DNA from: Phycisphaerae bacterium
GTDB taxonomy: Bacteria > Planctomycetota > Phycisphaerae > Phycisphaerales > Phycisphaeraceae
Reading direction: 5' to 3'
Length of the DNA: 64,000 nucleotides
NCBI GenBank assembly: GCA_030425705.1
Contig: JAUHZU010000003.1
Span: forward strand, 310,001-374,000
Of this stretch, positions 1-64,000 are shown one piece after another (the stretch's first letter is position 1; the number at the start of each line of letters is the position of its first letter). The position numbers were made by a program, and so were the translations under genes. The notes beneath the pieces are model-generated. The model worked only from the letters and a program-made list of their open reading frames with translations. It searched no databases and was not told the DNA's origin.

Positions 1-585
1 CGCGTTGCTGCTCTCGTTCGCGCTCAGGTTGGCGAAGTCGTCGTTGATCAGGTCGCCGATGTCCTCAGCGATGCCGCCGGCGTCGGCGTACTTGATCGGG
101 ATGATCTGTGTGATCATCGTGTCCGACTCGCCGATCTGCTCGGGGTCGTTACCAAATCGTACCGGGATGCTCTGGCTCCGCGCGTCGCTCAGCTCCACGA
201 TCTTCAGCAGCCGGCCGCGCCGGATCGCCGTGTACTCCTTCTCGAAGAGCACCGTGTTGAGCATGTTGATCGCCTCGTCCAGTGTGATCGGCTGACGGTT
301 GAACACCGTGATCCGGTCGTCCAGGTCTGCCTCGTTGACGACGATCAGCCCGGCCTCCTCGGCGAGGTAGTTGAGGATCGTGTCCAGCGTCGCGTCTTGG
401 AACTCCATGACGAGCTCGTTCTCGCCGATCGGCGCGAAGGCGGGCAGGGTCTCGGGCGCTTCTTCATCCTGGGCGTGGACGGGCAGGGCCGAGAGCCCCG
501 CGACCACGCCGAGCAGGGCGATCGTGGCCGGGCGGGTGATCGGACGCCGCTGGGGCTTGCCGGAAAGGGAAGGGTGGGTTTGCAT
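1..585 (-). CDS. gspD: Type II secretion secretin GspD, N-terminal part (runs off the left edge)
   Basis: This is the first 195 codons of an outer-membrane secretin; the rest lies beyond base 1. The ATG at 585-583 opens a basic N-terminus followed by a hydrophobic signal sequence ending near VHAQDE. The mature part begins with a GspD N0-type region (FQDATLDTILNYLAEEAGL, then a segment ending LLKIVELSD) and moves into an N1-type region with IITQIIPIKYADAGGIAEDI. These short modules line the periplasmic entrance of the secretin channel. It is the last gene of the minus-strand type II secretion operon, 13 bases after the gspC-like gene. The multimerising secretin core cannot be seen, so a type IV pilus PilQ is only excluded by context, which is clearly type II. 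Confidence 0.88.
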   Translation of the reverse strand, partial: MQTHPSLSGKPQRRPITRPATIALLGVVAGLSALPVHAQDEEAPETLPAFAPIGENELVMEFQDATLDTILNYLAEEAGLIVVNEADLDDRITVFNRQPITLDEAINMLNTVLFEKEYTAIRRGRLLKIVELSDARSQSIPVRFGNDPEQIGESDTMITQIIPIKYADAGGIAEDIGDLINDDFANLSANESSNA

Positions 586-598
586 GGGGGTGGGGGTC

Positions 599-1255
599 CT
601 ATTCACGGTTGCGTCGTTCGCGCATCCGGCGTTCGAGGTCGGTCATGCCGTCATCGCCCGGCGGGGTAGCCGAGCCGTCTCCGCGCGGGGTGTCCGCCGT
701 CGAGCCCGATCCTGCACTTGAGGACGAGCTTCTGCTGGAGCTGTCTGCCTGGGGCGGGGCCTCGCCGGTCAGGGTCTGGCCGATGTTGATCCGGCGGGTA
801 TCGCCATCGATCACGTAGGTAATGCTCGTGGGTGAGATCGCTTGGACCTCGCCGTCGGAGAACGGGCCGGGCGACGCCACGACGAGTACGACACCGTTGT
901 CCGCGTCCTCGATGAACGCGGTCGGCGTGTCGCCCCGGAGCGAGATGCCGACCAGGACCAGCGAGGCGTCCGGGTCCGGCGGGGGCAGCTCGATGACCGG
1001 CTCGGGCGGGCCGGTGTCTTCCGGCTCATCGGGTTCGGGCACACGCTGGGCCTCGGCCGCGAGCGCGGCACGCTCGGGGGAGAAGATGTTGTACGCCGTG
1101 ATGTCGTCGTATGCCCCCGGCTCGATCGTCGGCGGGGCCCAGAAGACGCGGCCCCCGTCGGCGTCTTCGTTGCCGGCCTGCTGCGCGAGGCATAGCGCGC
1201 CGCCGAACGCGAGCGCGGGGACCACGGCCAGCCGCATCATCTGCTTGAACTTCAT
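599..1255 (-). CDS. GspC/PilP-like inner-membrane linker protein of the type II secretion system
   Basis: A 218-residue protein with a cleavable or anchoring hydrophobic N-terminus (residues about 8-25). After a Pro/Glu-rich linker it has a small beta domain (about residues 85-155, with SLVLVGISLRGDTPTAFI and the end of the fold at RRINIGQTL) like the homology region of GspC and PilP, which contacts the secretin N0 domain. The C-terminal 60 residues are Ser- and charge-rich and look disordered. The start ATG at 1255-1253 overlaps the TAA of the gspM-like gene (TAATG), implying translational coupling. Its place between the GspM-like gene and gspD fits the linker role. Sequence identity to named GspC proteins is low, so the call rests on domain pattern and position. 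Confidence 0.7.
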   Translation of the reverse strand: MKFKQMMRLAVVPALAFGGALCLAQQAGNEDADGGRVFWAPPTIEPGAYDDITAYNIFSPERAALAAEAQRVPEPDEPEDTGPPEPVIELPPPDPDASLVLVGISLRGDTPTAFIEDADNGVVLVVASPGPFSDGEVQAISPTSITYVIDGDTRRINIGQTLTGEAPPQADSSSRSSSSSAGSGSTADTPRGDGSATPPGDDGMTDLERRMRERRNRE

Positions 1256-1809
1256 TACGCACCTCCCGATGCATCGGTGGCGTTGGCCGCGTCGATAATC
1301 GTGGACAGGTTCAGCACCAGCGTCAGCCCCTCTTCCCCCGCGCGGGGGTTGGAGATCGTGCAGTCCAGGACCCGCAGCGGGAACGGCGCGGTGCTCACCA
1401 GCTCGAAGAACCGCTGCAGCGAACGGATGCCGCCGGACGCGGTCAGGCGGAAGGTGATCTCGGCGAATCGGTTGTCCTCGTCCGCGCGGGCGTCGCGGCC
1501 GGTCTCCAGCCGGTCGATCTTCAGCCGGCTGGCCTGACACCACTCGGTGATGCTTGCCTGCACCCGGGCGCGGGCGCTGAACTCGTCGTTCTCGAGGCCG
1601 GCCTTCTCGTACCCGGCCCAGGTCGTCTCGATGCGCTCGCGGTTGTCGACGAGCGCGCGGGCCTCCTTGACCTCGTTACGGAGCTGCGTGGTCTCGTCGG
1701 CGACGCGGTCGAATGCGCCGAGCACGGGCAGCACGACGAACTGGTAGCCGACGATCACGACGACCAGTATCGCGATGCCTAAGGCGAGGATGCGTTCACG
1801 TGATGACAT
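1255..1809 (-). CDS. GspM/PilO-like assembly-platform protein
   Basis: A 184-residue bitopic membrane protein: one transmembrane helix near the N-terminus (residues about 7-28, ILALGIAILVVVIVGYQFVV), then a coiled-coil stretch (VADETTQLRNEVKEARALV) and a ferredoxin-like C-terminal domain with ITFRLTASGGIRSLQRFFEL. This is the standard architecture of GspM and PilO, which pair with GspL/PilN to hold the pilus platform together. The ATG at 1809 overlaps the TGA of the upstream gspL-like gene, so I chose it over an upstream in-frame start that would run far into that gene. It sits between the L-like and C-like genes, as expected. Confidence 0.75.
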   Translation of the reverse strand: MSSRERILALGIAILVVVIVGYQFVVLPVLGAFDRVADETTQLRNEVKEARALVDNRERIETTWAGYEKAGLENDEFSARARVQASITEWCQASRLKIDRLETGRDARADEDNRFAEITFRLTASGGIRSLQRFFELVSTAPFPLRVLDCTISNPRAGEEGLTLVLNLSTIIDAANATDASGGA

Positions 1810-3173
1810 CAGAGCGCCTCTCCGTCGGGCTGGTAGGTGAAAGTGACATCGAAGGAGACCTCCGAGCCCTGCCGGCCGGTCTCGCTGTGCTGACGTAGGG
1901 CGACGTCGGTGAGCGCTTTGGAATCGATCATCGCGTTGACGTAGCGCCACATGGTCTGTTCGTCAGCGGCGCGGCAGATCACCGTGCCCGACGCGTCGGC
2001 GCTGAGCGTGAGACCGGCGACCCAGATGCGCCCGCGCTGCGGGAAGGTGTGCGTCAGCTCGAGCAGGCAGTCGAGCACTGCGGGCCGGTCGTCGTACCAG
2101 CCCGACGCGGCGCGGGTGTCTTGGCGGATCGCCTGCAGCCGTTCGGCGTCGTCGCGGAGCCCGTCATACTCGTCTTGGAGTTGGGCGAGCTCGTGGTTGG
2201 CGTCGTACCAGAAGTAGCCCGCGACGGCGGCGACCAGCAGGAGGACCGCCGCGGCGCGGATGAGCCAGCCCGCGTAGCCGGGCATCCTGCGGGGGGGCTT
2301 GGGCGTGAGCTTCGAGTCGAGCAGGTTCACACTGCCGCTGCGGTGCGTCGCGCGGGCCGCGGCGAGCGCGGTGTCGGCGCGGCGCGCGTCGCACGGGCCG
2401 AGGGTTTCCTGCATCGCGGAGCAGAGCGCGGTGTAGGCCGGATCGTCGAGCCCGACGGCATCGACCAGCGCGACGCCGCGGGTGCTGTCTGCGCCGGCGG
2501 CGAAGCCGGTCATCGCGAGCCGGGCCGTCGCGGCCGCGAGGCGTTGCGCCGGCTCGGCGGTGCCGTCGAGCTGGGCGGTATCGACGCCGACGGACCCGAA
2601 GCCGACACACCCCCCCGCGTCGTTGCGGGCCAGCGTCGAGCCGGCGGGGTCGAGGACCAGCGCCAGCCCATCGGGCTGGCCCTGCATGATGTCCAGCGCG
2701 GTAGCGCCGAGGCGCTGGACCTGCAGGCCCGCGGCGGTAAACGCGCGGGTAACCTGGTCCAGCCGCTTCGCCGGGAGCCCGACCATCAGCAGGCCCGTCT
2801 GCTCATTGAGTTGGCCGGCGAGTTGGTAATCGAAGACCAGGTCGCCGTGCCCGCCCGCGAACTCGCGCTCGATCTTCAGCCGGGCCATGCCCGCGAGCGC
2901 TTCGCCCTCGGCGGGGGGGAGTTGCATCGGCCGCGCCATCACCCAGCGTGAGCAGAGCCCGACCGACGCGTGCTTCGCGGTGTAGCCCTCCTGCTCCAGG
3001 TGCTCGGCGAGCCGCTTGCCGAAACGCTCGGGGTCAGACAGCATCAGCGTGCCGTCGATCTCCAGCACGGACGCCTTCGCCGAGGCCTTCGCGTCGGCGC
3101 TGCGCACCTCCGCGAGGTGGACCGACCGCTCGGTGATCGCGATGCCTAGTTGGTGGGGGTGTTTCCTGGCCAT
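1809..3173 (-). CDS. GspL-like protein with PilM-type actin-like domain and PilN-type membrane domain
   Basis: 454 residues. The first 280 or so form an actin/FtsA-like cytoplasmic domain as in PilM and the front half of GspL (LGIAITERSVHLAEV at the start, LALVLDPAGSTLA and GFGSVGVDTAQL inside). A single transmembrane helix follows (residues about 302-322), then a coiled coil (HELAQLQDEYDGLRDDAERL) and a PilN/GspL-like periplasmic domain (RGRIWVAGLTLSADASGTV). In Gram-negative systems this protein binds the ATPase GspE on the inside and GspM outside. Proteobacterial GspL also joins these two parts, so the fusion is normal for type II systems, but the front half here resembles PilM. It starts 12 bases after gspK and its stop overlaps the next start. 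Confidence 0.78.
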   Translation of the reverse strand: MARKHPHQLGIAITERSVHLAEVRSADAKASAKASVLEIDGTLMLSDPERFGKRLAEHLEQEGYTAKHASVGLCSRWVMARPMQLPPAEGEALAGMARLKIEREFAGGHGDLVFDYQLAGQLNEQTGLLMVGLPAKRLDQVTRAFTAAGLQVQRLGATALDIMQGQPDGLALVLDPAGSTLARNDAGGCVGFGSVGVDTAQLDGTAEPAQRLAAATARLAMTGFAAGADSTRGVALVDAVGLDDPAYTALCSAMQETLGPCDARRADTALAAARATHRSGSVNLLDSKLTPKPPRRMPGYAGWLIRAAAVLLLVAAVAGYFWYDANHELAQLQDEYDGLRDDAERLQAIRQDTRAASGWYDDRPAVLDCLLELTHTFPQRGRIWVAGLTLSADASGTVICRAADEQTMWRYVNAMIDSKALTDVALRQHSETGRQGSEVSFDVTFTYQPDGEAL

Positions 3174-3185
3174 GTTGTTCCGTAA

Positions 3186-4610
3186 CTACTGCAACGTGTC
3201 GCTGTACGCCTGCGCGACTTCTTCGGGGGTGACGCCGGCACGCAGCTGATCGAGGATCTCCGTGTCCATCGGCCAGCCCAGGCCGGTCAGGTCCTGGATG
3301 TAGACGATCTCCGGCAGCGTCGCGTTGTCGCCGATCGTCGGTGAGACGTCGAGCACGACCCGCAGGCGGCAGAAGCCCCGGCCGTCCTCGGTCACCGCGA
3401 CGACATCGACCGTGAACTGCGTCGATCGGTTAGTCAGCCGGCCGGCGACGGCGGTGGCTTTCTCTTCACCCAGCGTGTCGACGATCCAGGCGATGCTGCC
3501 CGGCGGCTCGTCCGCGGCCAAGACCGGGCGGTCGGCAACGAGCAGCTCGCCGTCGCCGGGCTTCATGCCCGGCAGCGCATTCAGCACGTCGGCCGACGCG
3601 GTGTAGACATCCACCAGCCCGGTCCGTTCGTCCTGACCGCTGGTCGTGAGCTTGTCGTGCATCGCGTCGAACTCGGCTTCGGTTAGCTCGTTGCGGATGT
3701 AGAAATCCAGCACATTCTCGTAGGGCCGGTTGTCGTCGATCGTGCCCGCCAGCTCCGCGAAGCGGTCTTCATCGACCAGGTCATTGAGCAGCGCGCCCAG
3801 CTCCTGGCTGCGCTGCTGGATGTTGATGCGCTCTTCGCCCGTCAGGTCGGTGTTGGGCTCGGAGCTGTAGACGGTGGTGAATGCGGCGAGGCCGCGGTTG
3901 AGGGAGCCGTCGGCGTTATCGTCGACGCCGGACGCGTCGCCGTCGTCCTCGGTGGGGTCGAGCCGGCCGTTCTGGTTCGTGTCTTCGCCGAACAGCACAT
4001 CGGCGTTGAACCCGCGGACCATCGCGAGTTCACCGATCGTCTCGAACGGCCCGTCCTTCGCGTTGTAGGGCGTCGGGCGTGTGAGGTAGTAGTCGGACTC
4101 CGCGCCGCCGGGGGCGGTCTCGGTGTCGTCGTCGCGCCAGTCGATAATCGCGGCGGCGTTGTTTTCGGTCATGCCCGGCAGCTCGATGAGCATCTCGTAG
4201 GTGGCGTTGTTGAGGTTGAGCTTGCTGGACTCGCCGGCGATGCCGTAGACGTGCTGCGTGTCGTCGTTGTAGTCGGGCCCGATGAGCCAGTAGACCGTGC
4301 CACCGACCCGGCCACCCGCGGCGGGTACGTCCGAGAGGCGGGGCGATTCGCCGTTGGCGATATCCTGGGCGAGGTCGCCGCGGACCGCCTCGATGACGCC
4401 GTAGGCCGCCCATCGCGCCTCAGCGACGGCGGCGTGGTTGGTCGCGGCCATCGCCTCGGCCCGCATGCTGTACGCGAAGACGAGCACCAGCGAGGCGAGC
4501 ACGGTGACGACCAGCAGCGTGATGATGAACGCCGCGCCGGCGCAGCGCCGACCATGCACCGCGTTGCCGCGGGTGGACGGAGCCGGGTTGTGCTGGGTTG
4601 GACGGTGCAT
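3186..4610 (-). CDS. gspK: Type II secretion minor pseudopilin GspK
   Basis: 474 residues with the layout of GspK: a basic leader, a prepilin cleavage site at about GAAFIITLLVVTVLASLVLV, one long hydrophobic helix and a large periplasmic domain. As in other GspK proteins, the glutamate normally found at mature position 5 is missing. The helical inserted domain shows helix-hairpin-helix-like stretches (NATYEMLIELPGMTENNAA and YTASADVLNALPGMKPGD), and there is an acidic Asp/Asn-rich segment (DTNQNGRLDPTEDDGDASG) resembling the calcium-binding loops of this family. It caps the pseudopilus tip with GspI and GspJ. It lies 9 bases after gspJ. Confidence 0.88.
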   Translation of the reverse strand: MHRPTQHNPAPSTRGNAVHGRRCAGAAFIITLLVVTVLASLVLVFAYSMRAEAMAATNHAAVAEARWAAYGVIEAVRGDLAQDIANGESPRLSDVPAAGGRVGGTVYWLIGPDYNDDTQHVYGIAGESSKLNLNNATYEMLIELPGMTENNAAAIIDWRDDDTETAPGGAESDYYLTRPTPYNAKDGPFETIGELAMVRGFNADVLFGEDTNQNGRLDPTEDDGDASGVDDNADGSLNRGLAAFTTVYSSEPNTDLTGEERINIQQRSQELGALLNDLVDEDRFAELAGTIDDNRPYENVLDFYIRNELTEAEFDAMHDKLTTSGQDERTGLVDVYTASADVLNALPGMKPGDGELLVADRPVLAADEPPGSIAWIVDTLGEEKATAVAGRLTNRSTQFTVDVVAVTEDGRGFCRLRVVLDVSPTIGDNATLPEIVYIQDLTGLGWPMDTEILDQLRAGVTPEEVAQAYSDTLQ

Positions 4611-4619
4611 CGTTACGGT

Positions 4620-5354
4620 TTAGAAGCTGAACAATCCCCCGCCGCCGAGCCCGCCGCCGCCGGTGGACGACGCGGGAAGCGGGGCCGTAGGCAATCGGAT
4701 CAGGCGGACGATGGTGATGTCGTCGCCGTCGATATCGTTGTCGGGGTGTTCGCGTTGCTGTTCGGGGCGGAGCGTGAGCGTGACCTCGATCGCGAGGGGC
4801 AGCGTGTCGTCCTGCTCGGTCGAGTCCCAGTCGTCCAGCCAGTCGCCGCCGTCGAAGTAGCGCGCGTTGAACGCGACGACGCCGCGGGCGAGCACCTGCG
4901 TGGTGGGCTGCGGGGTCGTGGACGCGAGGAGGTTGGCCGTCACGTAGCGCACCAGCAACTGGGTGTCGTCGCGCTCGGGGTCGTCGGCCAGGGCGATCTC
5001 GACCCCTCGCAGGTCGCCGAGGTCGTCCGCGGTCGGCAGCGTCGGCGAGGCGGTGACGAAGGAGAGCTGGTCGGCTTCCCTTGCCGCGCCCATCCGGCCG
5101 TCGCTGCCCAGGAACGGACCGGCGATCCGGCCCGTCGGCGACAGCACCGCCGAGACGTCCGTCGCCAGCAGGTCCAGCGACACCCGCGCCGCCTGACGCC
5201 CGGCCAGCCGGTCCTCCGCGCGCTCCCGGGTCTGGAACGCGATCCGCATGCTCGTGAACAGCGTCACCGAGATCAACGCGGTGATGACTACCGCGAGGAT
5301 GACCTCCATCAGCGTGAAGCCGTTGCGGGACGGGCGTAGGGTGTCGCGACGCAT
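4620..5354 (-). CDS. gspJ: Type II secretion minor pseudopilin GspJ
   Basis: 244 residues with a short basic leader and the prepilin signature GFTLMEVILAVVITALI, cut after the glycine by the prepilin peptidase. The globular part is large, like GspJ (bigger than GspH or GspI). The ATG at 5354-5352 overlaps the TGA of gspI, which fixes the start; a longer open frame upstream belongs to gspI in another frame. GspJ joins GspI and GspK at the pseudopilus tip. The C-terminus is Gly-rich. The identification as J rather than another minor pseudopilin follows from size and from the H-I-J-K order. Confidence 0.82.
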   Translation of the reverse strand: MRRDTLRPSRNGFTLMEVILAVVITALISVTLFTSMRIAFQTRERAEDRLAGRQAARVSLDLLATDVSAVLSPTGRIAGPFLGSDGRMGAAREADQLSFVTASPTLPTADDLGDLRGVEIALADDPERDDTQLLVRYVTANLLASTTPQPTTQVLARGVVAFNARYFDGGDWLDDWDSTEQDDTLPLAIEVTLTLRPEQQREHPDNDIDGDDITIVRLIRLPTAPLPASSTGGGGLGGGGLFSF

Positions 5355-5770
5355 CACAACGCCTCCGCATAGACCACGGTGGAGAGCGCGACGTTCTGTT
5401 CCTGCCCCGCCTGCAGCCAGGTGACGATGACCGTGACCTCGCGGTAGGCGGTCTGGCTCTGCCAGTCGTCGACGAGCAGGTACCAGGTGTAGCCCTCGGT
5501 TTCGCTGCCGTAGACCCGCGGGTCGAACTCGCCGGCGCTGTCGCCTTCTTCCCACTCCCCGGTCAGTATCGCTTCGGCCAGGCGCGTATCGGCCAGCGCC
5601 GCGGCCTCGGCCCGCCGGTCCGCCAGCACGCCGAGCTGCGCCGACGCCGACACGCCCTTCATCACGAACGGCAGGACCACCGCGACCAGCAGCAGCGTGA
5701 TCAACGCCTCCACCAGGGTGAAGCCGAGGCGGGCGCGATGCGTTTGGTTGTGGGGTCGCACCAGGGTCAC
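5354..5770 (-). CDS. gspI: Type II secretion minor pseudopilin GspI
   Basis: About 138 residues. The prepilin signature GFTLVEALITLLLVAVVLP lies after a short basic leader (VRPHNQTHRARL). No ATG is available in front of the signature; the best start is GTG at 5770-5768, whose bases overlap the TGA of gspH (GTGA), with a second GTG nine bases on. The soluble part is short and beta-rich (EGYTWYLLVDDWQSQTAYREV), as in GspI, the partner of GspJ and GspK. Its stop overlaps the gspJ start, so H, I and J are translationally coupled. Confidence 0.8.
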   Translation of the reverse strand: MTLVRPHNQTHRARLGFTLVEALITLLLVAVVLPFVMKGVSASAQLGVLADRRAEAAALADTRLAEAILTGEWEEGDSAGEFDPRVYGSETEGYTWYLLVDDWQSQTAYREVTVIVTWLQAGQEQNVALSTVVYAEAL

Positions 5771-6288
5771 AGGCCACCCCCCTGCGCGTAGACGGCCGCG
5801 TCCTCGGCATCTCCGACGCGGTAGGGCTCGGTCATCGAGCGGGTGAAGACCACCAGCGTCCGCCCGTCCCTGCCGACGAGGGTGAACTGGATGACCTCGG
5901 CCCGACCGTCGGGCTCGACCCGAAGGGTCAGCAGGTCCAGCGCCTGGCCCGTCGCGTCGGTGGTGATCGACACGGTGGGGTCCAGTTCGACCTTCTTGCC
6001 CAGCGAGGAGGCGGGGCGGACAAAGCCGCCGGCGTCGAGCTGTTCGATCCAACAGAGGTGGTCGGTGGTATCGATCACCAGGCGGCAGGGCCTGCCGTCG
6101 GCGACGGCACGGCCGCGTGCGAACTCGGCCATCGCGCGGACCTGCCCGGCGGTGTCCGCGACCTGCGTCTTGCCCCATAGCCGACCCAGCGAGGGCGCAA
6201 CGACCGCCAGCATCGCGCCGATGATCGCCAGCACGAGGATCAGCTCGATCAGCGTGAAGCCGGATTGGTGGCGGTATCGCAGCGGCAT
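5767..6288 (-). CDS. gspH: Type II secretion minor pseudopilin GspH
   Basis: 173 residues with leader MPLRYRHQS followed by the prepilin signature GFTLIELILVLAIIGAMLAVV. The soluble part is a beta-rich GspH-like domain (ARGRAVADGRPCRLVIDTT near residues 55-75), which sits below the I-J-K tip on the pseudopilus. It lies six bases after gspG and overlaps gspI. Size, position and the FimT/GspH pattern RGRAVADGRP make GspH the best match. Confidence 0.82.
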   Translation of the reverse strand: MPLRYRHQSGFTLIELILVLAIIGAMLAVVAPSLGRLWGKTQVADTAGQVRAMAEFARGRAVADGRPCRLVIDTTDHLCWIEQLDAGGFVRPASSLGKKVELDPTVSITTDATGQALDLLTLRVEPDGRAEVIQFTLVGRDGRTLVVFTRSMTEPYRVGDAEDAAVYAQGGGL

Positions 6289-6294
6289 GGCGGG

Positions 6295-6732
6295 TTAGTC
6301 GTCTTCGCTCCAGTTGGTGATGTCGTCGCCCCCGCCCTCGCGGCCATCGGGCCCGTAGGAGTAGAGGTCGTAGTCGTCGTTGTGCGATCCGGGCGAGCGG
6401 TACTGCCACTCGTTGCCCCAGGGGTCTTCCTCGACGCGTTGTTCCATGTACGGGCCGTCCCAGTCGTCGACGCCGCTGGGCTGCTCGTAGAGCGCTTCGA
6501 GTCCCTGCTGCGTATTGGGGAAGTTGCCGATCTCGATCTCGTAGCTCCGGAGCGCGGTGCCGAGGTTGTCGAGCTGGACGGTGGCGGCCTTGACCTTGGC
6601 TTTGCCGGACTGGCCGGCGAAGCGGACACCGACGATGCCGGCGAGGATCGAGAGGATGACCAGAACCAGCAGCAGTTCAAGGATGCTGAAGCCGGCGTGT
6701 CGGCGGGAGCGTGTGTGGCGGGGGCGTTGCAT
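6295..6732 (-). CDS. gspG: Type II secretion major pseudopilin GspG
   Basis: 145 residues. Leader MQRPRHTRSRRHA is followed by GFSILELLLVLVILSILAGIV, a type IV prepilin signal with Glu at mature position 5. The body has the features of GspG: ALRSYEIEIGNFPNTQQGL, the conserved WGNEWQYRSPG segment and an acidic calcium-site region near the end (YDLYSYGPDGREGGGDD). It is the main fibre subunit of the pseudopilus. ATG at 6732 is preferred; the codon before it is TTG. It lies between gspF and gspH in the usual order. Confidence 0.93.
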   Translation of the reverse strand: MQRPRHTRSRRHAGFSILELLLVLVILSILAGIVGVRFAGQSGKAKVKAATVQLDNLGTALRSYEIEIGNFPNTQQGLEALYEQPSGVDDWDGPYMEQRVEEDPWGNEWQYRSPGSHNDDYDLYSYGPDGREGGGDDITNWSEDD

Positions 6733-6778
6733 CAAATAGGTCTCGGGAGCAGGGGGTAGAACGTAGCGTGAAGGGGGT

Positions 6779-7999
6779 TTATTGGATCGCGTCCCACAGG
6801 TCGAAGACCGGCAGGAGCATCCCGACCACGATGGTGCCGACGACCGACGCCATCACAAACAGCAGCGCGGGCTCGGCGAGGGAGACGAGGACACGCAGCC
6901 GGCGGTCGAGGTCTTCCTCGAACTCGCCCGCCATGCGCACCAGCTCTTCGGACAGCCGGCCGGACTCCTCGGCGACGGCCACCATCTCGACGACCGATGG
7001 CGGGAAGAGCTGCGGGCACATGCCCAGGCTCTTGGCCAGCGAGGTGCCTTCCTGCACGTTGTCGATCGCCAGGCCCAGCGCGTCGGAGAGGGTCTGGTTG
7101 CCGACCGCCTCGCGCGCGACCTTGAGGGACGCGATGAGGGGGACGCCCGCGCCGACCAGCGTGCCGAGCATCCGGCAGAAGCGGACCAGCGCGAAGCGGG
7201 CGGAGGCCGTGCCGATCCCGGGGATGCGGAGCATCAGCTCGTCGCGTCGGCGTCGGCCGGCCGGCGTCTTAAGCATCTGTACGCACGCGACGACGAGGAC
7301 GAAGACGCCGATGCCGACAAACGGCCCGTAGTGCAGCACCGCGAAGCTTGCGCCCTGGATGATGCGTGTCAGCAGCGGCAGCGACTGGCCGAAGTCCTCG
7401 AAGATCGACGAGAAGCGGGGGATGAACCAGGACAGCAGGAAGATGACCACGCCCGTCGCGATGAACGCCAGGGCCAGCGGGTAGATGAGCGCGGTGCCGA
7501 CCTTGCTCTTCAGCTCGCGCTCGCGGGACATGAAGTCGGCGATCTGCTTGAGCACGACGTCGAGGAACCCGCCGGTCTCGCCCGCGCGGACCATCGCGAC
7601 GTAGACGGGCGGGAAGGACTTGGGAAACTGTGCGAGCGCGTCTGCGAGAGGCGTGCCATCGACCACCGCGTCGCGCACCGCCGACCACTGGGCCGACGCC
7701 GCGGGGCTGCTGGTCTCCCGGCAGAGGATCTGCATCGCCCGCGCAAGCGGCACCCCCGCGGCGAGGAGGTTGCCCAGCTGCCGCACAAAAGCGAGCACCT
7801 GTGGCGGTGTGACACGGTTGCGGAACATCAGCCCGGCCCCGCGCTGCCGCTTGGGCTTGGCCGTTGATGAGGTCAGCTCCACGGGCACCAGCCCACGTGC
7901 CTCAATGAGCTGCATCGCGGCGCCGCGGTCGTCCGCGTCGATCTGCCCGGTCGTGGAACTGCCCGCGGAGGTGACGGCGGTGTAGGCGAAGGTCGGCAT
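6779..7999 (-). CDS. gspF: Type II secretion inner-membrane platform protein GspF
   Basis: 406 residues, full length for GspF. The N-terminus MPTFAYTAVTSAGSSTTGQI is the usual start of the family. Two repeated T2SSF helical domains (about residues 70-195 and 275-395) each carry the pattern LLxAGVPLxxAL, seen as NLLAAGVPLARAMQIL and TLVGAGVPLIASLKV, with three transmembrane helices (about 175-195, 225-245 and 375-395). It forms the rotor-like platform on GspE. It starts three bases after the gspE stop. Confidence 0.95.
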   Translation of the reverse strand: MPTFAYTAVTSAGSSTTGQIDADDRGAAMQLIEARGLVPVELTSSTAKPKRQRGAGLMFRNRVTPPQVLAFVRQLGNLLAAGVPLARAMQILCRETSSPAASAQWSAVRDAVVDGTPLADALAQFPKSFPPVYVAMVRAGETGGFLDVVLKQIADFMSRERELKSKVGTALIYPLALAFIATGVVIFLLSWFIPRFSSIFEDFGQSLPLLTRIIQGASFAVLHYGPFVGIGVFVLVVACVQMLKTPAGRRRRDELMLRIPGIGTASARFALVRFCRMLGTLVGAGVPLIASLKVAREAVGNQTLSDALGLAIDNVQEGTSLAKSLGMCPQLFPPSVVEMVAVAEESGRLSEELVRMAGEFEEDLDRRLRVLVSLAEPALLFVMASVVGTIVVGMLLPVFDLWDAIQ

Positions 8000-8002
8000 G
8001 GC

Positions 8003-9709
<1,707 letters not shown>

Positions 9710-9748
9710 GTGCGTCGGGCCCGGTCGTGGTGATCCCCGTGAGCAAGG

Positions 9749-9776
9749 GCCACGCCCGGCGTCGGCCGGGGGTGGC
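9749..9776. terminator. Strong imperfect hairpin before gspE, possible terminator
   Basis: GCCAC / CCCGGC paired with GCCGGG / GTGGC around a GTCG loop gives 11 base pairs with one G-G mismatch. It lies between the stop of the Gly/Arg-rich protein gene and gspE. No T-run follows on either strand, so it may stop, slow or stabilise transcripts rather than act as a classical terminator. Confidence 0.4.
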
Positions 9777-9818
9777 GTAAGGGTAGGGTTACGCCCGTGG
9801 GGCGCGGCGTGTTCGGGA

Positions 9819-10487
9819 TCAGTCGAGCATGCCGTTGAGGACCATGTACGCCTCCTGGCGTGCGGTCAGCAGGCCGCGCAGTTCTTCGCGGGCGTCGGCG
9901 ATCGCCTCGTCCATCGCGTCGCGGGCTTCGCGGTACGCGTCCAGCGCATCCTTGACGTCGGCGGCGACGGCCTTCTCTTCGATCACTTCACGAAGCTCGG
10001 CCTGCGCCTCGGTCAGCGCTTCGCCTTCCTCGCTGGTCTCGAACAGCCCGCCAAACCCGCCGCGGCCGCCGGCCTCGCCACCACGCCCGCCGCGTCCGCC
10101 GGCTTCGCCGCCCCGGCCACCGCGCCCGGCCCGGCCCTGGCCGAAGCCGCCGAAGGTCGCCGCAGCGGTCGCCATCTGGCGCTCACGGGTTAGCGTACGG
10201 ACACGCTCGATCAGCGGCAGCAAGATCTCAAACTCTTCCTCGCTCGCGTCGAGGTCTTCGCGGAGCTGCTCGTCCATCTGGGCCTGGCGTTCGGCCATCC
10301 GCTCGCGCATCTGCTCCATCATGGCTTCACGCTCTTCTTCGCTCATCTCCTCGAAACGCTGCCGGCCGCCGTCTCGGCCGCCCTCGCCCCGGCCACCGCC
10401 CTGGGCAAACGCGGGTGCGGACAGGGCCATGGAAAGCAGGACGAGGAGCGTCATACCGCTGAAACGCCGGATCGTGGACTTGGACAT
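9819..10487 (-). CDS. Secreted helical protein with Gly/Arg-rich central repeat, function unknown
   Basis: 222 residues. The start ATG at 10487 has a good GGAGA ribosome site and opens a signal peptide ending at APAFAQ, so the protein is exported. A charged helical segment rich in Glu, Arg, Met and Gln follows (about residues 45-105), then a low-complexity Gly/Arg/Glu stretch with GGRGGEAG repeated, then another long Ala/Glu helical segment to the end (residues about 160-222). The helical parts resemble small periplasmic CpxP/Spy-like or LTXXQ proteins, but no LTxxQ motif is clear. It lies upstream of gspE on the same strand and may be a passenger or unrelated. I cannot assign a function. Confidence 0.72.
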   Translation of the reverse strand: MSKSTIRRFSGMTLLVLLSMALSAPAFAQGGGRGEGGRDGGRQRFEEMSEEEREAMMEQMRERMAERQAQMDEQLREDLDASEEEFEILLPLIERVRTLTRERQMATAAATFGGFGQGRAGRGGRGGEAGGRGGRGGEAGGRGGFGGLFETSEEGEALTEAQAELREVIEEKAVAADVKDALDAYREARDAMDEAIADAREELRGLLTARQEAYMVLNGMLD

Positions 10488-10616
10488 CGGGTTCTCCAAT
10501 AAAGGGGAGGGGTGTTGGCCCGTCGGGGACGGGTCGGGGTGCAGTGATTGCATAATCGAGATCCCCGGCCACGCAGCCGGGTATGGGTCGGGACGCCTGT
10601 AGCGATCCCGCAGGCG

Positions 10617-10639
10617 GGAAAACGCCCCAGCGGGGGGGC
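10617..10639 (-). terminator. Weak terminator after the helicase gene
   Basis: Read on the minus strand, GCCCC and GGGGC pair around a six-base loop and are followed by GTTTTCCC. It lies 36 bases past the helicase stop. The stem is only five base pairs and the T-run is short, so this is tentative. Confidence 0.35.
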
Positions 10640-10674
10640 TATTGCAGCCGATCCGTCATTCCTTGGGTCCCTTT

Positions 10675-13065
10675 TCAGCCCCCGCCGACCGCCGAATCCT
10701 GCTCCTGGCGGGCCTGCTCGAGCATCTTGTCGGTGCTGTCGGGGTCGACCGACCGGCAGCTCTCGGTCAGTGCGGAAGCCCACCTCGCCAAACGGTCCTG
10801 CCAGGCCTCCCGCAGCAGCCCTGCGGGGGTGGCCTGCATGAACTCCTCGGTGAGCAGGATCAGCCGCAGCAGGTGGCGGAAGACGACGCCCTCCTGCCGG
10901 CCCAGGTCGCGGGCGCTGACAAACCGGACAAAGTCTCCGTCGAAATTGTTCAGCAGGTCGCCCGCCGCCCACACGGCGCGGACCGGGTTGTGCCCGCCGC
11001 AGTCGACGGAGTGGTCGAAGAGCATCTGGACCTTCTCGGCCAGGGGGATCGCGAAGCGCCGCGGCTGGCCGGGCAGGTTGTCCCGGTCGTCCGGCGGGTA
11101 GAGCTCGTCCTGGGTCGCCAGCCCGCGCTGGATCAGGTCGGGGTCGACGACCTCGGTCGCCAGCGGGCCCGGCGGCAGGACCTCCGGCCGGGGCACGCGG
11201 ACCAGCCGGCCGACGGAGTTGGGCATCTCCAACACACTCTCGAGGATCTGTAGCTGCTCGTCAGGGTCGGCGAGGCCGAGATACTCGAGCAGGAACGCGC
11301 CGTAGACCGGGTTGACCGCGCGGAACAGCAGCAGCGTATCCAGCTTCGGGGTGCGGTGGGCCTGTCGGGGGGCGTAGTCGGCGAGGCGGGCGCTGTCGCC
11401 GGGTTCGTCCGCGTCCGGGTCATTCTCCGGAGGCGGCGGGGCGGGGGTGTCGGTGATTCCCGTGCCGAGCGTGAGCGACGCGAGGAGGTCGGCGGTTGAG
11501 GCGGGCGGGTCGTCTTTGTCGCCGGTGGAGTGGCCTTTGGGTTTGTCGGCGGCGGGCGGCGGCGGGTCGAGCGTGACGAACCCGCCGTCGTGCAGCGTGA
11601 CGAGCATGCGGGTCAGCAGCTTCTGCTGCGACTCGACGAGGTTGGGCGGCAGCAGCCGCTTGCTCACCGCGTCGCGCACCGGCGCGAGGTCGGGTGTCGC
11701 GTCGAGCAGGTAGGCCAGCAGGCGCCACGGCAGCCGGCCCTTGCTCTCCAGCTTGCCGGCCGGGGCGTCGCGCAGCTTCTCGAACTGCGCCTCGCTCCAG
11801 TACGTCACACCCTCCCGCCGGCGCGGCGTCTTCTTCTCCATCTGCTTGCGCTTCTTCATCAGCTTCGGGTCTTTGGTGTCCGCCGGGATCTGCGCGACTT
11901 TGAGCTTGTGCTTGGCGATGCGGACGTCGTCCTCGTGCGCCAGGGCGAAGACGTGTCCCTCGGTGTCGAACTGCGGGCGACCCGCCCGACCGAACATCTG
12001 GTGCGCGCCGCTCGTGTCCAGCAGCTTCTTCTTCCGTGGCGGCCCCTTGACCAGCGAGGTGAGCACCACCGACCGGGCGGGCAGGTTCATCCCCGCCGCG
12101 AGGGTCTCGGTGCAGACGCAGACGCTCAGCAGTTTTTCCTGAAACAACTCTTCGACGATCCGGCGGTAGCGGGGGAGCAGCCCCGCGTGGTGCACGCCGA
12201 TGCCGCGCAGCAGCAGTCGCTTGAGCTTCGGCCCGCCGCCGTGCGAGAGGTCCATGGCGTCAACGCGCTCGGCGAGCAGCTTCTGCTGACCCTCCGCCAG
12301 CACGTCCCGCCCGCGGAGCTGCTCGGCCACGTCCCAGCACTGCGCCCGGTCGAAGCAGAACACCAGGGCCGGCGTGTACCGGCTGTCGCCCGCGCCCTGT
12401 GCCATCCGCGCGAGCTGGTCGGGCAGCAGCTCATCCCCGACCCAGTGAAACGTGAGCGGGACCTTGCGGTCGGTGCTCTGGACCAGGTCGATATCCCGGC
12501 CGTGGGATCGGCGGAGCCAGGCGGTGAAGTCGTAGGCGTTGCCGACCGTCGCGGACAGCAGCATCAGCCGGACATGCTGGGGAAGCAGCGACAGCGACAG
12601 CTCCCACACGATGCCGCGCTGCGGGTCGTTGAAGCTGTGGAACTCGTCCATGACAACCGCGCCGACATCGTCGAAGCCGAACGCCTCGGGGTGCAGCAGG
12701 CGGTTGAGCAGCACCTCGGCCACCACGACACGCACCACCGCGTCCGGGTTCACGCTGCGGTTGCCGGTGACCAGCCCGACGCTGCTGCGTGGGAATCCCC
12801 AGCGCTCGGCCGAGTCGGACAGCTCCTCGAACTTCTGCTCGGTGAGCGCGATCAGCGGCGTGGTGTAGTACGCGACCGTATCCGTGTGCAGCGCTTCGTA
12901 CATCGCCGCCTCGGCAACGAGGGTCTTGCCCGTGCCCGTCGGGGCGCACACGAGCACACCCTGGTCGGTCTCGGCCCAGCGCATCAGGGCCTGCTCCTGC
13001 ACGGGGTAGGGCGTGTAGGGAAGCTGGCCGAGGTATCGGAGGATCAACTCGTCGCGGTCGGGCAT
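10675..13065 (-). CDS. Ski2-like superfamily 2 DEAD/DEAH-box helicase
   Basis: 796 residues. Helicase motifs are in order: Walker A APTGTGKT at 41-48, motif Ib-like TTPLIALTEQK, motif II MDEFH at 139-143 (DEFH in place of the usual DExH with Val/Ile/Cys), motif III LLSATVGN, motif V/VI region TETLAAGMNLPAR and HQMFGRAGRPQFD. The Gly-rich MFGRAGR with an upstream HHAGLLPRYRRIVEELF is characteristic of the Ski2/Mtr4/Brr2-like group (DOB1/SKI2/helY). The C-terminal 350 residues carry a disordered Pro/Asp-rich linker (about 505-560) and a helical domain. Such proteins unwind structured RNA or DNA; the substrate here is unknown. It appears monocistronic. Confidence 0.87.
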   Translation of the reverse strand: MPDRDELILRYLGQLPYTPYPVQEQALMRWAETDQGVLVCAPTGTGKTLVAEAAMYEALHTDTVAYYTTPLIALTEQKFEELSDSAERWGFPRSSVGLVTGNRSVNPDAVVRVVVAEVLLNRLLHPEAFGFDDVGAVVMDEFHSFNDPQRGIVWELSLSLLPQHVRLMLLSATVGNAYDFTAWLRRSHGRDIDLVQSTDRKVPLTFHWVGDELLPDQLARMAQGAGDSRYTPALVFCFDRAQCWDVAEQLRGRDVLAEGQQKLLAERVDAMDLSHGGGPKLKRLLLRGIGVHHAGLLPRYRRIVEELFQEKLLSVCVCTETLAAGMNLPARSVVLTSLVKGPPRKKKLLDTSGAHQMFGRAGRPQFDTEGHVFALAHEDDVRIAKHKLKVAQIPADTKDPKLMKKRKQMEKKTPRRREGVTYWSEAQFEKLRDAPAGKLESKGRLPWRLLAYLLDATPDLAPVRDAVSKRLLPPNLVESQQKLLTRMLVTLHDGGFVTLDPPPPAADKPKGHSTGDKDDPPASTADLLASLTLGTGITDTPAPPPPENDPDADEPGDSARLADYAPRQAHRTPKLDTLLLFRAVNPVYGAFLLEYLGLADPDEQLQILESVLEMPNSVGRLVRVPRPEVLPPGPLATEVVDPDLIQRGLATQDELYPPDDRDNLPGQPRRFAIPLAEKVQMLFDHSVDCGGHNPVRAVWAAGDLLNNFDGDFVRFVSARDLGRQEGVVFRHLLRLILLTEEFMQATPAGLLREAWQDRLARWASALTESCRSVDPDSTDKMLEQARQEQDSAVGGG

Positions 13066-13134
13066 AGCAGCAGCATACCGGCCGGGGTTGAGCGGCGGGT
13101 AGCCATGTGCGTTGTGTTTATGTCGGGGGCCGCG

Positions 13135-15444
13135 CTATGCGTTCGATGAGGCCGCCTGCACCAGAATGTTGGCGAAGAGGTCGACCGCGGTCTGCGGCGC
13201 GTAGCCGTTAGTGCAAAAGTAGGTTGTGTGCATGAGCCCGAGCGTGAGGTCCTCATGGGAGAGGATCACCGCGGGCCGGCCATCCACTTCGATAGCTTGC
13301 AGCCGTGGCCGGGTGTCGCCGCCCGCGAGTTCGGTGGTGTATTGGCGGTAGACCGCACGCCGGACACGAGCCCCTAGTTCGCCGTTCCCACGCAGGAGTG
13401 GCCCACCCTCGACGCGCTGGCTGTGCGCGCCGAGCCCGGTCTCAAGCTGTCGGCCGACCGAGCCCGCGAAGCTGCCCCGGCCGCCGATCGTCTCGACGAG
13501 CACGGTGCCGCCGGCCTTCACATACCGCTCCACCTGTTCGAGCTGCGTTTCACTCAACTGCGTGTCTTCGATCCCCATCAGGTGCAGCAGGGCAACCGGG
13601 GGGTCGGTGTCAAGCTGGTCCAGCGTGACCTCCGTCGCCGCGATGCCCAGGCCGTAACGCTCGGCGAGCAGGGCGTTGCCCAGCGCGTAGCACGCCGGCT
13701 CGATCGGGCCGGCTTCGCCCAGTCGCCCGATGCCGATACGCACCGTAGTGCCCGGCTGCGCCGGCGTGAGCTGCGCGAAGGGCGACGCCAGCCGGTTGCG
13801 TGGCGACCCACGGTCGTTCGTGAGGCAGAAGACGTTGAACAGCAGCCGCCAGTGCGGGTCCTCGCGGTCGGGGTCTTCTTCAGACTGGTAGCGGAAGCCC
13901 AGGTCGTCGTCGAGGATCAGCACCAGCTCGCGCGTGCCGTTGGATACGGCCCGGAGCATGCCACGCCGGGCGATGCGTTGGCCCAGCCCTTCGTACAGGA
14001 AGTGGTCTTCGGGCAGCGCGTCCAGCGGGTAGGCCGGGTAGAGGCGTTCGCAGAGCGTGCGGGCCCAGTCGCGGGCTCGGCGGTTCTCGGGGTTGATCAA
14101 GACCATGCCGCCGAGCGCGACATAACGGCAGAGGTTGTTGAGTTGGCCCTCGGTCAGCTCGATCGGCTGGTCGGTCGAGAGGTAGGCCAGCGGCGCGGTC
14201 ATCCATCGCTCCGGGTCGCTGTCGATGTCCGCCAGGGCCCAACCCATCTCGAACTCGCGCGTGTCGGAGAGGAACGCGTTGGCGTAGTAGATGTCGTTGG
14301 GCCGGTTGTTCCAGGCGCTTGTGCCGGGGACACTCAGTTTGTTGCACCAGACCGGGACCCGCCCGCGAGCGAGGAACATGAGGTCGAAGGTGTCGTTGAC
14401 GATGTTGCCCGTTGGGCCCTGGTCGACAAGGTGCCGGCCGATGGTGCGGTACCAATCGGGGCAGTCCCGCCCAAACGCGGTGCGCCCGGAGGCCAGCGCG
14501 ACGCGTTCGTAGCCGTAGTACTGGTATCCGTGTAGCTCCGCGAGCCAGCCGTCGACGCTGAGCGAGAAGTGCTGGTCGAGCCAGCCCAGGGCCTTGTCGA
14601 TCGCGCGCTGGAACAGCGGGTTGGGCTGCTCCTGGTCGCGGAACAGTTCCTGCTGGCAGATGTAGAGGATGGTAACGCCGGCGCAGGTCATCTTCTGCGT
14701 GGACTTCTGGGCGTTGGCGCTCTGCTGGTCGGAGTAGTGCCAGCTGCCGTCTTCGCGCTGGCGTTCGAGCCAGGCCTGCGCGGTCTGCTCCCAGAAGCTG
14801 TAGGGCACGCGGTAGCCGCGCTTGCGCGCCTGCCACAGCCCGAGCACGCCGTACTGCGTGACCGACAGGCAGCTGCGGCCCAGGTAGCCGGCCGGGTCCT
14901 GGAGGGGGTCGCCGGCCTGCTGCACCGGTTCGTAGGTGTCCCACACCCCGGTGCGCGCCTGCGACGCGAGCAGACGGTCGGCGACGCGGCCCAGCAGTGA
15001 GCGGTACTGCGTCGGCAGATACGACCACAGGTGGCCGGTCAGCGACAGCTCGTACATGTTGGTCGGCTGGTAGTTTTCCAGCAGCCGGATGGTCGGCGCG
15101 AGCCGCGGGTTCTGGATAGACTCGCCGGTGACGACAAGGGCCAGCGCAGCAAGGGCGGTGCCGCCCTGCGGGGCCATACCGTGCGTGCCGTGCGTGCTGA
15201 CGTACCGGGTGTTGAGGTCGAAGCTGCCGTCGGGCTGCCGCTTGTCCCAGATCGCGCGTTTGTAGGCCTCGATCGCCTCGCCGACCTCCTCATCGGTCAG
15301 GCGGGTGACGGGCTGGCCGGCGTCGGCCTGGGCGTGGACGACACCGCCGGCGACGGCGAACCCGCCCCGCATCGCCAGGCCCATCGCGGCACCGCTGGAG
15401 ACCGCTAGGAAGCCGCGCCGGCTGATCGGGATGTTGCCTTGCAT
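13135..15444 (-). CDS. Tat-exported DUF4159 protein with prenyltransferase/squalene-cyclase-like repeats
   Basis: 769 residues. The N-terminus ISRRGFLAVSSGAAMGLAM is a twin-arginine signal, so the protein is probably exported folded. Residues about 60-330 contain repeats of the alpha/alpha toroid type (QREDGSWHYSD, QPDGSFDLNTR, CLSVTQYGVLGLWQA), like squalene cyclase/prenyltransferase folds, without the catalytic DxDD. The rest matches DUF4159: a flavodoxin/GATase-like pattern LTEGQLNNLCRYVALGGMV, repeated as LSETQLEQVERYVKAGGTV, and the end VILSHEDLTLGLMH. DUF4159 proteins are common in Planctomycetes and their role is unknown. The start is well set by the RR signal. Confidence 0.82.
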   Translation of the reverse strand: MQGNIPISRRGFLAVSSGAAMGLAMRGGFAVAGGVVHAQADAGQPVTRLTDEEVGEAIEAYKRAIWDKRQPDGSFDLNTRYVSTHGTHGMAPQGGTALAALALVVTGESIQNPRLAPTIRLLENYQPTNMYELSLTGHLWSYLPTQYRSLLGRVADRLLASQARTGVWDTYEPVQQAGDPLQDPAGYLGRSCLSVTQYGVLGLWQARKRGYRVPYSFWEQTAQAWLERQREDGSWHYSDQQSANAQKSTQKMTCAGVTILYICQQELFRDQEQPNPLFQRAIDKALGWLDQHFSLSVDGWLAELHGYQYYGYERVALASGRTAFGRDCPDWYRTIGRHLVDQGPTGNIVNDTFDLMFLARGRVPVWCNKLSVPGTSAWNNRPNDIYYANAFLSDTREFEMGWALADIDSDPERWMTAPLAYLSTDQPIELTEGQLNNLCRYVALGGMVLINPENRRARDWARTLCERLYPAYPLDALPEDHFLYEGLGQRIARRGMLRAVSNGTRELVLILDDDLGFRYQSEEDPDREDPHWRLLFNVFCLTNDRGSPRNRLASPFAQLTPAQPGTTVRIGIGRLGEAGPIEPACYALGNALLAERYGLGIAATEVTLDQLDTDPPVALLHLMGIEDTQLSETQLEQVERYVKAGGTVLVETIGGRGSFAGSVGRQLETGLGAHSQRVEGGPLLRGNGELGARVRRAVYRQYTTELAGGDTRPRLQAIEVDGRPAVILSHEDLTLGLMHTTYFCTNGYAPQTAVDLFANILVQAASSNA

Positions 15445-15652
15445 GGTGAACCTGGATGTCGGGGGATAGAAACAGGCGGGAGGGACCGGTGTGGTGTACC
15501 ACGCGCCCGGCCGGGGTTTGCAGATGTTGCACGCGTGTCAAGCCACACCGTCCATGCAAAGCAGCCGCGTTGGGGTGGATACGGGGGGGCCGAATCGTCG
15601 ATAACAGCTAAACTTATAGATGCCGCACCGACGCGGCCGGCCCGCGATTGTT

Positions 15653-17530
15653 ATGACGACCACGACCCACACCACCGCCGCGCCTCACGACCCCGCCGCG
15701 CTGATCGAGCAGCTCGCGGCGTTTGACGGCCCGGCCGAGCAGTTCCTGCAGCAGCTCATCGCGGCGCAGTGCCGGGTCGGGCGGGCACGCGGCGGGGCGA
15801 TCCTGAAGCGCACCCCCGAAGGCGGCGTGCAGGTGCTCGCGACCCACCCGGCATCGATCGGGCCGCAAACCGCGCCGGTCTGGCTCGCCCGCGCGGCCGA
15901 GGTCCTCGGCCAGACCCCGCCCCCCGTGTCGAGCGCTGTACAGCCCCTGGCCGACAGCGACGGCGGCGACGGGTCACACCTCATCCTCCTGCCGATCAAG
16001 GGCGACGAGGGCGTCCGCGGGATGACCGCATTCCACCTGGTCGTCGCCGATCCCCGCCTCGCGGACATCGCGCGCAGCCAGCTCGAGCTGACCACGCCGC
16101 TGCTCGCGCTCTACGAGCTGCGCCTGTCGCTGCAGCAGCGCGACAACGACCTGCACGTCTTCGCCTCGGCGATGCAGACCCTCGACGCGGTCAACCGCAC
16201 CGACCGGTTCCGCACCGCCGCCATGGCGCTGTGCAACGAGATCGCCGCGACCTGGCACGCGGCACGCGTCAGCGTCGGGTTCGTCTCCGGCCGATACGTC
16301 AAGCTCCGCGCGATGAGCCAGACCGAAGACCTCTCCCGCAAGATGCAGCTCGTCCAGGACATCGAGTCGGCGATGGAGGAGGCCTTCGACCAGGACGCGG
16401 AGGTGCTCCACCCCGGCCCGGCCGAGTCGACCACCATCAACCGCCTCGCCCGCAAGCTCTCAGAGAGCCACGGCCCGAGCGTGGTCTGCTCCCTGCCGCT
16501 GCGCCACGAGGACGAGCCGGTCGGCGTCATCACCGCCGAGTTCCCGCCCGACCACGTGCTCCACACCGACGACGTCGAGGCCCTGCGCATCACCGCGAAC
16601 CTCTGTACCGCGCGCCTGTACCAGCTCTCGAAGACCGACCGCTGGTTTGGCGCGCGTCTCGCCGCGTCGGCCCGGCGGACGGCGGCGACGGCGGTGGGCC
16701 CGAAACACACCTGGGCCAAGCTCACCGCGCTGGCGGGCGTCTTGATCCTCGCGTTCCTGGTCTTCGCCAAGGGGCCTTACCGTGTCGAAGCGCCCTTTAC
16801 AGCGCAGACCACCCGCCGACACGTGGTGGTCGCACCGTTCGAGGGGACGCTCGCCACCGTCCATGTCGAGGTCAACGACCCGGTCGAGGCGGGGCAGACC
16901 GTGCTCGCGGTGATGGATGTGGTCGACCTGAGGTTGGAGCGTGCGCCGCTGCTGGCCGAGCGACGGGACTACGAGACGCAGGCCGATGCCGCGCGGGAGG
17001 AGGGCGACTTTGCCGCGGTGGAGATGGCGCTGGCCAATGTGGACCGCGTCGCGGCGGAGATCGCGCTGCTGGACCACCGTATCGCGCAGGCGGAGCTGGT
17101 GAGCCCGATCTCCGGCGTCGTGGTCGAGGGCGACCAGCGCCAGCGCGAGGGCGGGGTCGTCGAGCAGGGCGAGGCGCTGTTTGAGGTCGCGCCGCGGGAC
17201 GGGCTCCGCGCCGAGTTGCTGGTCCCGGCCGGCCGGATCGGTGAAGTGCGCAGCCGGGTTACACACCCCGACCACCCGTCGACCGGGCAGCTCGCTTCGA
17301 CCGCCGACCCAGGCGTGTATGTCGGGTTCACGGTGGAGATGATCGAGCCCGAGGCCGAGGTGGTGGACGGCGAGAACGTATTCCGTGTTCGGGTCGTGCT
17401 GGACGAGCAGCCGGCCTGGCTGCGGGCCGGGGTCGAGGGCGTCGCGAAGATCGACGTCGGCCGGCGGCGTTACGCGTGGATCTGGACGCGCGACGCGGTC
17501 AATTGGGTGCGGATGAAGCTGTGGCTGTAG
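15653..17530 (+). CDS. GAF-domain HlyD/MFP membrane adaptor of a putative export system
   Basis: About 625 residues. From the N-terminus there are a helical region, a GAF-like cytoplasmic domain (about residues 175-325, DRFRTAAMALCNEIAATWHA through VCSLPLRHEDEPVGVITAEF), one transmembrane helix (about 365-380, LTALAGVLILAFLVFAKG) and a periplasmic HlyD part: lipoyl half-motifs HVVVAPFEGTLATVHVEVND and ELVSPISGVVVEGDQ flanking a coiled-coil hairpin, then a beta-barrel and a Trp-rich tail (WIWTRDAVNWVRMKLWL). Such adaptors span to an outer-membrane or export partner. I chose ATG 15653 over 15620 because a possible -10 (TTATAG, 15614) lies almost on the earlier ATG. The next gene overlaps its end by ten bases. 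Confidence 0.8.
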   Translation: MTTTTHTTAAPHDPAALIEQLAAFDGPAEQFLQQLIAAQCRVGRARGGAILKRTPEGGVQVLATHPASIGPQTAPVWLARAAEVLGQTPPPVSSAVQPLADSDGGDGSHLILLPIKGDEGVRGMTAFHLVVADPRLADIARSQLELTTPLLALYELRLSLQQRDNDLHVFASAMQTLDAVNRTDRFRTAAMALCNEIAATWHAARVSVGFVSGRYVKLRAMSQTEDLSRKMQLVQDIESAMEEAFDQDAEVLHPGPAESTTINRLARKLSESHGPSVVCSLPLRHEDEPVGVITAEFPPDHVLHTDDVEALRITANLCTARLYQLSKTDRWFGARLAASARRTAATAVGPKHTWAKLTALAGVLILAFLVFAKGPYRVEAPFTAQTTRRHVVVAPFEGTLATVHVEVNDPVEAGQTVLAVMDVVDLRLERAPLLAERRDYETQADAAREEGDFAAVEMALANVDRVAAEIALLDHRIAQAELVSPISGVVVEGDQRQREGGVVEQGEALFEVAPRDGLRAELLVPAGRIGEVRSRVTHPDHPSTGQLASTADPGVYVGFTVEMIEPEAEVVDGENVFRVRVVLDEQPAWLRAGVEGVAKIDVGRRRYAWIWTRDAVNWVRMKLWL

Positions 17531-19734
17531 ACCGACCGACCCTCCACGAGTCCTGGTACCGCGTGGCGCAGCTCCGCCCCCGGCTACGGTCGCTGGTCCA
17601 GTCCTACCGGCAGCACTACCGCGACGCCGTCTGGCAGGTCCTCCGCGACCCGGGGTCCAACAAGTTCTACCGCCTCGACGAGCACAACTACACCCTCGTC
17701 GGCCTGCTCGACGGCCGACGCAGCGTCGACGAGGTCTGGCAGATCGTCAACGACCAGCTCGGTCACGACGCGCCGACGCAGGGCGAGGTCATCCAGCTCC
17801 TCGGCCAGCTCTACACCAACAACCTCCTCGAGGCCGACCTGCCCCCCGATGTCGAGGGCATGTTCGACCGCTACCGCAAACGCAAGCAGCGCGAGGTCAC
17901 CGGCTACCTCACCAACATCCTGTTCGCGCGCATCCCGCTCTACGACCCGGACCGGATGCTCGGCCGATGGGTCGGGGTGTTCGGGTGGGTGTTCAGCCCG
18001 ATCGGGGTCGCGCTCTGGTGCGTGTTCATGGGCTACGGCCTGTTCACGCTGCTGGGCAGCGGCAAGCTGGACCTGCTGATCGCGCAGACGCTCGGCGACC
18101 CGGCCGCCGCGGTCGAGGGCGTCCTCGCGCCCGGCAACCTCTGGCTGCTCTACGCCGCGATGGTGCTGACCAAGCTGCTCCATGAGATGGGCCACGGCAT
18201 CTGCTGCAAGTACTTCGGCAAACGCCGACACAGCGGCGGCGAGGTCCACGCGTTCGGCGTGATGATGCTGGCCTTCATGCCGATCCCCTACGTCGATGCG
18301 TCCAGCTCCTGGGCGCTCCGCAGCAAGTGGCAGCGGGCCTTCGTCGCCGCGGCGGGGATGTACGTCGAGCTGGCCGTCGCCGCGGTGGCCGCGGTCGTCT
18401 GGGTCAATACCTCGCCGGGCAGCACCACCCACCAGCTCGCGTTCAACGTCATCTTTATCGCGTCGGTTACGACCCTGCTCTTTAACGCCAACCCCCTGAT
18501 CCGCTTCGACGGCTACTACATCCTCTCCGACCTGATCGAGATGCCCAACCTCGCCCAGCGGAGCAAGGACTACCTCTACTACCTGACCAAGAAGTACGCC
18601 TACAAGGTCCGCCGGCCGCGCGATCCCGCCCGTGCGCCCGGCGAGCGGCCGGTGCTGCTGCTCTACGGCATCGCGTCGTTCTTCTACCGCATCTTCATCA
18701 CCGTCACGATCATCTGGTTCGTCGCGGACAAGCTGTTCTTCATCGGCGCGCTGATGGCGGTCGCCGCGGTCGTCGGGTTCGTCTTCGTGCCGGCGGGCAA
18801 GTTCATCCGTTACCTCTTCACCCACGGCGAGCTCGTCCGCACCCGCGGCCGATCGATCGGCCTGTCGGCGCTGGCGCTGCTGGCCCTGGTTGCGCTGGTC
18901 GGCGGCGTGCCGCTGCCGGAGTGGAAGACGGCGCAGGCCGTGGTCGAGCCCGCCCGCCAGGCCGACATCTACGCCCGGACCGAGGGCCGGGTGGTGCGCG
19001 TGGTCCCCACCGGCTCGCGCATCGACGCGGCCGGCACGGTGCTGGTGCAGGGCGAGAACGCCGAGCTGGCGATGCAGCGGGACCGGGTCCTGTCGCAGCT
19101 CCGCCTGGCGCGGGCGCTATACACCCAGCGCCTGGCCGAGGGCGAGTCCGCGGCGGCCCGCGCGGTCAACGAGCAGATCGACGCGCTGCAGGCGCAGCTC
19201 GAGCGGATCGAGGAACGCCAACGCGGGCTCGCCGTCGAGGCGCCGTTTGCGGGGGCGTGGAGCGGCGGCCAGGCCGACTCGATCACCGGCCGCTACGTCA
19301 ACCGCGGCGAGGCGCTGGGGCGTATCGTCTCGGACCGGGACCTGTTTGTCCGCGTGCTCGCCGACCAGGCCGTCGGGCCCCGGCTGCGGCGTGAACTCGA
19401 GGTCGGCGACCCTGTCCGGCTGCGCGTGCGCGGCGAGCCGGGTGTCGAGGTGGTCGGCACGATCGAGTCGTTCGGCGAGAGCGGCCGTCGGCAACTGCCC
19501 AACGCGACCGCGACGGTCGCGGGCGGCGGCACGCTCGAGGTCGACCCGGACAACCCCGAGTCGGGCCGCGCGGCACAGGCGTACTTCGAGGTGCGCGTCG
19601 CGCTGCCGGACGACGCCGCGCAGGTGCTGCGGCCCGGGCAGGCCCTGAGCGCGAGGTTTACGCTGCCCGACGCGCCGGTCGCCGAGCAGGCCTACCGCGT
19701 GATCCGCCAGCTTATCCAGCGCCGGTTCAACTGA
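17521..19734 (+). CDS. PqqD-M50 metalloprotease-HlyD fusion (peptide zinc metalloprotease type)
   Basis: 737 residues from GTG 17521, which overlaps the preceding stop by ten bases; an upstream ATG at 17476 would overlap more. Residues about 35-105 form a PqqD-like winged-helix domain (NKFYRLDEHNYTLVGLLDG, typical of peptide-chaperone domains). A polytopic M50 site-2 protease core follows with zinc motif HEMGH at 221-225 and the second-ligand segment NPLIRFDGYYILSD. After the last membrane helices comes a periplasmic HlyD-like barrel with coiled coil (DIYARTEGRVVRVVPTGS, AQLERIEERQRGLAVEAPF). This layout matches proteins that process or export peptides. The preceding adaptor and the following SecA-like gene are tightly linked. 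Confidence 0.85.
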   Translation: MAVDRPTLHESWYRVAQLRPRLRSLVQSYRQHYRDAVWQVLRDPGSNKFYRLDEHNYTLVGLLDGRRSVDEVWQIVNDQLGHDAPTQGEVIQLLGQLYTNNLLEADLPPDVEGMFDRYRKRKQREVTGYLTNILFARIPLYDPDRMLGRWVGVFGWVFSPIGVALWCVFMGYGLFTLLGSGKLDLLIAQTLGDPAAAVEGVLAPGNLWLLYAAMVLTKLLHEMGHGICCKYFGKRRHSGGEVHAFGVMMLAFMPIPYVDASSSWALRSKWQRAFVAAAGMYVELAVAAVAAVVWVNTSPGSTTHQLAFNVIFIASVTTLLFNANPLIRFDGYYILSDLIEMPNLAQRSKDYLYYLTKKYAYKVRRPRDPARAPGERPVLLLYGIASFFYRIFITVTIIWFVADKLFFIGALMAVAAVVGFVFVPAGKFIRYLFTHGELVRTRGRSIGLSALALLALVALVGGVPLPEWKTAQAVVEPARQADIYARTEGRVVRVVPTGSRIDAAGTVLVQGENAELAMQRDRVLSQLRLARALYTQRLAEGESAAARAVNEQIDALQAQLERIEERQRGLAVEAPFAGAWSGGQADSITGRYVNRGEALGRIVSDRDLFVRVLADQAVGPRLRRELEVGDPVRLRVRGEPGVEVVGTIESFGESGRRQLPNATATVAGGGTLEVDPDNPESGRAAQAYFEVRVALPDDAAQVLRPGQALSARFTLPDAPVAEQAYRVIRQLIQRRFN

Positions 19735-19739
19735 CCGCC

Positions 19740-21791
19740 ATGCCGATCACGACGACCAGCCCCGCCCAGCCGCAGCCGGACGTGTCGACGACACGTGCCG
19801 CGGACAGCGTGTGGTCCGGCGCCTCGGTGGATACCTGGCGCGACCTGGCGTACAAGCACCGCCCGCGCGACCTGCCCAAGGGGCTGGACGCGTGGTGGCA
19901 CGCGGGGACGGGCCGGCTGCGGCAGGCGTTGCCACGCGCCTCGGCGCTGCTCGCCGAGGCCGGCCGCGTCTGCGCCATGACGGCCGAGATCGCCGGGCTG
20001 TGCGACGCGGGGCTGAAAGACCGGATTGGCGAGGTGCGCGAGCGTGTCCGCCGGGGCCGGGCCGACGACAACGATCACCGCCTGGCGTTCGCGCTGATCC
20101 GGGAGGCCGCGAAGCGCACGCTCGGCATGGAGCCGTACCCCGTGCAGGTCGCCGCGGGGCTTGGGCTGACGCGCGGCTGCTTCGTCGAGCTCGCGACCGG
20201 CGAGGGCAAGACGCTGGTCGCTACCGCACCTGCGGTACTCGCGGGCTGGCGGGGGCGCGGCTGCCACCTCATCACCGTCAACGACTACCTCGCCAAACGC
20301 GACGCCGACACGATGCGCCCGCTCTACGCGTTTTGCGGGCTGCGGGTCGCGTCGATCGAGGAGGAGATGCTCCCCCCCGATCGGCGGGACGCCTACGCCG
20401 CCGATATCACCTACTGCACGAACAAGTCCGCGACGGCTGACTACCTGCGCGACCGCTTGGCGCTCGGCCGGCTGACCGGGCTGACCGACGCGCTGCTCGC
20501 CCGCCGCCTGCGCCCCGGGGCCGGCCACAGCCCGCGCGGCCGCGCTGACTACCTGGTCATGCGCGGCCTGGACACCGCAATCGTTGACGAGGCCGACTCG
20601 GTCCTCATCGACGAGGCCGTCACCCCGCTGATCATCTCGCAGGAGTCCGGCGACGCGCAGCGCATCGCCGCATTCCGGACCGCTGCCGACCTCGCCCTCG
20701 GCATGAAGCCCGGTGAAGACTTCACGCTCAACCCCCGCTACCGCGAGGTCGACCTCACCCGCCTGGGCAAGCGCCGCCTCGCCGAGCGCGCTCATGACCT
20801 GGGCGACCGCTGGCACGGGGCCCGCCTCCGCGAGGAACTGGTCAACCAGGCGCTAAGCGCCCGCCACCTGTTCCTCCGCGACCAGCACTACGTAGTCCAG
20901 GACGGCAAGGTCGTTATCGTCGACGAGTTCACCGGCCGGCTCATGCCCGACCGCTCCTGGCGCGCCGGGCTGCACCAGGCCGTCGAAGCCAAGGAGGACG
21001 TCGAGGTCACCGCGCCCAAGGAAACCCTCGCGCGCATCAGTTTCCAACGGTTCTTCCGCGGCTACCCACGCCTGAGCGCGATGTCCGGCACGGGCTGGGA
21101 ATCACGGCACGAGCTGTGGCAGAACTACAAGCTGCTGACGGTCCGCATTCCGACGCACCGGCCGTGCATCCGCCGCTGGCAGGGCGAGTGCGTGTTTTCG
21201 ACGACCGAGCAGAAGCTTCGCGCTGTCGCCGAGGAAGTGCAGCGCACCCATGAGACCGGCCGGCCCGTCTTGATCGGCACCCGCAGCGTGGAGTCGAGTG
21301 AGGCGTTGAGCGCGCTGCTGACCCAGCGCGGCGTCGCGCACCGGGTGCTGAATGCCGTGCGTCACGAGGAGGAGGCCGGCGTCGTCGCGCTCGCCGGCCA
21401 ACGCGGGGCCGTGACGGTCGCGACGAACATGGCCGGGCGCGGCACGGATATCAAGCTCGGCCCGGGCGTCGCGGACCTCGGCGGACTGCACGTGGTGAGT
21501 GTTGAGCGCAACGACAGCAAGCGCATCGACCGCCAGCTCATCGGCCGGGCCGGCCGGCAGGGCGACCCGGGCAGCGCGATCGGCTTCGCGGCGCTGGACG
21601 ATGTCCTGCTCAAGCGGTATGGCGGGCGGCTGGCCAAGCGTCTGGCCACCGCTGGCCCGGCGCTGCGCAGCAAGCTGCTCGACCGCGCCCAACGCCGCGC
21701 CCAACGCATGGGCAAGCAGCAGCGTCAGCAGGTCATGAAGATGGACGACCAACTCGCCGAACAGCTCGGCTTCGCGGGCCGCGAACACTAA
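19740..21791 (+). CDS. Shortened SecA-like preprotein translocase ATPase (SecA2-type)
   Basis: 683 residues against 830-900 or more for housekeeping SecA. The DEAD motor is complete: Walker A ATGEGKT at 152-158, DEADSVLIDEA at 283-293, TNMAGRGTDIKLG and QLIGRAGRQGDPGS in the second lobe. A preprotein-crosslinking region lies between the first lobe halves. The sequence ends soon after the second motor lobe; most of the helical wing and scaffold domains and the C-terminal zinc/SecB-binding tail are missing. It follows the M50-HlyD gene by five bases, so it probably serves that system rather than general secretion. A housekeeping SecA would be expected elsewhere in the genome. Confidence 0.88.
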   Translation: MPITTTSPAQPQPDVSTTRAADSVWSGASVDTWRDLAYKHRPRDLPKGLDAWWHAGTGRLRQALPRASALLAEAGRVCAMTAEIAGLCDAGLKDRIGEVRERVRRGRADDNDHRLAFALIREAAKRTLGMEPYPVQVAAGLGLTRGCFVELATGEGKTLVATAPAVLAGWRGRGCHLITVNDYLAKRDADTMRPLYAFCGLRVASIEEEMLPPDRRDAYAADITYCTNKSATADYLRDRLALGRLTGLTDALLARRLRPGAGHSPRGRADYLVMRGLDTAIVDEADSVLIDEAVTPLIISQESGDAQRIAAFRTAADLALGMKPGEDFTLNPRYREVDLTRLGKRRLAERAHDLGDRWHGARLREELVNQALSARHLFLRDQHYVVQDGKVVIVDEFTGRLMPDRSWRAGLHQAVEAKEDVEVTAPKETLARISFQRFFRGYPRLSAMSGTGWESRHELWQNYKLLTVRIPTHRPCIRRWQGECVFSTTEQKLRAVAEEVQRTHETGRPVLIGTRSVESSEALSALLTQRGVAHRVLNAVRHEEEAGVVALAGQRGAVTVATNMAGRGTDIKLGPGVADLGGLHVVSVERNDSKRIDRQLIGRAGRQGDPGSAIGFAALDDVLLKRYGGRLAKRLATAGPALRSKLLDRAQRRAQRMGKQQRQQVMKMDDQLAEQLGFAGREH

Positions 21792-21797
21792 CGCGGT

Positions 21798-22709
21798 CTA
21801 GTCCACCGCCTCCAGCGACGCGACGCGGAAGAGGAAGCCGGCCGGCATGCGCTGCCCGTCCGCGCCGGGGTTCTCGATCGTAAAGGTGAACCGCAGGGTC
21901 TGGCTGCCGCGGTCGATGACGTCGTCGATGTTCTCCAGCACGCCGTGCAGTTCCTCGATCACGCGGTGGTCCTTGTCCAGCCGCTCGAGCCGGTAGGTCC
22001 GCCCGACGACGACCCGATCATCCCGCAGCAGCGATTCGGGCAGGTTGATGATCGCGCGCAGCGCGTCGGTGTTTACGAGCATCAGTATCGGGTCGTTCAG
22101 CCGCAGCGCCGAGCCCTCGGCCGTGTCGATCACCTGTACCACGCCGGGGAACTGCGCGCGGAGCGTGTAGCGATCGAGCTGCGCCTGCTCGAGCTTGTAT
22201 TGTTCGACGGCGATGGTGGCGTTTTCGCGGGCGCGGAGCAATTCGGCCTCGGCCTGCTTCTGCGCCGCGAGCGCCCGGCGGACGTCCCGGTCGGTCGCGC
22301 TGCCGCGCTGCTCGAGCGCGACCTGGTTCTCCCACTCCACGGTCGCCTCGTCGAGCACCGCCTGCGCCGCGTCGATGGCCGCGCCACTCTCCGATTCCAG
22401 CCGGGCGATCTCGACCGCCACCCGCTGCACCCGGTCGTCCATGACCGCCAGGGCGTCGCCCTGCGCGACCCGCTGGCCCTCGACTACCGGCAGGTCCATC
22501 AGCACCCCGTCCAGCGGGGCCCCCATGACGGCCTGCTTCGCCGGCTCGGTGAAGCCCTCGTACCGCGCGAGCTGCAACGACGCATCCGCCGCCGTGTCGG
22601 CCGACCGGTTCCCCTGGCCGTGCAGGATGCCCGGCACCGATAACCCGCCGACCAGCGCGAACGCCAGCACACCGCCCACGATTCCTGCCTGTTGCTTCCG
22701 CAAGTCCAT
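21798..22709 (-). CDS. HlyD/MFP periplasmic adaptor protein
   Basis: About 303 residues from ATG 22709, which has AGGAG immediately in front; a longer start at 22739 is possible. An N-terminal signal/anchor (QQAGIVGGVLAFALVGGLSV) is followed by a lipoyl half-motif (AVMGAPLDGVLMDLPVVEGQ), a coiled-coil hairpin (about residues 100-185, rich in Glu, Ala, Gln) and the second half (YTLRAQFPGVVQVID), then a barrel. It is an RND/ABC membrane-fusion adaptor. Its stop faces the SecA-like gene seven bases away, convergent, so it is not co-transcribed but may belong to the same machine. No pump gene is adjacent. Confidence 0.82.
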   Translation of the reverse strand: MDLRKQQAGIVGGVLAFALVGGLSVPGILHGQGNRSADTAADASLQLARYEGFTEPAKQAVMGAPLDGVLMDLPVVEGQRVAQGDALAVMDDRVQRVAVEIARLESESGAAIDAAQAVLDEATVEWENQVALEQRGSATDRDVRRALAAQKQAEAELLRARENATIAVEQYKLEQAQLDRYTLRAQFPGVVQVIDTAEGSALRLNDPILMLVNTDALRAIINLPESLLRDDRVVVGRTYRLERLDKDHRVIEELHGVLENIDDVIDRGSQTLRFTFTIENPGADGQRMPAGFLFRVASLEAVD

Positions 22710-22827
22710 ACTCCTGAGGGGTTCCAGGCGGCGAATCACACCGTCCGTCCGAATGTATCTCGGCCCGATCCGGCCCCGGAACGTAGCCCAAATCCGGATT
22801 CAAGCCAACGCCGATCAAAAGCCGAAC

Positions 22828-22833
22828 TATACT
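22828..22833 (+). promoter_or_regulatory. Possible -10 element for recN
   Basis: TATACT stands 29 bases ahead of the recN ATG, but no convincing -35 lies at the right distance. Extra support is the ribosome site GGGAG just in front of ATG 22862. Treat the promoter as tentative. Confidence 0.3.
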
Positions 22834-22861
22834 GGACGCATCCTGTTAGGGAGTTGTTTCC

Positions 22862-24721
22862 ATGCTGCGCGAACTGCACATCGCCAACCTCGCCGTGATC
22901 GAAGACGCCGCGATCGAGCTGGGGCCCGGGCTCAACGTGTTCACCGGGCAGACCGGCGCGGGCAAGTCGCTGGTGCTCGGGGCCTTCGAGGCGCTGCTCG
23001 GGCTGAAGCGCAGCCCGGCCCGGATGATCCGGCCCGGTGCGGCCGACGCGCGGATCACCGGTGTGTTCGAGCTGGCCGACCCGGCCACCGCCGAGCAGGT
23101 CGGTCTGGCTCTGGACCAGGAGTTGCTGCCCGGCGACGAGCTGCTCATCTCCCGCAAGCTCAGCGCGTCGGGCCGGTCGAGCGTGCACGTCAACGGCCAG
23201 CCCGCGACGGCGGCGATGGTCTGCGCCGCGGCCGAGTACCTGGTGGATATCCACGGCCAGCACGACCACCAGCTCCTGCTCCGCCCCGCGCACCAGCTCG
23301 CGATGCTCGACGCCTACGCCGGCTGCGAGGACGACCGCCACGCCTTCGCGCGGGGCTTCGCCGAGCTGCGTCGGCTGCGCGACACCAAGCTCGAACTCAC
23401 CGCGTCCCGGTCGCTTCGCGAGCAGCAGCTAGACCTGTACCGCTTCCAGCGCGACGAGATCGATGCGGCCGAGCCCGTGGCCGGCGAAGTGATCGAGCTG
23501 CAGGCCCGTGAGCGCGTGCTGGGTAACCTCAAGCGGATCACTCAGGATGCCGGCGGCGTATACGCCGCGCTGTACGACGCGGAGGGCTCGATCGCCGAGC
23601 GGCTGCAGGCGGTGACGCACGTGCTGCTGGAGCTCGCGGAGCTGGACCCGGCGCTGACGGACACGGCTGAGCAGGTCCGCGCCGCGACGCTGTCTCTGCA
23701 GGAATCGTCCTTCGAGCTGTCCCGTTACCTCACCCGGCTGGACCTGGACCCCGCGGAGCTGGACGAGGTCGAGCAGCGGCTGAACGTGCTCAACCGGTTG
23801 ATCCAGAAGTACGCGGGGGACCGGCTGCGCAGACCCGATGACCGCCGGGCCCGGCCGGATGATGACGATTCGACAGATGCCCTCGCGCCCGTGCTGGCCC
23901 ACCGCGATCACCTGGAACGCGAGATTGCCACGCTCGAACGGCAGGGCGAAGACCTGGACGAGCTGGATGCGCGGATCGCAATGTGCTGTGCATCGCTGTC
24001 CACCTTGGCGGACCGCCTGACCGACGCGCGGGCGGCGGCGGGGGAGGCGCTGCTCCCGCTTGTGCAACAGCACCTCAAGGAGCTGGGTATGCCCGACGCC
24101 CGGCTGCGGGTCGAGCTAAAGCGGTTCGAGTTGGAGGACGAGGAGGCCGGGCCGACCGGGCTGGACCAGGTGATGTTCATGGCTCGGACCAACCCGGGGC
24201 AGGACGAACGGCCGCTGCGGGAAATCGCCTCGGGCGGTGAATTGTCGCGCATCATGCTCGCGATCAAGTCCGTGCTTGCCCGGCCGAGCGCGATGCTCAA
24301 ACCAACCGGCAAGAAGGCAGGCGGCGCTGCGCGTCCCGGCAGCGGCGGGGTGAGCGTGCTGGTGTTCGACGAGATCGACGCGAACATCGGCGGCCGGCTG
24401 GGCCATGTCATCGGCACCAAGCTGCGCGGCCTGGCCTCGGGCAGCGACGCACCGACCCGCTCACGGAATAGCAAAGCCGCCGGGCCGACCGGCCAGGTGA
24501 TCTGCATCACGCACCTGCCCCAGATCGCCGCGTTCGCCGACCGGCACCTGCACATCGTCAAGGAGGTGGTCGGCAAGGGCAAGGCCCGGCAGACCCGCAC
24601 GACCGTCAGCACCCTCGAAGGCGACCGCCGGGTCGATGAACTGGCGGAGATGCTCGCCGGCGAAAAACTCACCGCGACCAACCGCAGGCAGGCCCGCGAG
24701 TTGATCGCCGCGGCGGGGTAG
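22862..24721 (+). CDS. recN: DNA repair protein RecN
   Basis: 619 residues, an SMC-like ATPase that helps repair double-strand breaks. N-terminus MLRELHIANLAVIEDAAIEL and Walker A FTGQTGAGKSLVLGA are classic RecN, with QHDHQLLLRPAHQLAMLD soon after. The two coiled-coil arms flank the middle of the protein. The C-terminal lobe has signature EIASGGELSRIMLAIK, Walker B VLVFDEIDANIGGRLG and the ITHLPQIAAFAD switch. One Lys/Gly/Pro-rich insert (about residues 475-495) is longer than usual. The ribosome site GGGAG precedes ATG by eight bases. Confidence 0.96.
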   Translation: MLRELHIANLAVIEDAAIELGPGLNVFTGQTGAGKSLVLGAFEALLGLKRSPARMIRPGAADARITGVFELADPATAEQVGLALDQELLPGDELLISRKLSASGRSSVHVNGQPATAAMVCAAAEYLVDIHGQHDHQLLLRPAHQLAMLDAYAGCEDDRHAFARGFAELRRLRDTKLELTASRSLREQQLDLYRFQRDEIDAAEPVAGEVIELQARERVLGNLKRITQDAGGVYAALYDAEGSIAERLQAVTHVLLELAELDPALTDTAEQVRAATLSLQESSFELSRYLTRLDLDPAELDEVEQRLNVLNRLIQKYAGDRLRRPDDRRARPDDDDSTDALAPVLAHRDHLEREIATLERQGEDLDELDARIAMCCASLSTLADRLTDARAAAGEALLPLVQQHLKELGMPDARLRVELKRFELEDEEAGPTGLDQVMFMARTNPGQDERPLREIASGGELSRIMLAIKSVLARPSAMLKPTGKKAGGAARPGSGGVSVLVFDEIDANIGGRLGHVIGTKLRGLASGSDAPTRSRNSKAAGPTGQVICITHLPQIAAFADRHLHIVKEVVGKGKARQTRTTVSTLEGDRRVDELAEMLAGEKLTATNRRQARELIAAAG

Positions 24722-24737
24722 GGCATATCATGTTGAC

Positions 24738-25145
24738 ATGATTTGGCGTTTAGCGGACTTGCCTGAAATGAGTCACCTGTCACCGCAGGAGCGGCGTGCA
24801 CTCTTGCGGCGTTCGGTGGGGAGATCCGCTCAGACCCAACTCGTGGTCCAGTCGATCGTGTGGGGACTTCTACTCTCGTGCATCACGCTCTTGCTGGTTG
24901 CTTGGTTCTTTACCCTGCTTGGTATCTCGGAAATGTGGCTAGTCATCGTTCAGACCGTGTGCTGGAGCACGCTGAGTGTCGGGGTGTACCAATTCAATAT
25001 GATCCGATTCCGTGGCCAACTTCGCGTCGCACTACTCGAGCACCTGAAAACAGGCGGTGAGTTGCCGGTCTGTATCCGATGCGGATACAGCTTTGAGCCG
25101 CCAGTGTCGCCGCGATGTCCAGAGTGCGGCGCACCTGCAGGGTAA
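24738..25145 (+). CDS. Small membrane protein with C-terminal zinc ribbon, function unknown
   Basis: 135 residues with two predicted transmembrane helices (about 38-60 and 66-85) and a C-terminal zinc ribbon, CIRCGYSF then CPECGAP, of a kind widespread in Planctomycetes. The base composition is less GC-rich than the neighbours. It follows recN by 16 bases on the same strand and could be read from its transcript. The start is uncertain: ATG 24738 is used, and ATG 24768 is possible. No function can be assigned. Confidence 0.68.
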   Translation: MIWRLADLPEMSHLSPQERRALLRRSVGRSAQTQLVVQSIVWGLLLSCITLLLVAWFFTLLGISEMWLVIVQTVCWSTLSVGVYQFNMIRFRGQLRVALLEHLKTGGELPVCIRCGYSFEPPVSPRCPECGAPAG

Positions 25146-25154
25146 TCCTACTGC

Positions 25155-26588
25155 TCACTCTGGGTTGTCTTCGGCATCGTCCTCCTCGATCCGCGGCGAG
25201 GGCATCTCTGCGCCGTTCTGGAAGAGCGTGACCTGTGTGGCCGGGCCGCCGTCTTCGGGGAGGTCGAAGACCAGCCGGGCCTCGACGACGCGGTACTCGA
25301 ACTCGGTCGGGCTGGTCGGGTAGACGCGCAGTGTCGGCTGGCCGGTGAGGTGGGCGTACACCTTGCCGGCGTCGGTGGTGACCGTGAAGACCATCTCCGG
25401 CGCGAGCTGGTACCGGCCGACCAGGCGTTGCAGCGTCTCTTCGGGGACCTCAACGGGCTCGGGGCGGGCGGGCAGGTCGGCGGGCTCGGGGTTGTTGCCG
25501 TCGAGCAGGTCGCGCAGGTCCTTGGAGAACCGGCCGTTGTAGTCGTTGCTGGTGTTGGTCAGGACGACGATGGCGTAGTCCTTCGCCCGGTTGAAGCCGA
25601 CGAAGCAGGCGTAGCCCCCGGTCTGCCCGCCGTGGCCCAGCACCGTGGCGATGTCGCCCTGGGTGTCGAGGATGAACCAGCCGAGCGTGAGCCCGTTGCC
25701 CAGCGACGGGCCCTCGGGCGCGGTGTGCCGGCGCTGGGCGAGCGCGACGGCCTCAGCGAGCGGGGTGTCCTCGGGTTCGAGCTGGGCCTGGGCGTAGCGC
25801 AGCATGTCGCGGACGTCCGAACGGATCGCCCCGGCCCCCGCGAGCGCATCAAAGTCCCAGCGGTGGGCGGGCTCGCCGTCGGCGCTGTGCGGCGCGGCGA
25901 AGTGCTGCTCCTGCTCGGCGTTCAGCGTGAGCGTGGTGTGGCGCATCCCAAGGGGGGTGAGGACCTCGTCGCGCAGCAGCTGCTCGTAGGTCGTGCCTTT
26001 CTTCTCCGCCATGACCGTGCCCAGCAGCCCGACAGCGAGATTGGAGTACTCGGCCCCCTCGCCGGGCGGGTAGGACATCTCGGTCGTGCGCAGGGTGTTG
26101 TGCAGGTCCTCGGTGCCGTAGTCGAGGTACGGGTTGTCCATCGACTCGGGCGCGAAGTCGTGGGGCATGCGCGGCAGGCCGGACGTGTGCGTCGATAGCC
26201 GGCGGAGCGTGACGCCCTCGGGCAGTTCGATATCGTCGGGCAGGTAGTTCGTGACCGGGTCGTCGAGCCGCCAGTCGCCGTTGAGCGAGCCGCTGGCGAG
26301 CAGCAGGCCGGTGAAGGTCTTGCTGATCGAGCCGATCTCGTAGAGCGTGCGGTCGTCGGGCGGGCTGTCTTCGCCGGCCCAGGTCGTGCCGTAGTGGTAG
26401 GTGTACATCTCGCCGTCCACGAGCAGGCCGACGCTCATGCCGACGATGTGCCGGCCCTCGATGTATGGCGCGGCGAGTGCGTCGACCTGTTCACGGTAAG
26501 GGTCGGGCTGGGCCGTGCAGCCGAGCAGGACGGCGGACAGGGTGGCAAAGGTTGCTAGACGGGCCGGCAGAGTGGATCGGTATCGCAT
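25155..26588 (-). CDS. Serine beta-lactamase-fold hydrolase, lipoprotein
   Basis: 477 residues. The start at 26588 gives a lipoprotein signal with lipobox LLGC (cysteine at about 24); an in-frame start 54 bases upstream would add a non-signal leader. Class C/beta-lactamase-like motifs are present: SxxK as GSISKTFTG with catalytic Ser and Lys, YxN as AEYSNLAVGLLG, and the third motif as HGGQTGG. A short C-terminal beta domain follows (about residues 390-470). The family includes D-Ala-D-Ala carboxypeptidases, esterases and transpeptidase-like enzymes, so it need not give drug resistance. It is probably outer-leaflet or periplasmic. Confidence 0.88.
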   Translation of the reverse strand: MRYRSTLPARLATFATLSAVLLGCTAQPDPYREQVDALAAPYIEGRHIVGMSVGLLVDGEMYTYHYGTTWAGEDSPPDDRTLYEIGSISKTFTGLLLASGSLNGDWRLDDPVTNYLPDDIELPEGVTLRRLSTHTSGLPRMPHDFAPESMDNPYLDYGTEDLHNTLRTTEMSYPPGEGAEYSNLAVGLLGTVMAEKKGTTYEQLLRDEVLTPLGMRHTTLTLNAEQEQHFAAPHSADGEPAHRWDFDALAGAGAIRSDVRDMLRYAQAQLEPEDTPLAEAVALAQRRHTAPEGPSLGNGLTLGWFILDTQGDIATVLGHGGQTGGYACFVGFNRAKDYAIVVLTNTSNDYNGRFSKDLRDLLDGNNPEPADLPARPEPVEVPEETLQRLVGRYQLAPEMVFTVTTDAGKVYAHLTGQPTLRVYPTSPTEFEYRVVEARLVFDLPEDGGPATQVTLFQNGAEMPSPRIEEDDAEDNPE

Positions 26589-26693
26589 ACCCACTAAGGT
26601 AGCGGCAGCGGGTTCGCGGTGTTGGGGAAACGGCGGGGGCAATCCGCACCTTCGTGGCGCCTAGGTGCGTGTGGATGACCCGTGGTGAGCGGC

Positions 26694-27263
26694 CTAGCTC
26701 TGGCCGATGCTGACGGGTACGGGCTGGGGGCGGGGGGACTGGTTGGGCTCGACGACGATGTTGAGCGGCAGCCGCTTGCCGCCGGGGCCCTTGGGGATGT
26801 TGTCCTGGTCGATGATGCGCTGGATCGCCATGACGCCTTCGATGAGCGTCTCCGGCCGTGGCGGGCAGCCTGGCACGTAGACATCCACAGGGATGTACTG
26901 GTCGATGCCCTGGACGACGGCGTAGGTGTCGAACACGCCGCCGGTCGACGCGCAGGCCCCCATGGAGATGACCCACTTGGGCTCGGTCATCTGGAGGTAG
27001 ATGCGTTGGAGGACCGGGAGCATCTTGGTGGAGACCCGGCCGGCGACGAGCATGAGGTCGGCCTGCCGCGGGCTGAAGCGCATGACTTCCGCGCCGAAGC
27101 GCGCGAGGTCGTAGCGTGACGACGCGGTCGCCATCAGCTCGATCCCGCAGCACGCGGTCGCGAAGGGCATCGGCCAGACAGATGACCGCCGGGCCCAGTT
27201 GATGACCTTCTGCAGCTGCGTCGTCATGATGCCCTCGGCGGGGAGGGCGGCTTCGATGCCCAT
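26694..27263 (-). CDS. nuoB: NADH-quinone oxidoreductase subunit B (NuoB)
   Basis: 189 residues. The start at 27263 has CCGGAG seven bases ahead; an upstream ATG at 27296 lacks such a site. The four cysteine ligands of iron-sulfur centre N2 are visible: [10 protein letters not shown] (two adjacent Cys), [10 protein letters not shown] and [11 protein letters not shown]. This is the complex I subunit that hands electrons to quinone. Unusually, it stands alone, without nuoA, nuoC or nuoD next to it; nuoH lies about 4.5 kb away on the other strand. Confidence 0.95.
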
Positions 27264-27345
27264 GGCTAACTCCGGGTGGGGCTCCGTCTCCCGCATGGTA
27301 GGGCGTGGCGGGGCGAAAGCAAACGATCGGCTCGGCCGGGCAGGT

Positions 27346-28995
27346 TTAGAACGACATCCCCGCGGGCATCAGCGGGGCGGACGGCGGCTGGTAGATCAAG
27401 GGGATCACCAGGGCGAACGTCGCGCCGCGCCCGGTGTCGCTGTCCAGCACGATCTGCCCGCCGAGCATCTCCGCCAGCTCCTTGCTGATGGTCAGGCCCA
27501 GCCCCGTGCCGCCGTGCTCGCGGGTGACGGTCGGGTCGAGCTGGGAGAACTTCTCGAAGACCTTGTCGTGGTCCTCGGGCGCGATGCCCGGCCCCTGGTC
27601 GGTGACGCTCAGCCGCAGGCGGGCCTGGCCGCCGGATTGGCCCGCGTTCTCCAGGGCCGCGGCGAGGACGACACTGCTGTCGGGCGGGCTGAACTTCACC
27701 GCGTTGGCCAGGAAGTTGAACAGCACCTGCTGCAGCTTGCCCGGGTCGGTCTCGGCGGGGGGGAGGTTCGGCTGGACCCGCACGCGGACCTGCACGTTCC
27801 GCGGCTTGGCCTGCGGGCGGATCAGGTTCGCCAGCCCCTCGGCCGTGTCCTGGATCGACACCGTCGCGAGGCGGACCTCCATCCGCCCGGCCTCGATCTT
27901 CGCCAGGTCCAGCAGGTCGTTGATCAGCTCCAGCAGGCGTCGGCTGGAGTTGATGATGTTCGCCGCGTAACGCTTGCGCTTCTCGTCCACCGGGCCGGTG
28001 CGGTCGGCCAGGGTCTCCTGCAACACCTCCGCGAAGCCGATGATCGAGTTCAGCGGGGTCCGCAGCTCGTGCGAGACGTTCGCGAGGAACTCGCCCTTGA
28101 CCTTGTTCGCCTCGTGCAGCGAGAGGTTGGACTCGGCCAGCTCCCCGAGCTTGAGGTCCAGCGACTTGTTGGCGCTCTTGAGCTGGTCCTGCGTTGAGCG
28201 GACGTTGTCGAGCATGGCGTTGAACATGTCCGAGAGCTGCTCAAACTCGTCGCCGGTGTTGATGTCGCTGCGGATGTTCAGGTCGCCTTGCGAGACCTTC
28301 TCGGCAAAGCCGCGGAGCACACGGACAGGCGAGAGGACCAGGCGGGAGGTGATGAACCAGAACGACGCGATCGCCAGCAGCCCCGCGAACAGCCCCGCCG
28401 CCAGCAGGTAGAGCTGGTTGACGACACGCTGACGGGCGGCCTGCTCGTCCACCACGTTGACCAGGATCACCTGCTCGAGCGGGTCGGCGGCGAGGGGCGT
28501 CTCGGTCGCCAGCGGGGCGTCGGGCTCAACCTCCGCCTCGGGGGAGATCAGGTCGCTGGTCCGCACCGCGCGGGCGTAGCGGTAGTAGGCCCTGCCCGCG
28601 TCGTCTTCGGCCTTGGCGAAGTACTCGGTCTGGTCCGGCACGTTCTCAAAGAGCGACACCGCCGCCGCGAGGAACGCGTCGGCCGAGGCGGCTTGGCCTT
28701 CGGCTTCCCCCTCGTTAGGGGCCACGTCCAGCTCGACCACACCGATGGCCAGCCCGGACGCGTCGGGCCGCAGGGGCATGCCGGCCTGCAGGGACAGCGC
28801 AGGGCCGTCGAACCGGGTCTGCTTGGTCAGCCAGAGCGAAGCGATGTCTCGCGCCCGCTGCATGGGCCCGTGCTCGACCAGCGCGTCCATCCGCTTGGAC
28901 ACGACCACCAGCGCCGCGACCAGGATCAGCACTACACCGACCCCGAACAGCAGCTGGCACTTGTTCGCAAGACTCAGCCGGATCCGCTTGGCCAT
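27346..28995 (-). CDS. Sensor histidine kinase with HAMP domain
   Basis: 549 residues. Transmembrane helix 1 (about 12-33) is followed by a periplasmic sensor region to about residue 205, helix 2 ([19 protein letters not shown]), a HAMP linker ([20 protein letters not shown]), coiled coil, then the kinase: H-box [21 protein letters not shown]-box [16 protein letters not shown]1 [14 protein letters not shown] and G2 [19 protein letters not shown]. No response regulator gene is next to it, so it is an orphan kinase whose signal and partner are unknown. Confidence 0.92.
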
Positions 28996-29069
28996 GCGGG
29001 TAGTCTACGGACAAACGGTCGCCGGTGGTTGGCGCGTCGCCACTGAAACTACGCCAAACATCGTTGTGA

Positions 29070-29684
29070 TCAGCCCGGCGGGAGATCGGCCGGGTCGATG
29101 GTGTCGTCGCCGCCCTCGTCCGGTGCGTATGCACGGATGCCGCCGCGCAGCGGGCGCCGGCCCGCGTCGCTGGACGAGCCGCGGGGCATCGCGATCACGC
29201 CCGTCCGCGCCAGCTCGATGATCCCGAACGGCTTGACCATCTCGACGAAGGCCTCGAGCTTCTCCTCCGTCCCGCCGAGCTCGATCATCACGCGGTCGGG
29301 CGCAACGTCCACGATATTTGCGCGGAAGATCTCCGCGAGCTGCACGATCTCGCTGCGGTGGGCCGTCTCGTGGTCGCCGTCCTTGGTGTTAACCTGCACC
29401 ATGACCAGGTCACGCTCGACGAACGCGACGTCCTGGTAGTCCACGACCTTGACGACGGGGACGAGCTTCTGGAGCTGTTTGCGGACCTGTTCGAGCACGG
29501 CCTCGTCGCCGATGACGACGATCGTCATCCGCGAAAGCTCGGGGTTCTCGGTCCGGCCGACGACCAGCGAGTCGATGTTGAACCCGCGCGCGGCGAACAT
29601 GCCCGCGACCTGCGCGAGGACGCCGGGCTCGTTGGTGACCAGTGCGGCGATGACGTGCCGCATGATGAGGGAGGGCTGTGACAT
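29070..29684 (-). CDS. ilvN: Acetolactate synthase small (regulatory) subunit
   Basis: 204 residues. The N-terminal ACT domain is clear (IAALVTNEPGVLAQVAGMFAARGFNIDSL, shown here in parts: VTNEPGVLAQVAGMF and ARGFNIDSLVVGRTENPELS), followed by the small-subunit C-domain (HRSEIVQLAEIFRANIVDVA). It stimulates the large subunit and gives valine feedback in branched-chain amino-acid synthesis. A Gly/Asp-rich tail of about 30 residues is longer than usual. The large-subunit gene ilvB, usually adjacent, is not in the window. Confidence 0.92.
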   Translation of the reverse strand: MSQPSLIMRHVIAALVTNEPGVLAQVAGMFAARGFNIDSLVVGRTENPELSRMTIVVIGDEAVLEQVRKQLQKLVPVVKVVDYQDVAFVERDLVMVQVNTKDGDHETAHRSEIVQLAEIFRANIVDVAPDRVMIELGGTEEKLEAFVEMVKPFGIIELARTGVIAMPRGSSSDAGRRPLRGGIRAYAPDEGGDDTIDPADLPPG

Positions 29685-29726
29685 AAGCGGGGCATGATAA
29701 GGCGTCGGCCGCCCGGACGCGAAACC

Positions 29727-31544
29727 CTAATGGATAAACCGCATCCGGCCGAAGTCCGGCACGACACCGCCCCCGCCGTGCGTCGCCGGCTGGGGCGCGG
29801 GGTAGTAGACGAAGAACGCCCGGCCGACCAGCAGACTCCGCGGCACGACCCGCGTCCGCGTCTCCCCGCCGAAGTACCGCCGCTGTACCCAGCCGTTCAC
29901 GTCCCGCCACTTCCGCCCGTCCTCGCTGTCCGCGGTGTTGTCGCCCAGCACGTACAGCTCCGCATCGTGGTCCGCCGAATCCTCCCGCAGCGCGATCGGC
30001 TCGGGCAGCTCGTCGGGCACCCGCCCGTCCCGCTGGCGGTTGATCCCCCCGCGGGCCGGGTCGCTCCAGCTCGTGCTGTAGTACACGTCCCGGTCCAGCT
30101 CGACGCGGTACAGCTCTACCGGCTCATTGGCGGTGAGGGCGATCGAGACATCCGGAAGGGTCCACGCCTCGGGCCGGGCCAGCACCTGCTCCCACGACAG
30201 GCCGTAGTCGTAGCGGTACACCCGCTCCCCGCGGACCCAGACGCTGACTTGCTGATCGACGACCCACAGCTCGATATCGGTCGCGACCCCGTCGGGCAGC
30301 GATGCCGTCTGCGCGGTGCTCCCGAGCTGGCGCGTCTCGCCGTCATCGTCGGTTGCGGTCACGGTGATCTCCCCGGTGTCGGTCACCGTGGCCGAGAGCG
30401 TCTCCGTCCCATTCGCCGGTTGGTCGAGCCGCGCGGTGGTCGAGAGCGTCAGCGCGAACGCGCCGCCCGTGGGCATGACCGACACCGCCAGGCGGATGTC
30501 CTCGATGGGCTCGCCGCTGCCGGCGATGCCGTTGGAGTACCCGCCGGTCAGGTTGCGGTTGTACGGGTACATCGGGAAGCCCAGTGTGGGGCGCGCCTGC
30601 CGCGCGTTGGTGGAGCGGAAGCCGAAGACGATCCGCCCGGTGCCGCCCTCGAAGCGGTAGCTGCGTCGCGGGCTGAGCGCCGTGCCCAGTCGCCAGGCGC
30701 TATCGCTGCCGTCGACCGCGAACCACGGCACGTCCCAGGCGTGGTCGTCGTCGCGGGCCTGGTCGACCGTGCCGTCGCCCCGGCCGGGCACGCCGGTGAC
30801 GAGCGGGACGTACTGGCTGTGGTAGATCGGCTGCCACATCGCACGTTGGATGCGCTCCCAGTGTGGGTTGGTCTCCGGGTCGGGCTTGCGCGCGATGGTG
30901 AACGCATCGCTGCCCGGCGGCGCGATAAAGACGTCGCCGTCCAGCAGGTACACCTGCTCGCCCGGGAGGCCGACCAGCCGCTTGATGAAGTTGCTACGCG
31001 GGCCGGGCGTCGGCGGCGGGCCGTCGTCGTTGAAGGCCTGCGGGTTCTTGAAGACGATCACGTCCCACCGCTTCGGGTCGCTGAAGGTGTAGATGAATTT
31101 GTCGACGAGGATGCGGTCGCCCGCCTGGATGCGTGTGCCGGCCAGGAGCTGCACCGGGTAGCGGCACATCGGGCAGGCGACCTCGGTGTTGTTGCCCAGC
31201 GGCTGGCCGCTGCCCGGGCCGCCGCGGAGCCCGGCGTCGAACCGGTAGCCGCACGACGGGCACTGCGTGTCGATGTGCTTGCCCAGCAGCGTCGGCGCCA
31301 TCGAACCGGTGGGGATGATGAACGCCTCGACCACGAACGCCCGGAACACGAACGCGAGGATAAACGCGATCACCAGGGCCTCGACCGTCTCCTTGATCGT
31401 CTCGTCGGTCCCCGGGTCGGCGGGCCTGGCCCGGGGCTTGGGTGTCGTCGTCGGCTGACCGGCCGGGACCGCAGCCGCTTTATCCCCGGTGGGTGTCGCC
31501 GGCGGCGGATCGGTCGGCGGGTTGGCGTCGGTCGGCGTGTTCAA
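29727..31544 (-). CDS. lepB: Signal peptidase I with inserted zinc ribbon and large extra domain
   Basis: 605 residues from TTG 31544, chosen because GGAAG stands in front and an ATG start would run across nuoH. A Pro/Thr-rich cytoplasmic tail and one membrane helix (about 57-77) lead to the catalytic Ser81 in PTGSMAPTLLG and the general base Lys188 in NFIKRLVGLPGEQ. Between them are two Cys pairs (CPSC at 95-98 and CPMC at 124-127), a probable zinc ribbon. A beta-rich insert of roughly 300 residues (about 225-525) precedes the last conserved box VLGDNTADSEDGR. The enzyme cuts signal peptides from secreted proteins. Typical LepB is 200-320 residues. Confidence 0.9.
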   Translation of the reverse strand: MNTPTDANPPTDPPPATPTGDKAAAVPAGQPTTTPKPRARPADPGTDETIKETVEALVIAFILAFVFRAFVVEAFIIPTGSMAPTLLGKHIDTQCPSCGYRFDAGLRGGPGSGQPLGNNTEVACPMCRYPVQLLAGTRIQAGDRILVDKFIYTFSDPKRWDVIVFKNPQAFNDDGPPPTPGPRSNFIKRLVGLPGEQVYLLDGDVFIAPPGSDAFTIARKPDPETNPHWERIQRAMWQPIYHSQYVPLVTGVPGRGDGTVDQARDDDHAWDVPWFAVDGSDSAWRLGTALSPRRSYRFEGGTGRIVFGFRSTNARQARPTLGFPMYPYNRNLTGGYSNGIAGSGEPIEDIRLAVSVMPTGGAFALTLSTTARLDQPANGTETLSATVTDTGEITVTATDDDGETRQLGSTAQTASLPDGVATDIELWVVDQQVSVWVRGERVYRYDYGLSWEQVLARPEAWTLPDVSIALTANEPVELYRVELDRDVYYSTSWSDPARGGINRQRDGRVPDELPEPIALREDSADHDAELYVLGDNTADSEDGRKWRDVNGWVQRRYFGGETRTRVVPRSLLVGRAFFVYYPAPQPATHGGGGVVPDFGRMRFIH

Positions 31545-31716
31545 GCGGGGGCTTCCGTGGTGGGGTGTACCGGCGGGCCGGTGATTGTACGATCGGTCAC
31601 CGGCGGACGCGGCATGCACGGATTTGCCCCACCCGCGCCGCGCGCTGATAATGCCGTTGGCGCAGCGGGCACCCTCGTTCCGCCCGGTCCACGCCGGATC
31701 ACCCACGGACTTGCTC

Positions 31717-33057
31717 ATGATCCCCGCCCAGTTCTTTGTCAGCGTCTGCGTCATCCTGGTGGTGATCCACGCGATGCTCGGCGCGACCGCCTACCTCATC
31801 TTCCTCGAACGCAAGGTCGCCGCCTGGGCCCAGGACCGCATCGGCCCCAACCGTGTCGGCTTCGGCATGCTCCAGGCCATCGACGCCCCGCTCGACAAGC
31901 TCGGGCTCTCCTGGCTCTACAAAAAACGCTTCGGCGGGTTCGGCCACGCGCTGGCCGACGGCATCAAGCTCCTCCTGAAGGAGGACTATACGCCGCCTCA
32001 CGTCGACCGCATGCTCTTCTTCCTCGGGCCGATCCTCGTCGTGATCCCCGCGCTGATCGGCTGGGCCGTTGTCCCCTGGGGGGGGACCTACGTCGTCCCC
32101 GACCTGCACCTGTTCGGCCACCACCTGGTCGACGGCGGGCGGGCCGTCGTCGCCGTCGCGCCGGTGAACATCGGCGTGGTCTACATCCTCGCCGTCGGGT
32201 CGGTCGCGGTGTACGGCATCGTGCTCGGTGCCTACGCCAGCAACAACAAGTACGCGTTCCTCGGCGGGCTCCGCGCCACCGCACAGATGCTCAGCTACGA
32301 GATCCCGATGGGCATCTGCGTGCTCATCATGCTCCTGCTCTACAAGTCCACCGACGCCGGGTTCATGGCCAACACCCAGGCCTCGGACGCCGGGTTCGGG
32401 GCGTGGGGCATCTTCGCCCACCCGCTGGTCGCGGTGATCTTCTTCGTCTGCCTGCTGGCCGAGGCGAACCGCGCGCCCTTCGACCTCGCGGAGGCCGAGC
32501 AGGAACTCGTCGGCGGGTTCCACACCGAGTACGGCTCGATGAAGTGGGCGCTGTTCTTCCTGGGCGAGTACATGCACATGATCACGGGCTGCGCGTTCTT
32601 CGCCATCCTGTTCCTGGGCGGGTGGGACATGCTGCCGTTCATCGCCGACCTGCCGATCGTCGCCAACGCCGAGGGCGGCGGGGCGCTCGCGGGTCTCCTC
32701 GTCGTGCTGCTGAAGTTCGGTGTGTTTACCGGCAAGATCTTCTTCCTGCTGTTCGTCATGATGTGGGTCCGGTGGACACTGCCCCGGTTCCGCTTCGACC
32801 AGCTCATGAAGCTGGCCTGGCGCGGCATGATCCCGCTGATGATCGTGATGCTCCTGGTGACCGGGCTCATGACCGCGATCGACGTGCGGTACATGGACCT
32901 GGATTGGTACTGGTACACCGCCGCGAACCTCGTCATCGCCGCCGCAGCCGCGGTCATCGGCCCGCGTCTGCCCGCCGGGCCGCCGCTGAACCGCCGGGTC
33001 CCGCTCGCGGGCTCGCGCTACAGCCCGCTTCCTGAATCCGCCGGGGGCGCCGCGTAA
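31717..33057 (+). CDS. nuoH: NADH-quinone oxidoreductase subunit H (NuoH)
   Basis: 446 residues from ATG 31717; longer in-frame starts lack support. It has about eight membrane helices and the family signature LERKVAAWAQDRIGPNRVG, then DGIKLLLKED, and the conserved acidic loop CLLAEANRAPFDLAEAEQEL with GGFHTEYGSMKWALFFLGEY. It lines the quinone tunnel of complex I. Like nuoB, it stands without other nuo genes. It is divergent from lepB, and the two starts are 172 bases apart. Confidence 0.95.
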   Translation: MIPAQFFVSVCVILVVIHAMLGATAYLIFLERKVAAWAQDRIGPNRVGFGMLQAIDAPLDKLGLSWLYKKRFGGFGHALADGIKLLLKEDYTPPHVDRMLFFLGPILVVIPALIGWAVVPWGGTYVVPDLHLFGHHLVDGGRAVVAVAPVNIGVVYILAVGSVAVYGIVLGAYASNNKYAFLGGLRATAQMLSYEIPMGICVLIMLLLYKSTDAGFMANTQASDAGFGAWGIFAHPLVAVIFFVCLLAEANRAPFDLAEAEQELVGGFHTEYGSMKWALFFLGEYMHMITGCAFFAILFLGGWDMLPFIADLPIVANAEGGGALAGLLVVLLKFGVFTGKIFFLLFVMMWVRWTLPRFRFDQLMKLAWRGMIPLMIVMLLVTGLMTAIDVRYMDLDWYWYTAANLVIAAAAAVIGPRLPAGPPLNRRVPLAGSRYSPLPESAGGAA

Positions 33058-33099
33058 CCCACGCGACGGTCGGCCGGCTCACTTCCCTCGGGGGAACCT

Positions 33100-33768
33100 G
33101 TGATCAAGTTTCACTGTAAGCACTGCTCGGGCAAGATCGGCGTCAAGGACGAATACGCCGGCAAACGGGTCCGCTGCCCGAAATGCAAGCAACCCGTCCG
33201 CGTCCCCGCACCCGAGCCGGACGACGACTTCGAGCTGGAGATGGTCAGCGCGGGGGACGGCGGGGACGATTTCGATCTCGAGATGGTCAGCGAAGGCGAC
33301 GCCGGCGGCGCGCTCTACGCGCTGGCCGAGATGGAGGCCGGCGCGGCCGCGGAGATCCCTTCGCACCAGCAGCAGCCGGCCGGCAACGCATGCCCACAAT
33401 GCGGCAAAGCGTGTGCGCCCCGCACGAAGGTCTGCGTGAACTGCGGGTACAACTTCAAGACCCGCGGCAAGCTGAAGACCAATGTCCAGGCCGACACGCC
33501 GTCCTACGGCGCGTATCGGCCAAGCCCGTCCTCGTCGTACCAGCCCAACTGGCTCGACCGGCAGCTCGGGGGCACCAGCACCCTCGTGATCCTGCTGTTC
33601 GGCTGCTGCTGCGGGTTGAGTCTGCCCGTGGGCATCATTGGGCTGATCATCTGCAAAGATCCCCAGGCCCGGCAGAACGCGCTGATCCTGGTCATCATCC
33701 AGGTGGTCATCAACGCGCTGGCGATCATCCAGGCTGTCGCGACCAGCGGCGTTGCGCCCGGCCCCTGA
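33100..33768 (+). CDS. Membrane protein with two zinc ribbons, function unknown
   Basis: 222 residues from GTG 33100, which has GGGGAA a few bases ahead. The first zinc ribbon is CKHCSGKIGVKDEYAGK ending with CPKCKQPVRV, the second is CPQCGKACAPRTKVCVNCGY. An acidic linker with FELEMVS and FDLEMVS repeats joins them. Two hydrophobic helices close the protein (about 160-185 and 195-215). Similar zinc-ribbon membrane proteins occur throughout Planctomycetes. It follows nuoH by 42 bases on the same strand; no functional link is evident. Confidence 0.75.
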   Translation: MIKFHCKHCSGKIGVKDEYAGKRVRCPKCKQPVRVPAPEPDDDFELEMVSAGDGGDDFDLEMVSEGDAGGALYALAEMEAGAAAEIPSHQQQPAGNACPQCGKACAPRTKVCVNCGYNFKTRGKLKTNVQADTPSYGAYRPSPSSSYQPNWLDRQLGGTSTLVILLFGCCCGLSLPVGIIGLIICKDPQARQNALILVIIQVVINALAIIQAVATSGVAPGP

Positions 33769-33769
33769 C

Positions 33770-35092
33770 TCAATCTCCGCTGGGCACGGTTAGGTCCATG
33801 TCGATGATCGCGCCGTGGTGGACCCCCCGCAGCCCGCCGGGGTGCGGGTGCCTGCGCAGTTCGCGGACCAGCGAGAGCATGGGCTCGTGCAGCGGGGCGG
33901 TAAACGTCATCGGGTGACGGTGCAGCGGGTGCCTGACCTGCAGGTAGCCGGCGTGGAGCGCGGGGTAGTGCATGATGACCGGGCCGTCGGGGTGGGCGTC
34001 GCCCTGCGCGAGGCGGTCGAGGGCCTGTCGTTCGAGCTTCTTGCCTTCTTCTTTCGGGCGGGCGTAGTTGAGGTGGGGTCGGCCGCCGGCGGGGTGGGGC
34101 GGGTCGGCGATCTCGCGTGGGCCGATGAGTTCCCCGCCATACAGCAGGTCGCCGACGATGGGGTGGCCCAGGTACTGCAGGTGCACGCGGATCTGGTGGG
34201 TCCGGCCGGTCTTGATCTGGACCTCGACCAGGGCGTAGCCGTCGTACTGCTCGCGGACCCGGTAGAGGGTGAGGGCGTGCTTGCCGGTGGAGTCGTGGCG
34301 GACGGCGTGCCCCTCGCGAATGGTCGGGTGCTTGCCCAGGGGCTCGTCGATCGTGCCGGCCTGTGGCGACGGGTTGCCGTGGACGACAGCGAGGTAGGCC
34401 TTGGTGTTCGTGCGGTCTTCGAACTGCTTGGCCAGCAGCCAGTGCGACTCGTCCTGTTTGCCGAAGAGGATGACGCCGGTCGTGTTCATGTCCAGCCGGT
34501 GGATGACGCCGGGCCGGGCCTCGGCCTGCCCGACGCTGGAGAGTGAGGGCTTGGCGGCGCGGCGCGGCTTCGACGTGTCCACGTGTTTGGCGGGGATCGT
34601 CCCTTCGGTCGTGACCAGGTCGACGGCGTTGCCCGGGTGGTGCTGGAAGTGCCAGGCGAGTGCGTTGAGCATCGTGCCGGTGAGGTGTGACCGGGCGGGG
34701 TGGACGATGATGCCGGCCTGTTTGTTGATGGCGATGAAGCCGCCATCCTCGTAGAGGATGTGCAGGGGGATCTCTTCGGGCTCGAGGTCGTCGGCGGGCT
34801 TGGGGGGGACGACGACCTCGACGACGTCGTCGCCGCGCAGCTTCTGCGAGGGCTTCGCGTCGCTGCCGTTGACGGTGACGGCCCCGAGGTCGATGAGCTT
34901 CTGCACCTGGCTGCGGGAGATGCCCTTGAGCCGGCCCTGCACATACTTGTCCAGGCGGAGGGACGAGTCCTTGGACATGGTCCAGCGCATGCGTTCGGCG
35001 CCGGACTCTTCGAGGTCTTCCAGTGACTGCGCGTGGTACCGCTTGGCCCGGGCGAGCGCCTCGGCCGATTCGGGATGGAAGGGCTGGTTCAT
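33770..35092 (-). CDS. RluD-family large-subunit pseudouridine synthase
   Basis: 440 residues from ATG 35092. An S4 RNA-binding domain (about 45-105, SLRLDKYVQGRLKGISRSQVQ) is followed by the RluA-type catalytic domain with HRLDMNTTGVILFG containing the catalytic Asp, plus GRTHQIRVHLQYLGHPIVGD. It converts uridine to pseudouridine in rRNA, probably helix 69. An extra N-terminal 40 residues and an insert of about 20 residues before HRLD (SKPRRAAKPSLSSVGQAEA) are longer than usual. The downstream product is close to RluD but RluC/RluA-type targets cannot be excluded. Confidence 0.9.
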   Translation of the reverse strand: MNQPFHPESAEALARAKRYHAQSLEDLEESGAERMRWTMSKDSSLRLDKYVQGRLKGISRSQVQKLIDLGAVTVNGSDAKPSQKLRGDDVVEVVVPPKPADDLEPEEIPLHILYEDGGFIAINKQAGIIVHPARSHLTGTMLNALAWHFQHHPGNAVDLVTTEGTIPAKHVDTSKPRRAAKPSLSSVGQAEARPGVIHRLDMNTTGVILFGKQDESHWLLAKQFEDRTNTKAYLAVVHGNPSPQAGTIDEPLGKHPTIREGHAVRHDSTGKHALTLYRVREQYDGYALVEVQIKTGRTHQIRVHLQYLGHPIVGDLLYGGELIGPREIADPPHPAGGRPHLNYARPKEEGKKLERQALDRLAQGDAHPDGPVIMHYPALHAGYLQVRHPLHRHPMTFTAPLHEPMLSLVRELRRHPHPGGLRGVHHGAIIDMDLTVPSGD

Positions 35093-35108
35093 CGCTCGGG
35101 CGGGGTTG

Positions 35109-35906
35109 CTACTCGCCGCCGCCGGGGACGAGCAGCGGGTCGAATCCGGACGCCGGGTCCTCGGCGTCGTCACCGCCGAGCGGGTCGGGGAGGACCGGCC
35201 CGTTGGGGAACAGCGGGTCGCCGCCGGGTGTCTCGCCGGGCAGGTCGGGGATACCGTCGCCGGTGAGGTCGTTCGGGTCGGCGGGGGTGCCGAAGTCGGC
35301 CGGGTTGTCGGGGATCTCCGGGCCAAAGGGGATCGGGTGGCGGAGGTCGTCGAGCCCGTCCCGCCCGGTCTCGGCAAGCACCGCGAGGCGGACGAACTGG
35401 TCCCCGGCCAGGTCGTAGGCGCGGTCGTAGAAGCCCTTGGCCTTGTCCCATTCGCCGCGCATCTCGGAGGTGGTGGCGAGCCCGAGCATCGCGTTGATGC
35501 GGAACTCGGCGGCGAAGCCCTCGTCGTCCACGACGCGCTGGTACGCGGCCGCGGCGCTGTCGAGCAGCTTGGGCACGTCGGCGTCTTCGCCCTTCACCGC
35601 CGCGGCACGGGCCTCCTCAAGGTACGCGTCGCCGGCACGCTGCCAGGCGATGTGACGGACCGAAGGGTGCTCCTCGGCCACGCTCATCAGGTACGCGCCG
35701 TTGGTCGCCTCGGACAGCGCCATCACGGCGCTCTCGTTCTTCTCGATCTTGTTCTTCTTGTAGAAGTTCCAGGCGGTGTACCCCCCGACCACGACGATGA
35801 GCGTGATCAGGATGGTGTTGCCATTCTTGTCCCAGAAGTCCTTGAAGTTATCGAGGAACTCGCGGAGGTCGTTGGACTCGAGCTCGTGGCGTTTCTTGGA
35901 ATCCAT
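35109..35906 (-). CDS. Membrane-anchored tetratricopeptide-like protein
   Basis: 265 residues. A cytoplasmic start (about 1-30), one transmembrane helix (NTILITLIVVVGGYTAWNFY) and a helical solenoid of the YfgM/TPR type (AWQRAGDAYLEEARAAAV, MRGEWDKAKGFYDRAYDLAG) are visible. The last 70 residues are Pro/Gly/Asp-rich with calcium-loop-like DPNDLTGDGIPDLP. YfgM-like proteins assist envelope assembly, but the role here is unknown. It ends 16 bases before rluD-like and probably shares its transcript. Confidence 0.75.
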   Translation of the reverse strand: MDSKKRHELESNDLREFLDNFKDFWDKNGNTILITLIVVVGGYTAWNFYKKNKIEKNESAVMALSEATNGAYLMSVAEEHPSVRHIAWQRAGDAYLEEARAAAVKGEDADVPKLLDSAAAAYQRVVDDEGFAAEFRINAMLGLATTSEMRGEWDKAKGFYDRAYDLAGDQFVRLAVLAETGRDGLDDLRHPIPFGPEIPDNPADFGTPADPNDLTGDGIPDLPGETPGGDPLFPNGPVLPDPLGGDDAEDPASGFDPLLVPGGGE

Positions 35907-35950
35907 GTCGTTGGGTCTCTCCCGGTCTCGCCGGGGGGCGTGCGGTCGGG

Positions 35951-36409
35951 TTAGCGTGCGGTGATCTGGAGTGTCACGGTGGAGACGCCCATGCCGTGGC
36001 GGGTCTGCACCGTGAGGCGTTCAGCGCCCTTGGTATAGGTGAGCGTGGTCTGGTCGCTGATGTTGCGGGTTTCGACAAACTCCCAGGCGTAGTCGGGCAG
36101 CACGTCCTGGTAGAACGCGGCGGCGGCGCCGGGCCGGGTGTGGCCCTGGTAGACGTGGTGCACGGTGCGGACCCGGCCGTCGAAGCTGCTGGTGCACTGG
36201 CTGGCGACGGCGCGGAAGCCCACGGGCATCGGCACGTCGGGGATGTATGAGTCCGGGTCGATGACCAGCCCCTCGCCGACGGTCGGCTGGAGGTACTCGC
36301 CGTCGTCGGAGAACGCGACCACCGGGGTCTTGATGTGCTGGCACCCGGCCGACACCACGAGCATCCACACGGGCAGGAGGAGCATCCATCGGTGGGGGGT
36401 TCGGCGCAT
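35951..36409 (-). CDS. Putative lipoprotein, function unknown
   Basis: 152 residues. ATG 36409 with AAGGA upstream opens a signal peptide ending in the lipobox VVSAGC, so the mature protein is probably lipid-anchored at Cys23. The mature part has a mixed alpha/beta pattern with VPMPVGFRAVASQ and TRPGAAAAFYQDVLPDYAWE, like small domains that follow a fixed ending TLTYTKGAERLTVQT. No family I can name with confidence. It is upstream of the TPR-like gene on the same strand with a 44-base gap. Confidence 0.68.
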   Translation of the reverse strand: MRRTPHRWMLLLPVWMLVVSAGCQHIKTPVVAFSDDGEYLQPTVGEGLVIDPDSYIPDVPMPVGFRAVASQCTSSFDGRVRTVHHVYQGHTRPGAAAAFYQDVLPDYAWEFVETRNISDQTTLTYTKGAERLTVQTRHGMGVSTVTLQITAR

Positions 36410-36563
36410 CGTGCGGTCCTTGCGGTTCGGGGCGTGTCGCCCGGGCGAATCGTTGATTCTAGGCCGACACGGGTGCAGCGGCAAACCTCGCCCGGCCCCG
36501 CGTCGGGCGCGTTGTGATGCGGCCGGGCGGTTGTGTGAATCTCAAGCGTGACGGCCGGATGGC

Positions 36564-36592
36564 TTGACAGTGGCGGGCGGTCTGCTTACTTT
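36564..36592 (+). promoter_or_regulatory. Promoter for tRNA-His
   Basis: TTGACA (36564-36569) and TACTTT (36587-36592) are 17 bases apart, placing transcription start close to 36600, about 24 bases ahead of the tRNA. The -35 is perfect and the -10 is weak. Confidence 0.5.
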
Positions 36593-36624
36593 TCCATGTC
36601 TCGGCGTACCCCGCCGAGCCGATG

Positions 36625-36698
36625 GTGGCTGTAGCTCAGTTGGTTAGAGCACCAGGTTGTGATCCTGGGGGTCGGGGGTTCAAATCCCCTCAGCCACC
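36625..36698 (+). tRNA. tRNA-His (anticodon GTG)
   Basis: A cloverleaf is visible: acceptor GTGGCTG pairs with CAGCCAC at 36691-36697, the anticodon arm CCAGG-TTGTGAT-CCTGG carries GTG at 36659-36661, and the T arm has GGTTCAAATCC. The base at 36624 is G and can be the histidine-specific G-1, paired with C at 36698. The 3' CCA is not encoded. It lies between the lipoprotein and an MlaE-type permease gene. Confidence 0.96.
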
Positions 36699-36824
36699 CT
36701 TGCACGCCCGCGCGTGCCAGACGCCCCGGCCCGGTGCTGGGGCGTTGTCGTATCCTGTGCCGATCCGCCCAGCCGAGGGCTGAGCCCGCACCGCAACCTG
36801 CCGCAGCGCCCGTAAGGAACCCGC

Positions 36825-37658
36825 ATGGTCCTGGTCGAAAGCTTCGCGTCACTCGGCCGGGGGCTGCTGGGCTGGCTTGAGAGCATCGGCCGGTTCACCC
36901 GGTTCTCCGGCGCGGCGGCACGGTGGTCGGTGGTTGGCCGGCCCGGCAGCGGGCGGCTCCGGCTCCTCATGCCCCAGCTCTACGAGATCGGCACGCGGAG
37001 CATCCCCGTCGTTATGCTCGTCGGCGCGTTTGTCGGCGCGGTGCTCGGTGTCGAGATGTTCGACCAGTTCCGTGAACTCGGGCAGGAATCACGCATCGGC
37101 GGCATCATCAACCTGTCCGTGGTCAAGCAGATCGGCCCGGTCCTCGCGGCGGTCATGATCGCCGGCCGGGTCGGCGGGGCGGTCAGCGCACAGATCGGGA
37201 CGATGCGCGTCACCGAGCAGATCGACGCACTCAAGGTCATGGGCACCGACCCGATCAACTACCTGGTCGTGCCGCGCGTCATCGCTTGTGTCATCATGGT
37301 TCCGGTCCTCACGATCATCAGCGACCTGCTCGGGCTCGTCGGCGGTTGGTTGGTTGTGGTCGTCGGGCTCGGCGTCGACTCGAACGAGTACTGGCGCTTC
37401 TCCGCCGCGCTGGTCACCAGCTTCGACCTGGCGATCGGGCTCACCAAGGCCGTCGTCTTCGGCCTGCTCATCGGGCTCATCAGCTGCTACAAGGGCTTCC
37501 ACTGCCGGCCCGGCGCGGCGGGCGTGGGCAAGGCCGCGACCGACGCGTTCGTCACGAGCTTCATCGCCATCATCATCGCGAACTTCTTCCTCGCGAAGTT
37601 CCTCAACGACCTCTACAGCATGGTCTACGGCGTCGTGCCCAATGCGCTGTCGCTGTAG
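36825..37658 (+). CDS. MlaE-family ABC transporter permease
   Basis: 277 residues with five or so hydrophobic segments and the MlaE/YrbE signature: VGAFVGAVLGVEMFDQFRE, AGRVGGAVSAQIGTMRVTEQ, then IDALKVMGTDPINYLVVPRV and a C-terminal LISCYKGFHCRPGAAGVG. These permeases move phospholipids between the membranes with an ATPase (MlaF) and an MCE protein (MlaD). Neither partner gene is adjacent, which is unusual. It lies 127 bases downstream of the tRNA. Confidence 0.92.
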   Translation: MVLVESFASLGRGLLGWLESIGRFTRFSGAAARWSVVGRPGSGRLRLLMPQLYEIGTRSIPVVMLVGAFVGAVLGVEMFDQFRELGQESRIGGIINLSVVKQIGPVLAAVMIAGRVGGAVSAQIGTMRVTEQIDALKVMGTDPINYLVVPRVIACVIMVPVLTIISDLLGLVGGWLVVVVGLGVDSNEYWRFSAALVTSFDLAIGLTKAVVFGLLIGLISCYKGFHCRPGAAGVGKAATDAFVTSFIAIIIANFFLAKFLNDLYSMVYGVVPNALSL

Positions 37659-37673
37659 CGGACGCCCAGACGG

Positions 37674-38858
37674 CTACTCGCCCGCGGCCTCGTCCTGCCA
37701 GTCCAGGACCTCCGATACGCTCAGCGAGATGAAACGCCCGCCGTCGCGCTCTCGGACCCAGCTCCGGTAGTCGGTCGAGAAGCCGTTGAGCATCACCGCG
37801 TGGAGCACGACCCCGGGGTGGGAGGCGAACTCGTCCCGCCAGTCGGCGAGCGCGTCGGCCGAGGGCTGGCCGGTGATCAGCACGACGGCGTCGGCGTTGT
37901 CCTCGATCGCGTAACGCAGCGCGCGGGCGATGTCGCCCGCGCGGGTGTTGCGGTCGCTGAGGACGCGCGCCAGGTCCGCCCCGGTCACGCTATTGAGCGG
38001 CTGCGGCGTCCGCCCCAGCGACGCGATGCCGTCGGGCCCGGCGGCGTAGACCAGGACCTCTGCTTCGCCGCCGGGCCGGCTCAGCCCGGCCGCGACCATC
38101 GCCGTGACCGGCTCGAGCCAGGCCGCGTTGCTCGGCGTGTTCTCAAACACCACCGCGACCGTGCCTTTCAAGGGCAGGCCGACCACGTTGGGCTGCTCCA
38201 GCTCGAACGGGTTGGCCGCGGCGTTGTAGACGAACTGGGTCGGGTCCGTCTCGACGTATGGCTCGTGCGGGTCGGTGCGGGGGCCGCCCTTGGGGTTGGC
38301 CAGCATGTACCAGATCGCCGTGCCGCCGACCGCGACGACGACCAGCACGATCGAGAAGAACACGAGGGTCGTGGCGATGCGGATGCCCTTGCGTTTGGAC
38401 TGCGCCATCGGCACACGCATCGGCCGATCGATCCGCACCTGCCGGCCGCTCGCCGTCGTGTAGACGCCTTGCTCGATTGTTTCGGCCGAGCGGTTGCCGC
38501 CGGCCCGCGATCGCTTGCCCTTACCGCCGCGCTGCCCCTTGCCGTGCCGCCCGGCCTTGCCGCGCTGGCCACGCTTCGTGGGCCGGCCCGGGCGTTGGCG
38601 TCCGCCGCCGCGGCGGGTGGGGTGATCCCCTGCCGACGGCTCCTCCGCGCCTGCGACCTCGCCCATCCCCGACATCCCGCTCGGGTCGTCCGGCCGATCC
38701 GGACGTGTCAACTGCTCGGCGTGCCCGCCGGACTGCGCATCGCTGGGCACCGTCATCAGCGTGCCGCACGACGAGCACCGGCAGACCCCGCCCGCGAAGC
38801 CCGCGTCCAGCTCCAGCAGCTCGTCGCACGCCGGGCATTCCAGTTCAATCGTGTGCAT
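37674..38858 (-). CDS. Zinc-ribbon membrane protein with VWA-like C-terminal domain
   Basis: 394 residues. An N-terminal zinc ribbon (CPACDELLEL and CRCSSCGTL) is followed by a strongly basic Gly/Arg/Lys-rich disordered segment (about 80-120), one transmembrane helix (about 160-182) and a C-terminal domain with VAVVFENTPSNAAWLE, DAVVLITGQPSADALADW and GVVLHAVMLNGFST. The C-terminal pattern resembles a von Willebrand A-like Rossmann fold, but the usual metal-site motif DxSxS is absent. Function unknown. It converges with mlaE-type and is co-directional with the S49 peptidase. Confidence 0.66.
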   Translation of the reverse strand: MHTIELECPACDELLELDAGFAGGVCRCSSCGTLMTVPSDAQSGGHAEQLTRPDRPDDPSGMSGMGEVAGAEEPSAGDHPTRRGGGRQRPGRPTKRGQRGKAGRHGKGQRGGKGKRSRAGGNRSAETIEQGVYTTASGRQVRIDRPMRVPMAQSKRKGIRIATTLVFFSIVLVVVAVGGTAIWYMLANPKGGPRTDPHEPYVETDPTQFVYNAAANPFELEQPNVVGLPLKGTVAVVFENTPSNAAWLEPVTAMVAAGLSRPGGEAEVLVYAAGPDGIASLGRTPQPLNSVTGADLARVLSDRNTRAGDIARALRYAIEDNADAVVLITGQPSADALADWRDEFASHPGVVLHAVMLNGFSTDYRSWVRERDGGRFISLSVSEVLDWQDEAAGE

Positions 38859-38904
38859 CGGCGTCCTTCATCCGCGAAGCGGGTCGTAGCAGTCTATGTC
38901 TCGA

Positions 38905-39930
38905 TCAGGGCACGTCCGGCCGCCAAAGATAGTAAAACCCCGAGGGCGAGCCCAGCCCGCCCGGCGACCCGTCCAGGTTCAGCTGCAGCAGATTGATCTG
39001 TGACCCGCCCGCGCTGGGCAGTCCACCCGGCGCACTCGTGTATGGCGAGCCGACGTACTCCATCTCGCGGTGGTACACGACCAGCTTCGCGTCCGAGATC
39101 CCCGCGAGTGCCTTCGCCCGCGCGAACGCGTCGTCCAGGTCGCCCAGGTGGTCCACCAGCCCCAGCTCGTGGGCACGGACCCCGCTCACCACCCGCCCGT
39201 CGGTCACCTCCTCGAACCGCTCCGCCGGGATGCTCGGCCGGGCCTCGCGCACCACCGCGGTGAACCGGCCGTAGAACTCGTCCACCAGGCCCTGCAGGAC
39301 CGCGCGGTGGCTCTCGGTCATCTCGCCGAAGGGCGAGCCGGCGTCCTTGTTCGGCCCGCTCGTCAGCGCTTCGGTCGAGATGCCGATCCGCGACAACGCC
39401 GGCTGCAGGCTCATCGTCTGGATAATCACGCCGATGCTGCCGGTCACCGTCGTCGGGTACGCGACGATCTCATCCCCCGCGCAGGCGACGTAGTACCCGC
39501 CGCTCGCCGCGACATCCATCATGAGCACGACCACCGGCTTGCCGGTCTGCTGCTTGAACCGCAAAACGTCCCGGTACATCGCGTCGCTGGCGGTCACCCC
39601 GCCACCGGGCGTGTTCAGCCGGAGCACCACCGCCCGCACCCGACGGTCGTCCGCCGCGGCATCGAGCTTCTCCCGGAACGTGCTGACCGGGTTCTCCCCG
39701 GCCGATAGCAGCCCCGGCGTCCGGGCGTTGACAATCATCCCCGACACATCGATCACCGCCACCCGGTTCGCCGTCCAGCCCTCGGCGTCCTGCACCACCG
39801 TCGCATCAAGCTGCTGGTCCCCCGGCGTCACCCCCACCACAAACGTCATCGGCCCACAGCCCACCAGACCCAGCGCAACGGCAACCAGCACACACCCCAG
39901 CAGCGAACGCATCATCGCGGTCTCCTTCAT
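38905..39930 (-). CDS. sppA: S49-family signal peptide peptidase, SppA-like, lipoprotein
   Basis: 341 residues. A signal peptide ends with lipobox LVGC (Cys25). The S49 catalytic pair is visible: Ser143 in MDVAASGGYYVACAGD and Lys195 in SGPNKDAGSPFGEM, with LNTPGGGVTASD ahead and TVTGSIGVI between. The length fits the short, single-domain SppA type, which forms an octamer and digests leftover signal peptides; here the anchor may be lipid rather than a membrane helix. No partner gene is close. Confidence 0.9.
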   Translation of the reverse strand: MKETAMMRSLLGCVLVAVALGLVGCGPMTFVVGVTPGDQQLDATVVQDAEGWTANRVAVIDVSGMIVNARTPGLLSAGENPVSTFREKLDAAADDRRVRAVVLRLNTPGGGVTASDAMYRDVLRFKQQTGKPVVVLMMDVAASGGYYVACAGDEIVAYPTTVTGSIGVIIQTMSLQPALSRIGISTEALTSGPNKDAGSPFGEMTESHRAVLQGLVDEFYGRFTAVVREARPSIPAERFEEVTDGRVVSGVRAHELGLVDHLGDLDDAFARAKALAGISDAKLVVYHREMEYVGSPYTSAPGGLPSAGGSQINLLQLNLDGSPGGLGSPSGFYYLWRPDVP

Positions 39931-40178
39931 GTTCGGACAGCACCGGTACGCAAGCTACCAGACCTGATCCCGCATGGCACGCGGTCACGCATACCCGGCC
40001 CGGTTCCGGCGTTGCGCGGCGATGGCCAGGGCGGCGGCCAAGGCGTGGTCGGCCCCGCGGCCCATACCGGGGGTTACGCCTGGGGCCGTCGGCGCGGCCA
40101 ACGGGAATCAAGCACCGCACGCTGCGCGGGGGTGAGGAGGCGGGGAGAGAAGGATGATGGTCAACGGGTTTACATGCC

Positions 40179-40678
40179 TCAATCCGGCCCATTGGTCGGC
40201 TCCTCGGAAACGGAGTCTGTCCCCGTTGCGACACCCATAGCTTCCCACTGTGATGCACGACTTCCAAAATTATGGATGTTATCCCAGCGGCGATGATAAA
40301 TGTTATGCGAAGTATGGAAGTATATATATTCAGTGCCGTTTCCATCTTCGTCCTCTGACAAGACTACATCTGCAAGTCCTGACTCGGCAAGGCCAACATG
40401 CATCCACTCTTCCTCTGTCTCATTTAGATTTGCAATAGGATAGGTTGACCAAAAAAAACCTTTCCTTCTATCGGAAAAAAGACATGGAATCGCGGGGCTC
40501 CATCATGTAGCTCGTGTAACTTTAAATCGAACACCCACTCTCCTCGTCTAAGCTCTTCTGGCACTGTAGCGATGCCTCCCTCGCTACCATTAGACTCTTG
40601 TATATCAAGGCCGTTGTTCCGGCCATTACAAGCCACCAAAACTATGAGTACCATCACAAAGTGAACTCTTTTTAGCAT
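40179..40678 (-). pseudogene. Lipoprotein gene split by a -1 frameshift in a run of eight T
   Basis: The first part starts at ATG 40678 (GGAAAGGG in front) with a lipobox LVAC at the end of a signal peptide, and ends in TAA at 40424-40426. At 40451-40458 the minus strand has T8. Re-reading one T shifts the frame by -1, avoids this stop and gives one reading frame through WSTYPIANLNETEEEWMHVG to the TGA at 40179, for a protein of about 166 residues. The second part therefore looks like the continuation of the same protein. The T8 forms a T_TTT_TTT slippery heptamer. Options are programmed slippage, a recent inactivating indel, or a homopolymer sequencing error. The region is AT-rich. Confidence 0.6.
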
Positions 40679-40751
40679 GACAAACCCTTTCCTGCTCATA
40701 TGCGTCTGGATTTAATGTGCCCGACACCTACTCTCCCCTCTTTTCTTGCCC

Positions 40752-41321
40752 CTAGTTTTCATTAGAAAGATCTCTAGCCCTACCAACAGACTTCAAATCG
40801 TCGTCCCATACGCCAGTAAGAACCCAATCTGCATTCCCAACATTGTCCAGATGGCCGATTCTTCGATTGAACTCATACGCAGAAATCACGATCATCTTTC
40901 TTTCTTCCGCCTCCAGCATGAGGCCGCCCCATGTATTCGCATACTCTTTCAGTTGGACTTCTCGTGTGCTGATGTCGGATAGATAATTGGAGTATTCGTA
41001 TATGTCAAATGTACCAGGGCATAAACCCAGAACGACACAATCTACATCATCGGTAAGAACATCTGCTACCCTTCCACCCCTCATTTCAATAGTGCCAGGC
41101 GATACATGCGCTTCATATTTTGATGGGGATCGAGTTTCCGGAAAGTAACCAAAAAGGTAGAAGTCGATGCCAGATAGATCGCTATCCAGTCTTGCCTGCG
41201 GTGGCTCTTCATCCCTGCTAACCGTGCCGCAGCCTAACATAAATGAAACTGTTAAGACGATGGCGAGGCAAACAAATAACGGAAAAACTTGGTGACTTAA
41301 TAAACGGGAAGGTAGTCCCAT
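40752..41321 (-). CDS. Low-GC lipoprotein of the Rhs-linked island, function unknown
   Basis: 189 residues from ATG 41321, with GGAG eight bases ahead; an in-frame ATG at 41336 is also possible. A signal peptide ends with lipobox FMLGC, so the protein is probably lipid-anchored. The mature part includes FYLFGYFPETRSPSKYEAH and GGRVADVLTDDVDCVVLG, a pattern loosely like a BRCT domain, with a long charged C-terminal half. Codon use is much more AT-rich than neighbouring genes. It lies just after an Rhs fragment and before another lipoprotein, so it may be a transferred accessory or an immunity-like protein. Function not established. Confidence 0.55.
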   Translation of the reverse strand: MGLPSRLLSHQVFPLFVCLAIVLTVSFMLGCGTVSRDEEPPQARLDSDLSGIDFYLFGYFPETRSPSKYEAHVSPGTIEMRGGRVADVLTDDVDCVVLGLCPGTFDIYEYSNYLSDISTREVQLKEYANTWGGLMLEAEERKMIVISAYEFNRRIGHLDNVGNADWVLTGVWDDDLKSVGRARDLSNEN

Positions 41322-41386
41322 AGGTGTTATCTCCATTAAGTTCTAATGCAAGCGTAGTGGCGGAAGAGCAATTTTGGGTGCATAAT

Positions 41387-41623
41387 CTACATCTTCTCTA
41401 GCCAGTAAGGTGTGTAGCCATGCGTTCGACGACTTCCGTTGGTGTCGGCGGACGGGTCCCAGATGGCGATGACGTTGAACTGCCGGTCGTTCAGGGCGTA
41501 CAGCGTCTCGTCGAGCGTGCCGTTGCCGGTGGTGTCGCGGTTCCGCCGGACCAGGTCATCGACGTACCGCAGGCCCCAGATGTATTGCCGGTCGAGCGTG
41601 GTCGATGTGGCTGTGGCGACCAT
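41387..41623 (-). pseudogene. Fragment of an Rhs-repeat protein
   Basis: 78 residues. RQYIWGLRYVDDLVRRNRD then GNGTLDETLYALNDRQFNVI match the C-terminal Rhs core (typically QYVWGLRYIDD... and DxxxNVTAI). It is a short fragment: the long run of YD repeats that belongs before it is absent, and the sequence after AIWDPSADTNG is unlike the core. It probably marks the decayed end of a larger Rhs or polymorphic toxin gene. It sits at the edge of the low-GC lipoprotein island. Confidence 0.72.
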
Positions 41624-41784
41624 GCGGCCATGGTACCCGGCGGGGGAGCGAAAAGAGGCAGGTGCGGTTCATATGTTGCTAGAGCCGCGCTAGAGTTTGC
41701 TGAAACGCGGAGCCTGTGGCTGCGTCGTGTGTCTTGACGGGGGTGTTAGGATATTGGAGCGGTCGATAGATCAGGAGTATTGCG

Positions 41785-42981
41785 ATGGGCTCAGGCAGGC
41801 GGATCGAGCGGTGGTGCTTCTGGGTTGTCGTGTGGGCGGTGCTTGCGGGGCTTGTTATGCCTGCGGCCCAGGCATCTGCATCCCTGAACGGGCTGACCGA
41901 GGCGCGGGCGGGGGAGTTGCACGAACTGCTCACGCCGGACCCGGAGGCGGTCTGGCGGACGATCCCGTGGATGACGTCGGTGTTGGAGGCGCAGCGGGAG
42001 GCGTTGGAGAAGGGCCGGCCGATCTTTATCTGGGCGATGGATGGGCACCCGCTGGGGTGTGTGTGAAACAACGGCGTGTTCGACCGTGCGTCGACCTTTG
42101 CCGAACCGGATATCGTTGCGATGCTGCAGCAGGACTTTGTGCCGGTAGCGATCAACCAGGCCTTCCAACGCCGACAGCAGGACGGCGAGGGGGCGTTCTA
42201 CCGCCGGATCGCGTCGCAGGGCCCGCGCGGCGGGGGCGACTGGTCGCAGACGACCCAGGGCTTCTACATCGCCACGCCGGACGGCGAGCTGCTGCTCTAC
42301 AACAACAACCGCAACCCCGAACGGCTGCGTCGGCTGATGCGCGAGGCGCTCGAGGCCTTTGCCCAGCGCGAGCCGGTTGAGGCCGACCCGGCCGAGATGG
42401 GCGAGCGTGACCAGCGGTTCCACCCCGAGCCGCCAGAGGGCGGGCTGATCGTCCGTGTGCACGCGAAGGTGCTCGGCGGGTACAAGCCTACCGAGGACCC
42501 GGTGCGGCAGATGTTCCAGGAGGCGCTGTCGCGGGACAACCTCTGGGTCACCGCCGAGGAACAGGACGTGCTGACGCGCGACGAGCTGCCCGAGACGTTG
42601 GCGCGGCGGATCGCGCTGTACCACCTGATCGACAACACCCGCGGCGAGCCGACGATGTGGCGGCCGCACCACATCCGCAAGCTGGAGATGACGCTGGTGG
42701 GGGGTGTGCTCCGCGGGTCGGTGCACCTGGAGAGCGAGGGGGGCGACACCGGCTACGAAGCGGAACTGTTCGGCCGGGTATCGGTTGAAGATGGCCGGGT
42801 CGCCGGTTTTGAGCTTGCAGCGGAGGGGGACTACTGGGGCCATACGCGGTACACGCCTGGCTGCCCGGAGGGTCGGTTCCCGCTGGCGGTGGTGTTCCGT
42901 CTGGCGGACGGGGAGGACGCGGCAGACACGATCCCGCCCCAGGCCCATGGGTGGTGGGGCAGCGACTATCTGCCGCGCTAA
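41785..42981 (+). CDS. Probable selenoprotein with thioredoxin-like domain (in-frame UGA read as selenocysteine)
   Basis: One frame runs 41785-42981 with a single in-frame TGA at 42064-42066, giving 398 residues with Sec at position 94. The start has AGGAG seven bases upstream. A signal peptide comes first (hydrophobic to AAQASAS). Upstream of the TGA the sequence is RPIFIWAMDGHPLGCV, downstream it is NNGVFDRASTFAEPD and then QQDFVPVAINQ, as in thioredoxin-like domains, giving a C-x-U redox site (Cys92, Sec94). A SECIS-type hairpin follows the UGA. The C-terminal half is of unknown fold. Reading it as two genes would leave the second without a start or ribosome site. Cellular location is probably periplasmic. 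Confidence 0.8.
42064..42102 (+). promoter_or_regulatory. Bacterial SECIS element after the UGA codon
   Basis: TCGAC (42080-42084) pairs perfectly with GTCGA (42090-42094) around the loop CGTGC, with T at 42079 bulged and G42078-C42095 below it; GGC and GCC at 42073-42075 and 42100-42102 may close the base. Counting U of UGA as 1, the loop G and U fall at 23 and 24, the same positions as G23 and U24 in the E. coli fdhF SECIS, and the bulged U at 16 or 17 matches U17. This is the layout SelB binds. Confidence 0.8.
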
Positions 42982-43037
42982 TCCGGTGTGATGTCCGAGC
43001 CGTCAGCCGGATTCGGTGCCTGTGTTACGCTAGCGGC

Positions 43038-44501
43038 ATGCGAACTTATCTGTCTGCCGTGACTCGGCACCTGACCGGGGTGATGGGGTGTCTGCTGTTT
43101 GCTTTGGCCGTGTTCTGTGTGGCGGGCACGGCGGTCGCCCAGCACAACCCGGCGGGTCAAGATGGGGAGGCACGGCCCAACGTCGTGGTGGTCTATATCG
43201 ATGACATGGGCTGGTCGGACCTGTCCTGCTTCGGCGGCGAGCCCGGGCTGACGCCGCAGATCGATCGCCTGGCGGCGGAGGGCTTGCGGTTCAGCCAGTT
43301 CTACGTGAATGCGCCGATCTGTTCGCCGTCGCGCTGCGCGCTGACGACGGGGCAGTACCCCGCGCGGCACCGGATCACCTCGTACCTCGCGGAGCGGTCG
43401 GCCAACGATCGCCGCGGGATGGTGCAGTGGCTGCCGCTGGATGCGCCCACGTTGCCGCGGATGTTCTCGGAGGCCGGCTACCGCACCGGGCACTTCGGCA
43501 AATGGCATCTTGGCGGGCAACGGGACGTCGGGGAGGCGCCGCTCGTCTCGGAGTATGGCTTTGACGCCACGCTCACCAACTTCGAGGGGCTTGGGCCACG
43601 GCTGCTGCCGCTGTGCGATGCGTATGACGGCAGCGAGCCGAGGCCGCACGCTCTGGGCAGCGACCGGCTCGGGCGGGGGCCGATCGTGTGGATGGACCGG
43701 TCGCGGATCACCGAGGGCTTTGTCACGCGGGCGGTCGAGTTTATCGACGCGTCGGTCGCGCAGGGCCGGCCGTTCTATATCAATGTTTGGCCCGACGATG
43801 TGCATTCGCCGTTCTTCCCGCCGGCCGACCTGCGGGGGGATGGCGGGAAGCGGGCCCGCTACCTCGGGGTGCTGCGTGCCATGGACCAGCAGCTCGGCGT
43901 ACTGTTTGAACGCCTCCGGGACGACCCGGTGCTCCGGGAGAACACGCTGGTGCTGCTCGCCAGCGACAACGGCCCGGAGCCGGGCGCGGGCCAGGCCTGG
44001 CCGCTGCGCGGGCACAAGGGCCAGCTATATGAGGGCGGGGTCCGCAGCCCACTGATCGTCTGGGGGCCGTCGCTGGTCGAGCCCGTGGCGGTCGGTTCGG
44101 TGAATGATGCGACGGTGCTATCGAGTATCGACCTGGTGGCGTCCCTGATCGTCTGGGCCGACCTGCCGCTGCCTCCGGGGTTTGAAGCGGATGGCGAAGT
44201 GCTGATCGACCAACTCATGGGACGCTCCACCGCGCCGCGGACCGGACCGCTGTTCTGGCGTCGCCCCCCGGACCGGCCCGGGCCGGCGGACGACCCGCTC
44301 CCCGACTTGGCGGTCCGAGACGGCCGGTGGAAGCTGGTGTGTCGCTACGACGGGGCAGGCGCCCGGCTGTTTGATCTGATCGAAGATGTCGGCGAGAGCC
44401 GGGATGTCTCCCCCGACCACCCCGAAGTTGCCCGGCGCCTGTTGCAGGCGGTCCTGGCTTGGAACCAGACCCTCCCTCGCGACGGCGGGCAGCGGCCCTA
44501 G
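43038..44501 (+). CDS. Sulfatase (formylglycine-dependent arylsulfatase family)
   Basis: 487 residues from ATG 43038. An N-terminal hydrophobic signal ends at AVAQ. The calcium-binding start VVVVYIDDMGWSDLSCFGG and the sulfatase signature CSPSRCALTTGQYPARHR are clear; Cys95 would become formylglycine. GYRTGHFGKWHLGG and LLASDNGPEPGAGQAWPLRG carry the remaining metal and substrate residues. Planctomycetes often have many sulfatases for sulfated polysaccharides of algae. The substrate cannot be told from sequence. It starts 56 bases after the selenoprotein gene, on the same strand. Confidence 0.92.
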   Translation: MRTYLSAVTRHLTGVMGCLLFALAVFCVAGTAVAQHNPAGQDGEARPNVVVVYIDDMGWSDLSCFGGEPGLTPQIDRLAAEGLRFSQFYVNAPICSPSRCALTTGQYPARHRITSYLAERSANDRRGMVQWLPLDAPTLPRMFSEAGYRTGHFGKWHLGGQRDVGEAPLVSEYGFDATLTNFEGLGPRLLPLCDAYDGSEPRPHALGSDRLGRGPIVWMDRSRITEGFVTRAVEFIDASVAQGRPFYINVWPDDVHSPFFPPADLRGDGGKRARYLGVLRAMDQQLGVLFERLRDDPVLRENTLVLLASDNGPEPGAGQAWPLRGHKGQLYEGGVRSPLIVWGPSLVEPVAVGSVNDATVLSSIDLVASLIVWADLPLPPGFEADGEVLIDQLMGRSTAPRTGPLFWRRPPDRPGPADDPLPDLAVRDGRWKLVCRYDGAGARLFDLIEDVGESRDVSPDHPEVARRLLQAVLAWNQTLPRDGGQRP

Positions 44502-44585
44502 GTGGCTTGGCAAACGGCCTGTATGGCGGGGGGCCGTCAGGGCGTCGGTCGTACACATTTTTTTGAGGTGCCGCCCCGACCCGCG

Positions 44586-44613
44586 TTGACAGGGGCGTGG
44601 GGATGGGTACACT
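44586..44613 (+). promoter_or_regulatory. Promoter of the S10 ribosomal operon
   Basis: TTGACA at 44586-44591 and TACACT at 44608-44613 are 16 bases apart, a near-consensus sigma70 promoter. Transcription would begin near 44620, about 75 bases ahead of rpsJ, leaving room for a leader. Confidence 0.72.
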
Positions 44614-44693
44614 ACGCGGCTCGCCTCGGGCCGGGTATGTCCCGGTTTGGAGGCGGCTGACGCACGTAAACGTCGTAACCAGGGCTCTTTGGC

Positions 44694-45002
44694 ATGCAGG
44701 TTGGCAAGATCAGAATCCGGATGGAAGCATACGACCACCAGGCGCTGGACGCCTCGGCGAAGGAAATCGTCGACCACGCGAAGCGGACCAACGCCCGCGT
44801 GGCCGGCCCCGTCCCGCTCCCGACCCGGATCGAACGGTACACCGTCTTGCGCAGTCCGCACGTCGACAAGAAGAGCCGCGAGCAGTTCGAGATCCGCACG
44901 CACAAGCGGATCATCGACATCGCCGAGCCCACCCCGCGGACCATCGAGGCGCTCAACCGCCTGGTCGTGCCCGCCGGCGTGTTCGTCAAGATCAAGGCCT
45001 AG
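44694..45002 (+). CDS. rpsJ: 30S ribosomal protein S10
   Basis: 102 residues, the usual length. The S10 pattern is complete: [49 protein letters not shown] (in parts) and a C-terminal RRIIDI-like [18 protein letters not shown]. It is in the 30S head and also the NusE transcription factor. First gene of the operon after the promoter at 44586; rplC starts 145 bases on. Confidence 0.98.
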
Positions 45003-45147
45003 GCCTGCATAGACCCCGCGTCCCGTATTGGGCCGCTGAACCGAAACAACCGCCGACCGCAAGGCCGGCATAGACGCATCAAGCAGGGGCACGATCCTCT
45101 GGCACCCGCCACGATCCGCTCAGACGAGCACCCCAGGAGATCACACG

Positions 45148-45819
45148 ATGGCCACGGCAATCCTCGGTAAAAAAGTCGGCATGACGCGGTACTACGACGC
45201 GGAGGGCAAGAACGTCCCCGTCACCGTGATCCAGGCCGGCCCGTGCTTCGTCTCCCAGGTGAAGACCGTGGAGACGGACGGCTACGAGGCGATCCAGATC
45301 GCCTTCGAAGACATCAAGGCCCGCAACTCGACGTTCCAGTTGATCGGCCACGACGCCAAGGCCGGTCTGGGCTCCAAGCGGTTCCACCGCGAGGTGCGTC
45401 TGGGTGAGGGTGAGGCGGCCGGCTACGAGCCGGGCCAGGAGATCGGCGTTGAGGCGTTTGACGCGGTCAAGTACGTCGATGTGATCGGCACCAGCAAGGG
45501 CAAGGGCACGCAGGGCCCGATGAAGCGTCATGGCTTCGCGGGTCAGGAGGCCAGCCACGGTGTCGAGCGGAAGCACAGAAGCCCGGGCTCGGTCGGCGGC
45601 CGATCGAGCAACCTGGGTACCGGCAAGCCCAAGAAGGGCATCCGCATGGCGGGCCGGATGGGCAATGAACGCGTAACCGTGCGCTCGATCGAGGTGATCG
45701 GCGTGGATAAGGAAAAAGGGCTACTGCTCGTCAAGGGGCCGGTCCCCGGCGCGAACAAGGGCCTGGTGATGGTTCGGGAGGCCACCCGCTTGTACAAGCG
45801 GAAGGCGAAGAACGCCTGA
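45148..45819 (+). CDS. rplC: 50S ribosomal protein L3
   Basis: 223 residues. ILGKKVGMTRYYDAEGK is the usual N-terminus, followed by VTVIQAGPCFVSQVKT and the long loop GRSSNLGTGKPKKGIRMAGRMG that reaches the peptidyl transferase centre. Gene order rpsJ-rplC-rplD-rplW is standard. The 145-base gap before it is wider than in most operons and holds nothing I recognise. Confidence 0.98.
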   Translation: MATAILGKKVGMTRYYDAEGKNVPVTVIQAGPCFVSQVKTVETDGYEAIQIAFEDIKARNSTFQLIGHDAKAGLGSKRFHREVRLGEGEAAGYEPGQEIGVEAFDAVKYVDVIGTSKGKGTQGPMKRHGFAGQEASHGVERKHRSPGSVGGRSSNLGTGKPKKGIRMAGRMGNERVTVRSIEVIGVDKEKGLLLVKGPVPGANKGLVMVREATRLYKRKAKNA

Positions 45820-45985
45820 GCGAGGTAAGTCGGCCGGTCCCCGTGCGGGGGTCGGCCTGAAACTGCTTCGCCGCGACATGATGGCTCGCGTACCGAGTCG
45901 AAGGGAGCTACGGGCTGATCGGCCCATCCCTCGCGGCGAACCCAACGCATGCCGGCCCTGCCGGCCGGCACCGTAGGTAAACACG

Positions 45986-46648
45986 ATGATCGAAATCTCC
46001 ATCTACAACCCGTCCGGCAAACAGACCGGCACGTACCAGCTCGACGAGTCGAAGCTGGGCGGTGAGGTCCGCCACACCCTGCTCAAGCAGGCGTATGTCC
46101 GCCTCCACGCCAACAAACGCCCCACCAACCAGGTCACCAAGAGCCGTGGCATGGTCGAGGGCTCGACCCGCAAGCTCTACAAACAGAAGGGCACGGGCAA
46201 CGCCCGCCGCGGTGACAAGAAGGCAAACATCCTCCGCGGCGGCGGCCACGCCAAGGCCAAGGTCGCCCACTCCTGGCGGCAGGACATGCCGGCCAAGATG
46301 CGGAAGCTCGCCAACCGCAACGCCATCCTCGCCAAGGCTGTCGACGGCGAGATCAAGCTCATCGACGGGCTCAACCTCGACAACCCCTCGACCAAACAGT
46401 TTGCCGCGGTCCTCGATGCCCTCAAGATCGACCGCACCTGCCTCGTCGCGTTCGGCGACACCCGCGGGGCCGCCGCCAAGTCGGCCCGCAACCTCGAACA
46501 TGTAGATGTGACCCACGTCGACCGGTTGAACGTCTTTGACGTCCTCAACCACCGCTATCTCGTCGCCGACAAGCAGGCGTTCGAGGCCTACATCGAGAAG
46601 ACCACCGCTTCCGTCAAGGAAGTCAGCGCTCAGGAGGTGGCGGCATGA
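45986..46648 (+). CDS. rplD: 50S ribosomal protein L4
   Basis: 220 residues. The extended loop with RGMVEGSTRKLYKQKGTGNAR is the hallmark of L4; it lines the exit tunnel. In other bacteria L4 also represses its own operon by binding the S10 leader; whether that holds here is unknown. The last bases overlap the rplW start (ATGA). The 166-base gap before it shows no clear signal. Confidence 0.97.
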   Translation: MIEISIYNPSGKQTGTYQLDESKLGGEVRHTLLKQAYVRLHANKRPTNQVTKSRGMVEGSTRKLYKQKGTGNARRGDKKANILRGGGHAKAKVAHSWRQDMPAKMRKLANRNAILAKAVDGEIKLIDGLNLDNPSTKQFAAVLDALKIDRTCLVAFGDTRGAAAKSARNLEHVDVTHVDRLNVFDVLNHRYLVADKQAFEAYIEKTTASVKEVSAQEVAA

Positions 46649-46962
46649 CCATGCAGCCCACGACCATCATCAAGCGTCCGCTGATCACCGAGAAGTCGAC
46701 CTGGGAGGCCTCCCGCGAGGTGCCCAAGGGCAAGAACGCCGGTCAGCCGGTCAACCGCTACTCCTTCGAGGTGGACAAGAGCGCCCGCAAGCCGCAGATC
46801 CGTGCGGCGATCGAGAAGCTCTACGGCGTCCGCGTCGTCAAGGTGGCGACCCAGATCCGCAAGGGCCAGTACTTCCGCACCCGGTTCGGCCCCGCGAAGA
46901 CCTCCGACTGGAAGAAGGCCGTCGTCCAGCTCCATCCCGACGACCGGATCGACCTGTTCTAA
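46645..46962 (+). CDS. rplW: 50S ribosomal protein L23
   Basis: 105 residues. TIIKRPLITEKSTWEAS and YSFEVDKSARKPQIRAAIEK are typical. L23 sits at the tunnel exit and is a docking site for trigger factor and SRP. Start overlaps the rplD stop by four bases, so the two are coupled. Confidence 0.97.
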   Translation: MTMQPTTIIKRPLITEKSTWEASREVPKGKNAGQPVNRYSFEVDKSARKPQIRAAIEKLYGVRVVKVATQIRKGQYFRTRFGPAKTSDWKKAVVQLHPDDRIDLF

Positions 46963-47009
46963 GTGACCGTTAGCCGAGCGACACGCTCGTCGCCATAGAG
47001 AGAGCCCCC

Positions 47010-47870
47010 ATGGCCATCCGCATCTACAACCCGACGACCGCCGGCCGGCGCAACGCCTCGGTCAACCTCTACTCCGAGGTGACCAAGACCAAGCCCGAGA
47101 AGACCCTGCTCGAGAAGAAGAGCAAGTCTGGCGGCCGCAACCACCACGGCAAGCTCACCGCCCGCAACATCGGCGGCGGGAACAAGCAGCGCTACCGCCG
47201 CATCGACTGGTCGCGGAAGAAGGACGACATCGCCGCGACCGTCGTCGGTGTCGAGTACGACCCGAACCGCTCGGCCAACATCGCGCTGCTTGAGTACGAG
47301 GACGGCGAGAAGCGCTACATCATCGCGCCCAAGGCCCTGACCAACGGCGACATGGTGATCTCCTCCTCGGAGAAGTGCGAGCCCAAGGTCGGCAACTGCA
47401 TGCCGATCAAGCACATCCCGACGGGCCTGAACCTGTTCTGCATCGAACTGCAGCCGGGCAAGGGTGCCCAGCTCTGCCGCTCGGCCGGGACCTACGCCCG
47501 CCTGACCAACCGCGAAGAGAAGTGGGCGACCCTCGTGCTGCCCTCCGGCGAGACGCGGCAGGTGTCCGTCGAGTGCCGGGCCACCATCGGCGGCGTGGGC
47601 AACTCCGACCACAACCGCGTGAAGCTCGGCAAGGCCGGCATCAGCCGGAAGCTCGGCCGCCGGCCCCACACCCGCGGCATGGCGAAGAACCACCACGACC
47701 ACCCGATGGGTGGCGGCGACAACAGCTCGTCGGGCAACCGCCCGCCTTGCTCCAAGACCGGCGTCCTCGCGAAGGGCGGCGGCACGCGGAAGCGTGGCAA
47801 GCAGAGCAACAAGCGCATCATCCGCCGCCGGACCAGCAAGCGGTACGGGCAGCTCAAGCTGCGTGGCTGA
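47010..47870 (+). CDS. rplB: 50S ribosomal protein L2
   Basis: 286 residues. It has [20 protein letters not shown] early, [19 protein letters not shown] in the middle and [19 protein letters not shown], which carries the conserved His near the peptidyl transferase centre. Positions and length fit L2. It precedes rpsS by 67 bases. Confidence 0.98.
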
Positions 47871-47937
47871 TCGAGACCGAGGACCGACACGAGACCCCGC
47901 GCGGCAGACGCCGCGGTGAACGACACGAGACCCCCCT

Positions 47938-48222
47938 ATGGCACGTTCCCTGAAAAAAGGCCCCTTTGTTGACTTCAAGCTCTACCGCAAGGTGGAGAAG
48001 CTGAATCAGCAGGACCGCCACGAGCCGGTCAAGACCTGGGCCCGCGCCTGCACCATCGTCCCCGAGTTTGTCGGGCACACGTTCCTGGTGCACAACGGCA
48101 AGGTCTTCAACAGCGTGTTCGTGACCGAGGACATGGTCGGGCACAAGCTCGGCGAGTTCTCCCTGACACGGACCTTCAAGCAGCACACCACCGGCACCAA
48201 GGCGCAGCGCGCCGGCCGCTAA
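47938..48222 (+). CDS. rpsS: 30S ribosomal protein S19
   Basis: 94 residues. [20 protein letters not shown] is a classic start, and [18 protein letters not shown] ends the fold. S19 sits in the 30S head with S13. It lies between rplB and rplV as usual. Confidence 0.98.
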
Positions 48223-48248
48223 CAGGCCAGACGATACGGAGCACCCCG

Positions 48249-48578
48249 ATGGCTTTCACCAGCAAACACCGCATGGCCCGCATCAGCCCGACCAAGGCCC
48301 GGCCCGTGATCGACATGATCCGTGGCAAGTCGGTCGAGGAGGCGAGCGTGATCCTGCAGATGTCCAAGCGCCGCGCCGCGGTCCTTATCAAGGCCGTCCT
48401 CGACGCCGCGGTCGCCAACGCCGACCAGGCCGAGGCCAACGTCCGCCGGCTGGTCGTCACGCAGGCGACTGTCGACTCGGGGCCGACCATGAAGCGGTTC
48501 CAGCCGAAAGACCGCGGCCGTGCCCACTCCATCCTCAAACGGACCAGCCACATCACCGTGGCGGTTGATACCAAGTAG
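48249..48578 (+). CDS. rplV: 50S ribosomal protein L22
   Basis: 109 residues. RMARISPTKARPVIDMIRGK and the hairpin end MKRFQPKDRGRAHSILKRTS are typical; the hairpin lines the exit tunnel. It lies directly before rpsC. Confidence 0.97.
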   Translation: MAFTSKHRMARISPTKARPVIDMIRGKSVEEASVILQMSKRRAAVLIKAVLDAAVANADQAEANVRRLVVTQATVDSGPTMKRFQPKDRGRAHSILKRTSHITVAVDTK

Positions 48579-48652
48579 ACCGGCCGGTGCCGGACCGAAC
48601 CGACTGATTTTGCGGCCCAGGCCGTGTGTCCTCCACAAGGACTGATAGACCC

Positions 48653-49357
48653 ATGGGACAGAAGATCCACCCCTTTGGCTTCCGCGTCGGGATCACCGAG
48701 GCCCACAAGAGCCGCTGGTACGCGCCTAAGGCGTTGTACGGCGAGCTGCTTATCGAGGACTTCAAGATCCGCGAGTTCCTCCTCAAGGAGCTGAACCAGC
48801 GTGGCCCGTTCGCCGCCGTTTCCGATCTGCACATCGAGCGGACGCGTGAAGAGCTGAAGATCATCGTCAAGACCGCCCGCCCGGGCCTGGTCATCGGGCC
48901 CAAGGGCTCGAACATCGACGCGCTGACCTCCCGCCTCCAGGCGATGACCGGCCGGAAGGTCTCGATCAACTGCCTGGAGGTCGGCAACCCCGACGCGGAC
49001 GCGCAGCTCGTGGGCTACTCGATCGCCGAGCAGCTCGCCAAGCGGGCCAGCTTCCGCCGGGTGATGAAGATGAAGGCCGAGGCCGCGATGAACGCCGGGG
49101 CCAAGGGCGTGAAGATCCAGCTCTCCGGCCGCCTGGGCGGCCACGAGATGAGCCGCAGCGAGGACATCCGCATGGGCGCGATTCCGCTGCAGACCCTCCA
49201 GGCCGAGGTGGACTACGGCTTCGCCGAGTCGTCGACGACCTACGGGATCATCGGCGTGAAGGTGTGGATCTACAAGGGCCTGTACAGCGAGGTGAAGGAA
49301 GGCGAGATCACCTCGAAGGCCGCCGGTGCCCGCCCCCGTGCCCGGGGCCGCCGCTAA
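48653..49357 (+). CDS. rpsC: 30S ribosomal protein S3
   Basis: 234 residues from ATG 48653, with MGQKIHPFGFRVGITEAHK. The KH domain carries VIGPKGSNIDALTSRLQ, and the C-domain has GAKGVKIQLSGRLGGHEMSR. An in-frame ATG 27 bases upstream (MSSTRTDRP) is less likely. S3 guards mRNA entry. It precedes rplP by 54 bases. Confidence 0.97.
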   Translation: MGQKIHPFGFRVGITEAHKSRWYAPKALYGELLIEDFKIREFLLKELNQRGPFAAVSDLHIERTREELKIIVKTARPGLVIGPKGSNIDALTSRLQAMTGRKVSINCLEVGNPDADAQLVGYSIAEQLAKRASFRRVMKMKAEAAMNAGAKGVKIQLSGRLGGHEMSRSEDIRMGAIPLQTLQAEVDYGFAESSTTYGIIGVKVWIYKGLYSEVKEGEITSKAAGARPRARGRR

Positions 49358-49411
49358 TCGAAACCCTAAGCCGCCGGCGGCCTTGGCCCCGGCGAGATGA
49401 GAGACTGAACT

Positions 49412-49828
49412 ATGCCTTTGATGCCCAAACGAGTGAAGTTCCGCAAGCAGATGCGCGGGAAGCTGCGCGGCAACGCGAACCGCGGCAACTACGTGGCCTA
49501 CGGCGACTTCGGGCTGCAGCTCCTGGAAGGGGGTTGGCTCTCGGCCCGCCAGATCGAGGCCGGCCGTATCGCCGCACGTCAGTATGTGTCGCGTGAGGGC
49601 AAGCTGTTCGTGCGTGTCTTCCCCGACAAGCCGATCAGCAAGAAGCCGCTCGAGCAGCGCATGGGCAAGGGCAAGGCCGAGGCCGAGTACTGGGCCGCCC
49701 GCGTGAAGCCCGGGACCGTCGTGTACGAGATCGCCGGTGTTCAGAAAGACCTGGCCCGGGCGGCGTTCGCCCGCGTCGCGCACAAGATGCCGTTCCGCTG
49801 CCGCTTCGTCGAGCGTCGCCACGCCTAA
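49412..49828 (+). CDS. rplP: 50S ribosomal protein L16
   Basis: 138 residues. MPLMPKRVKFRKQMRGKLRG and GWLSARQIEAGRIAARQYV are standard, and KPISKKPLEQRMGKGKA follows. L16 helps place the A-site tRNA. Confidence 0.98.
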   Translation: MPLMPKRVKFRKQMRGKLRGNANRGNYVAYGDFGLQLLEGGWLSARQIEAGRIAARQYVSREGKLFVRVFPDKPISKKPLEQRMGKGKAEAEYWAARVKPGTVVYEIAGVQKDLARAAFARVAHKMPFRCRFVERRHA

Positions 49829-49865
49829 GTAATCCCGGCCGCCCCCGGCCCAGCAGGTAAGACCC

Positions 49866-50075
49866 ATGCCGATCAAGAAGACCGAACTCCACAAGATGAG
49901 CGACGCGGAAATCGCGGAAGAGTCCGAGCGCCTGCGCTCCAAGCTCTTCGAGCTCCGCCAGCAGGCGGTGACCGAGAAACTCGAGAACAACCGCGAGCCG
50001 GGCAATATCCGCCGCGACATCGCCCGCCTGCTGACCGAGCGTCGGTCGCGCGAGCTGAAGAAAGAAGGCGCCTAA
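49866..50075 (+). CDS. rpmC: 50S ribosomal protein L29
   Basis: 69 residues of two helices: KMSDAEIAEESERLRSKLFE then REPGNIRRDIARLLTERRS. L29 sits near the tunnel exit. The stop is immediately followed by the rpsQ ATG, so the pair is coupled. Confidence 0.95.
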   Translation: MPIKKTELHKMSDAEIAEESERLRSKLFELRQQAVTEKLENNREPGNIRRDIARLLTERRSRELKKEGA

Positions 50076-50393
50076 ATGAGCGAGCAGACCCAGAACGGAC
50101 GTCACCTGACCGCCACCCGGACCGGCGTGGTCACCAGCGATAAGCGGGACAAGACCATCACCGTCGCGGTTGAGTTCCAGAAGATCCACCCGAAGTACGG
50201 CAAGCGCCTGAAGCGCGACGCCAAGTTCCAGGTCCACGACCAGGACAACCAGGCCGGCAAAGGCGACCGGGTCGAGATCGCCCAGTGCCGACCGCTGAGC
50301 AAGACCAAATCCTGGCGGCTGGTCCGCGTGATTACCAAGGCCCCGGCCGAGGTCTCGCACGTGACGACCCCCGACCTGGAATCCGCCGAGTAA
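50076..50393 (+). CDS. rpsQ: 30S ribosomal protein S17
   Basis: 105 residues. [17 protein letters not shown] and [18 protein letters not shown] mark S17; [20 protein letters not shown] completes the OB fold. The ATG directly follows the rpmC stop. There is a short extra tail past the core. Confidence 0.96.
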
Positions 50394-50439
50394 GACCCCC
50401 ACACGCCACGCCGCACCGGTTGCGGAAGGAACGACTGAG

Positions 50440-50826
50440 ATGATCCAGCAAGAATCCCGCGTCGACGTCGCGGACAACAGCGGCGCCAAGACCGCCTATG
50501 TGATCCGCGTGCTCCGCCGGTCCACCGCCCGGGGCAAGTTCACCCGCCCGGCCGCGGGTGTCGGCGACCGTGTCGTCTGCTCGGTCAAGAAGGCGCTGCC
50601 CGGCAGCGACGTCAAGGCCGGCACCATCGTGAAGGGCGTCGTCGTCCGCACGAACTACCCGGTCCGCCGCAAGGACGGCAGCTACGTCCGCTTCGACAAG
50701 AACGCCATCGTCCTCATCGACGACGACGGCAACCCCAAGGGCACGCGCATCTTCGGTGCCGTCGCCCGCGAGCTCCGCGAGCAGAACTACATGAAGATCG
50801 TCTCGCTCGCCAGCGAGGTGGTCTGA
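50440..50826 (+). CDS. rplN: 50S ribosomal protein L14
   Basis: 128 residues. [20 protein letters not shown] and GDVVxx-type [20 protein letters not shown] are typical, with [17 protein letters not shown] at the end. L14 is at the subunit interface. The length is slightly above the usual 122. Confidence 0.97.
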
Positions 50827-50881
50827 CCCGAAACCAAACGCCGCGGCCGAGCACCGGCCGCTGAAGCAGAGAGCACACACC

Positions 50882-51214
50882 ATGGCACGACACATCCGAA
50901 AAGGCGACGAAGTGATCGTCACCGCCGGCAGCGACAAGGGCAAGCGGGGCAAGGTCCTGCGTGTCGATACCGACCGTGAGCGCGTCGTGGTTGCCGGCGT
51001 CAACGTCCGCCGCAAGCACGTCAAGCCGACGCAGGCCAACCCGCAGGGCGGCATCGTCTCCCTGGAGATGCCGGTGCATATGTCCAACGTGTCGCCCGCC
51101 GACAAGCAGGGCAAGCCCACCCGCGTCCGCTTCGTCACCAAGGACGACGGCAGCAAGGTCCGCGTCGCCGCGACAACCGGCGAAGAACTCTCGGTCCTCA
51201 AGAAGGCCCGCTAA
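50882..51214 (+). CDS. rplX: 50S ribosomal protein L24
   Basis: 110 residues. A KOW motif (KGDEVIVTAGSDKGKRGKVL) and NVRRKHVKPTQANPQGGIVS define L24, an early assembly protein. It follows rplN by 55 bases. Confidence 0.96.
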   Translation: MARHIRKGDEVIVTAGSDKGKRGKVLRVDTDRERVVVAGVNVRRKHVKPTQANPQGGIVSLEMPVHMSNVSPADKQGKPTRVRFVTKDDGSKVRVAATTGEELSVLKKAR

Positions 51215-51279
51215 GCAGCCCCTAACCCCACGCGTCAGACGATCACGCACAACCCGTGTCGCAGCGAACGAGAACCACG

Positions 51280-51879
51280 ATGAGCACCGCAACCACCACC
51301 GCCCCCCGCATGAAGGAGCTGTTCGAGACCGAGGTCTGGGACATGGTCCGCAGCGAGCACGGCGTCACCAACCCGATGGCGCTGCCCCGCCTGCAGAAGA
51401 TCGTCCTGACCGTGGGCATGGGCAACCAGCTCGACGGCACCAAGCTAAACCCCAAGGCTCGCGAGCAGGTCATCGAAGACCTGTCGCTCATCACCGGCCA
51501 GCGGCCGATCATGAAGAAGGCCAAGAAGGCCGTCTCGAACTTCAAGCTCCGCATCGGCTACGAGGTCGGCGCGATGGTCACCGTCCGCGGCGACCGGATG
51601 TGGGAGTTCTTCGACCGCCTGGTCACGCTCGCCATCCCCCGGATCAAGGACTTCCGCGGGCTCAAGGACACCAGCTTCGACGGCCGGGGCAACTACTCGT
51701 TCGGCATCACCGAGCAGGGGATCTTCCCCGAAATCGACATGGCCAACGCGCAGTACACCCACGGCATGAACATCACCATGGTGTTCAGCAACTCCACCGA
51801 CGAGATCACCAAGGCCGCGCTGAAGAAGATGGGCTTCCCCTTCGTCAAGCCCGCCGACAAGAAGAAGAAACGGGCCTAA
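51280..51879 (+). CDS. rplE: 50S ribosomal protein L5
   Basis: 199 residues from ATG 51280; a GTG 24 bases upstream is in frame but the leader CGAGAACCACG in front of ATG is the same as before rpsN, so I prefer ATG. RLQKIVLTVGMGNQ, TGQRPIMKKAKKAVSNFKLR and GNYSFGITEQGIFPEI are typical. L5 binds 5S rRNA. A short Lys-rich tail closes it. Confidence 0.95.
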   Translation: MSTATTTAPRMKELFETEVWDMVRSEHGVTNPMALPRLQKIVLTVGMGNQLDGTKLNPKAREQVIEDLSLITGQRPIMKKAKKAVSNFKLRIGYEVGAMVTVRGDRMWEFFDRLVTLAIPRIKDFRGLKDTSFDGRGNYSFGITEQGIFPEIDMANAQYTHGMNITMVFSNSTDEITKAALKKMGFPFVKPADKKKKRA

Positions 51880-51927
51880 GCCGGCCGTGAACGACCCGCC
51901 GGCAACGGCACCCCAACGAGAACCACG

Positions 51928-52197
51928 ATGTCATCAAAATCCACCATCGGACGCAACGAACGGGTCAAAAAGACCGTCGCCAAGTACGCCGAGCGGCGTG
52001 CCAAGATGAAGAAAGAAGGCGACTACATCGGCCTGCAGATGCTCCCCCGCGACGCGAGCCCGACCCGGGTCCGCAGCCTGTGCGCCCTGACCGGACGCAG
52101 CCGGGGCGTGTACCGCAAGTTCAAGCTCTCCCGCATCAAGCTGCGTGAGCTCGCCCACCAGGGCAAGATCCCCGGGATGCGGAAGGCGTCCTGGTAA
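51928..52197 (+). CDS. rpsN: 30S ribosomal protein S14, zinc-free type
   Basis: 89 residues. [19 protein letters not shown] replaces the CxxC...CxxC of the zinc form, so this is the zinc-independent (C-) S14. It ends PGMRKASW as in the family. The same leader CGAGAACCACG precedes the ATG as in rplE. Confidence 0.96.
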
Positions 52198-52278
52198 ACC
52201 GACCCGAACGACCCCAGTAAACCCCCGGGCCCGCCCGACAGGTACTTTCGGCGGACCACCCGCCACCCGGAGACTTCC

Positions 52279-52677
52279 ATGGCACTGAGCGACCCGATCG
52301 CCGACATGCTCACCCGCATCCGCAACGCGACCCGCAACCAGAGCGCGTCCGTCGACTGCCGCAACTCGAAGGTCTGCGCCGGCATCGCCAAGGCGCTGCA
52401 GCACGAGGGCTACATCGCCGGCTACGACGTCATCGATGACGGACGGCAGGGCATCCTCCGCCTGCACCTCAAGTACGGGCCCAACGGCGAGCACATCATC
52501 AACGTGATCAAGCGCGAGTCCAAGCCCGGCCGCCGGGTCTACACCAAGGTCGCCGACCTCCCCCGCCCGCTGGGCGGGCTGGGCGTCGCCATCCTCACCA
52601 CCCCCCGCGGCGTGCTCTCCGACCGGCAGTGCCGGGAAGAACGCGTCGGCGGCGAGATGCTCTGCACCGTCGAGTAG
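52279..52677 (+). CDS. rpsH: 30S ribosomal protein S8
   Basis: 132 residues. DPIADMLTRIRNATRNQSAS is the standard N-terminus and GGLGVAILTTPRGVLSDRQ the C-terminal motif. S8 binds 16S rRNA helix 21 and, in E. coli, represses the spc operon. It precedes rplF by 77 bases. Confidence 0.97.
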   Translation: MALSDPIADMLTRIRNATRNQSASVDCRNSKVCAGIAKALQHEGYIAGYDVIDDGRQGILRLHLKYGPNGEHIINVIKRESKPGRRVYTKVADLPRPLGGLGVAILTTPRGVLSDRQCREERVGGEMLCTVE

Positions 52678-52754
52678 CACCCCCGAACCACCCTGTTTTT
52701 CAACCCGTTTTGTATTAAGGCGAGACCCACCGGCCGCCTGAAAGGAACGCAGCT

Positions 52755-53297
52755 ATGTCCCGAGTCGGCAAACAACCCGTGCCCATCGCCAAGGGCGCGA
52801 CCGTCAAGATCAACGGCGACGAGGTCGCGGTCAGCGGTCCGCTGGGCAACCTGTCCATCACCCTCCGGCCCGAGGTCACCGTCACGCTCGACGAGGACAA
52901 CAAGCAGGTCGTCGTCGAACGCAAGGACGACACCCGCACGTCCCGCGCGATGCACGGTCTCACCCGCTCGCTGATCAACAACATGATCATCGGCGTGACC
53001 GAGGGCTACAAGCGTGACCTGCAGATCGTCGGTGTCGGCTGGGGCGCGAACCTCAAGGGCAACAAGGTCGAGCTCAGCCTGGGCTTCGCCGATACCCGCG
53101 TCGTCGAGGTGCCCGCCGGCATCAACTGCGAGGTCAAGGGCCAGAGCATCAAGATCTCCGGCTGCGACAAGCAGGCGGTAGGGCAGCTGGCCGCGAAGAT
53201 CCGCCAGCACCGCAAGCCCGAGCCGTACAACGGCAAGGGTGTCATGTATGTCGGCGAGCGCGTGCTGCGTAAGCAGGGCAAGGCGTTCGGTAACTAA
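52755..53297 (+). CDS. rplF: 50S ribosomal protein L6
   Basis: 180 residues of two similar domains: [20 protein letters not shown] and the C-terminal [20 protein letters not shown] then [15 protein letters not shown]6 helps factor binding. Position between S8 and L18 is standard. Confidence 0.98.
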
Positions 53298-53392
53298 ACC
53301 ACTACCCGGAGCCGACGCCTGTGTGTCCCCGAACGGGGGGCACGGAGACGGGCCCGGCTCCCCGACCCGCCCGGACGGGCAAGGGACGAAAC

Positions 53393-53749
53393 ATGAACAA
53401 GCAGAAGGCAAGCAACCTGGCACGCGGCCGCCGCAAGGCCGGCATCCGCAAGAAGGTGTTCGGCAGCGCCCAGAAGCCGCGGATGACGATCTTCCGCAGC
53501 AGCAAGCACATGTACGTGCAGCTCGTGGACGATTTCGCGGGAAAGACGCTGGCGTCCGCCAGCACGGTGCAGGCGAAGTCGGAGAAGGGCGGCAACGTCG
53601 AGGCCGCGACCCAGGTCGGCAAGCTGATCGCCGACAAGGCCAAGCAGGCCGGCATCGAGCAGGTCTGCTTCGACCGCAACGGGTTCAAGTACCACGGCCG
53701 GGTGAAGGCCCTGGCCGACGCCGCGCGTGAGGGCGGCCTCAAGTTCTAG
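53393..53749 (+). CDS. rplR: 50S ribosomal protein L18
   Basis: 118 residues from ATG 53393, preceded by [28 protein letters not shown] and [20 protein letters not shown] are diagnostic. L18 binds 5S rRNA. A longer upstream frame is in the leader and lacks a ribosome site. Confidence 0.96.
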
Positions 53750-53812
53750 TTCAGACACGCCCCGGCAGGGGGCAGTTCTCGGCCGGCGTGACCGGCGATT
53801 GGAAGACCAACC

Positions 53813-54541
53813 ATGGCTGAAGTCCTCGAAGGATCCTCAACGCTCGAATCGACGACCGTCGCGATCAACCGCACGGCGACCACCGTGAAGGGCGGCCGAC
53901 GCATGAGCTTCTCGGCGCTCGTCGTCGTGGGCGACCGCAACGGCAAGGTCGGGGTCGGCTACGGCAAGGGCCGTGGTGTCCCCGCCGCGATCGAGAAGGC
54001 CCAGAAGGCCGCCAAGCGCAACCTGTTCACCGTCGGGGCCAAGGCCGGCACGCTGCCCCACGCCGTGCTGGGACGCTTCGGCGCTTCCAGTGTCAAGCTC
54101 ATCCCCGCCGCGCCGGGTACCGGCGTGATCGCGGGCGGCACCGCCCGTGCCGTCCTCGAGATGGCCGGCATCAAGGACGTGCTGACCAAGGCGTACGGCT
54201 CGACCAACGCGATCAACCTGACCAAGGCCGTCGTCGACGGGCTGAAGCAGCTCCGCAGCCGTGAGAGCATCGCCGCCCTCCGCGGCGTGGAGATCGAGTC
54301 GTCGCAGGTCGACGAGATGCTCGACAAGGCCCGCAAGACCATGCAGGAAACCGTCGCCGCCGCACCGGCCAAGCCGCTGAAGGCCGCGAACGACTCGGTG
54401 AAGCCGGCCGAGCCCGAAGTGAAGGAAGAAGAGCCTGCCCCCGTGGCAGAAGCCGCCGAGGCCCCGGCCGAGGAAACGCCCGCCGCCCCCGAGGCGACCG
54501 CCGAGCAGTCCGAGGCCGGCGAAGAAGAAAAGTCCGAGTAA
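53813..54541 (+). CDS. rpsE: 30S ribosomal protein S5 with long acidic tail
   Basis: 242 residues. TVKGGRRMSFSALVVVGDRN and GYGKGRGVPAAIEKAQKAAK lead, and ASSVKLIPAAPGTGVIAGG is conserved. The core ends near residue 185; the last 55 or so residues are Ala/Glu/Pro-rich and acidic, which is far longer than usual S5 (about 165). rpmD (L30), normally next, is absent; rplO follows. Confidence 0.95.
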   Translation: MAEVLEGSSTLESTTVAINRTATTVKGGRRMSFSALVVVGDRNGKVGVGYGKGRGVPAAIEKAQKAAKRNLFTVGAKAGTLPHAVLGRFGASSVKLIPAAPGTGVIAGGTARAVLEMAGIKDVLTKAYGSTNAINLTKAVVDGLKQLRSRESIAALRGVEIESSQVDEMLDKARKTMQETVAAAPAKPLKAANDSVKPAEPEVKEEEPAPVAEAAEAPAEETPAAPEATAEQSEAGEEEKSE

Positions 54542-54644
54542 GTACGATCGACCCCGTGGGTCGGCCCCGGCCGAACCCTCCAGAACCTCGCAAGCTTGCC
54601 GGCCGCGCCTCGACGCCGCCGGCGTGAAGGGATACAAGAACGCC

Positions 54645-55085
54645 ATGATGATCCACGAAATCACCGAGCAGGTCGGCCGCCACAAGCGACGCAAGCGCGT
54701 CGGCCGCGGCATCGGTTCGGGCCACGGCAAGACCTGTGGCCGCGGGCACAAGGGCTACGGCTCGCGCTCGGGCAACAGCAACCCGCACAACGGCGGCGGC
54801 ACCCGGCTGTACAAGATGCTGCCCAAGCGTGGCTTCTCGAACGCCATGTTCAAGACCCACTACGCGCTGGTCAACCTCTCCGCGATCGACGCCCGCTTCG
54901 ATGACGGTGCCGAGGTCAACGCCGAGATGCTCGTCAAGCACGGCCTGATCCGCGACACGTCCCTGCCCGTCAAGGTGCTGGGCAACGGCGAGACCAAGAA
55001 GAAGTTCACCGTCTCGGCGGCGAAGTTCTCCAAGTCCGCGCAGGAAAAGATCACCCAGGCCGGCGGCACCGCCAACGTGCTCTGA
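54645..55085 (+). CDS. rplO: 50S ribosomal protein L15
   Basis: 146 residues from ATG 54645; the next codon is also ATG. KRRKRVGRGIGSGHGKTCGR and GGGTRLYKMLPKRGFSN are diagnostic, with VKVLGNGETKKKFTVSAAKF later. The ribosome site is weak. It sits directly between S5 and SecY because L30 is missing here. Confidence 0.93.
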   Translation: MMIHEITEQVGRHKRRKRVGRGIGSGHGKTCGRGHKGYGSRSGNSNPHNGGGTRLYKMLPKRGFSNAMFKTHYALVNLSAIDARFDDGAEVNAEMLVKHGLIRDTSLPVKVLGNGETKKKFTVSAAKFSKSAQEKITQAGGTANVL

Positions 55086-55175
55086 GCCGGGGCAGAACGA
55101 CCCCATCCGGGGGTCAGCCACGCGGCCCCGGCCTGAAACGGCGGGGCCCACGGGATTCGTACCGCAAGGGACCGC

Positions 55176-56564
55176 ATGCTCCAAGCCTTCATCAATATGT
55201 GGAAGATCAAGGAGCTGCGCAACAAGCTCCTGTTCACGATCTCGATGCTGGCCATCTACCGCATCGGGTTCTTTATCCCGCTGCCCGGGGTCAACCAGGA
55301 AGTCCTCAAGAAGTCCATGGAAGATGCCGGCGGGGGGCTGGGCAACCTTGTCAGCTACATGCAGATCTTCACCGGCGGCTCGCTGAGCCAGTCGACGATC
55401 TTCGGCCTGGGCATCATGCCCTACATCTCCGCGGCGATTATCTTCCAGCTCCTGGGCAGCGTCTCCGAACGCCTCAAAGCCCTGAAAAAAGAGGGCCCGG
55501 TCGGCCAGCAGAAGATCCAGGAGTACACCCGCTACGCCACCGTCGGCCTGTGTCTGGTGCAGTCCGTCTTCTGGCTGCGGTACATGCCGTCCATCGGCGC
55601 GGTGTATCCTGAGTACCTGTCGTCCCCGGTCTACTGGGTCTGCGGCGTGCTCGGGCTGACGGCCGGCTCCGTCTTCCTGATGTGGCTGGGCGAGCAGATC
55701 GACAAGTACGGCATCGGCAACGGTGTGTCTCTGATCATCACGGCCGGCATCATCGCCGGGATGCCCGGGGCGATCGGCATGATCGCGGGCAACTTCTCCC
55801 TGACCGGGGACGGCGGCTCCTACGACATCATGACGGTGATCTTCCTGGTCATCTCGTTCATCGTGGTGGTCGCCGGTGCGGTCATCATCACCCAGGGCCA
55901 GCGCCGCATCCCGATCCAGCAGGCCAAGCACACCCGCGGCCGACGCGTCTACGGCGGGCAGAAGAGCTACCTCCCGCTCCGCGTGAACCACGGCGGGGTG
56001 ATGCCGATCATCTTCGCGTCCTCGCTGATGATCTTCCCCTCGATCCTCCTCGCCTGGCTGGCGGGCTACTTCCCCGCGGGGGAGACCGGCTTCCGCGGCG
56101 TCATGGCCGGGATCGTCGGGTTCCTCAACACCGAGTTGGGCAACATGGAGGGCTTCATCTACGCCTTCTTCTACCTGGTGCTGATCTACTTCTTCAGCTA
56201 CTTCTGGACCACCGTCCAGTTCAACCCCGAAGAGACGGCGACGAACCTGCGGGACCACGGCAGCTTCATCCCCGGGCTCCGGCCCGGACCGCGTACGGCC
56301 GAGTATCTCGAGACCGTCATGGAGCGGATCACCTACGTCGGGGCAGGTTTCCTGTGTGCGATCGCGATCGTGCCGACGATCGTGTCCAGCCTGTTCAATA
56401 TCCCCTTCATGGTGACCCAGTTCCTCGGCGGGACCGGGCTCCTGATCTGTGTGAGCGTGATGCTGGACTTTGTCCAGCGGATCGAGGCGCAGCTGATGAT
56501 GCGGAACTACCAGGGCTTCCTGCAGAACGAGGGGGGCGGCGGGAAGATCCGCCGGTCGCGGTAG
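55176..56564 (+). CDS. secY: Protein translocase subunit SecY
   Basis: 462 residues with ten membrane helices. IYRIGFFIPLPGVNQEVL near the start, GLGIMPYISAAIIFQLLGSV in helix 2, and IPIQQAKHTRGRRVYGGQKS with PLRVNHGGVMPIIFASSLM are classic SecY. It forms the membrane channel with SecE and SecG, whose genes are not here. AAGGGACCGC precedes ATG. adk, usually next, is missing. Confidence 0.97.
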   Translation: MLQAFINMWKIKELRNKLLFTISMLAIYRIGFFIPLPGVNQEVLKKSMEDAGGGLGNLVSYMQIFTGGSLSQSTIFGLGIMPYISAAIIFQLLGSVSERLKALKKEGPVGQQKIQEYTRYATVGLCLVQSVFWLRYMPSIGAVYPEYLSSPVYWVCGVLGLTAGSVFLMWLGEQIDKYGIGNGVSLIITAGIIAGMPGAIGMIAGNFSLTGDGGSYDIMTVIFLVISFIVVVAGAVIITQGQRRIPIQQAKHTRGRRVYGGQKSYLPLRVNHGGVMPIIFASSLMIFPSILLAWLAGYFPAGETGFRGVMAGIVGFLNTELGNMEGFIYAFFYLVLIYFFSYFWTTVQFNPEETATNLRDHGSFIPGLRPGPRTAEYLETVMERITYVGAGFLCAIAIVPTIVSSLFNIPFMVTQFLGGTGLLICVSVMLDFVQRIEAQLMMRNYQGFLQNEGGGGKIRRSR

Positions 56565-56587
56565 CCGGGCCCCCGGCGGGGCGGGAT

Positions 56588-56616
56588 TTGAGATTGCAGG
56601 CGGGGCCGGGTACAAT
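56588..56616 (+). promoter_or_regulatory. Promoter for map-infA-rpmJ-rpsM unit
   Basis: TTGAGA (56588-56593) and TACAAT (56611-56616) are 17 bases apart. A transcript would start near 56623, which supports the map start at ATG 56658 rather than an in-frame GTG at 56628. Confidence 0.68.
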
Positions 56617-56657
56617 CCTCGGTTCGCTTGTGGGCCCGGAAGGGCGGGATCAAGCGT

Positions 56658-57431
56658 ATGGCGGGTGTTGCCCTCAAGACAAGAGAAGACCTCGCCAAGA
56701 TGCGGAAGGCCGGCCGGGTGGTTCATCAGGTCCACCAGCGGGTCCGCGAGATATGCAAGCCCGGGATCACGACCCGGGAGATCGATGAAGAAGCGCAGCG
56801 CGTGATCGATCAGAGCGGGGCGACGGGGCTCTTCAAGGGCTACCCCGGGCCGACCCCGTTCCCCGGCACGCTCTGTATCAGCGTGAACGAAGAGGTCGTT
56901 CACGGCATCGGGTCGGACCGGCAGGTCGCGGATGGCGACATCGTCGGGATCGACTGCGGCGTGAAACTGGATGGCTGGTGTGGCGACGCCGCGACCACCA
57001 TCCTCGTCGGCGATGTGCCGGCGGATGTACGAGACATGTGCGAGGCCACCGAGCAGTGCCTCCGGATCGCGATCGAGAACACCAGGCCCGGCCGGAAGTG
57101 GAGCCAGGTCGCCCAACTGATGCAGCGTTACGCCGAGTCCCGTGGGTACGGCGTCGTCCGGGAGTTTGTCGGGCACGGCATCGGGCGGAACATGCACGAG
57201 GAACCCAAGGTCCCCAACTACGCGGACCGCAACACCAGACGACACGACATCATGCTGCGGGAAGGCATCGTCCTCGCCATCGAGCCGATGCTCACGCTGG
57301 GTGCCCGCGACGTCGAGACCCTCGCCGACGGCTGGACCGTGGTGACCAAGGACCGCAAGGCCTCGGCCCACTACGAGCACACCGTCGCGGTGACCAGCAC
57401 CGGGGCGGAGGTCCTGACCGACGGCAACTGA
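56658..57431 (+). CDS. map: Methionine aminopeptidase type I
   Basis: 257 residues from ATG 56658. The five metal ligands are seen in context: Asp in GIDCGVKLDGWCGDAATT (both Asp), His in VGHGIGRNMHEEP, Glu in AIEPMLTLG and Glu in HYEHTVAVTS. Length and motifs fit type Ia. It removes the start methionine from new proteins. It has its own promoter inside the operon and is followed by infA. Confidence 0.96.
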   Translation: MAGVALKTREDLAKMRKAGRVVHQVHQRVREICKPGITTREIDEEAQRVIDQSGATGLFKGYPGPTPFPGTLCISVNEEVVHGIGSDRQVADGDIVGIDCGVKLDGWCGDAATTILVGDVPADVRDMCEATEQCLRIAIENTRPGRKWSQVAQLMQRYAESRGYGVVREFVGHGIGRNMHEEPKVPNYADRNTRRHDIMLREGIVLAIEPMLTLGARDVETLADGWTVVTKDRKASAHYEHTVAVTSTGAEVLTDGN

Positions 57432-57496
57432 CCGACACCGCGGACACCGCAACAAACGCATGATGGCCGGGAGGCCGACCGACCAGGAAGCACGCA

Positions 57497-57712
57497 TTGC
57501 CCAAAGAAGACACGATCCAACTTGAAGGCGAAGTGATCGACGCCATGCCCAACGCCATGTTCAAGGTGAAGCTGGAGAACGATCACGAGATCATCGCCCA
57601 CATCTCCGGCAAGATGCGCAAGTTCTACATCCGCATCCTGCCGGGCGACCGGGTGACCGTCGAGATCAGCCCGTACGACCTGACCAAGGGCCGTATCACC
57701 TACCGCCACTGA
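57497..57712 (+). CDS. infA: Translation initiation factor IF-1
   Basis: 71 residues from TTG 57497, with AGGAAG six bases ahead. [20 protein letters not shown] and [20 protein letters not shown] are near-universal IF-1. It binds the A site of the 30S subunit during initiation. The TTG start may keep its level low. Confidence 0.96.
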
Positions 57713-57804
57713 CGCCCCGGCCCAACCCGCCCGAGCTACCGAAACCCACCAACGACCCACCGCCGGCGACGCCCGGCGACGAGCTAGACAGAAAGGCCCG
57801 ACCC

Positions 57805-57930
57805 ATGAAGATCCTCAGCTCCCTGCGTAGCGCCAAGGTCCGCCACGCCGACTGCAAGGTCGTGCGCCGCCGCGGCAAGGTGTTTGTCATCTGCAAGTCC
57901 AACCCGCGTTTCAAGGCCCGCCAGCGCTAA
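57805..57930 (+). CDS. rpmJ: 50S ribosomal protein L36, zinc-free type
   Basis: 41 residues, too short for usual open-frame lists. [20 protein letters not shown] at the start and [16 protein letters not shown] at the end match the YkgO-like L36 type that lacks the zinc tetrad of the short form. GAAAGG lies nearby. It sits between infA and rpsM as in other genomes. Confidence 0.96.
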
Positions 57931-58006
57931 CCCCACCGCACCCTCCCCCCGAAGCCAGGTTCCCGCCCTAAGGAAAGTGGAACCGCCCAACTTCAAGGAA
58001 CGATTT

Positions 58007-58390
58007 ATGCCCCGTATCGCAGGTACCGACGTCCCCGACAACAAGCCGCTGCGCATCGCGTTGCGCTACATCTATGGCATCGGCCCCGTCCTGGCCGAGA
58101 AGATCGTCGCCGCCGCCGAGCTGGACGGCCAGCAGCGCGCCCGTGAGCTGAGCGAAGACGACATCGCGAAGATCAACGGGATCGTGGAGAACGGCTACAT
58201 CGTCGAGGGCGCCCTCCGCCGTCAGACGAGCCAGCACATCCAGCGTCTGCGCGACATCCGCTGCTACCGCGGCGACCGCCACCGCCACGGCCTGCCTTGT
58301 CGTGGCCAGCGGACCCAGACCAACGCCCGCACCCGCAAGGGGCGCAAGAAGACGGTCGCCGGCAAGAAGTCGGTCAAGAGCATGAAGTAA
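58007..58390 (+). CDS. rpsM: 30S ribosomal protein S13
   Basis: 127 residues from ATG 58007. MPRIAGTDVPDNKPLRIALR, YIYGIGPVLAEKIVAAA and RHRHGLPCRGQRTQTNARTR are diagnostic. S13 bridges to the 50S. AAGGAA lies ahead. rpsK follows after 168 bases, in which I see no further gene. Confidence 0.97.
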   Translation: MPRIAGTDVPDNKPLRIALRYIYGIGPVLAEKIVAAAELDGQQRARELSEDDIAKINGIVENGYIVEGALRRQTSQHIQRLRDIRCYRGDRHRHGLPCRGQRTQTNARTRKGRKKTVAGKKSVKSMK

Positions 58391-58558
58391 CACGTGCCGA
58401 CGCACGCCGAGACGCCGCGTTCGTCGAACTCGGCCCGACCGGGCGGTGCCCCGACCGCATACCCGAACGATTGACCCCCGCACCCCGTGCGATACACCGA
58501 AGCCAGGGCCCCGCCGACGAATCGGAGAGCGGGCCCGTAACTTCCAGGAGCGCCAGCC

Positions 58559-58936
58559 ATGGCCAAGAAGACCAAGAAAGTCCGCAAGAACGTGACGCGC
58601 GGTGTCGCCCACGTCAAAGCCAGCTTCAACAACACCATTGTCACCATCACCGACGTGAACGGCGAGACCCTGTGCTGGGACTCGGCGGGCACGGTGAACT
58701 TCAAGGGCTCGCGCAAGAGCACGCCCTTCGCCGCCACACGCGCGGCCGAAGAGTGCGCCGCGAAGGCCAAGAAGTTCGGCATGCAGGAGGTCGAGGTCAA
58801 GGTCAAGGGCGCCGGCCCGGGCCGAGAGTCGGCGGTCACCGCGCTGCAGCGCGGCGGACTGAAGATCACCGCCGTCGAAGACCACACCCCGATCCCGCAC
58901 AACGGCTGCCGCCCGAAGAAGAAGCGCCGCGTGTAA
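58559..58936 (+). CDS. rpsK: 30S ribosomal protein S11
   Basis: 125 residues. [20 protein letters not shown] and [19 protein letters not shown] are typical, ending [20 protein letters not shown]11 lies on the platform. rpsD, usually next, is missing; rpoA follows after 189 bases. Confidence 0.97.
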
Positions 58937-59125
58937 ACCGCATCGCCGACCTGGCGGTGGTGGCGTGGTCCAGCGAGGACCGCGACCCACGTAACGCCGC
59001 CGAGCCAACCCAACCCAACCCCGCCCGGGAACAGAAGCAACGCGTCGCCTCCGCAGCAGCGACGCCGAGCGTGAATCCCGGGTGTTCTTCCCTCAGGAAC
59101 CGCTGCGACACCAGGAGATCCCGCC

Positions 59126-60154
59126 ATGCGAATCCGTTGGCGCGGCCTTGAACTTCCCCACCGTGTGGTCCCCGTCGAGGAGACCCTGTCCGAGACCTAC
59201 GGCAAGTTTGTTGTCGAGCCGTTCGAACGCGGCTTCGGCACGACCGTCGGCAACGCGCTCCGCCGCATCCTCCTGTCCTCGCTCGAGGGCGCGGCGGTGA
59301 CCGGCGTTAAGATCAAGGGCGCATCCCATGAGTTCACGTCGCTCGAGGGCGTGATGGAGGATGTCACCGACATCATCCTGAACATCAAGAACATGGTCGT
59401 CTCGATCGACGGCGACGGTGACCGGTCGATGCGGCTGCAGGCCGAGGGCCCGGGCGAAGTCACCTGCGACCTCATCGAGGCCGACACGTCGGTCACGATC
59501 CACAACCCGTCGAGCGTGCTGGCGACGCTGACCAAGCAGGTCGACTTCGACATGGAGTTCATCGTCGAGAAGGGCCGGGGCTACGTCCCCGCGTCCGAGC
59601 AGTACAACAACCCCGGCGAGGAGCAGGAAGTCGGGCTCATCCCCGTCGACGCGATCTTCTCGCCCGTCACTCGCGTGCGCTACAAGGTCGAAGACACGCG
59701 CGTCGGCCAGAAGACCAACTACGACAAGCTGACGCTGGAGGTCTGGACCAACGGCACGGTGTCGCCCGAGATGGCGATGGTCGAGGCCGCGAAGATCCTC
59801 CGCAAGCACCTCAACCCGTTCGTGCAGTACTTCGAGCTGGGCCAGGAGATCGCCAGCGAGTCGGCCGCCGCCGCCGCGAAGGTCGACGAGGAACTGATCC
59901 GCAAGCTCGAGATGCCCGTGACCGAGCTGGACCTGTCGGTCCGTGCGGCGAACTGTCTCGAATCGGCCCGCATCGTGACGGTCGCGGACCTGGTCTCGAT
60001 GGACGAGTCCGAGCTGCTGAAGGTCCGCAGCTTCGGCCGCACCTCGCTGCGGGAAGTGAAGCGAAAGCTGATCGACCTGGGCTTGGAGCTCGGGATGGAA
60101 CTGCCCGCCGAGGTCGAGACGACCGAAGGTGCCGGCGTCCATGTGGATGAGTAA
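59126..60154 (+). CDS. rpoA: RNA polymerase alpha subunit
   Basis: 342 residues. The N-domain has FVVEPFERGFGTTVGNALRR and LLSSLEGAAVTGVKIKG, the dimer part. The C-domain (about 265-330) has ELDLSVRAANCLESARI and LVSMDESELLKVRSFGRTSL, the UP-element/activator surface. Full length, normal for bacteria. A strong terminator follows directly. Confidence 0.98.
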   Translation: MRIRWRGLELPHRVVPVEETLSETYGKFVVEPFERGFGTTVGNALRRILLSSLEGAAVTGVKIKGASHEFTSLEGVMEDVTDIILNIKNMVVSIDGDGDRSMRLQAEGPGEVTCDLIEADTSVTIHNPSSVLATLTKQVDFDMEFIVEKGRGYVPASEQYNNPGEEQEVGLIPVDAIFSPVTRVRYKVEDTRVGQKTNYDKLTLEVWTNGTVSPEMAMVEAAKILRKHLNPFVQYFELGQEIASESAAAAAKVDEELIRKLEMPVTELDLSVRAANCLESARIVTVADLVSMDESELLKVRSFGRTSLREVKRKLIDLGLELGMELPAEVETTEGAGVHVDE

Positions 60155-60166
60155 GACCCCAACCCC

Positions 60167-60202
60167 CCGCGGCGCTGGGCTTCGGCCCGGCGCCGCGGTT
60201 TT
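60167..60202 (+). terminator. Rho-independent terminator after rpoA
   Basis: CCGCGGCGCTGGGC pairs with GCCCGGCGCCGCGG around a TTCG tetraloop (60181-60184), 14 base pairs with one G-T, then TTTTGAGTTT. It is a strong hairpin 12 bases past the rpoA stop and would separate rplQ from the alpha unit. Confidence 0.78.
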
Positions 60203-60397
60203 GAGTTTCGCTGCCTGAGATCGATGGGGCCCCCGATGCCCCGCCCCGGATGCAAGGCCCGCAGGCAGGGCCACGCCAGGCACGTCGCCCGGCACCGGCG
60301 GCAAGGACCCCGACCCACCGCGCCACGCCGTGGGCTCAGGGAGTGGCAGCCCGTCGGCCGTCTCGCCGGCCGGGCGTCAAGACAAAGGAGTAGCACC

Positions 60398-60994
60398 ATG
60401 AGACACCGCGTCGCAGGCCGCACCCTCGGCCGCAAAACCAACCACCGCCGTGCGATGTTCCGCAATATGGCGGTCTCGCTGTTCACCCACGGCCAGATCA
60501 CCACGACCCTGCCCAAGGCCAAAGCCGTTAAGCCCTTCGTCGAGCGGCTCATCTCCGCCGCGAAGAAGGGCGACCTCCACGCCCGCCGCCGCGTCATCGC
60601 CGCCCTCGGCGGCGACCAGGTGATGGTCAAGCACGACAACGACGACGACGTGGTCCGCAACAAGTACGGCGAAGTCGTCGGCGGGCCGAAGGTCGTCAAG
60701 CACCTGTTCGAAGAGATCGCCCCGACCTTCGCCGACCGCAGCGGCGGCTATACCCGCATCATCCGCATCGGCAAACACCGCATCGGTGACGCGTCGGACC
60801 TCTGTGTCCTGCAGCTCGTCCGCGACGAGGACACCGGCCCGCAGCTCGCCGGCACCCGCGCCCGCCGGGCCAAGTCCAACAAGCGCATGGAGTTCGCCGC
60901 GAAGCTCGCGAAGAGCAAGCCCGCCGCCAAGGAAGCGCCGGCCGAGGCCGCCCCGGCTGAGGACGCGGGCGAAGAAGCCAAGGCCGACGAATAG
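60398..60994 (+). CDS. rplQ: 50S ribosomal protein L17 with C-terminal extension
   Basis: 198 residues from ATG 60398, with AAAGGAG in front. GRTLGRKTNHRRAMFRNMAV and LFTHGQITTTLPKAKAVKPF are diagnostic. The core is about 120 residues; an Ala/Glu-rich tail of 50 or more residues follows (KSKPAAKEAPAEAA), unusual for the family. It is bracketed by two terminators, so it may be read alone. Confidence 0.95.
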   Translation: MRHRVAGRTLGRKTNHRRAMFRNMAVSLFTHGQITTTLPKAKAVKPFVERLISAAKKGDLHARRRVIAALGGDQVMVKHDNDDDVVRNKYGEVVGGPKVVKHLFEEIAPTFADRSGGYTRIIRIGKHRIGDASDLCVLQLVRDEDTGPQLAGTRARRAKSNKRMEFAAKLAKSKPAAKEAPAEAAPAEDAGEEAKADE

Positions 60995-61021
60995 CCAAGC
61001 CGATCATTCGATCAACCCACC

Positions 61022-61058
61022 CAGGCCGGGGGACTCCAAGTCCCCCGGCCTGTTTTTT
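61022..61058 (+). terminator. Rho-independent terminator after rplQ
   Basis: CAGGCCGGGGGACT pairs perfectly with AGTCCCCCGGCCTG around a CCA loop, 14 base pairs, followed by six T. It is the clearest terminator in the window and marks the end of the ribosomal region. Confidence 0.92.
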
Positions 61059-61073
61059 ATCTATCCTGAGCGT

Positions 61074-61844
61074 ATGCGTATCCTCTTGACCAACGACGAC
61101 GGCATCGACGCGGCGGGCCTGCACGCGCTCTACAGCGCAGTCGCTGATTTGGGCGAGGTCCACGTCGTCGCGCCGTCACGGGTGCAGTCGGCGACGAGCC
61201 ACGCGATCACCCTGCACCGTTACATTGAGGTCACGCCGTACCGCAGCGACTTGTTCGAGGGCTACGCGGTGGACGGCCGGCCGGCGGACTGCGTGAAGCT
61301 CGCGGCGGCGGAGCTGGTGCCCGGCCCGATCGACCTGGTGCTGAGCGGGATCAACCACGGCGCGAACGTCGGGGTCAACGTGCACTACTCGGGCACGGTC
61401 GGTGCGGCACGCGAGGGGGCATTCCTCGGTCTGCCGGCGATCGCGGTGAGCCTGCACATCGGCGACTGGCAGCACGACCACTGGCCCCGTGCGGCGCGAC
61501 ACGCCCGCCGCGCGATCGACGCGGCCCTGACCGGCGGCATCGCCGAGGGCGTGCTGGTCAACATCAATGTACCGATCCTGGACGACGGTGCCGAGCCGAA
61601 AGGGATGCGCGCGGTGCCTTTGAACACGGCGGCGATGCACGACCGCTTCGACCGCGATCCGGAGCCAACGGATACGCCAGACGTGGTGCGATACAAGGCG
61701 CGTGACTCAATGTCGTTCTCCGACCCGGGCTCGGGCACGGACGTCGACACCCTCTACGACAGGTACATCACGCTGACGCCGCTGCACTTCGAGCAGACCG
61801 ACCATGCGGCGCTCAGCCGCCTGTCGTCGCGGCTGGACGCCTAG
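61074..61844 (+). CDS. surE: 5'/3'-nucleotidase SurE
   Basis: 256 residues from ATG 61074. LLTNDDGIDAAGLHALYSA with the metal-binding Asp pair, VVAPSRVQSATSHAITLHR and LSGINHGANVGVNVHYSGTV are classic SurE. It hydrolyses nucleoside monophosphates and polyphosphate. Start is 16 bases after the terminator T-run. Its 3' end overlaps the opposing gene by 32 bases. Confidence 0.95.
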   Translation: MRILLTNDDGIDAAGLHALYSAVADLGEVHVVAPSRVQSATSHAITLHRYIEVTPYRSDLFEGYAVDGRPADCVKLAAAELVPGPIDLVLSGINHGANVGVNVHYSGTVGAAREGAFLGLPAIAVSLHIGDWQHDHWPRAARHARRAIDAALTGGIAEGVLVNINVPILDDGAEPKGMRAVPLNTAAMHDRFDRDPEPTDTPDVVRYKARDSMSFSDPGSGTDVDTLYDRYITLTPLHFEQTDHAALSRLSSRLDA

Positions 61845-62427
61845 GCCAGAGCCCGAGCAGCAGCATCAGCGCGCCGAACCCTGCGAGCCAGGGGCGGTTT
61901 TCGCCGGTCGCATAGGTGAGCAGGCGGGTCTGCCTTGGCCTTGCCGATGGCGCGGGGTCGGCGGGCCGGAGGTCGGGCCGGCTGAGCCAGTGCTCGACGC
62001 TGCCCTGGTCGGTCCACAGGTCGGCCTGCTGGCGGATCGCGTCGGGGCTGGGGCTGTCGATGACGGCCGCGAGGTCGCGTGGCCCGGCCCCGGCAACGCC
62101 GGTGCCCACGGGACGCAGCCGCAACTCGGTCAGCGCGAGCCGCTCGATCAGCACGGGGTCGTCGTCGGCCAGCGCGTCGTGGAACCGGGCGTAGCGCTCG
62201 TGCTCCTCGCTGAGCGATTGGGCGCGGGCTTCGAGGACGCGGCGCTGGTCCTGGAGGTCGAGGGTCTCGAGGTACGCTGGGAACAATGCGGCCGCCGCGA
62301 TGGAGGCGAGACCGACAAGCACGAACCCCCAACTCAGCATCCAGCCGATCGCCGCGTCGGCCGCACCCGGGGGCTTGGGGTCGCGCCGGCGGCGGTATTG
62401 CTCGTAGCTGCTTTTCAGGCCTTCCAT
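61813..62427 (-). CDS. Membrane protein of unknown function with coiled-coil segment
   Basis: 204 residues. A basic start, one transmembrane helix (about 28-50, SWGFVLVGLASIAAAALFPA), a coiled coil (LQDQRRVLEARAQSLSEEHE) and a second hydrophobic stretch near the end (WLAGFGALMLLLGLWP). The arrangement is loosely like septum-type FtsL/FtsB helpers, but with two hydrophobic segments the match is weak. It converges with surE with a 32-base overlap of the stops. Confidence 0.62.
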   Translation of the reverse strand: MEGLKSSYEQYRRRRDPKPPGAADAAIGWMLSWGFVLVGLASIAAAALFPAYLETLDLQDQRRVLEARAQSLSEEHERYARFHDALADDDPVLIERLALTELRLRPVGTGVAGAGPRDLAAVIDSPSPDAIRQQADLWTDQGSVEHWLSRPDLRPADPAPSARPRQTRLLTYATGENRPWLAGFGALMLLLGLWPRRPAATTGG

Positions 62428-62559
62428 GGCTTATTCGATATCGGCAGGGCACCGGCCCCTGCGAGATTTTACAGGCGACCCCGTCCGTCGCCCGCCCCGG
62501 GCCGAGTACGATATACGGCTCGCCCGCTGCGCACACCGCATCCAACCGCAGGACCCGAT

Positions 62560-64000
62560 TTGCCCGAGATCACGCTCCCCCAGTTCCGTCCACCAACGCC
62601 CGCCGACGCCGCGGCCGGTTGCGGCACCGGCGGGTCGTCGTCCGTGTTGATGCCCGAGGGCGCGACGGCCGGGGATGCAAACGGCACCGGCGGCCCGAGC
62701 GTCTACCTCGAGACCTTCGGCTGCCAGATGAACGTGCTCGATAGCCAATTGGTCGTCAGCCAGCTCCGGGGGCTGGGCTACCGGTTTATCGACGACTGGA
62801 AGCGGGCCGACGTCGTGCTCTACAACACCTGCTCGGTCCGCGAGCAGGCGGAGAACAAGGTCTGGTCCCGTGTCGGTCTGGTCGGCAAGCACAAGCAGGA
62901 GCATCCCGGCGTCGTGCTCGGGGTCATCGGCTGCATGGCCGAACGCGACGGCGAGGACATGGTCCGGCGGCACCCGCAGATCGACCTGCTCTGCGGGCCC
63001 GGCGAGCTCGATAAGGTCCCGATGCTCATCGACAACGTGTTCAAGACGAAGACCGAAGGGTCAGGAGACCAAGGGGCCGAGGGGACAAGTGGGGCACAGG
63101 TCGCGCTCCAGGGCAACACCCACCGACGCAGCTCCACGCTCAGCGCCGCGAGCGACAAGCTCGAGCTCATCGACCTGTCGCGCAGCTTCAGCACGGCCGA
63201 CACGGAGCTGCCCGGCGAGCATATCCCCGGGGCCGGGCGGAGCGCCTACGTGCGCATCACGCGCGGCTGCAACAAGCTGTGCACCTATTGCGTCGTGCCC
63301 AACACCCGCGGGGCCGAGGTCCACCGCCACCCCGACCACATTGTCGAGGAGTGCCGCAAGCTCGCCGACCAGGGCGTCATCGAGGTCACGCTGCTCGGCC
63401 AGACCGTCAACCACTACCACTACGACCAGAGCGCCGCGGTACGGGTCGACGGCGTCTGGCAGCCGCAGGTCGGCACGGTCATCAGCCCGAACAAAGGCAC
63501 CGGCGGGCCGTCGCCACAGTTCAACGAGACAACGACCAGCTTCGCCGACCTGCTCTGGCGGGTGCACGAAGAGGTGCCCGCCATCCAGCGGCTGCGCTTC
63601 GTGACGTCCCTGCCCCGCGACTTCGGCGACGACATCCTGCAGGTCATGGCCGACGCGCCGCGCATCTGCCGGTACCTGCACCTGCCCGTGCAGTCGGGCA
63701 GCAACCGCGTCCTGGCGAAGATGAACCGCGGCTACCGCGTCGAGCAGTACCGCGACCTCATCGGCCGGGTCCGCCACTACCTGCCCACGGCGACCCTGGC
63801 CACCGACATCATCGTCGGCTTCCCGGGCGAGACCGAGGACGACTTCGAGCAGACCGCCGAGCTGATGCGCTACGCGCGGTACAAGAACAGCTTCATCTTC
63901 AAGTACTCGCCCCGGCCGGGCACGACGGCCTACGACCGGCTGCCCGACGATATCCCCGACGCCGTGAAGCGCCGCCGCAACAACACGCTGCTGACGCTGC
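62560..64000 (+). CDS. miaB: tRNA 2-methylthio-N6-dimethylallyladenosine synthase MiaB, cut by the right edge
   Basis: About 480 codons to the window end. The MiaB N-domain begins VYLETFGCQMNVLDSQLVVS, followed by YNTCSVREQAENKVWSR; the radical-SAM cluster is RITRGCNKLCTYCVVPNTRG with CxxxCxxC; LHLPVQSGSNRVLAKMNRGY and TDIIVGFPGETEDDFEQT follow. It adds a methylthio group to A37 of tRNAs. The start is uncertain: TTG 62560 has AGGA nearby and the stretch to ATG 62650 has coding-like composition, so I use TTG; ATG 62650 is the alternative. An insert of about 45 residues (after FKTKTEGSGD) separates the two cluster-binding domains and is unusual. Confidence 0.92.
   Translation, partial: MPEITLPQFRPPTPADAAAGCGTGGSSSVLMPEGATAGDANGTGGPSVYLETFGCQMNVLDSQLVVSQLRGLGYRFIDDWKRADVVLYNTCSVREQAENKVWSRVGLVGKHKQEHPGVVLGVIGCMAERDGEDMVRRHPQIDLLCGPGELDKVPMLIDNVFKTKTEGSGDQGAEGTSGAQVALQGNTHRRSSTLSAASDKLELIDLSRSFSTADTELPGEHIPGAGRSAYVRITRGCNKLCTYCVVPNTRGAEVHRHPDHIVEECRKLADQGVIEVTLLGQTVNHYHYDQSAAVRVDGVWQPQVGTVISPNKGTGGPSPQFNETTTSFADLLWRVHEEVPAIQRLRFVTSLPRDFGDDILQVMADAPRICRYLHLPVQSGSNRVLAKMNRGYRVEQYRDLIGRVRHYLPTATLATDIIVGFPGETEDDFEQTAELMRYARYKNSFIFKYSPRPGTTAYDRLPDDIPDAVKRRRNNTLLTL

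What the first reader, a model, noticed from the sequence alone, without database searches (positions are those of the whole stretch)
41785..42981. Probable new selenoprotein: thioredoxin-like, UGA-encoded Sec with a bacterial SECIS
Seen directly: one reading frame is interrupted by a single TGA at 42064-42066; sequence continues without disruption on both sides, the start has an ideal AGGAG site, and the part after TGA has no start or ribosome site of its own. A hairpin follows with a bulged U and a GU in the apical loop at 23-24 bases from the UGA start, the same positions as in E. coli fdhF. Known: SelB needs exactly these features. Inferred: a C-x-U redox centre in an exported thioredoxin-like domain, of a family I cannot name.
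Basis: partly seen in the sequence, partly recalled or inferred. Interest (0 to 1): 0.93.

Follow-up and report, generated by a model that had tools for sequence, protein, structure and literature searches.

The report
Selenium-dependent protein family without cysteine versions
The interrupted gene encodes an exported, thioredoxin-fold protein in which a stop codon is most likely read as selenocysteine, and it belongs to a large, apparently uncatalogued bacterial family in which I did not find this selenium site replaced by ordinary cysteine.

Summary
In detail: ORF 41785-42981 is cut once, by TGA at 42064-42066, with a hairpin (42080-42094) whose loop has G23 and U24.

It is very probably a selenoprotein gene. 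The genome has selA, selB, tRNA-Sec and a TGA-containing selD. In a scan of 84,980 species, 80 of 80 relatives kept (377 found) have TGA at this codon. Protein conservation spans the TGA. The hairpin survives synonymous change: 91 of 96 group A sequences keep the whole stem, against 16% expected. In the phylum, 89 of 97 genomes with a strong match have tRNA-Sec; the other eight are incomplete assemblies, and three of these carry Ser or Pro at the site.

New: of 128 rows read at codon level, 120 have Sec, 6 Ser, 1 Asp, 1 Pro, none Cys. A 2025 paper says all known selenoproteins seem to have Cys homologues. No Pfam or NCBIfam model and no entry of a 2026 catalogue that I read describes this family; weak matches exist.

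The first domain models as an exported thioredoxin fold with Sec at the nucleophile position. The partner Cys, usually at -2, is lost or shifts to -1 in relatives. A selenol-based envelope reductase or peroxidase is inferred; nothing was tested experimentally.

The parts
41773..41777 (+). AGGAG, Shine-Dalgarno-like site 7 bases before the ATG
   Evidence: read directly
41785..42981 (+). selenoprotein ORF, 398 aa with Sec at residue 94, TAA stop
   Evidence: homologues with TGA at the same codon in 80 of 80 kept loci and 7 of 7 class loci
41785..41880 (+). probable signal peptide, residues 1-32 (by eye; helix 7-32 in the model)
   Evidence: no signal-peptide program was run
41941..42375 (+). 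thioredoxin-fold domain, residues 53-197
   Evidence: predicted model; Z 13.8, rmsd 2.4 over 118 residues with 3f9u_B; Foldseek alone gave no match at E up to 0.001
42058..42060 (+). Cys92 codon, partner cysteine at -2
   Evidence: not invariant
42064..42066 (+). UGA codon for Sec94
42080..42094 (+). SECIS-like hairpin, 5-bp stem and loop CGUGC
   Evidence: full stem in 91 of 96 group A sequences against 16% in the synonymous null; pair 18-30 of four Watson-Crick types
42406..42978 (+). C-terminal mostly beta domain, residues 208-398
   Evidence: model of the part alone, mean pLDDT 92.8; no assignable fold match

Best explanation
The gene encodes an exported selenoprotein. Supported by sequence evidence here: UGA at codon 94 is decoded as selenocysteine by SelB and tRNA-Sec, directed by the hairpin 14-28 bases beyond the codon. 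Supported by the model: after a signal peptide the protein folds as a thioredoxin domain followed by a mostly beta domain. Sec lies just before the helix after the first core strand, where thioredoxins carry the first Cys of CxxC; the second Cys position is Gly. Inferred: the selenol attacks a peroxide, disulfide or similar substrate in the cell envelope; the selenenyl intermediate is resolved by Cys92 where that is present and otherwise by an external thiol; the C-terminal domain supplies substrate or partner binding. Also inferred: the reaction needs selenium, because lineages that lose Sec go to Ser, Pro or Asp, not to Cys. The confidence given is for 'selenoprotein of an uncatalogued family'. 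For a redox role I would say 0.7; for any particular substrate under 0.3.
For: Full Sec machinery in the genome: selB 345 bits (cut-off 242), selA 520 (268), selD 362 (125) with its own TGA, tRNA-Sec 64.9 (47), anticodon TCA. TGA at the same codon in 80 of 80 kept relatives and 7 of 7 class loci. Equal protein conservation on both sides. Synonymous conservation of the hairpin and compensatory changes, at least 7 between Watson-Crick types at pair 18-30. Co-occurrence with tRNA-Sec, 89 of 97 strong-match genomes against 141 of 295 others. Thioredoxin fold in the model.
Against: No protein or 75Se data. The general SECIS model is nonspecific here (300 of 400 control TGAs pass). Group B keeps its full stem in only 8 of 14, and sequences were put in the group they fit better. 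6 of 24 genomes of a second set that hold the gene showed no tRNA-Sec. No Rfam SECIS match. Nothing fixes the substrate; neighbours are not conserved.
Confidence: 0.93

Rival explanations
1. A genuine stop: pseudogene, assembly error, or two separate genes, the second starting at GTG 42076.
For: A GTG follows ten bases on.
Against: The same TGA is found in 80 of 80 kept relatives of many independent assemblies; both sides equally conserved; no ribosome site before the GTG; the hairpin is kept by compensatory changes.
Confidence: 0.02
2. TGA is read as an ordinary amino acid by a changed code or by plain read-through, without selenium.
For: An open frame under TGA=residue is no proof of Sec.
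Against: TGA also ends the gene in 36 of 80 relatives; tRNA-Sec and SelB are present; of the eight strong-match genomes without tRNA-Sec three have Ser or Pro, not TGA.
Confidence: 0.01
3. A selenoprotein, but of an already described family, for instance the VPGUxxT thioredoxin-like family or a candidate in the unread S9 Table of PMC4807772.
For: 43 of 86 members match NF041383 (VPGUxxT type 2) weakly, best E 4.2e-4. PMC4807772 lists candidates of a Rhodopirellula in a table that I could not open.
Against: The window protein matches no NCBIfam model at E up to 1. No entry of the catalogue of 119 families, as far as read, bears the motif.
Confidence: 0.1
4. Sec serves as a metal or metalloid ligand (Met85, His88, Cys92, Sec94) and not as a redox nucleophile. 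Compatible with being a selenoprotein.
For: M85, H88, P89, C92 and Sec94 are invariant in 86 of 86 aligned members. One distant C-U relative carries a Metal_resist domain (L173).
Against: Cys92 is missing in a few Sec members; His and Met are not kept in the C-U relatives; the fold is a redox fold.
Confidence: 0.2

Closest known systems
Thioredoxin_7 (PF13899), Thioredox_DsbH/DUF255 (PF03190), DsbD C-terminal domain
   Same: Thioredoxin fold in the model; the first Cys of their CxxC aligns with Sec94; weak Pfam matches, 46 of 86 members to PF03190 and 29 of 86 to PF13899 at E up to 0.1
   Different: Second Cys of CxxC is Gly; extra Cys at -2; Sec instead of Cys; large C-terminal domain; the window protein scores 14.2 bits against the Thioredoxin_7 cut-off of 27
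VPGUxxT family thioredoxin-like (seleno)protein, NF041383 / NF041382
   Same: Thioredoxin-like, Sec; weak matches of 43 and 3 of 86 members
   Different: Best E only 4.2e-4, none for the window protein; motif VPGU, here GHPxGCxU
Bacterial SECIS elements, E. coli fdhF as example (fdhF details recalled)
   Same: Hairpin just after UGA; loop of 5, stem of 5 bp, G in the first two loop bases, spacing 18, energy below -7.5: the window meets the four constraints of the model quoted in PMC13188914
   Different: No conserved bulged U; subgroup B has its loop 4 bases further on, mostly RGUC
Catalogued CxU selenoproteins (rhodanese form 3, UshA-like, ferredoxin-thioredoxin reductase, Sec.1)
   Same: C-x-U motif by the table of PMC13188914
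   Different: Other domains; none is reported as a match of the window protein in NCBIfam

Membership tests
Bacterial selenoprotein | selA, selB, selD and tRNA-Sec in the genome | tested here: met
Bacterial selenoprotein | in-frame UGA conserved in homologues, with conserved flanks | tested here: met
   80 of 80 kept relatives, flanks
Bacterial selenoprotein | Cys homologues at the Sec position (usual rule, not strictly defining) | tested here: not met
   0 Cys in 128 rows; Cys only in distant thioredoxin-like domains; 297 relatives unseen
Bacterial selenoprotein | selenium in the protein | not testable with these tools
   needs 75Se or mass spectrometry
Bacterial SECIS (general model, PMC13188914) | loop 3-9, stem 4-16 bp, G in first two loop bases, spacing 16-37, energy at most -7.5 | tested here: met
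   window and 108 of 110 family sequences, but also 300 of 400 control TGAs
Bacterial SECIS | structure kept by selection | tested here: met
   91 of 96 against 16% (group A), 8 of 14 against 2.6% (group B)
fdhF-type SECIS | bulged U at 17 (recalled) | tested here: inconclusive
   U17 in 94 of 96, but it can pair with base 31 and its codon position is constrained by the protein
Thioredoxin_7 (PF13899) | score over the Pfam cut-off | tested here: not met
   14.2 bits against 27
Thioredoxin fold | three-dimensional fold | tested here: met
   on a predicted model only: Z 13.8 with 3f9u_B, residues 53-196
CxxC thiol-disulfide oxidoreductase | two active-site cysteines three apart | tested here: not met
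   second position is Gly97 in 86 of 86 rows, alignment
VPGUxxT selenoprotein (NF041383) | match to the curated model | tested here: not met
   no match of the window protein at E up to 1; weak in 43 of 86 relatives

The most novel reading that the evidence does not exclude
A Sec-obligate superfamily: exported thioredoxin-fold proteins of Planctomycetota and Verrucomicrobiota in which selenium, not a dithiol, is the constant, its cysteine partner sits at -2 or -1 or is absent, and Cys cannot stand in for Sec, so that loss of Sec ends in Ser, Pro or Asp. It would do a reaction that sulfur does not support, and discovery methods based on Cys/Sec pairs could not see it.
Probability: 0.5. Interest if true: 0.87.

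Novelty: new variant of a known kind. Interest (0 to 1): 0.77.

Why it matters
Much selenoprotein discovery relies on Cys homologues. PMC12013277 says that its method may miss families lacking them and that all known selenoproteins now seem to have them (passage). This family is common (97 of 392 genomes of the phylum match at E up to 1e-15), yet no Pfam or NCBIfam model covers it, so its genes are probably annotated as fragments (inferred). If Cys truly cannot replace Sec here, the family makes an open question directly testable: why selenium is kept where cysteine usually suffices.

Tried and rejected
Rfam over the locus at E up to 10: one chance match, HIV_FS2, 17.9 bits against a gathering score of 44. 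The general SECIS model as evidence: rejected as nonspecific. Solved-structure sequences with the profile: 0 matches at E up to 1. Foldseek against PDB with the whole model and with the C-terminal domain: no match at E up to 0.001. VIA-align on the C-terminal domain: best Z 5.5, no family assigned. Plasmids: no match. Viral contigs: 111 stretches matched a pattern, none a relative. Phylum of a Verrucomicrobiales genome: 6 of 288 genomes match; two strongly, both with TGA, one of them the centre of the search itself (G755); the other four are distant CxxC proteins. The class searched again with the profile: the same 6 of 397 genomes. Gene neighbours: the commonest clusters occur in 10 of 81 loci, so no operon explains the function.

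What the counts leave out. One search found 377 relatives and kept 80; 297 were not seen. Its pattern held GC before the Sec but not the Sec codon, so members without that motif are missed. A2 has 86 rows: window, 6 class loci and 79 of the 80 (L050 left out by oversight). A3 used 44 of the 85 parts listed. In one search, 120 TGA loci collapse to 110 distinct 63-mers, and each was put in the group whose stem it fitted better, which favours the observed; the null ignores kinship. In one search rows with under 200 filled columns and L112, L115, L142-L144, L146-L151 were left out (several are duplicates or fragments; L144 has TGA); 122 of the 128 rows are different. In one search the weak match L148 shows a Cys at the column in a stretch without the motif, which I do not count as a Cys member. 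L173 lies one column off in the automatic reading. One search scored four candidates per genome and cut its list at weak matches. One search treats genomes as independent.

Full report
1. Observation. The frame 41785-42981 is as described: ATG with AGGAG seven bases upstream, one in-frame TGA at 42064-42066, TAA at 42979-42981.

2. Machinery. The window lies in a 4.1-Mb assembly, 98.7% complete. On another contig, within 8.3 kb, are selD with its own in-frame TGA (motif GGUAGKLP), selB, selA and tRNA-Sec with anticodon TCA.

3. Relatives. Of 397 genomes of the class 6 match, with 7 loci, each with exactly one TGA, at the same codon in GHPxGC[TV]U. A scan of the 84,980-species collection with a pattern that leaves out the Sec codon found 377 relatives; 80 were kept and 80 of 80 have TGA there. 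Their titles name Planctomycetota and Verrucomicrobiota, one Kiritimatiellia assembly (two loci) and some unassigned bacteria. TGA also ends the gene in 36 of these 80, which speaks against a changed code. Leaving out the first 40 residues, identity is the same before and after the TGA: 34 of 53 and 191 of 302 against L018, 30 of 53 and 170 of 299 against L025, 32 of 53 and 175 of 301 against L024. Differences at codon positions 1, 2, 3 against L018 are 13, 13, 16 before and 71, 68, 135 after: the excess at position 3 is slight before the TGA for L018, clear for L025 (20, 17, 36) and L024 (15, 14, 28).

4. Hairpin. Group A (96 distinct sequences) has stem 17-21/27-31 and a loop that mostly reads CGUGC or CGUGA; group B (14) has stem 20-25/31-36 with a loop that mostly reads RGUC. 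Each sequence was recoded 200 times with synonymous codons drawn from its own local usage. The full group A stem is present in 91 of 96 against a mean of 16% (maximum 27%), group B in 8 of 14 against 2.6% (maximum 21%). Grouping by best fit and kinship favour the observed. Pair 18-30 joins two third-codon positions, so its variation is largely synonymous. It is C-G, T-A, G-C or A-T in 102 of 104 rows, with at least 7 changes between these types on the protein tree, each a change on both sides. The general SECIS model is met by 300 of 400 random window TGAs and so proves nothing alone.

5. Co-occurrence. Of 392 genomes of the phylum 116 match the profile at E up to 0.001 and 230 have tRNA-Sec at E up to 1e-9. 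Of the 116, 99 have tRNA-Sec; of the 97 at E up to 1e-15, 89 do (Fisher p 4e-16, genomes not independent). The eight others are all under 90% complete: G488 and G560 (86% each) carry Ser and G670 (61%) Pro at the site; G493, G551, G597, G656 and G664 are 79, 84, 67, 87 and 81% complete, and a missing tRNA-Sec may be a gap. Against: in a second set of 24 genomes with the gene 6 showed no tRNA-Sec (completeness not told).

6. No cysteine. At codon level, 128 rows with at least 200 aligned columns have Sec in 120, Ser in 6, Asp in 1, Pro in 1, Cys in 0; the tree needs 4 changes between Sec and non-Sec. G557, G682 and G735 keep GHPLG but have lost both the Cys at -2 and Sec although tRNA-Sec is present. 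Cys at the site was seen only in distant thioredoxin-like proteins that match the first domain (WCPPC, TCRGC): their first Cys aligns with Sec94, the second with Gly97. PMC12013277 (passages) says that all known selenoproteins now seem to have Cys homologues; PMC13188914 (abstract and outline, passages, parts 1 and 2 of section 7) says nearly all. Rare Cys forms are not excluded: 297 relatives were not seen, and one search scored only four candidates per genome.

7. The partner cysteine. Cys is at -2 in 118 of 120 TGA loci picked by a pattern allowing C, A or V there. Exceptions: GHPLAAGU (L134), GHPCAVVU (L139), GHPAGETU (L152) and GHVLGRTU (L149, partial). More distant proteins found with the same profile have Cys directly before Sec: FCUHNG (L178), DCUNNG (L175), RCU[VI]FA (L171, L172, L173, L176, L177), HCULGG (L180), ECULGG (L168), NCUAGS (L169). 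These ten match no selenoprotein model of NCBIfam at E up to 0.01. So the constant of the wider group is Sec, not a CxU pair.

8. Structure. The model of the window protein with 86 rows has mean pLDDT 92.8. Residues 53-197 resemble thioredoxin folds: 3f9u_B Z 13.8 (rmsd 2.4, 118 aligned), then AGR3, ERp19, Thioredox_DsbH and DsbD entries. Sec94 directly precedes helix 95-102. Q158 and G159, where thioredoxins have their cis-proline (recalled), are invariant in 86 of 86, as are W254, E259, D283 and G287 in the C-terminal domain. That domain alone models well (pLDDT 92.8) but has no assignable match.

9. Function. A signal peptide, a redox fold, Sec at the nucleophile site and no second active-site Cys suggest a selenol peroxidase or reductase of the cell envelope (inferred). 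Neighbours do not decide: the next gene in the window is a sulfatase, and in 81 loci the commonest neighbour clusters occur in 10. In 7 of 81 loci a convergent neighbour belongs to the cluster of an oxidoreductase-SelD fusion protein, identified on one member, L055.

10. Novelty. Paper searches on planctomycete selenoproteins, new bacterial families, missing Cys homologues and the motif showed no description of this family. I read passages of PMC4807772, PMC12013277 and PMC13188914 as told above; the rest I saw as listings. The catalogue of PMC13188914 (119 families, table) has no entry with this motif; its VPGUxxT family matches 43 of 86 members weakly (best E 4.2e-4) and the window protein not at all. 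PMC4807772 reports candidates of two planctomycetes in a supplementary table that I could not open, so the gene may be listed there. I call it a new variant of a known kind: a selenoprotein family for which no Cys form was found.

Noticed in passing
L171, L172, L173, L176, L177: Larger exported proteins (491-646 aa frames) with an in-frame TGA in RCU[VI]FA, 32-47% identical to L176, hairpins after the TGA, no selenoprotein model in NCBIfam: probably a second uncatalogued selenoprotein family.
   Followed up: partly
L168, L169, L175, L178, L179, L180: Further distant relatives with in-frame TGA in ECULGG, NCUAGS, DCUNNG, FCUHNG, GCTUQQG and HCULGG.
   Followed up: partly
L157:4089-7775 (G000:C14): Between selD and selB lie a lipoprotein-like ORF (4089-5081, resembling a binding protein by eye), an ABC ATPase and a permease by Pfam and a second permease-like ORF: a candidate selenium importer.
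   Followed up: no
L055:4374-6566: Oxidoreductase-SelD fusion protein converging on the family gene; its cluster recurs in 7 of 81 loci.
   Followed up: partly
window 43038-44501: Sulfatase gene 57 bases after the selenoprotein gene, same strand; its neighbour cluster occurs in 7 of 81 loci, in varying orientation.
   Followed up: partly
window and L018 against L019-L023: In the tree the window and its genus mate lie among Planctomycetota and Verrucomicrobiota sequences of group A, apart from the five other loci of their class: possible gene transfer (quick tree, long branches).
   Followed up: partly
L146 (G436:C42:50031-52293): Two family genes in tandem, both with TGA; that genome lists four matches.
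   Followed up: no
392 genomes of the phylum: 230 of 392 have a tRNA-Sec over the Rfam cut-off, so selenocysteine use is widespread there.
   Followed up: no
window 41791-42948, minus strand: A 385-aa ORF lies antisense to the selenoprotein gene, likely a shadow of the G+C-rich coding strand.
   Followed up: no
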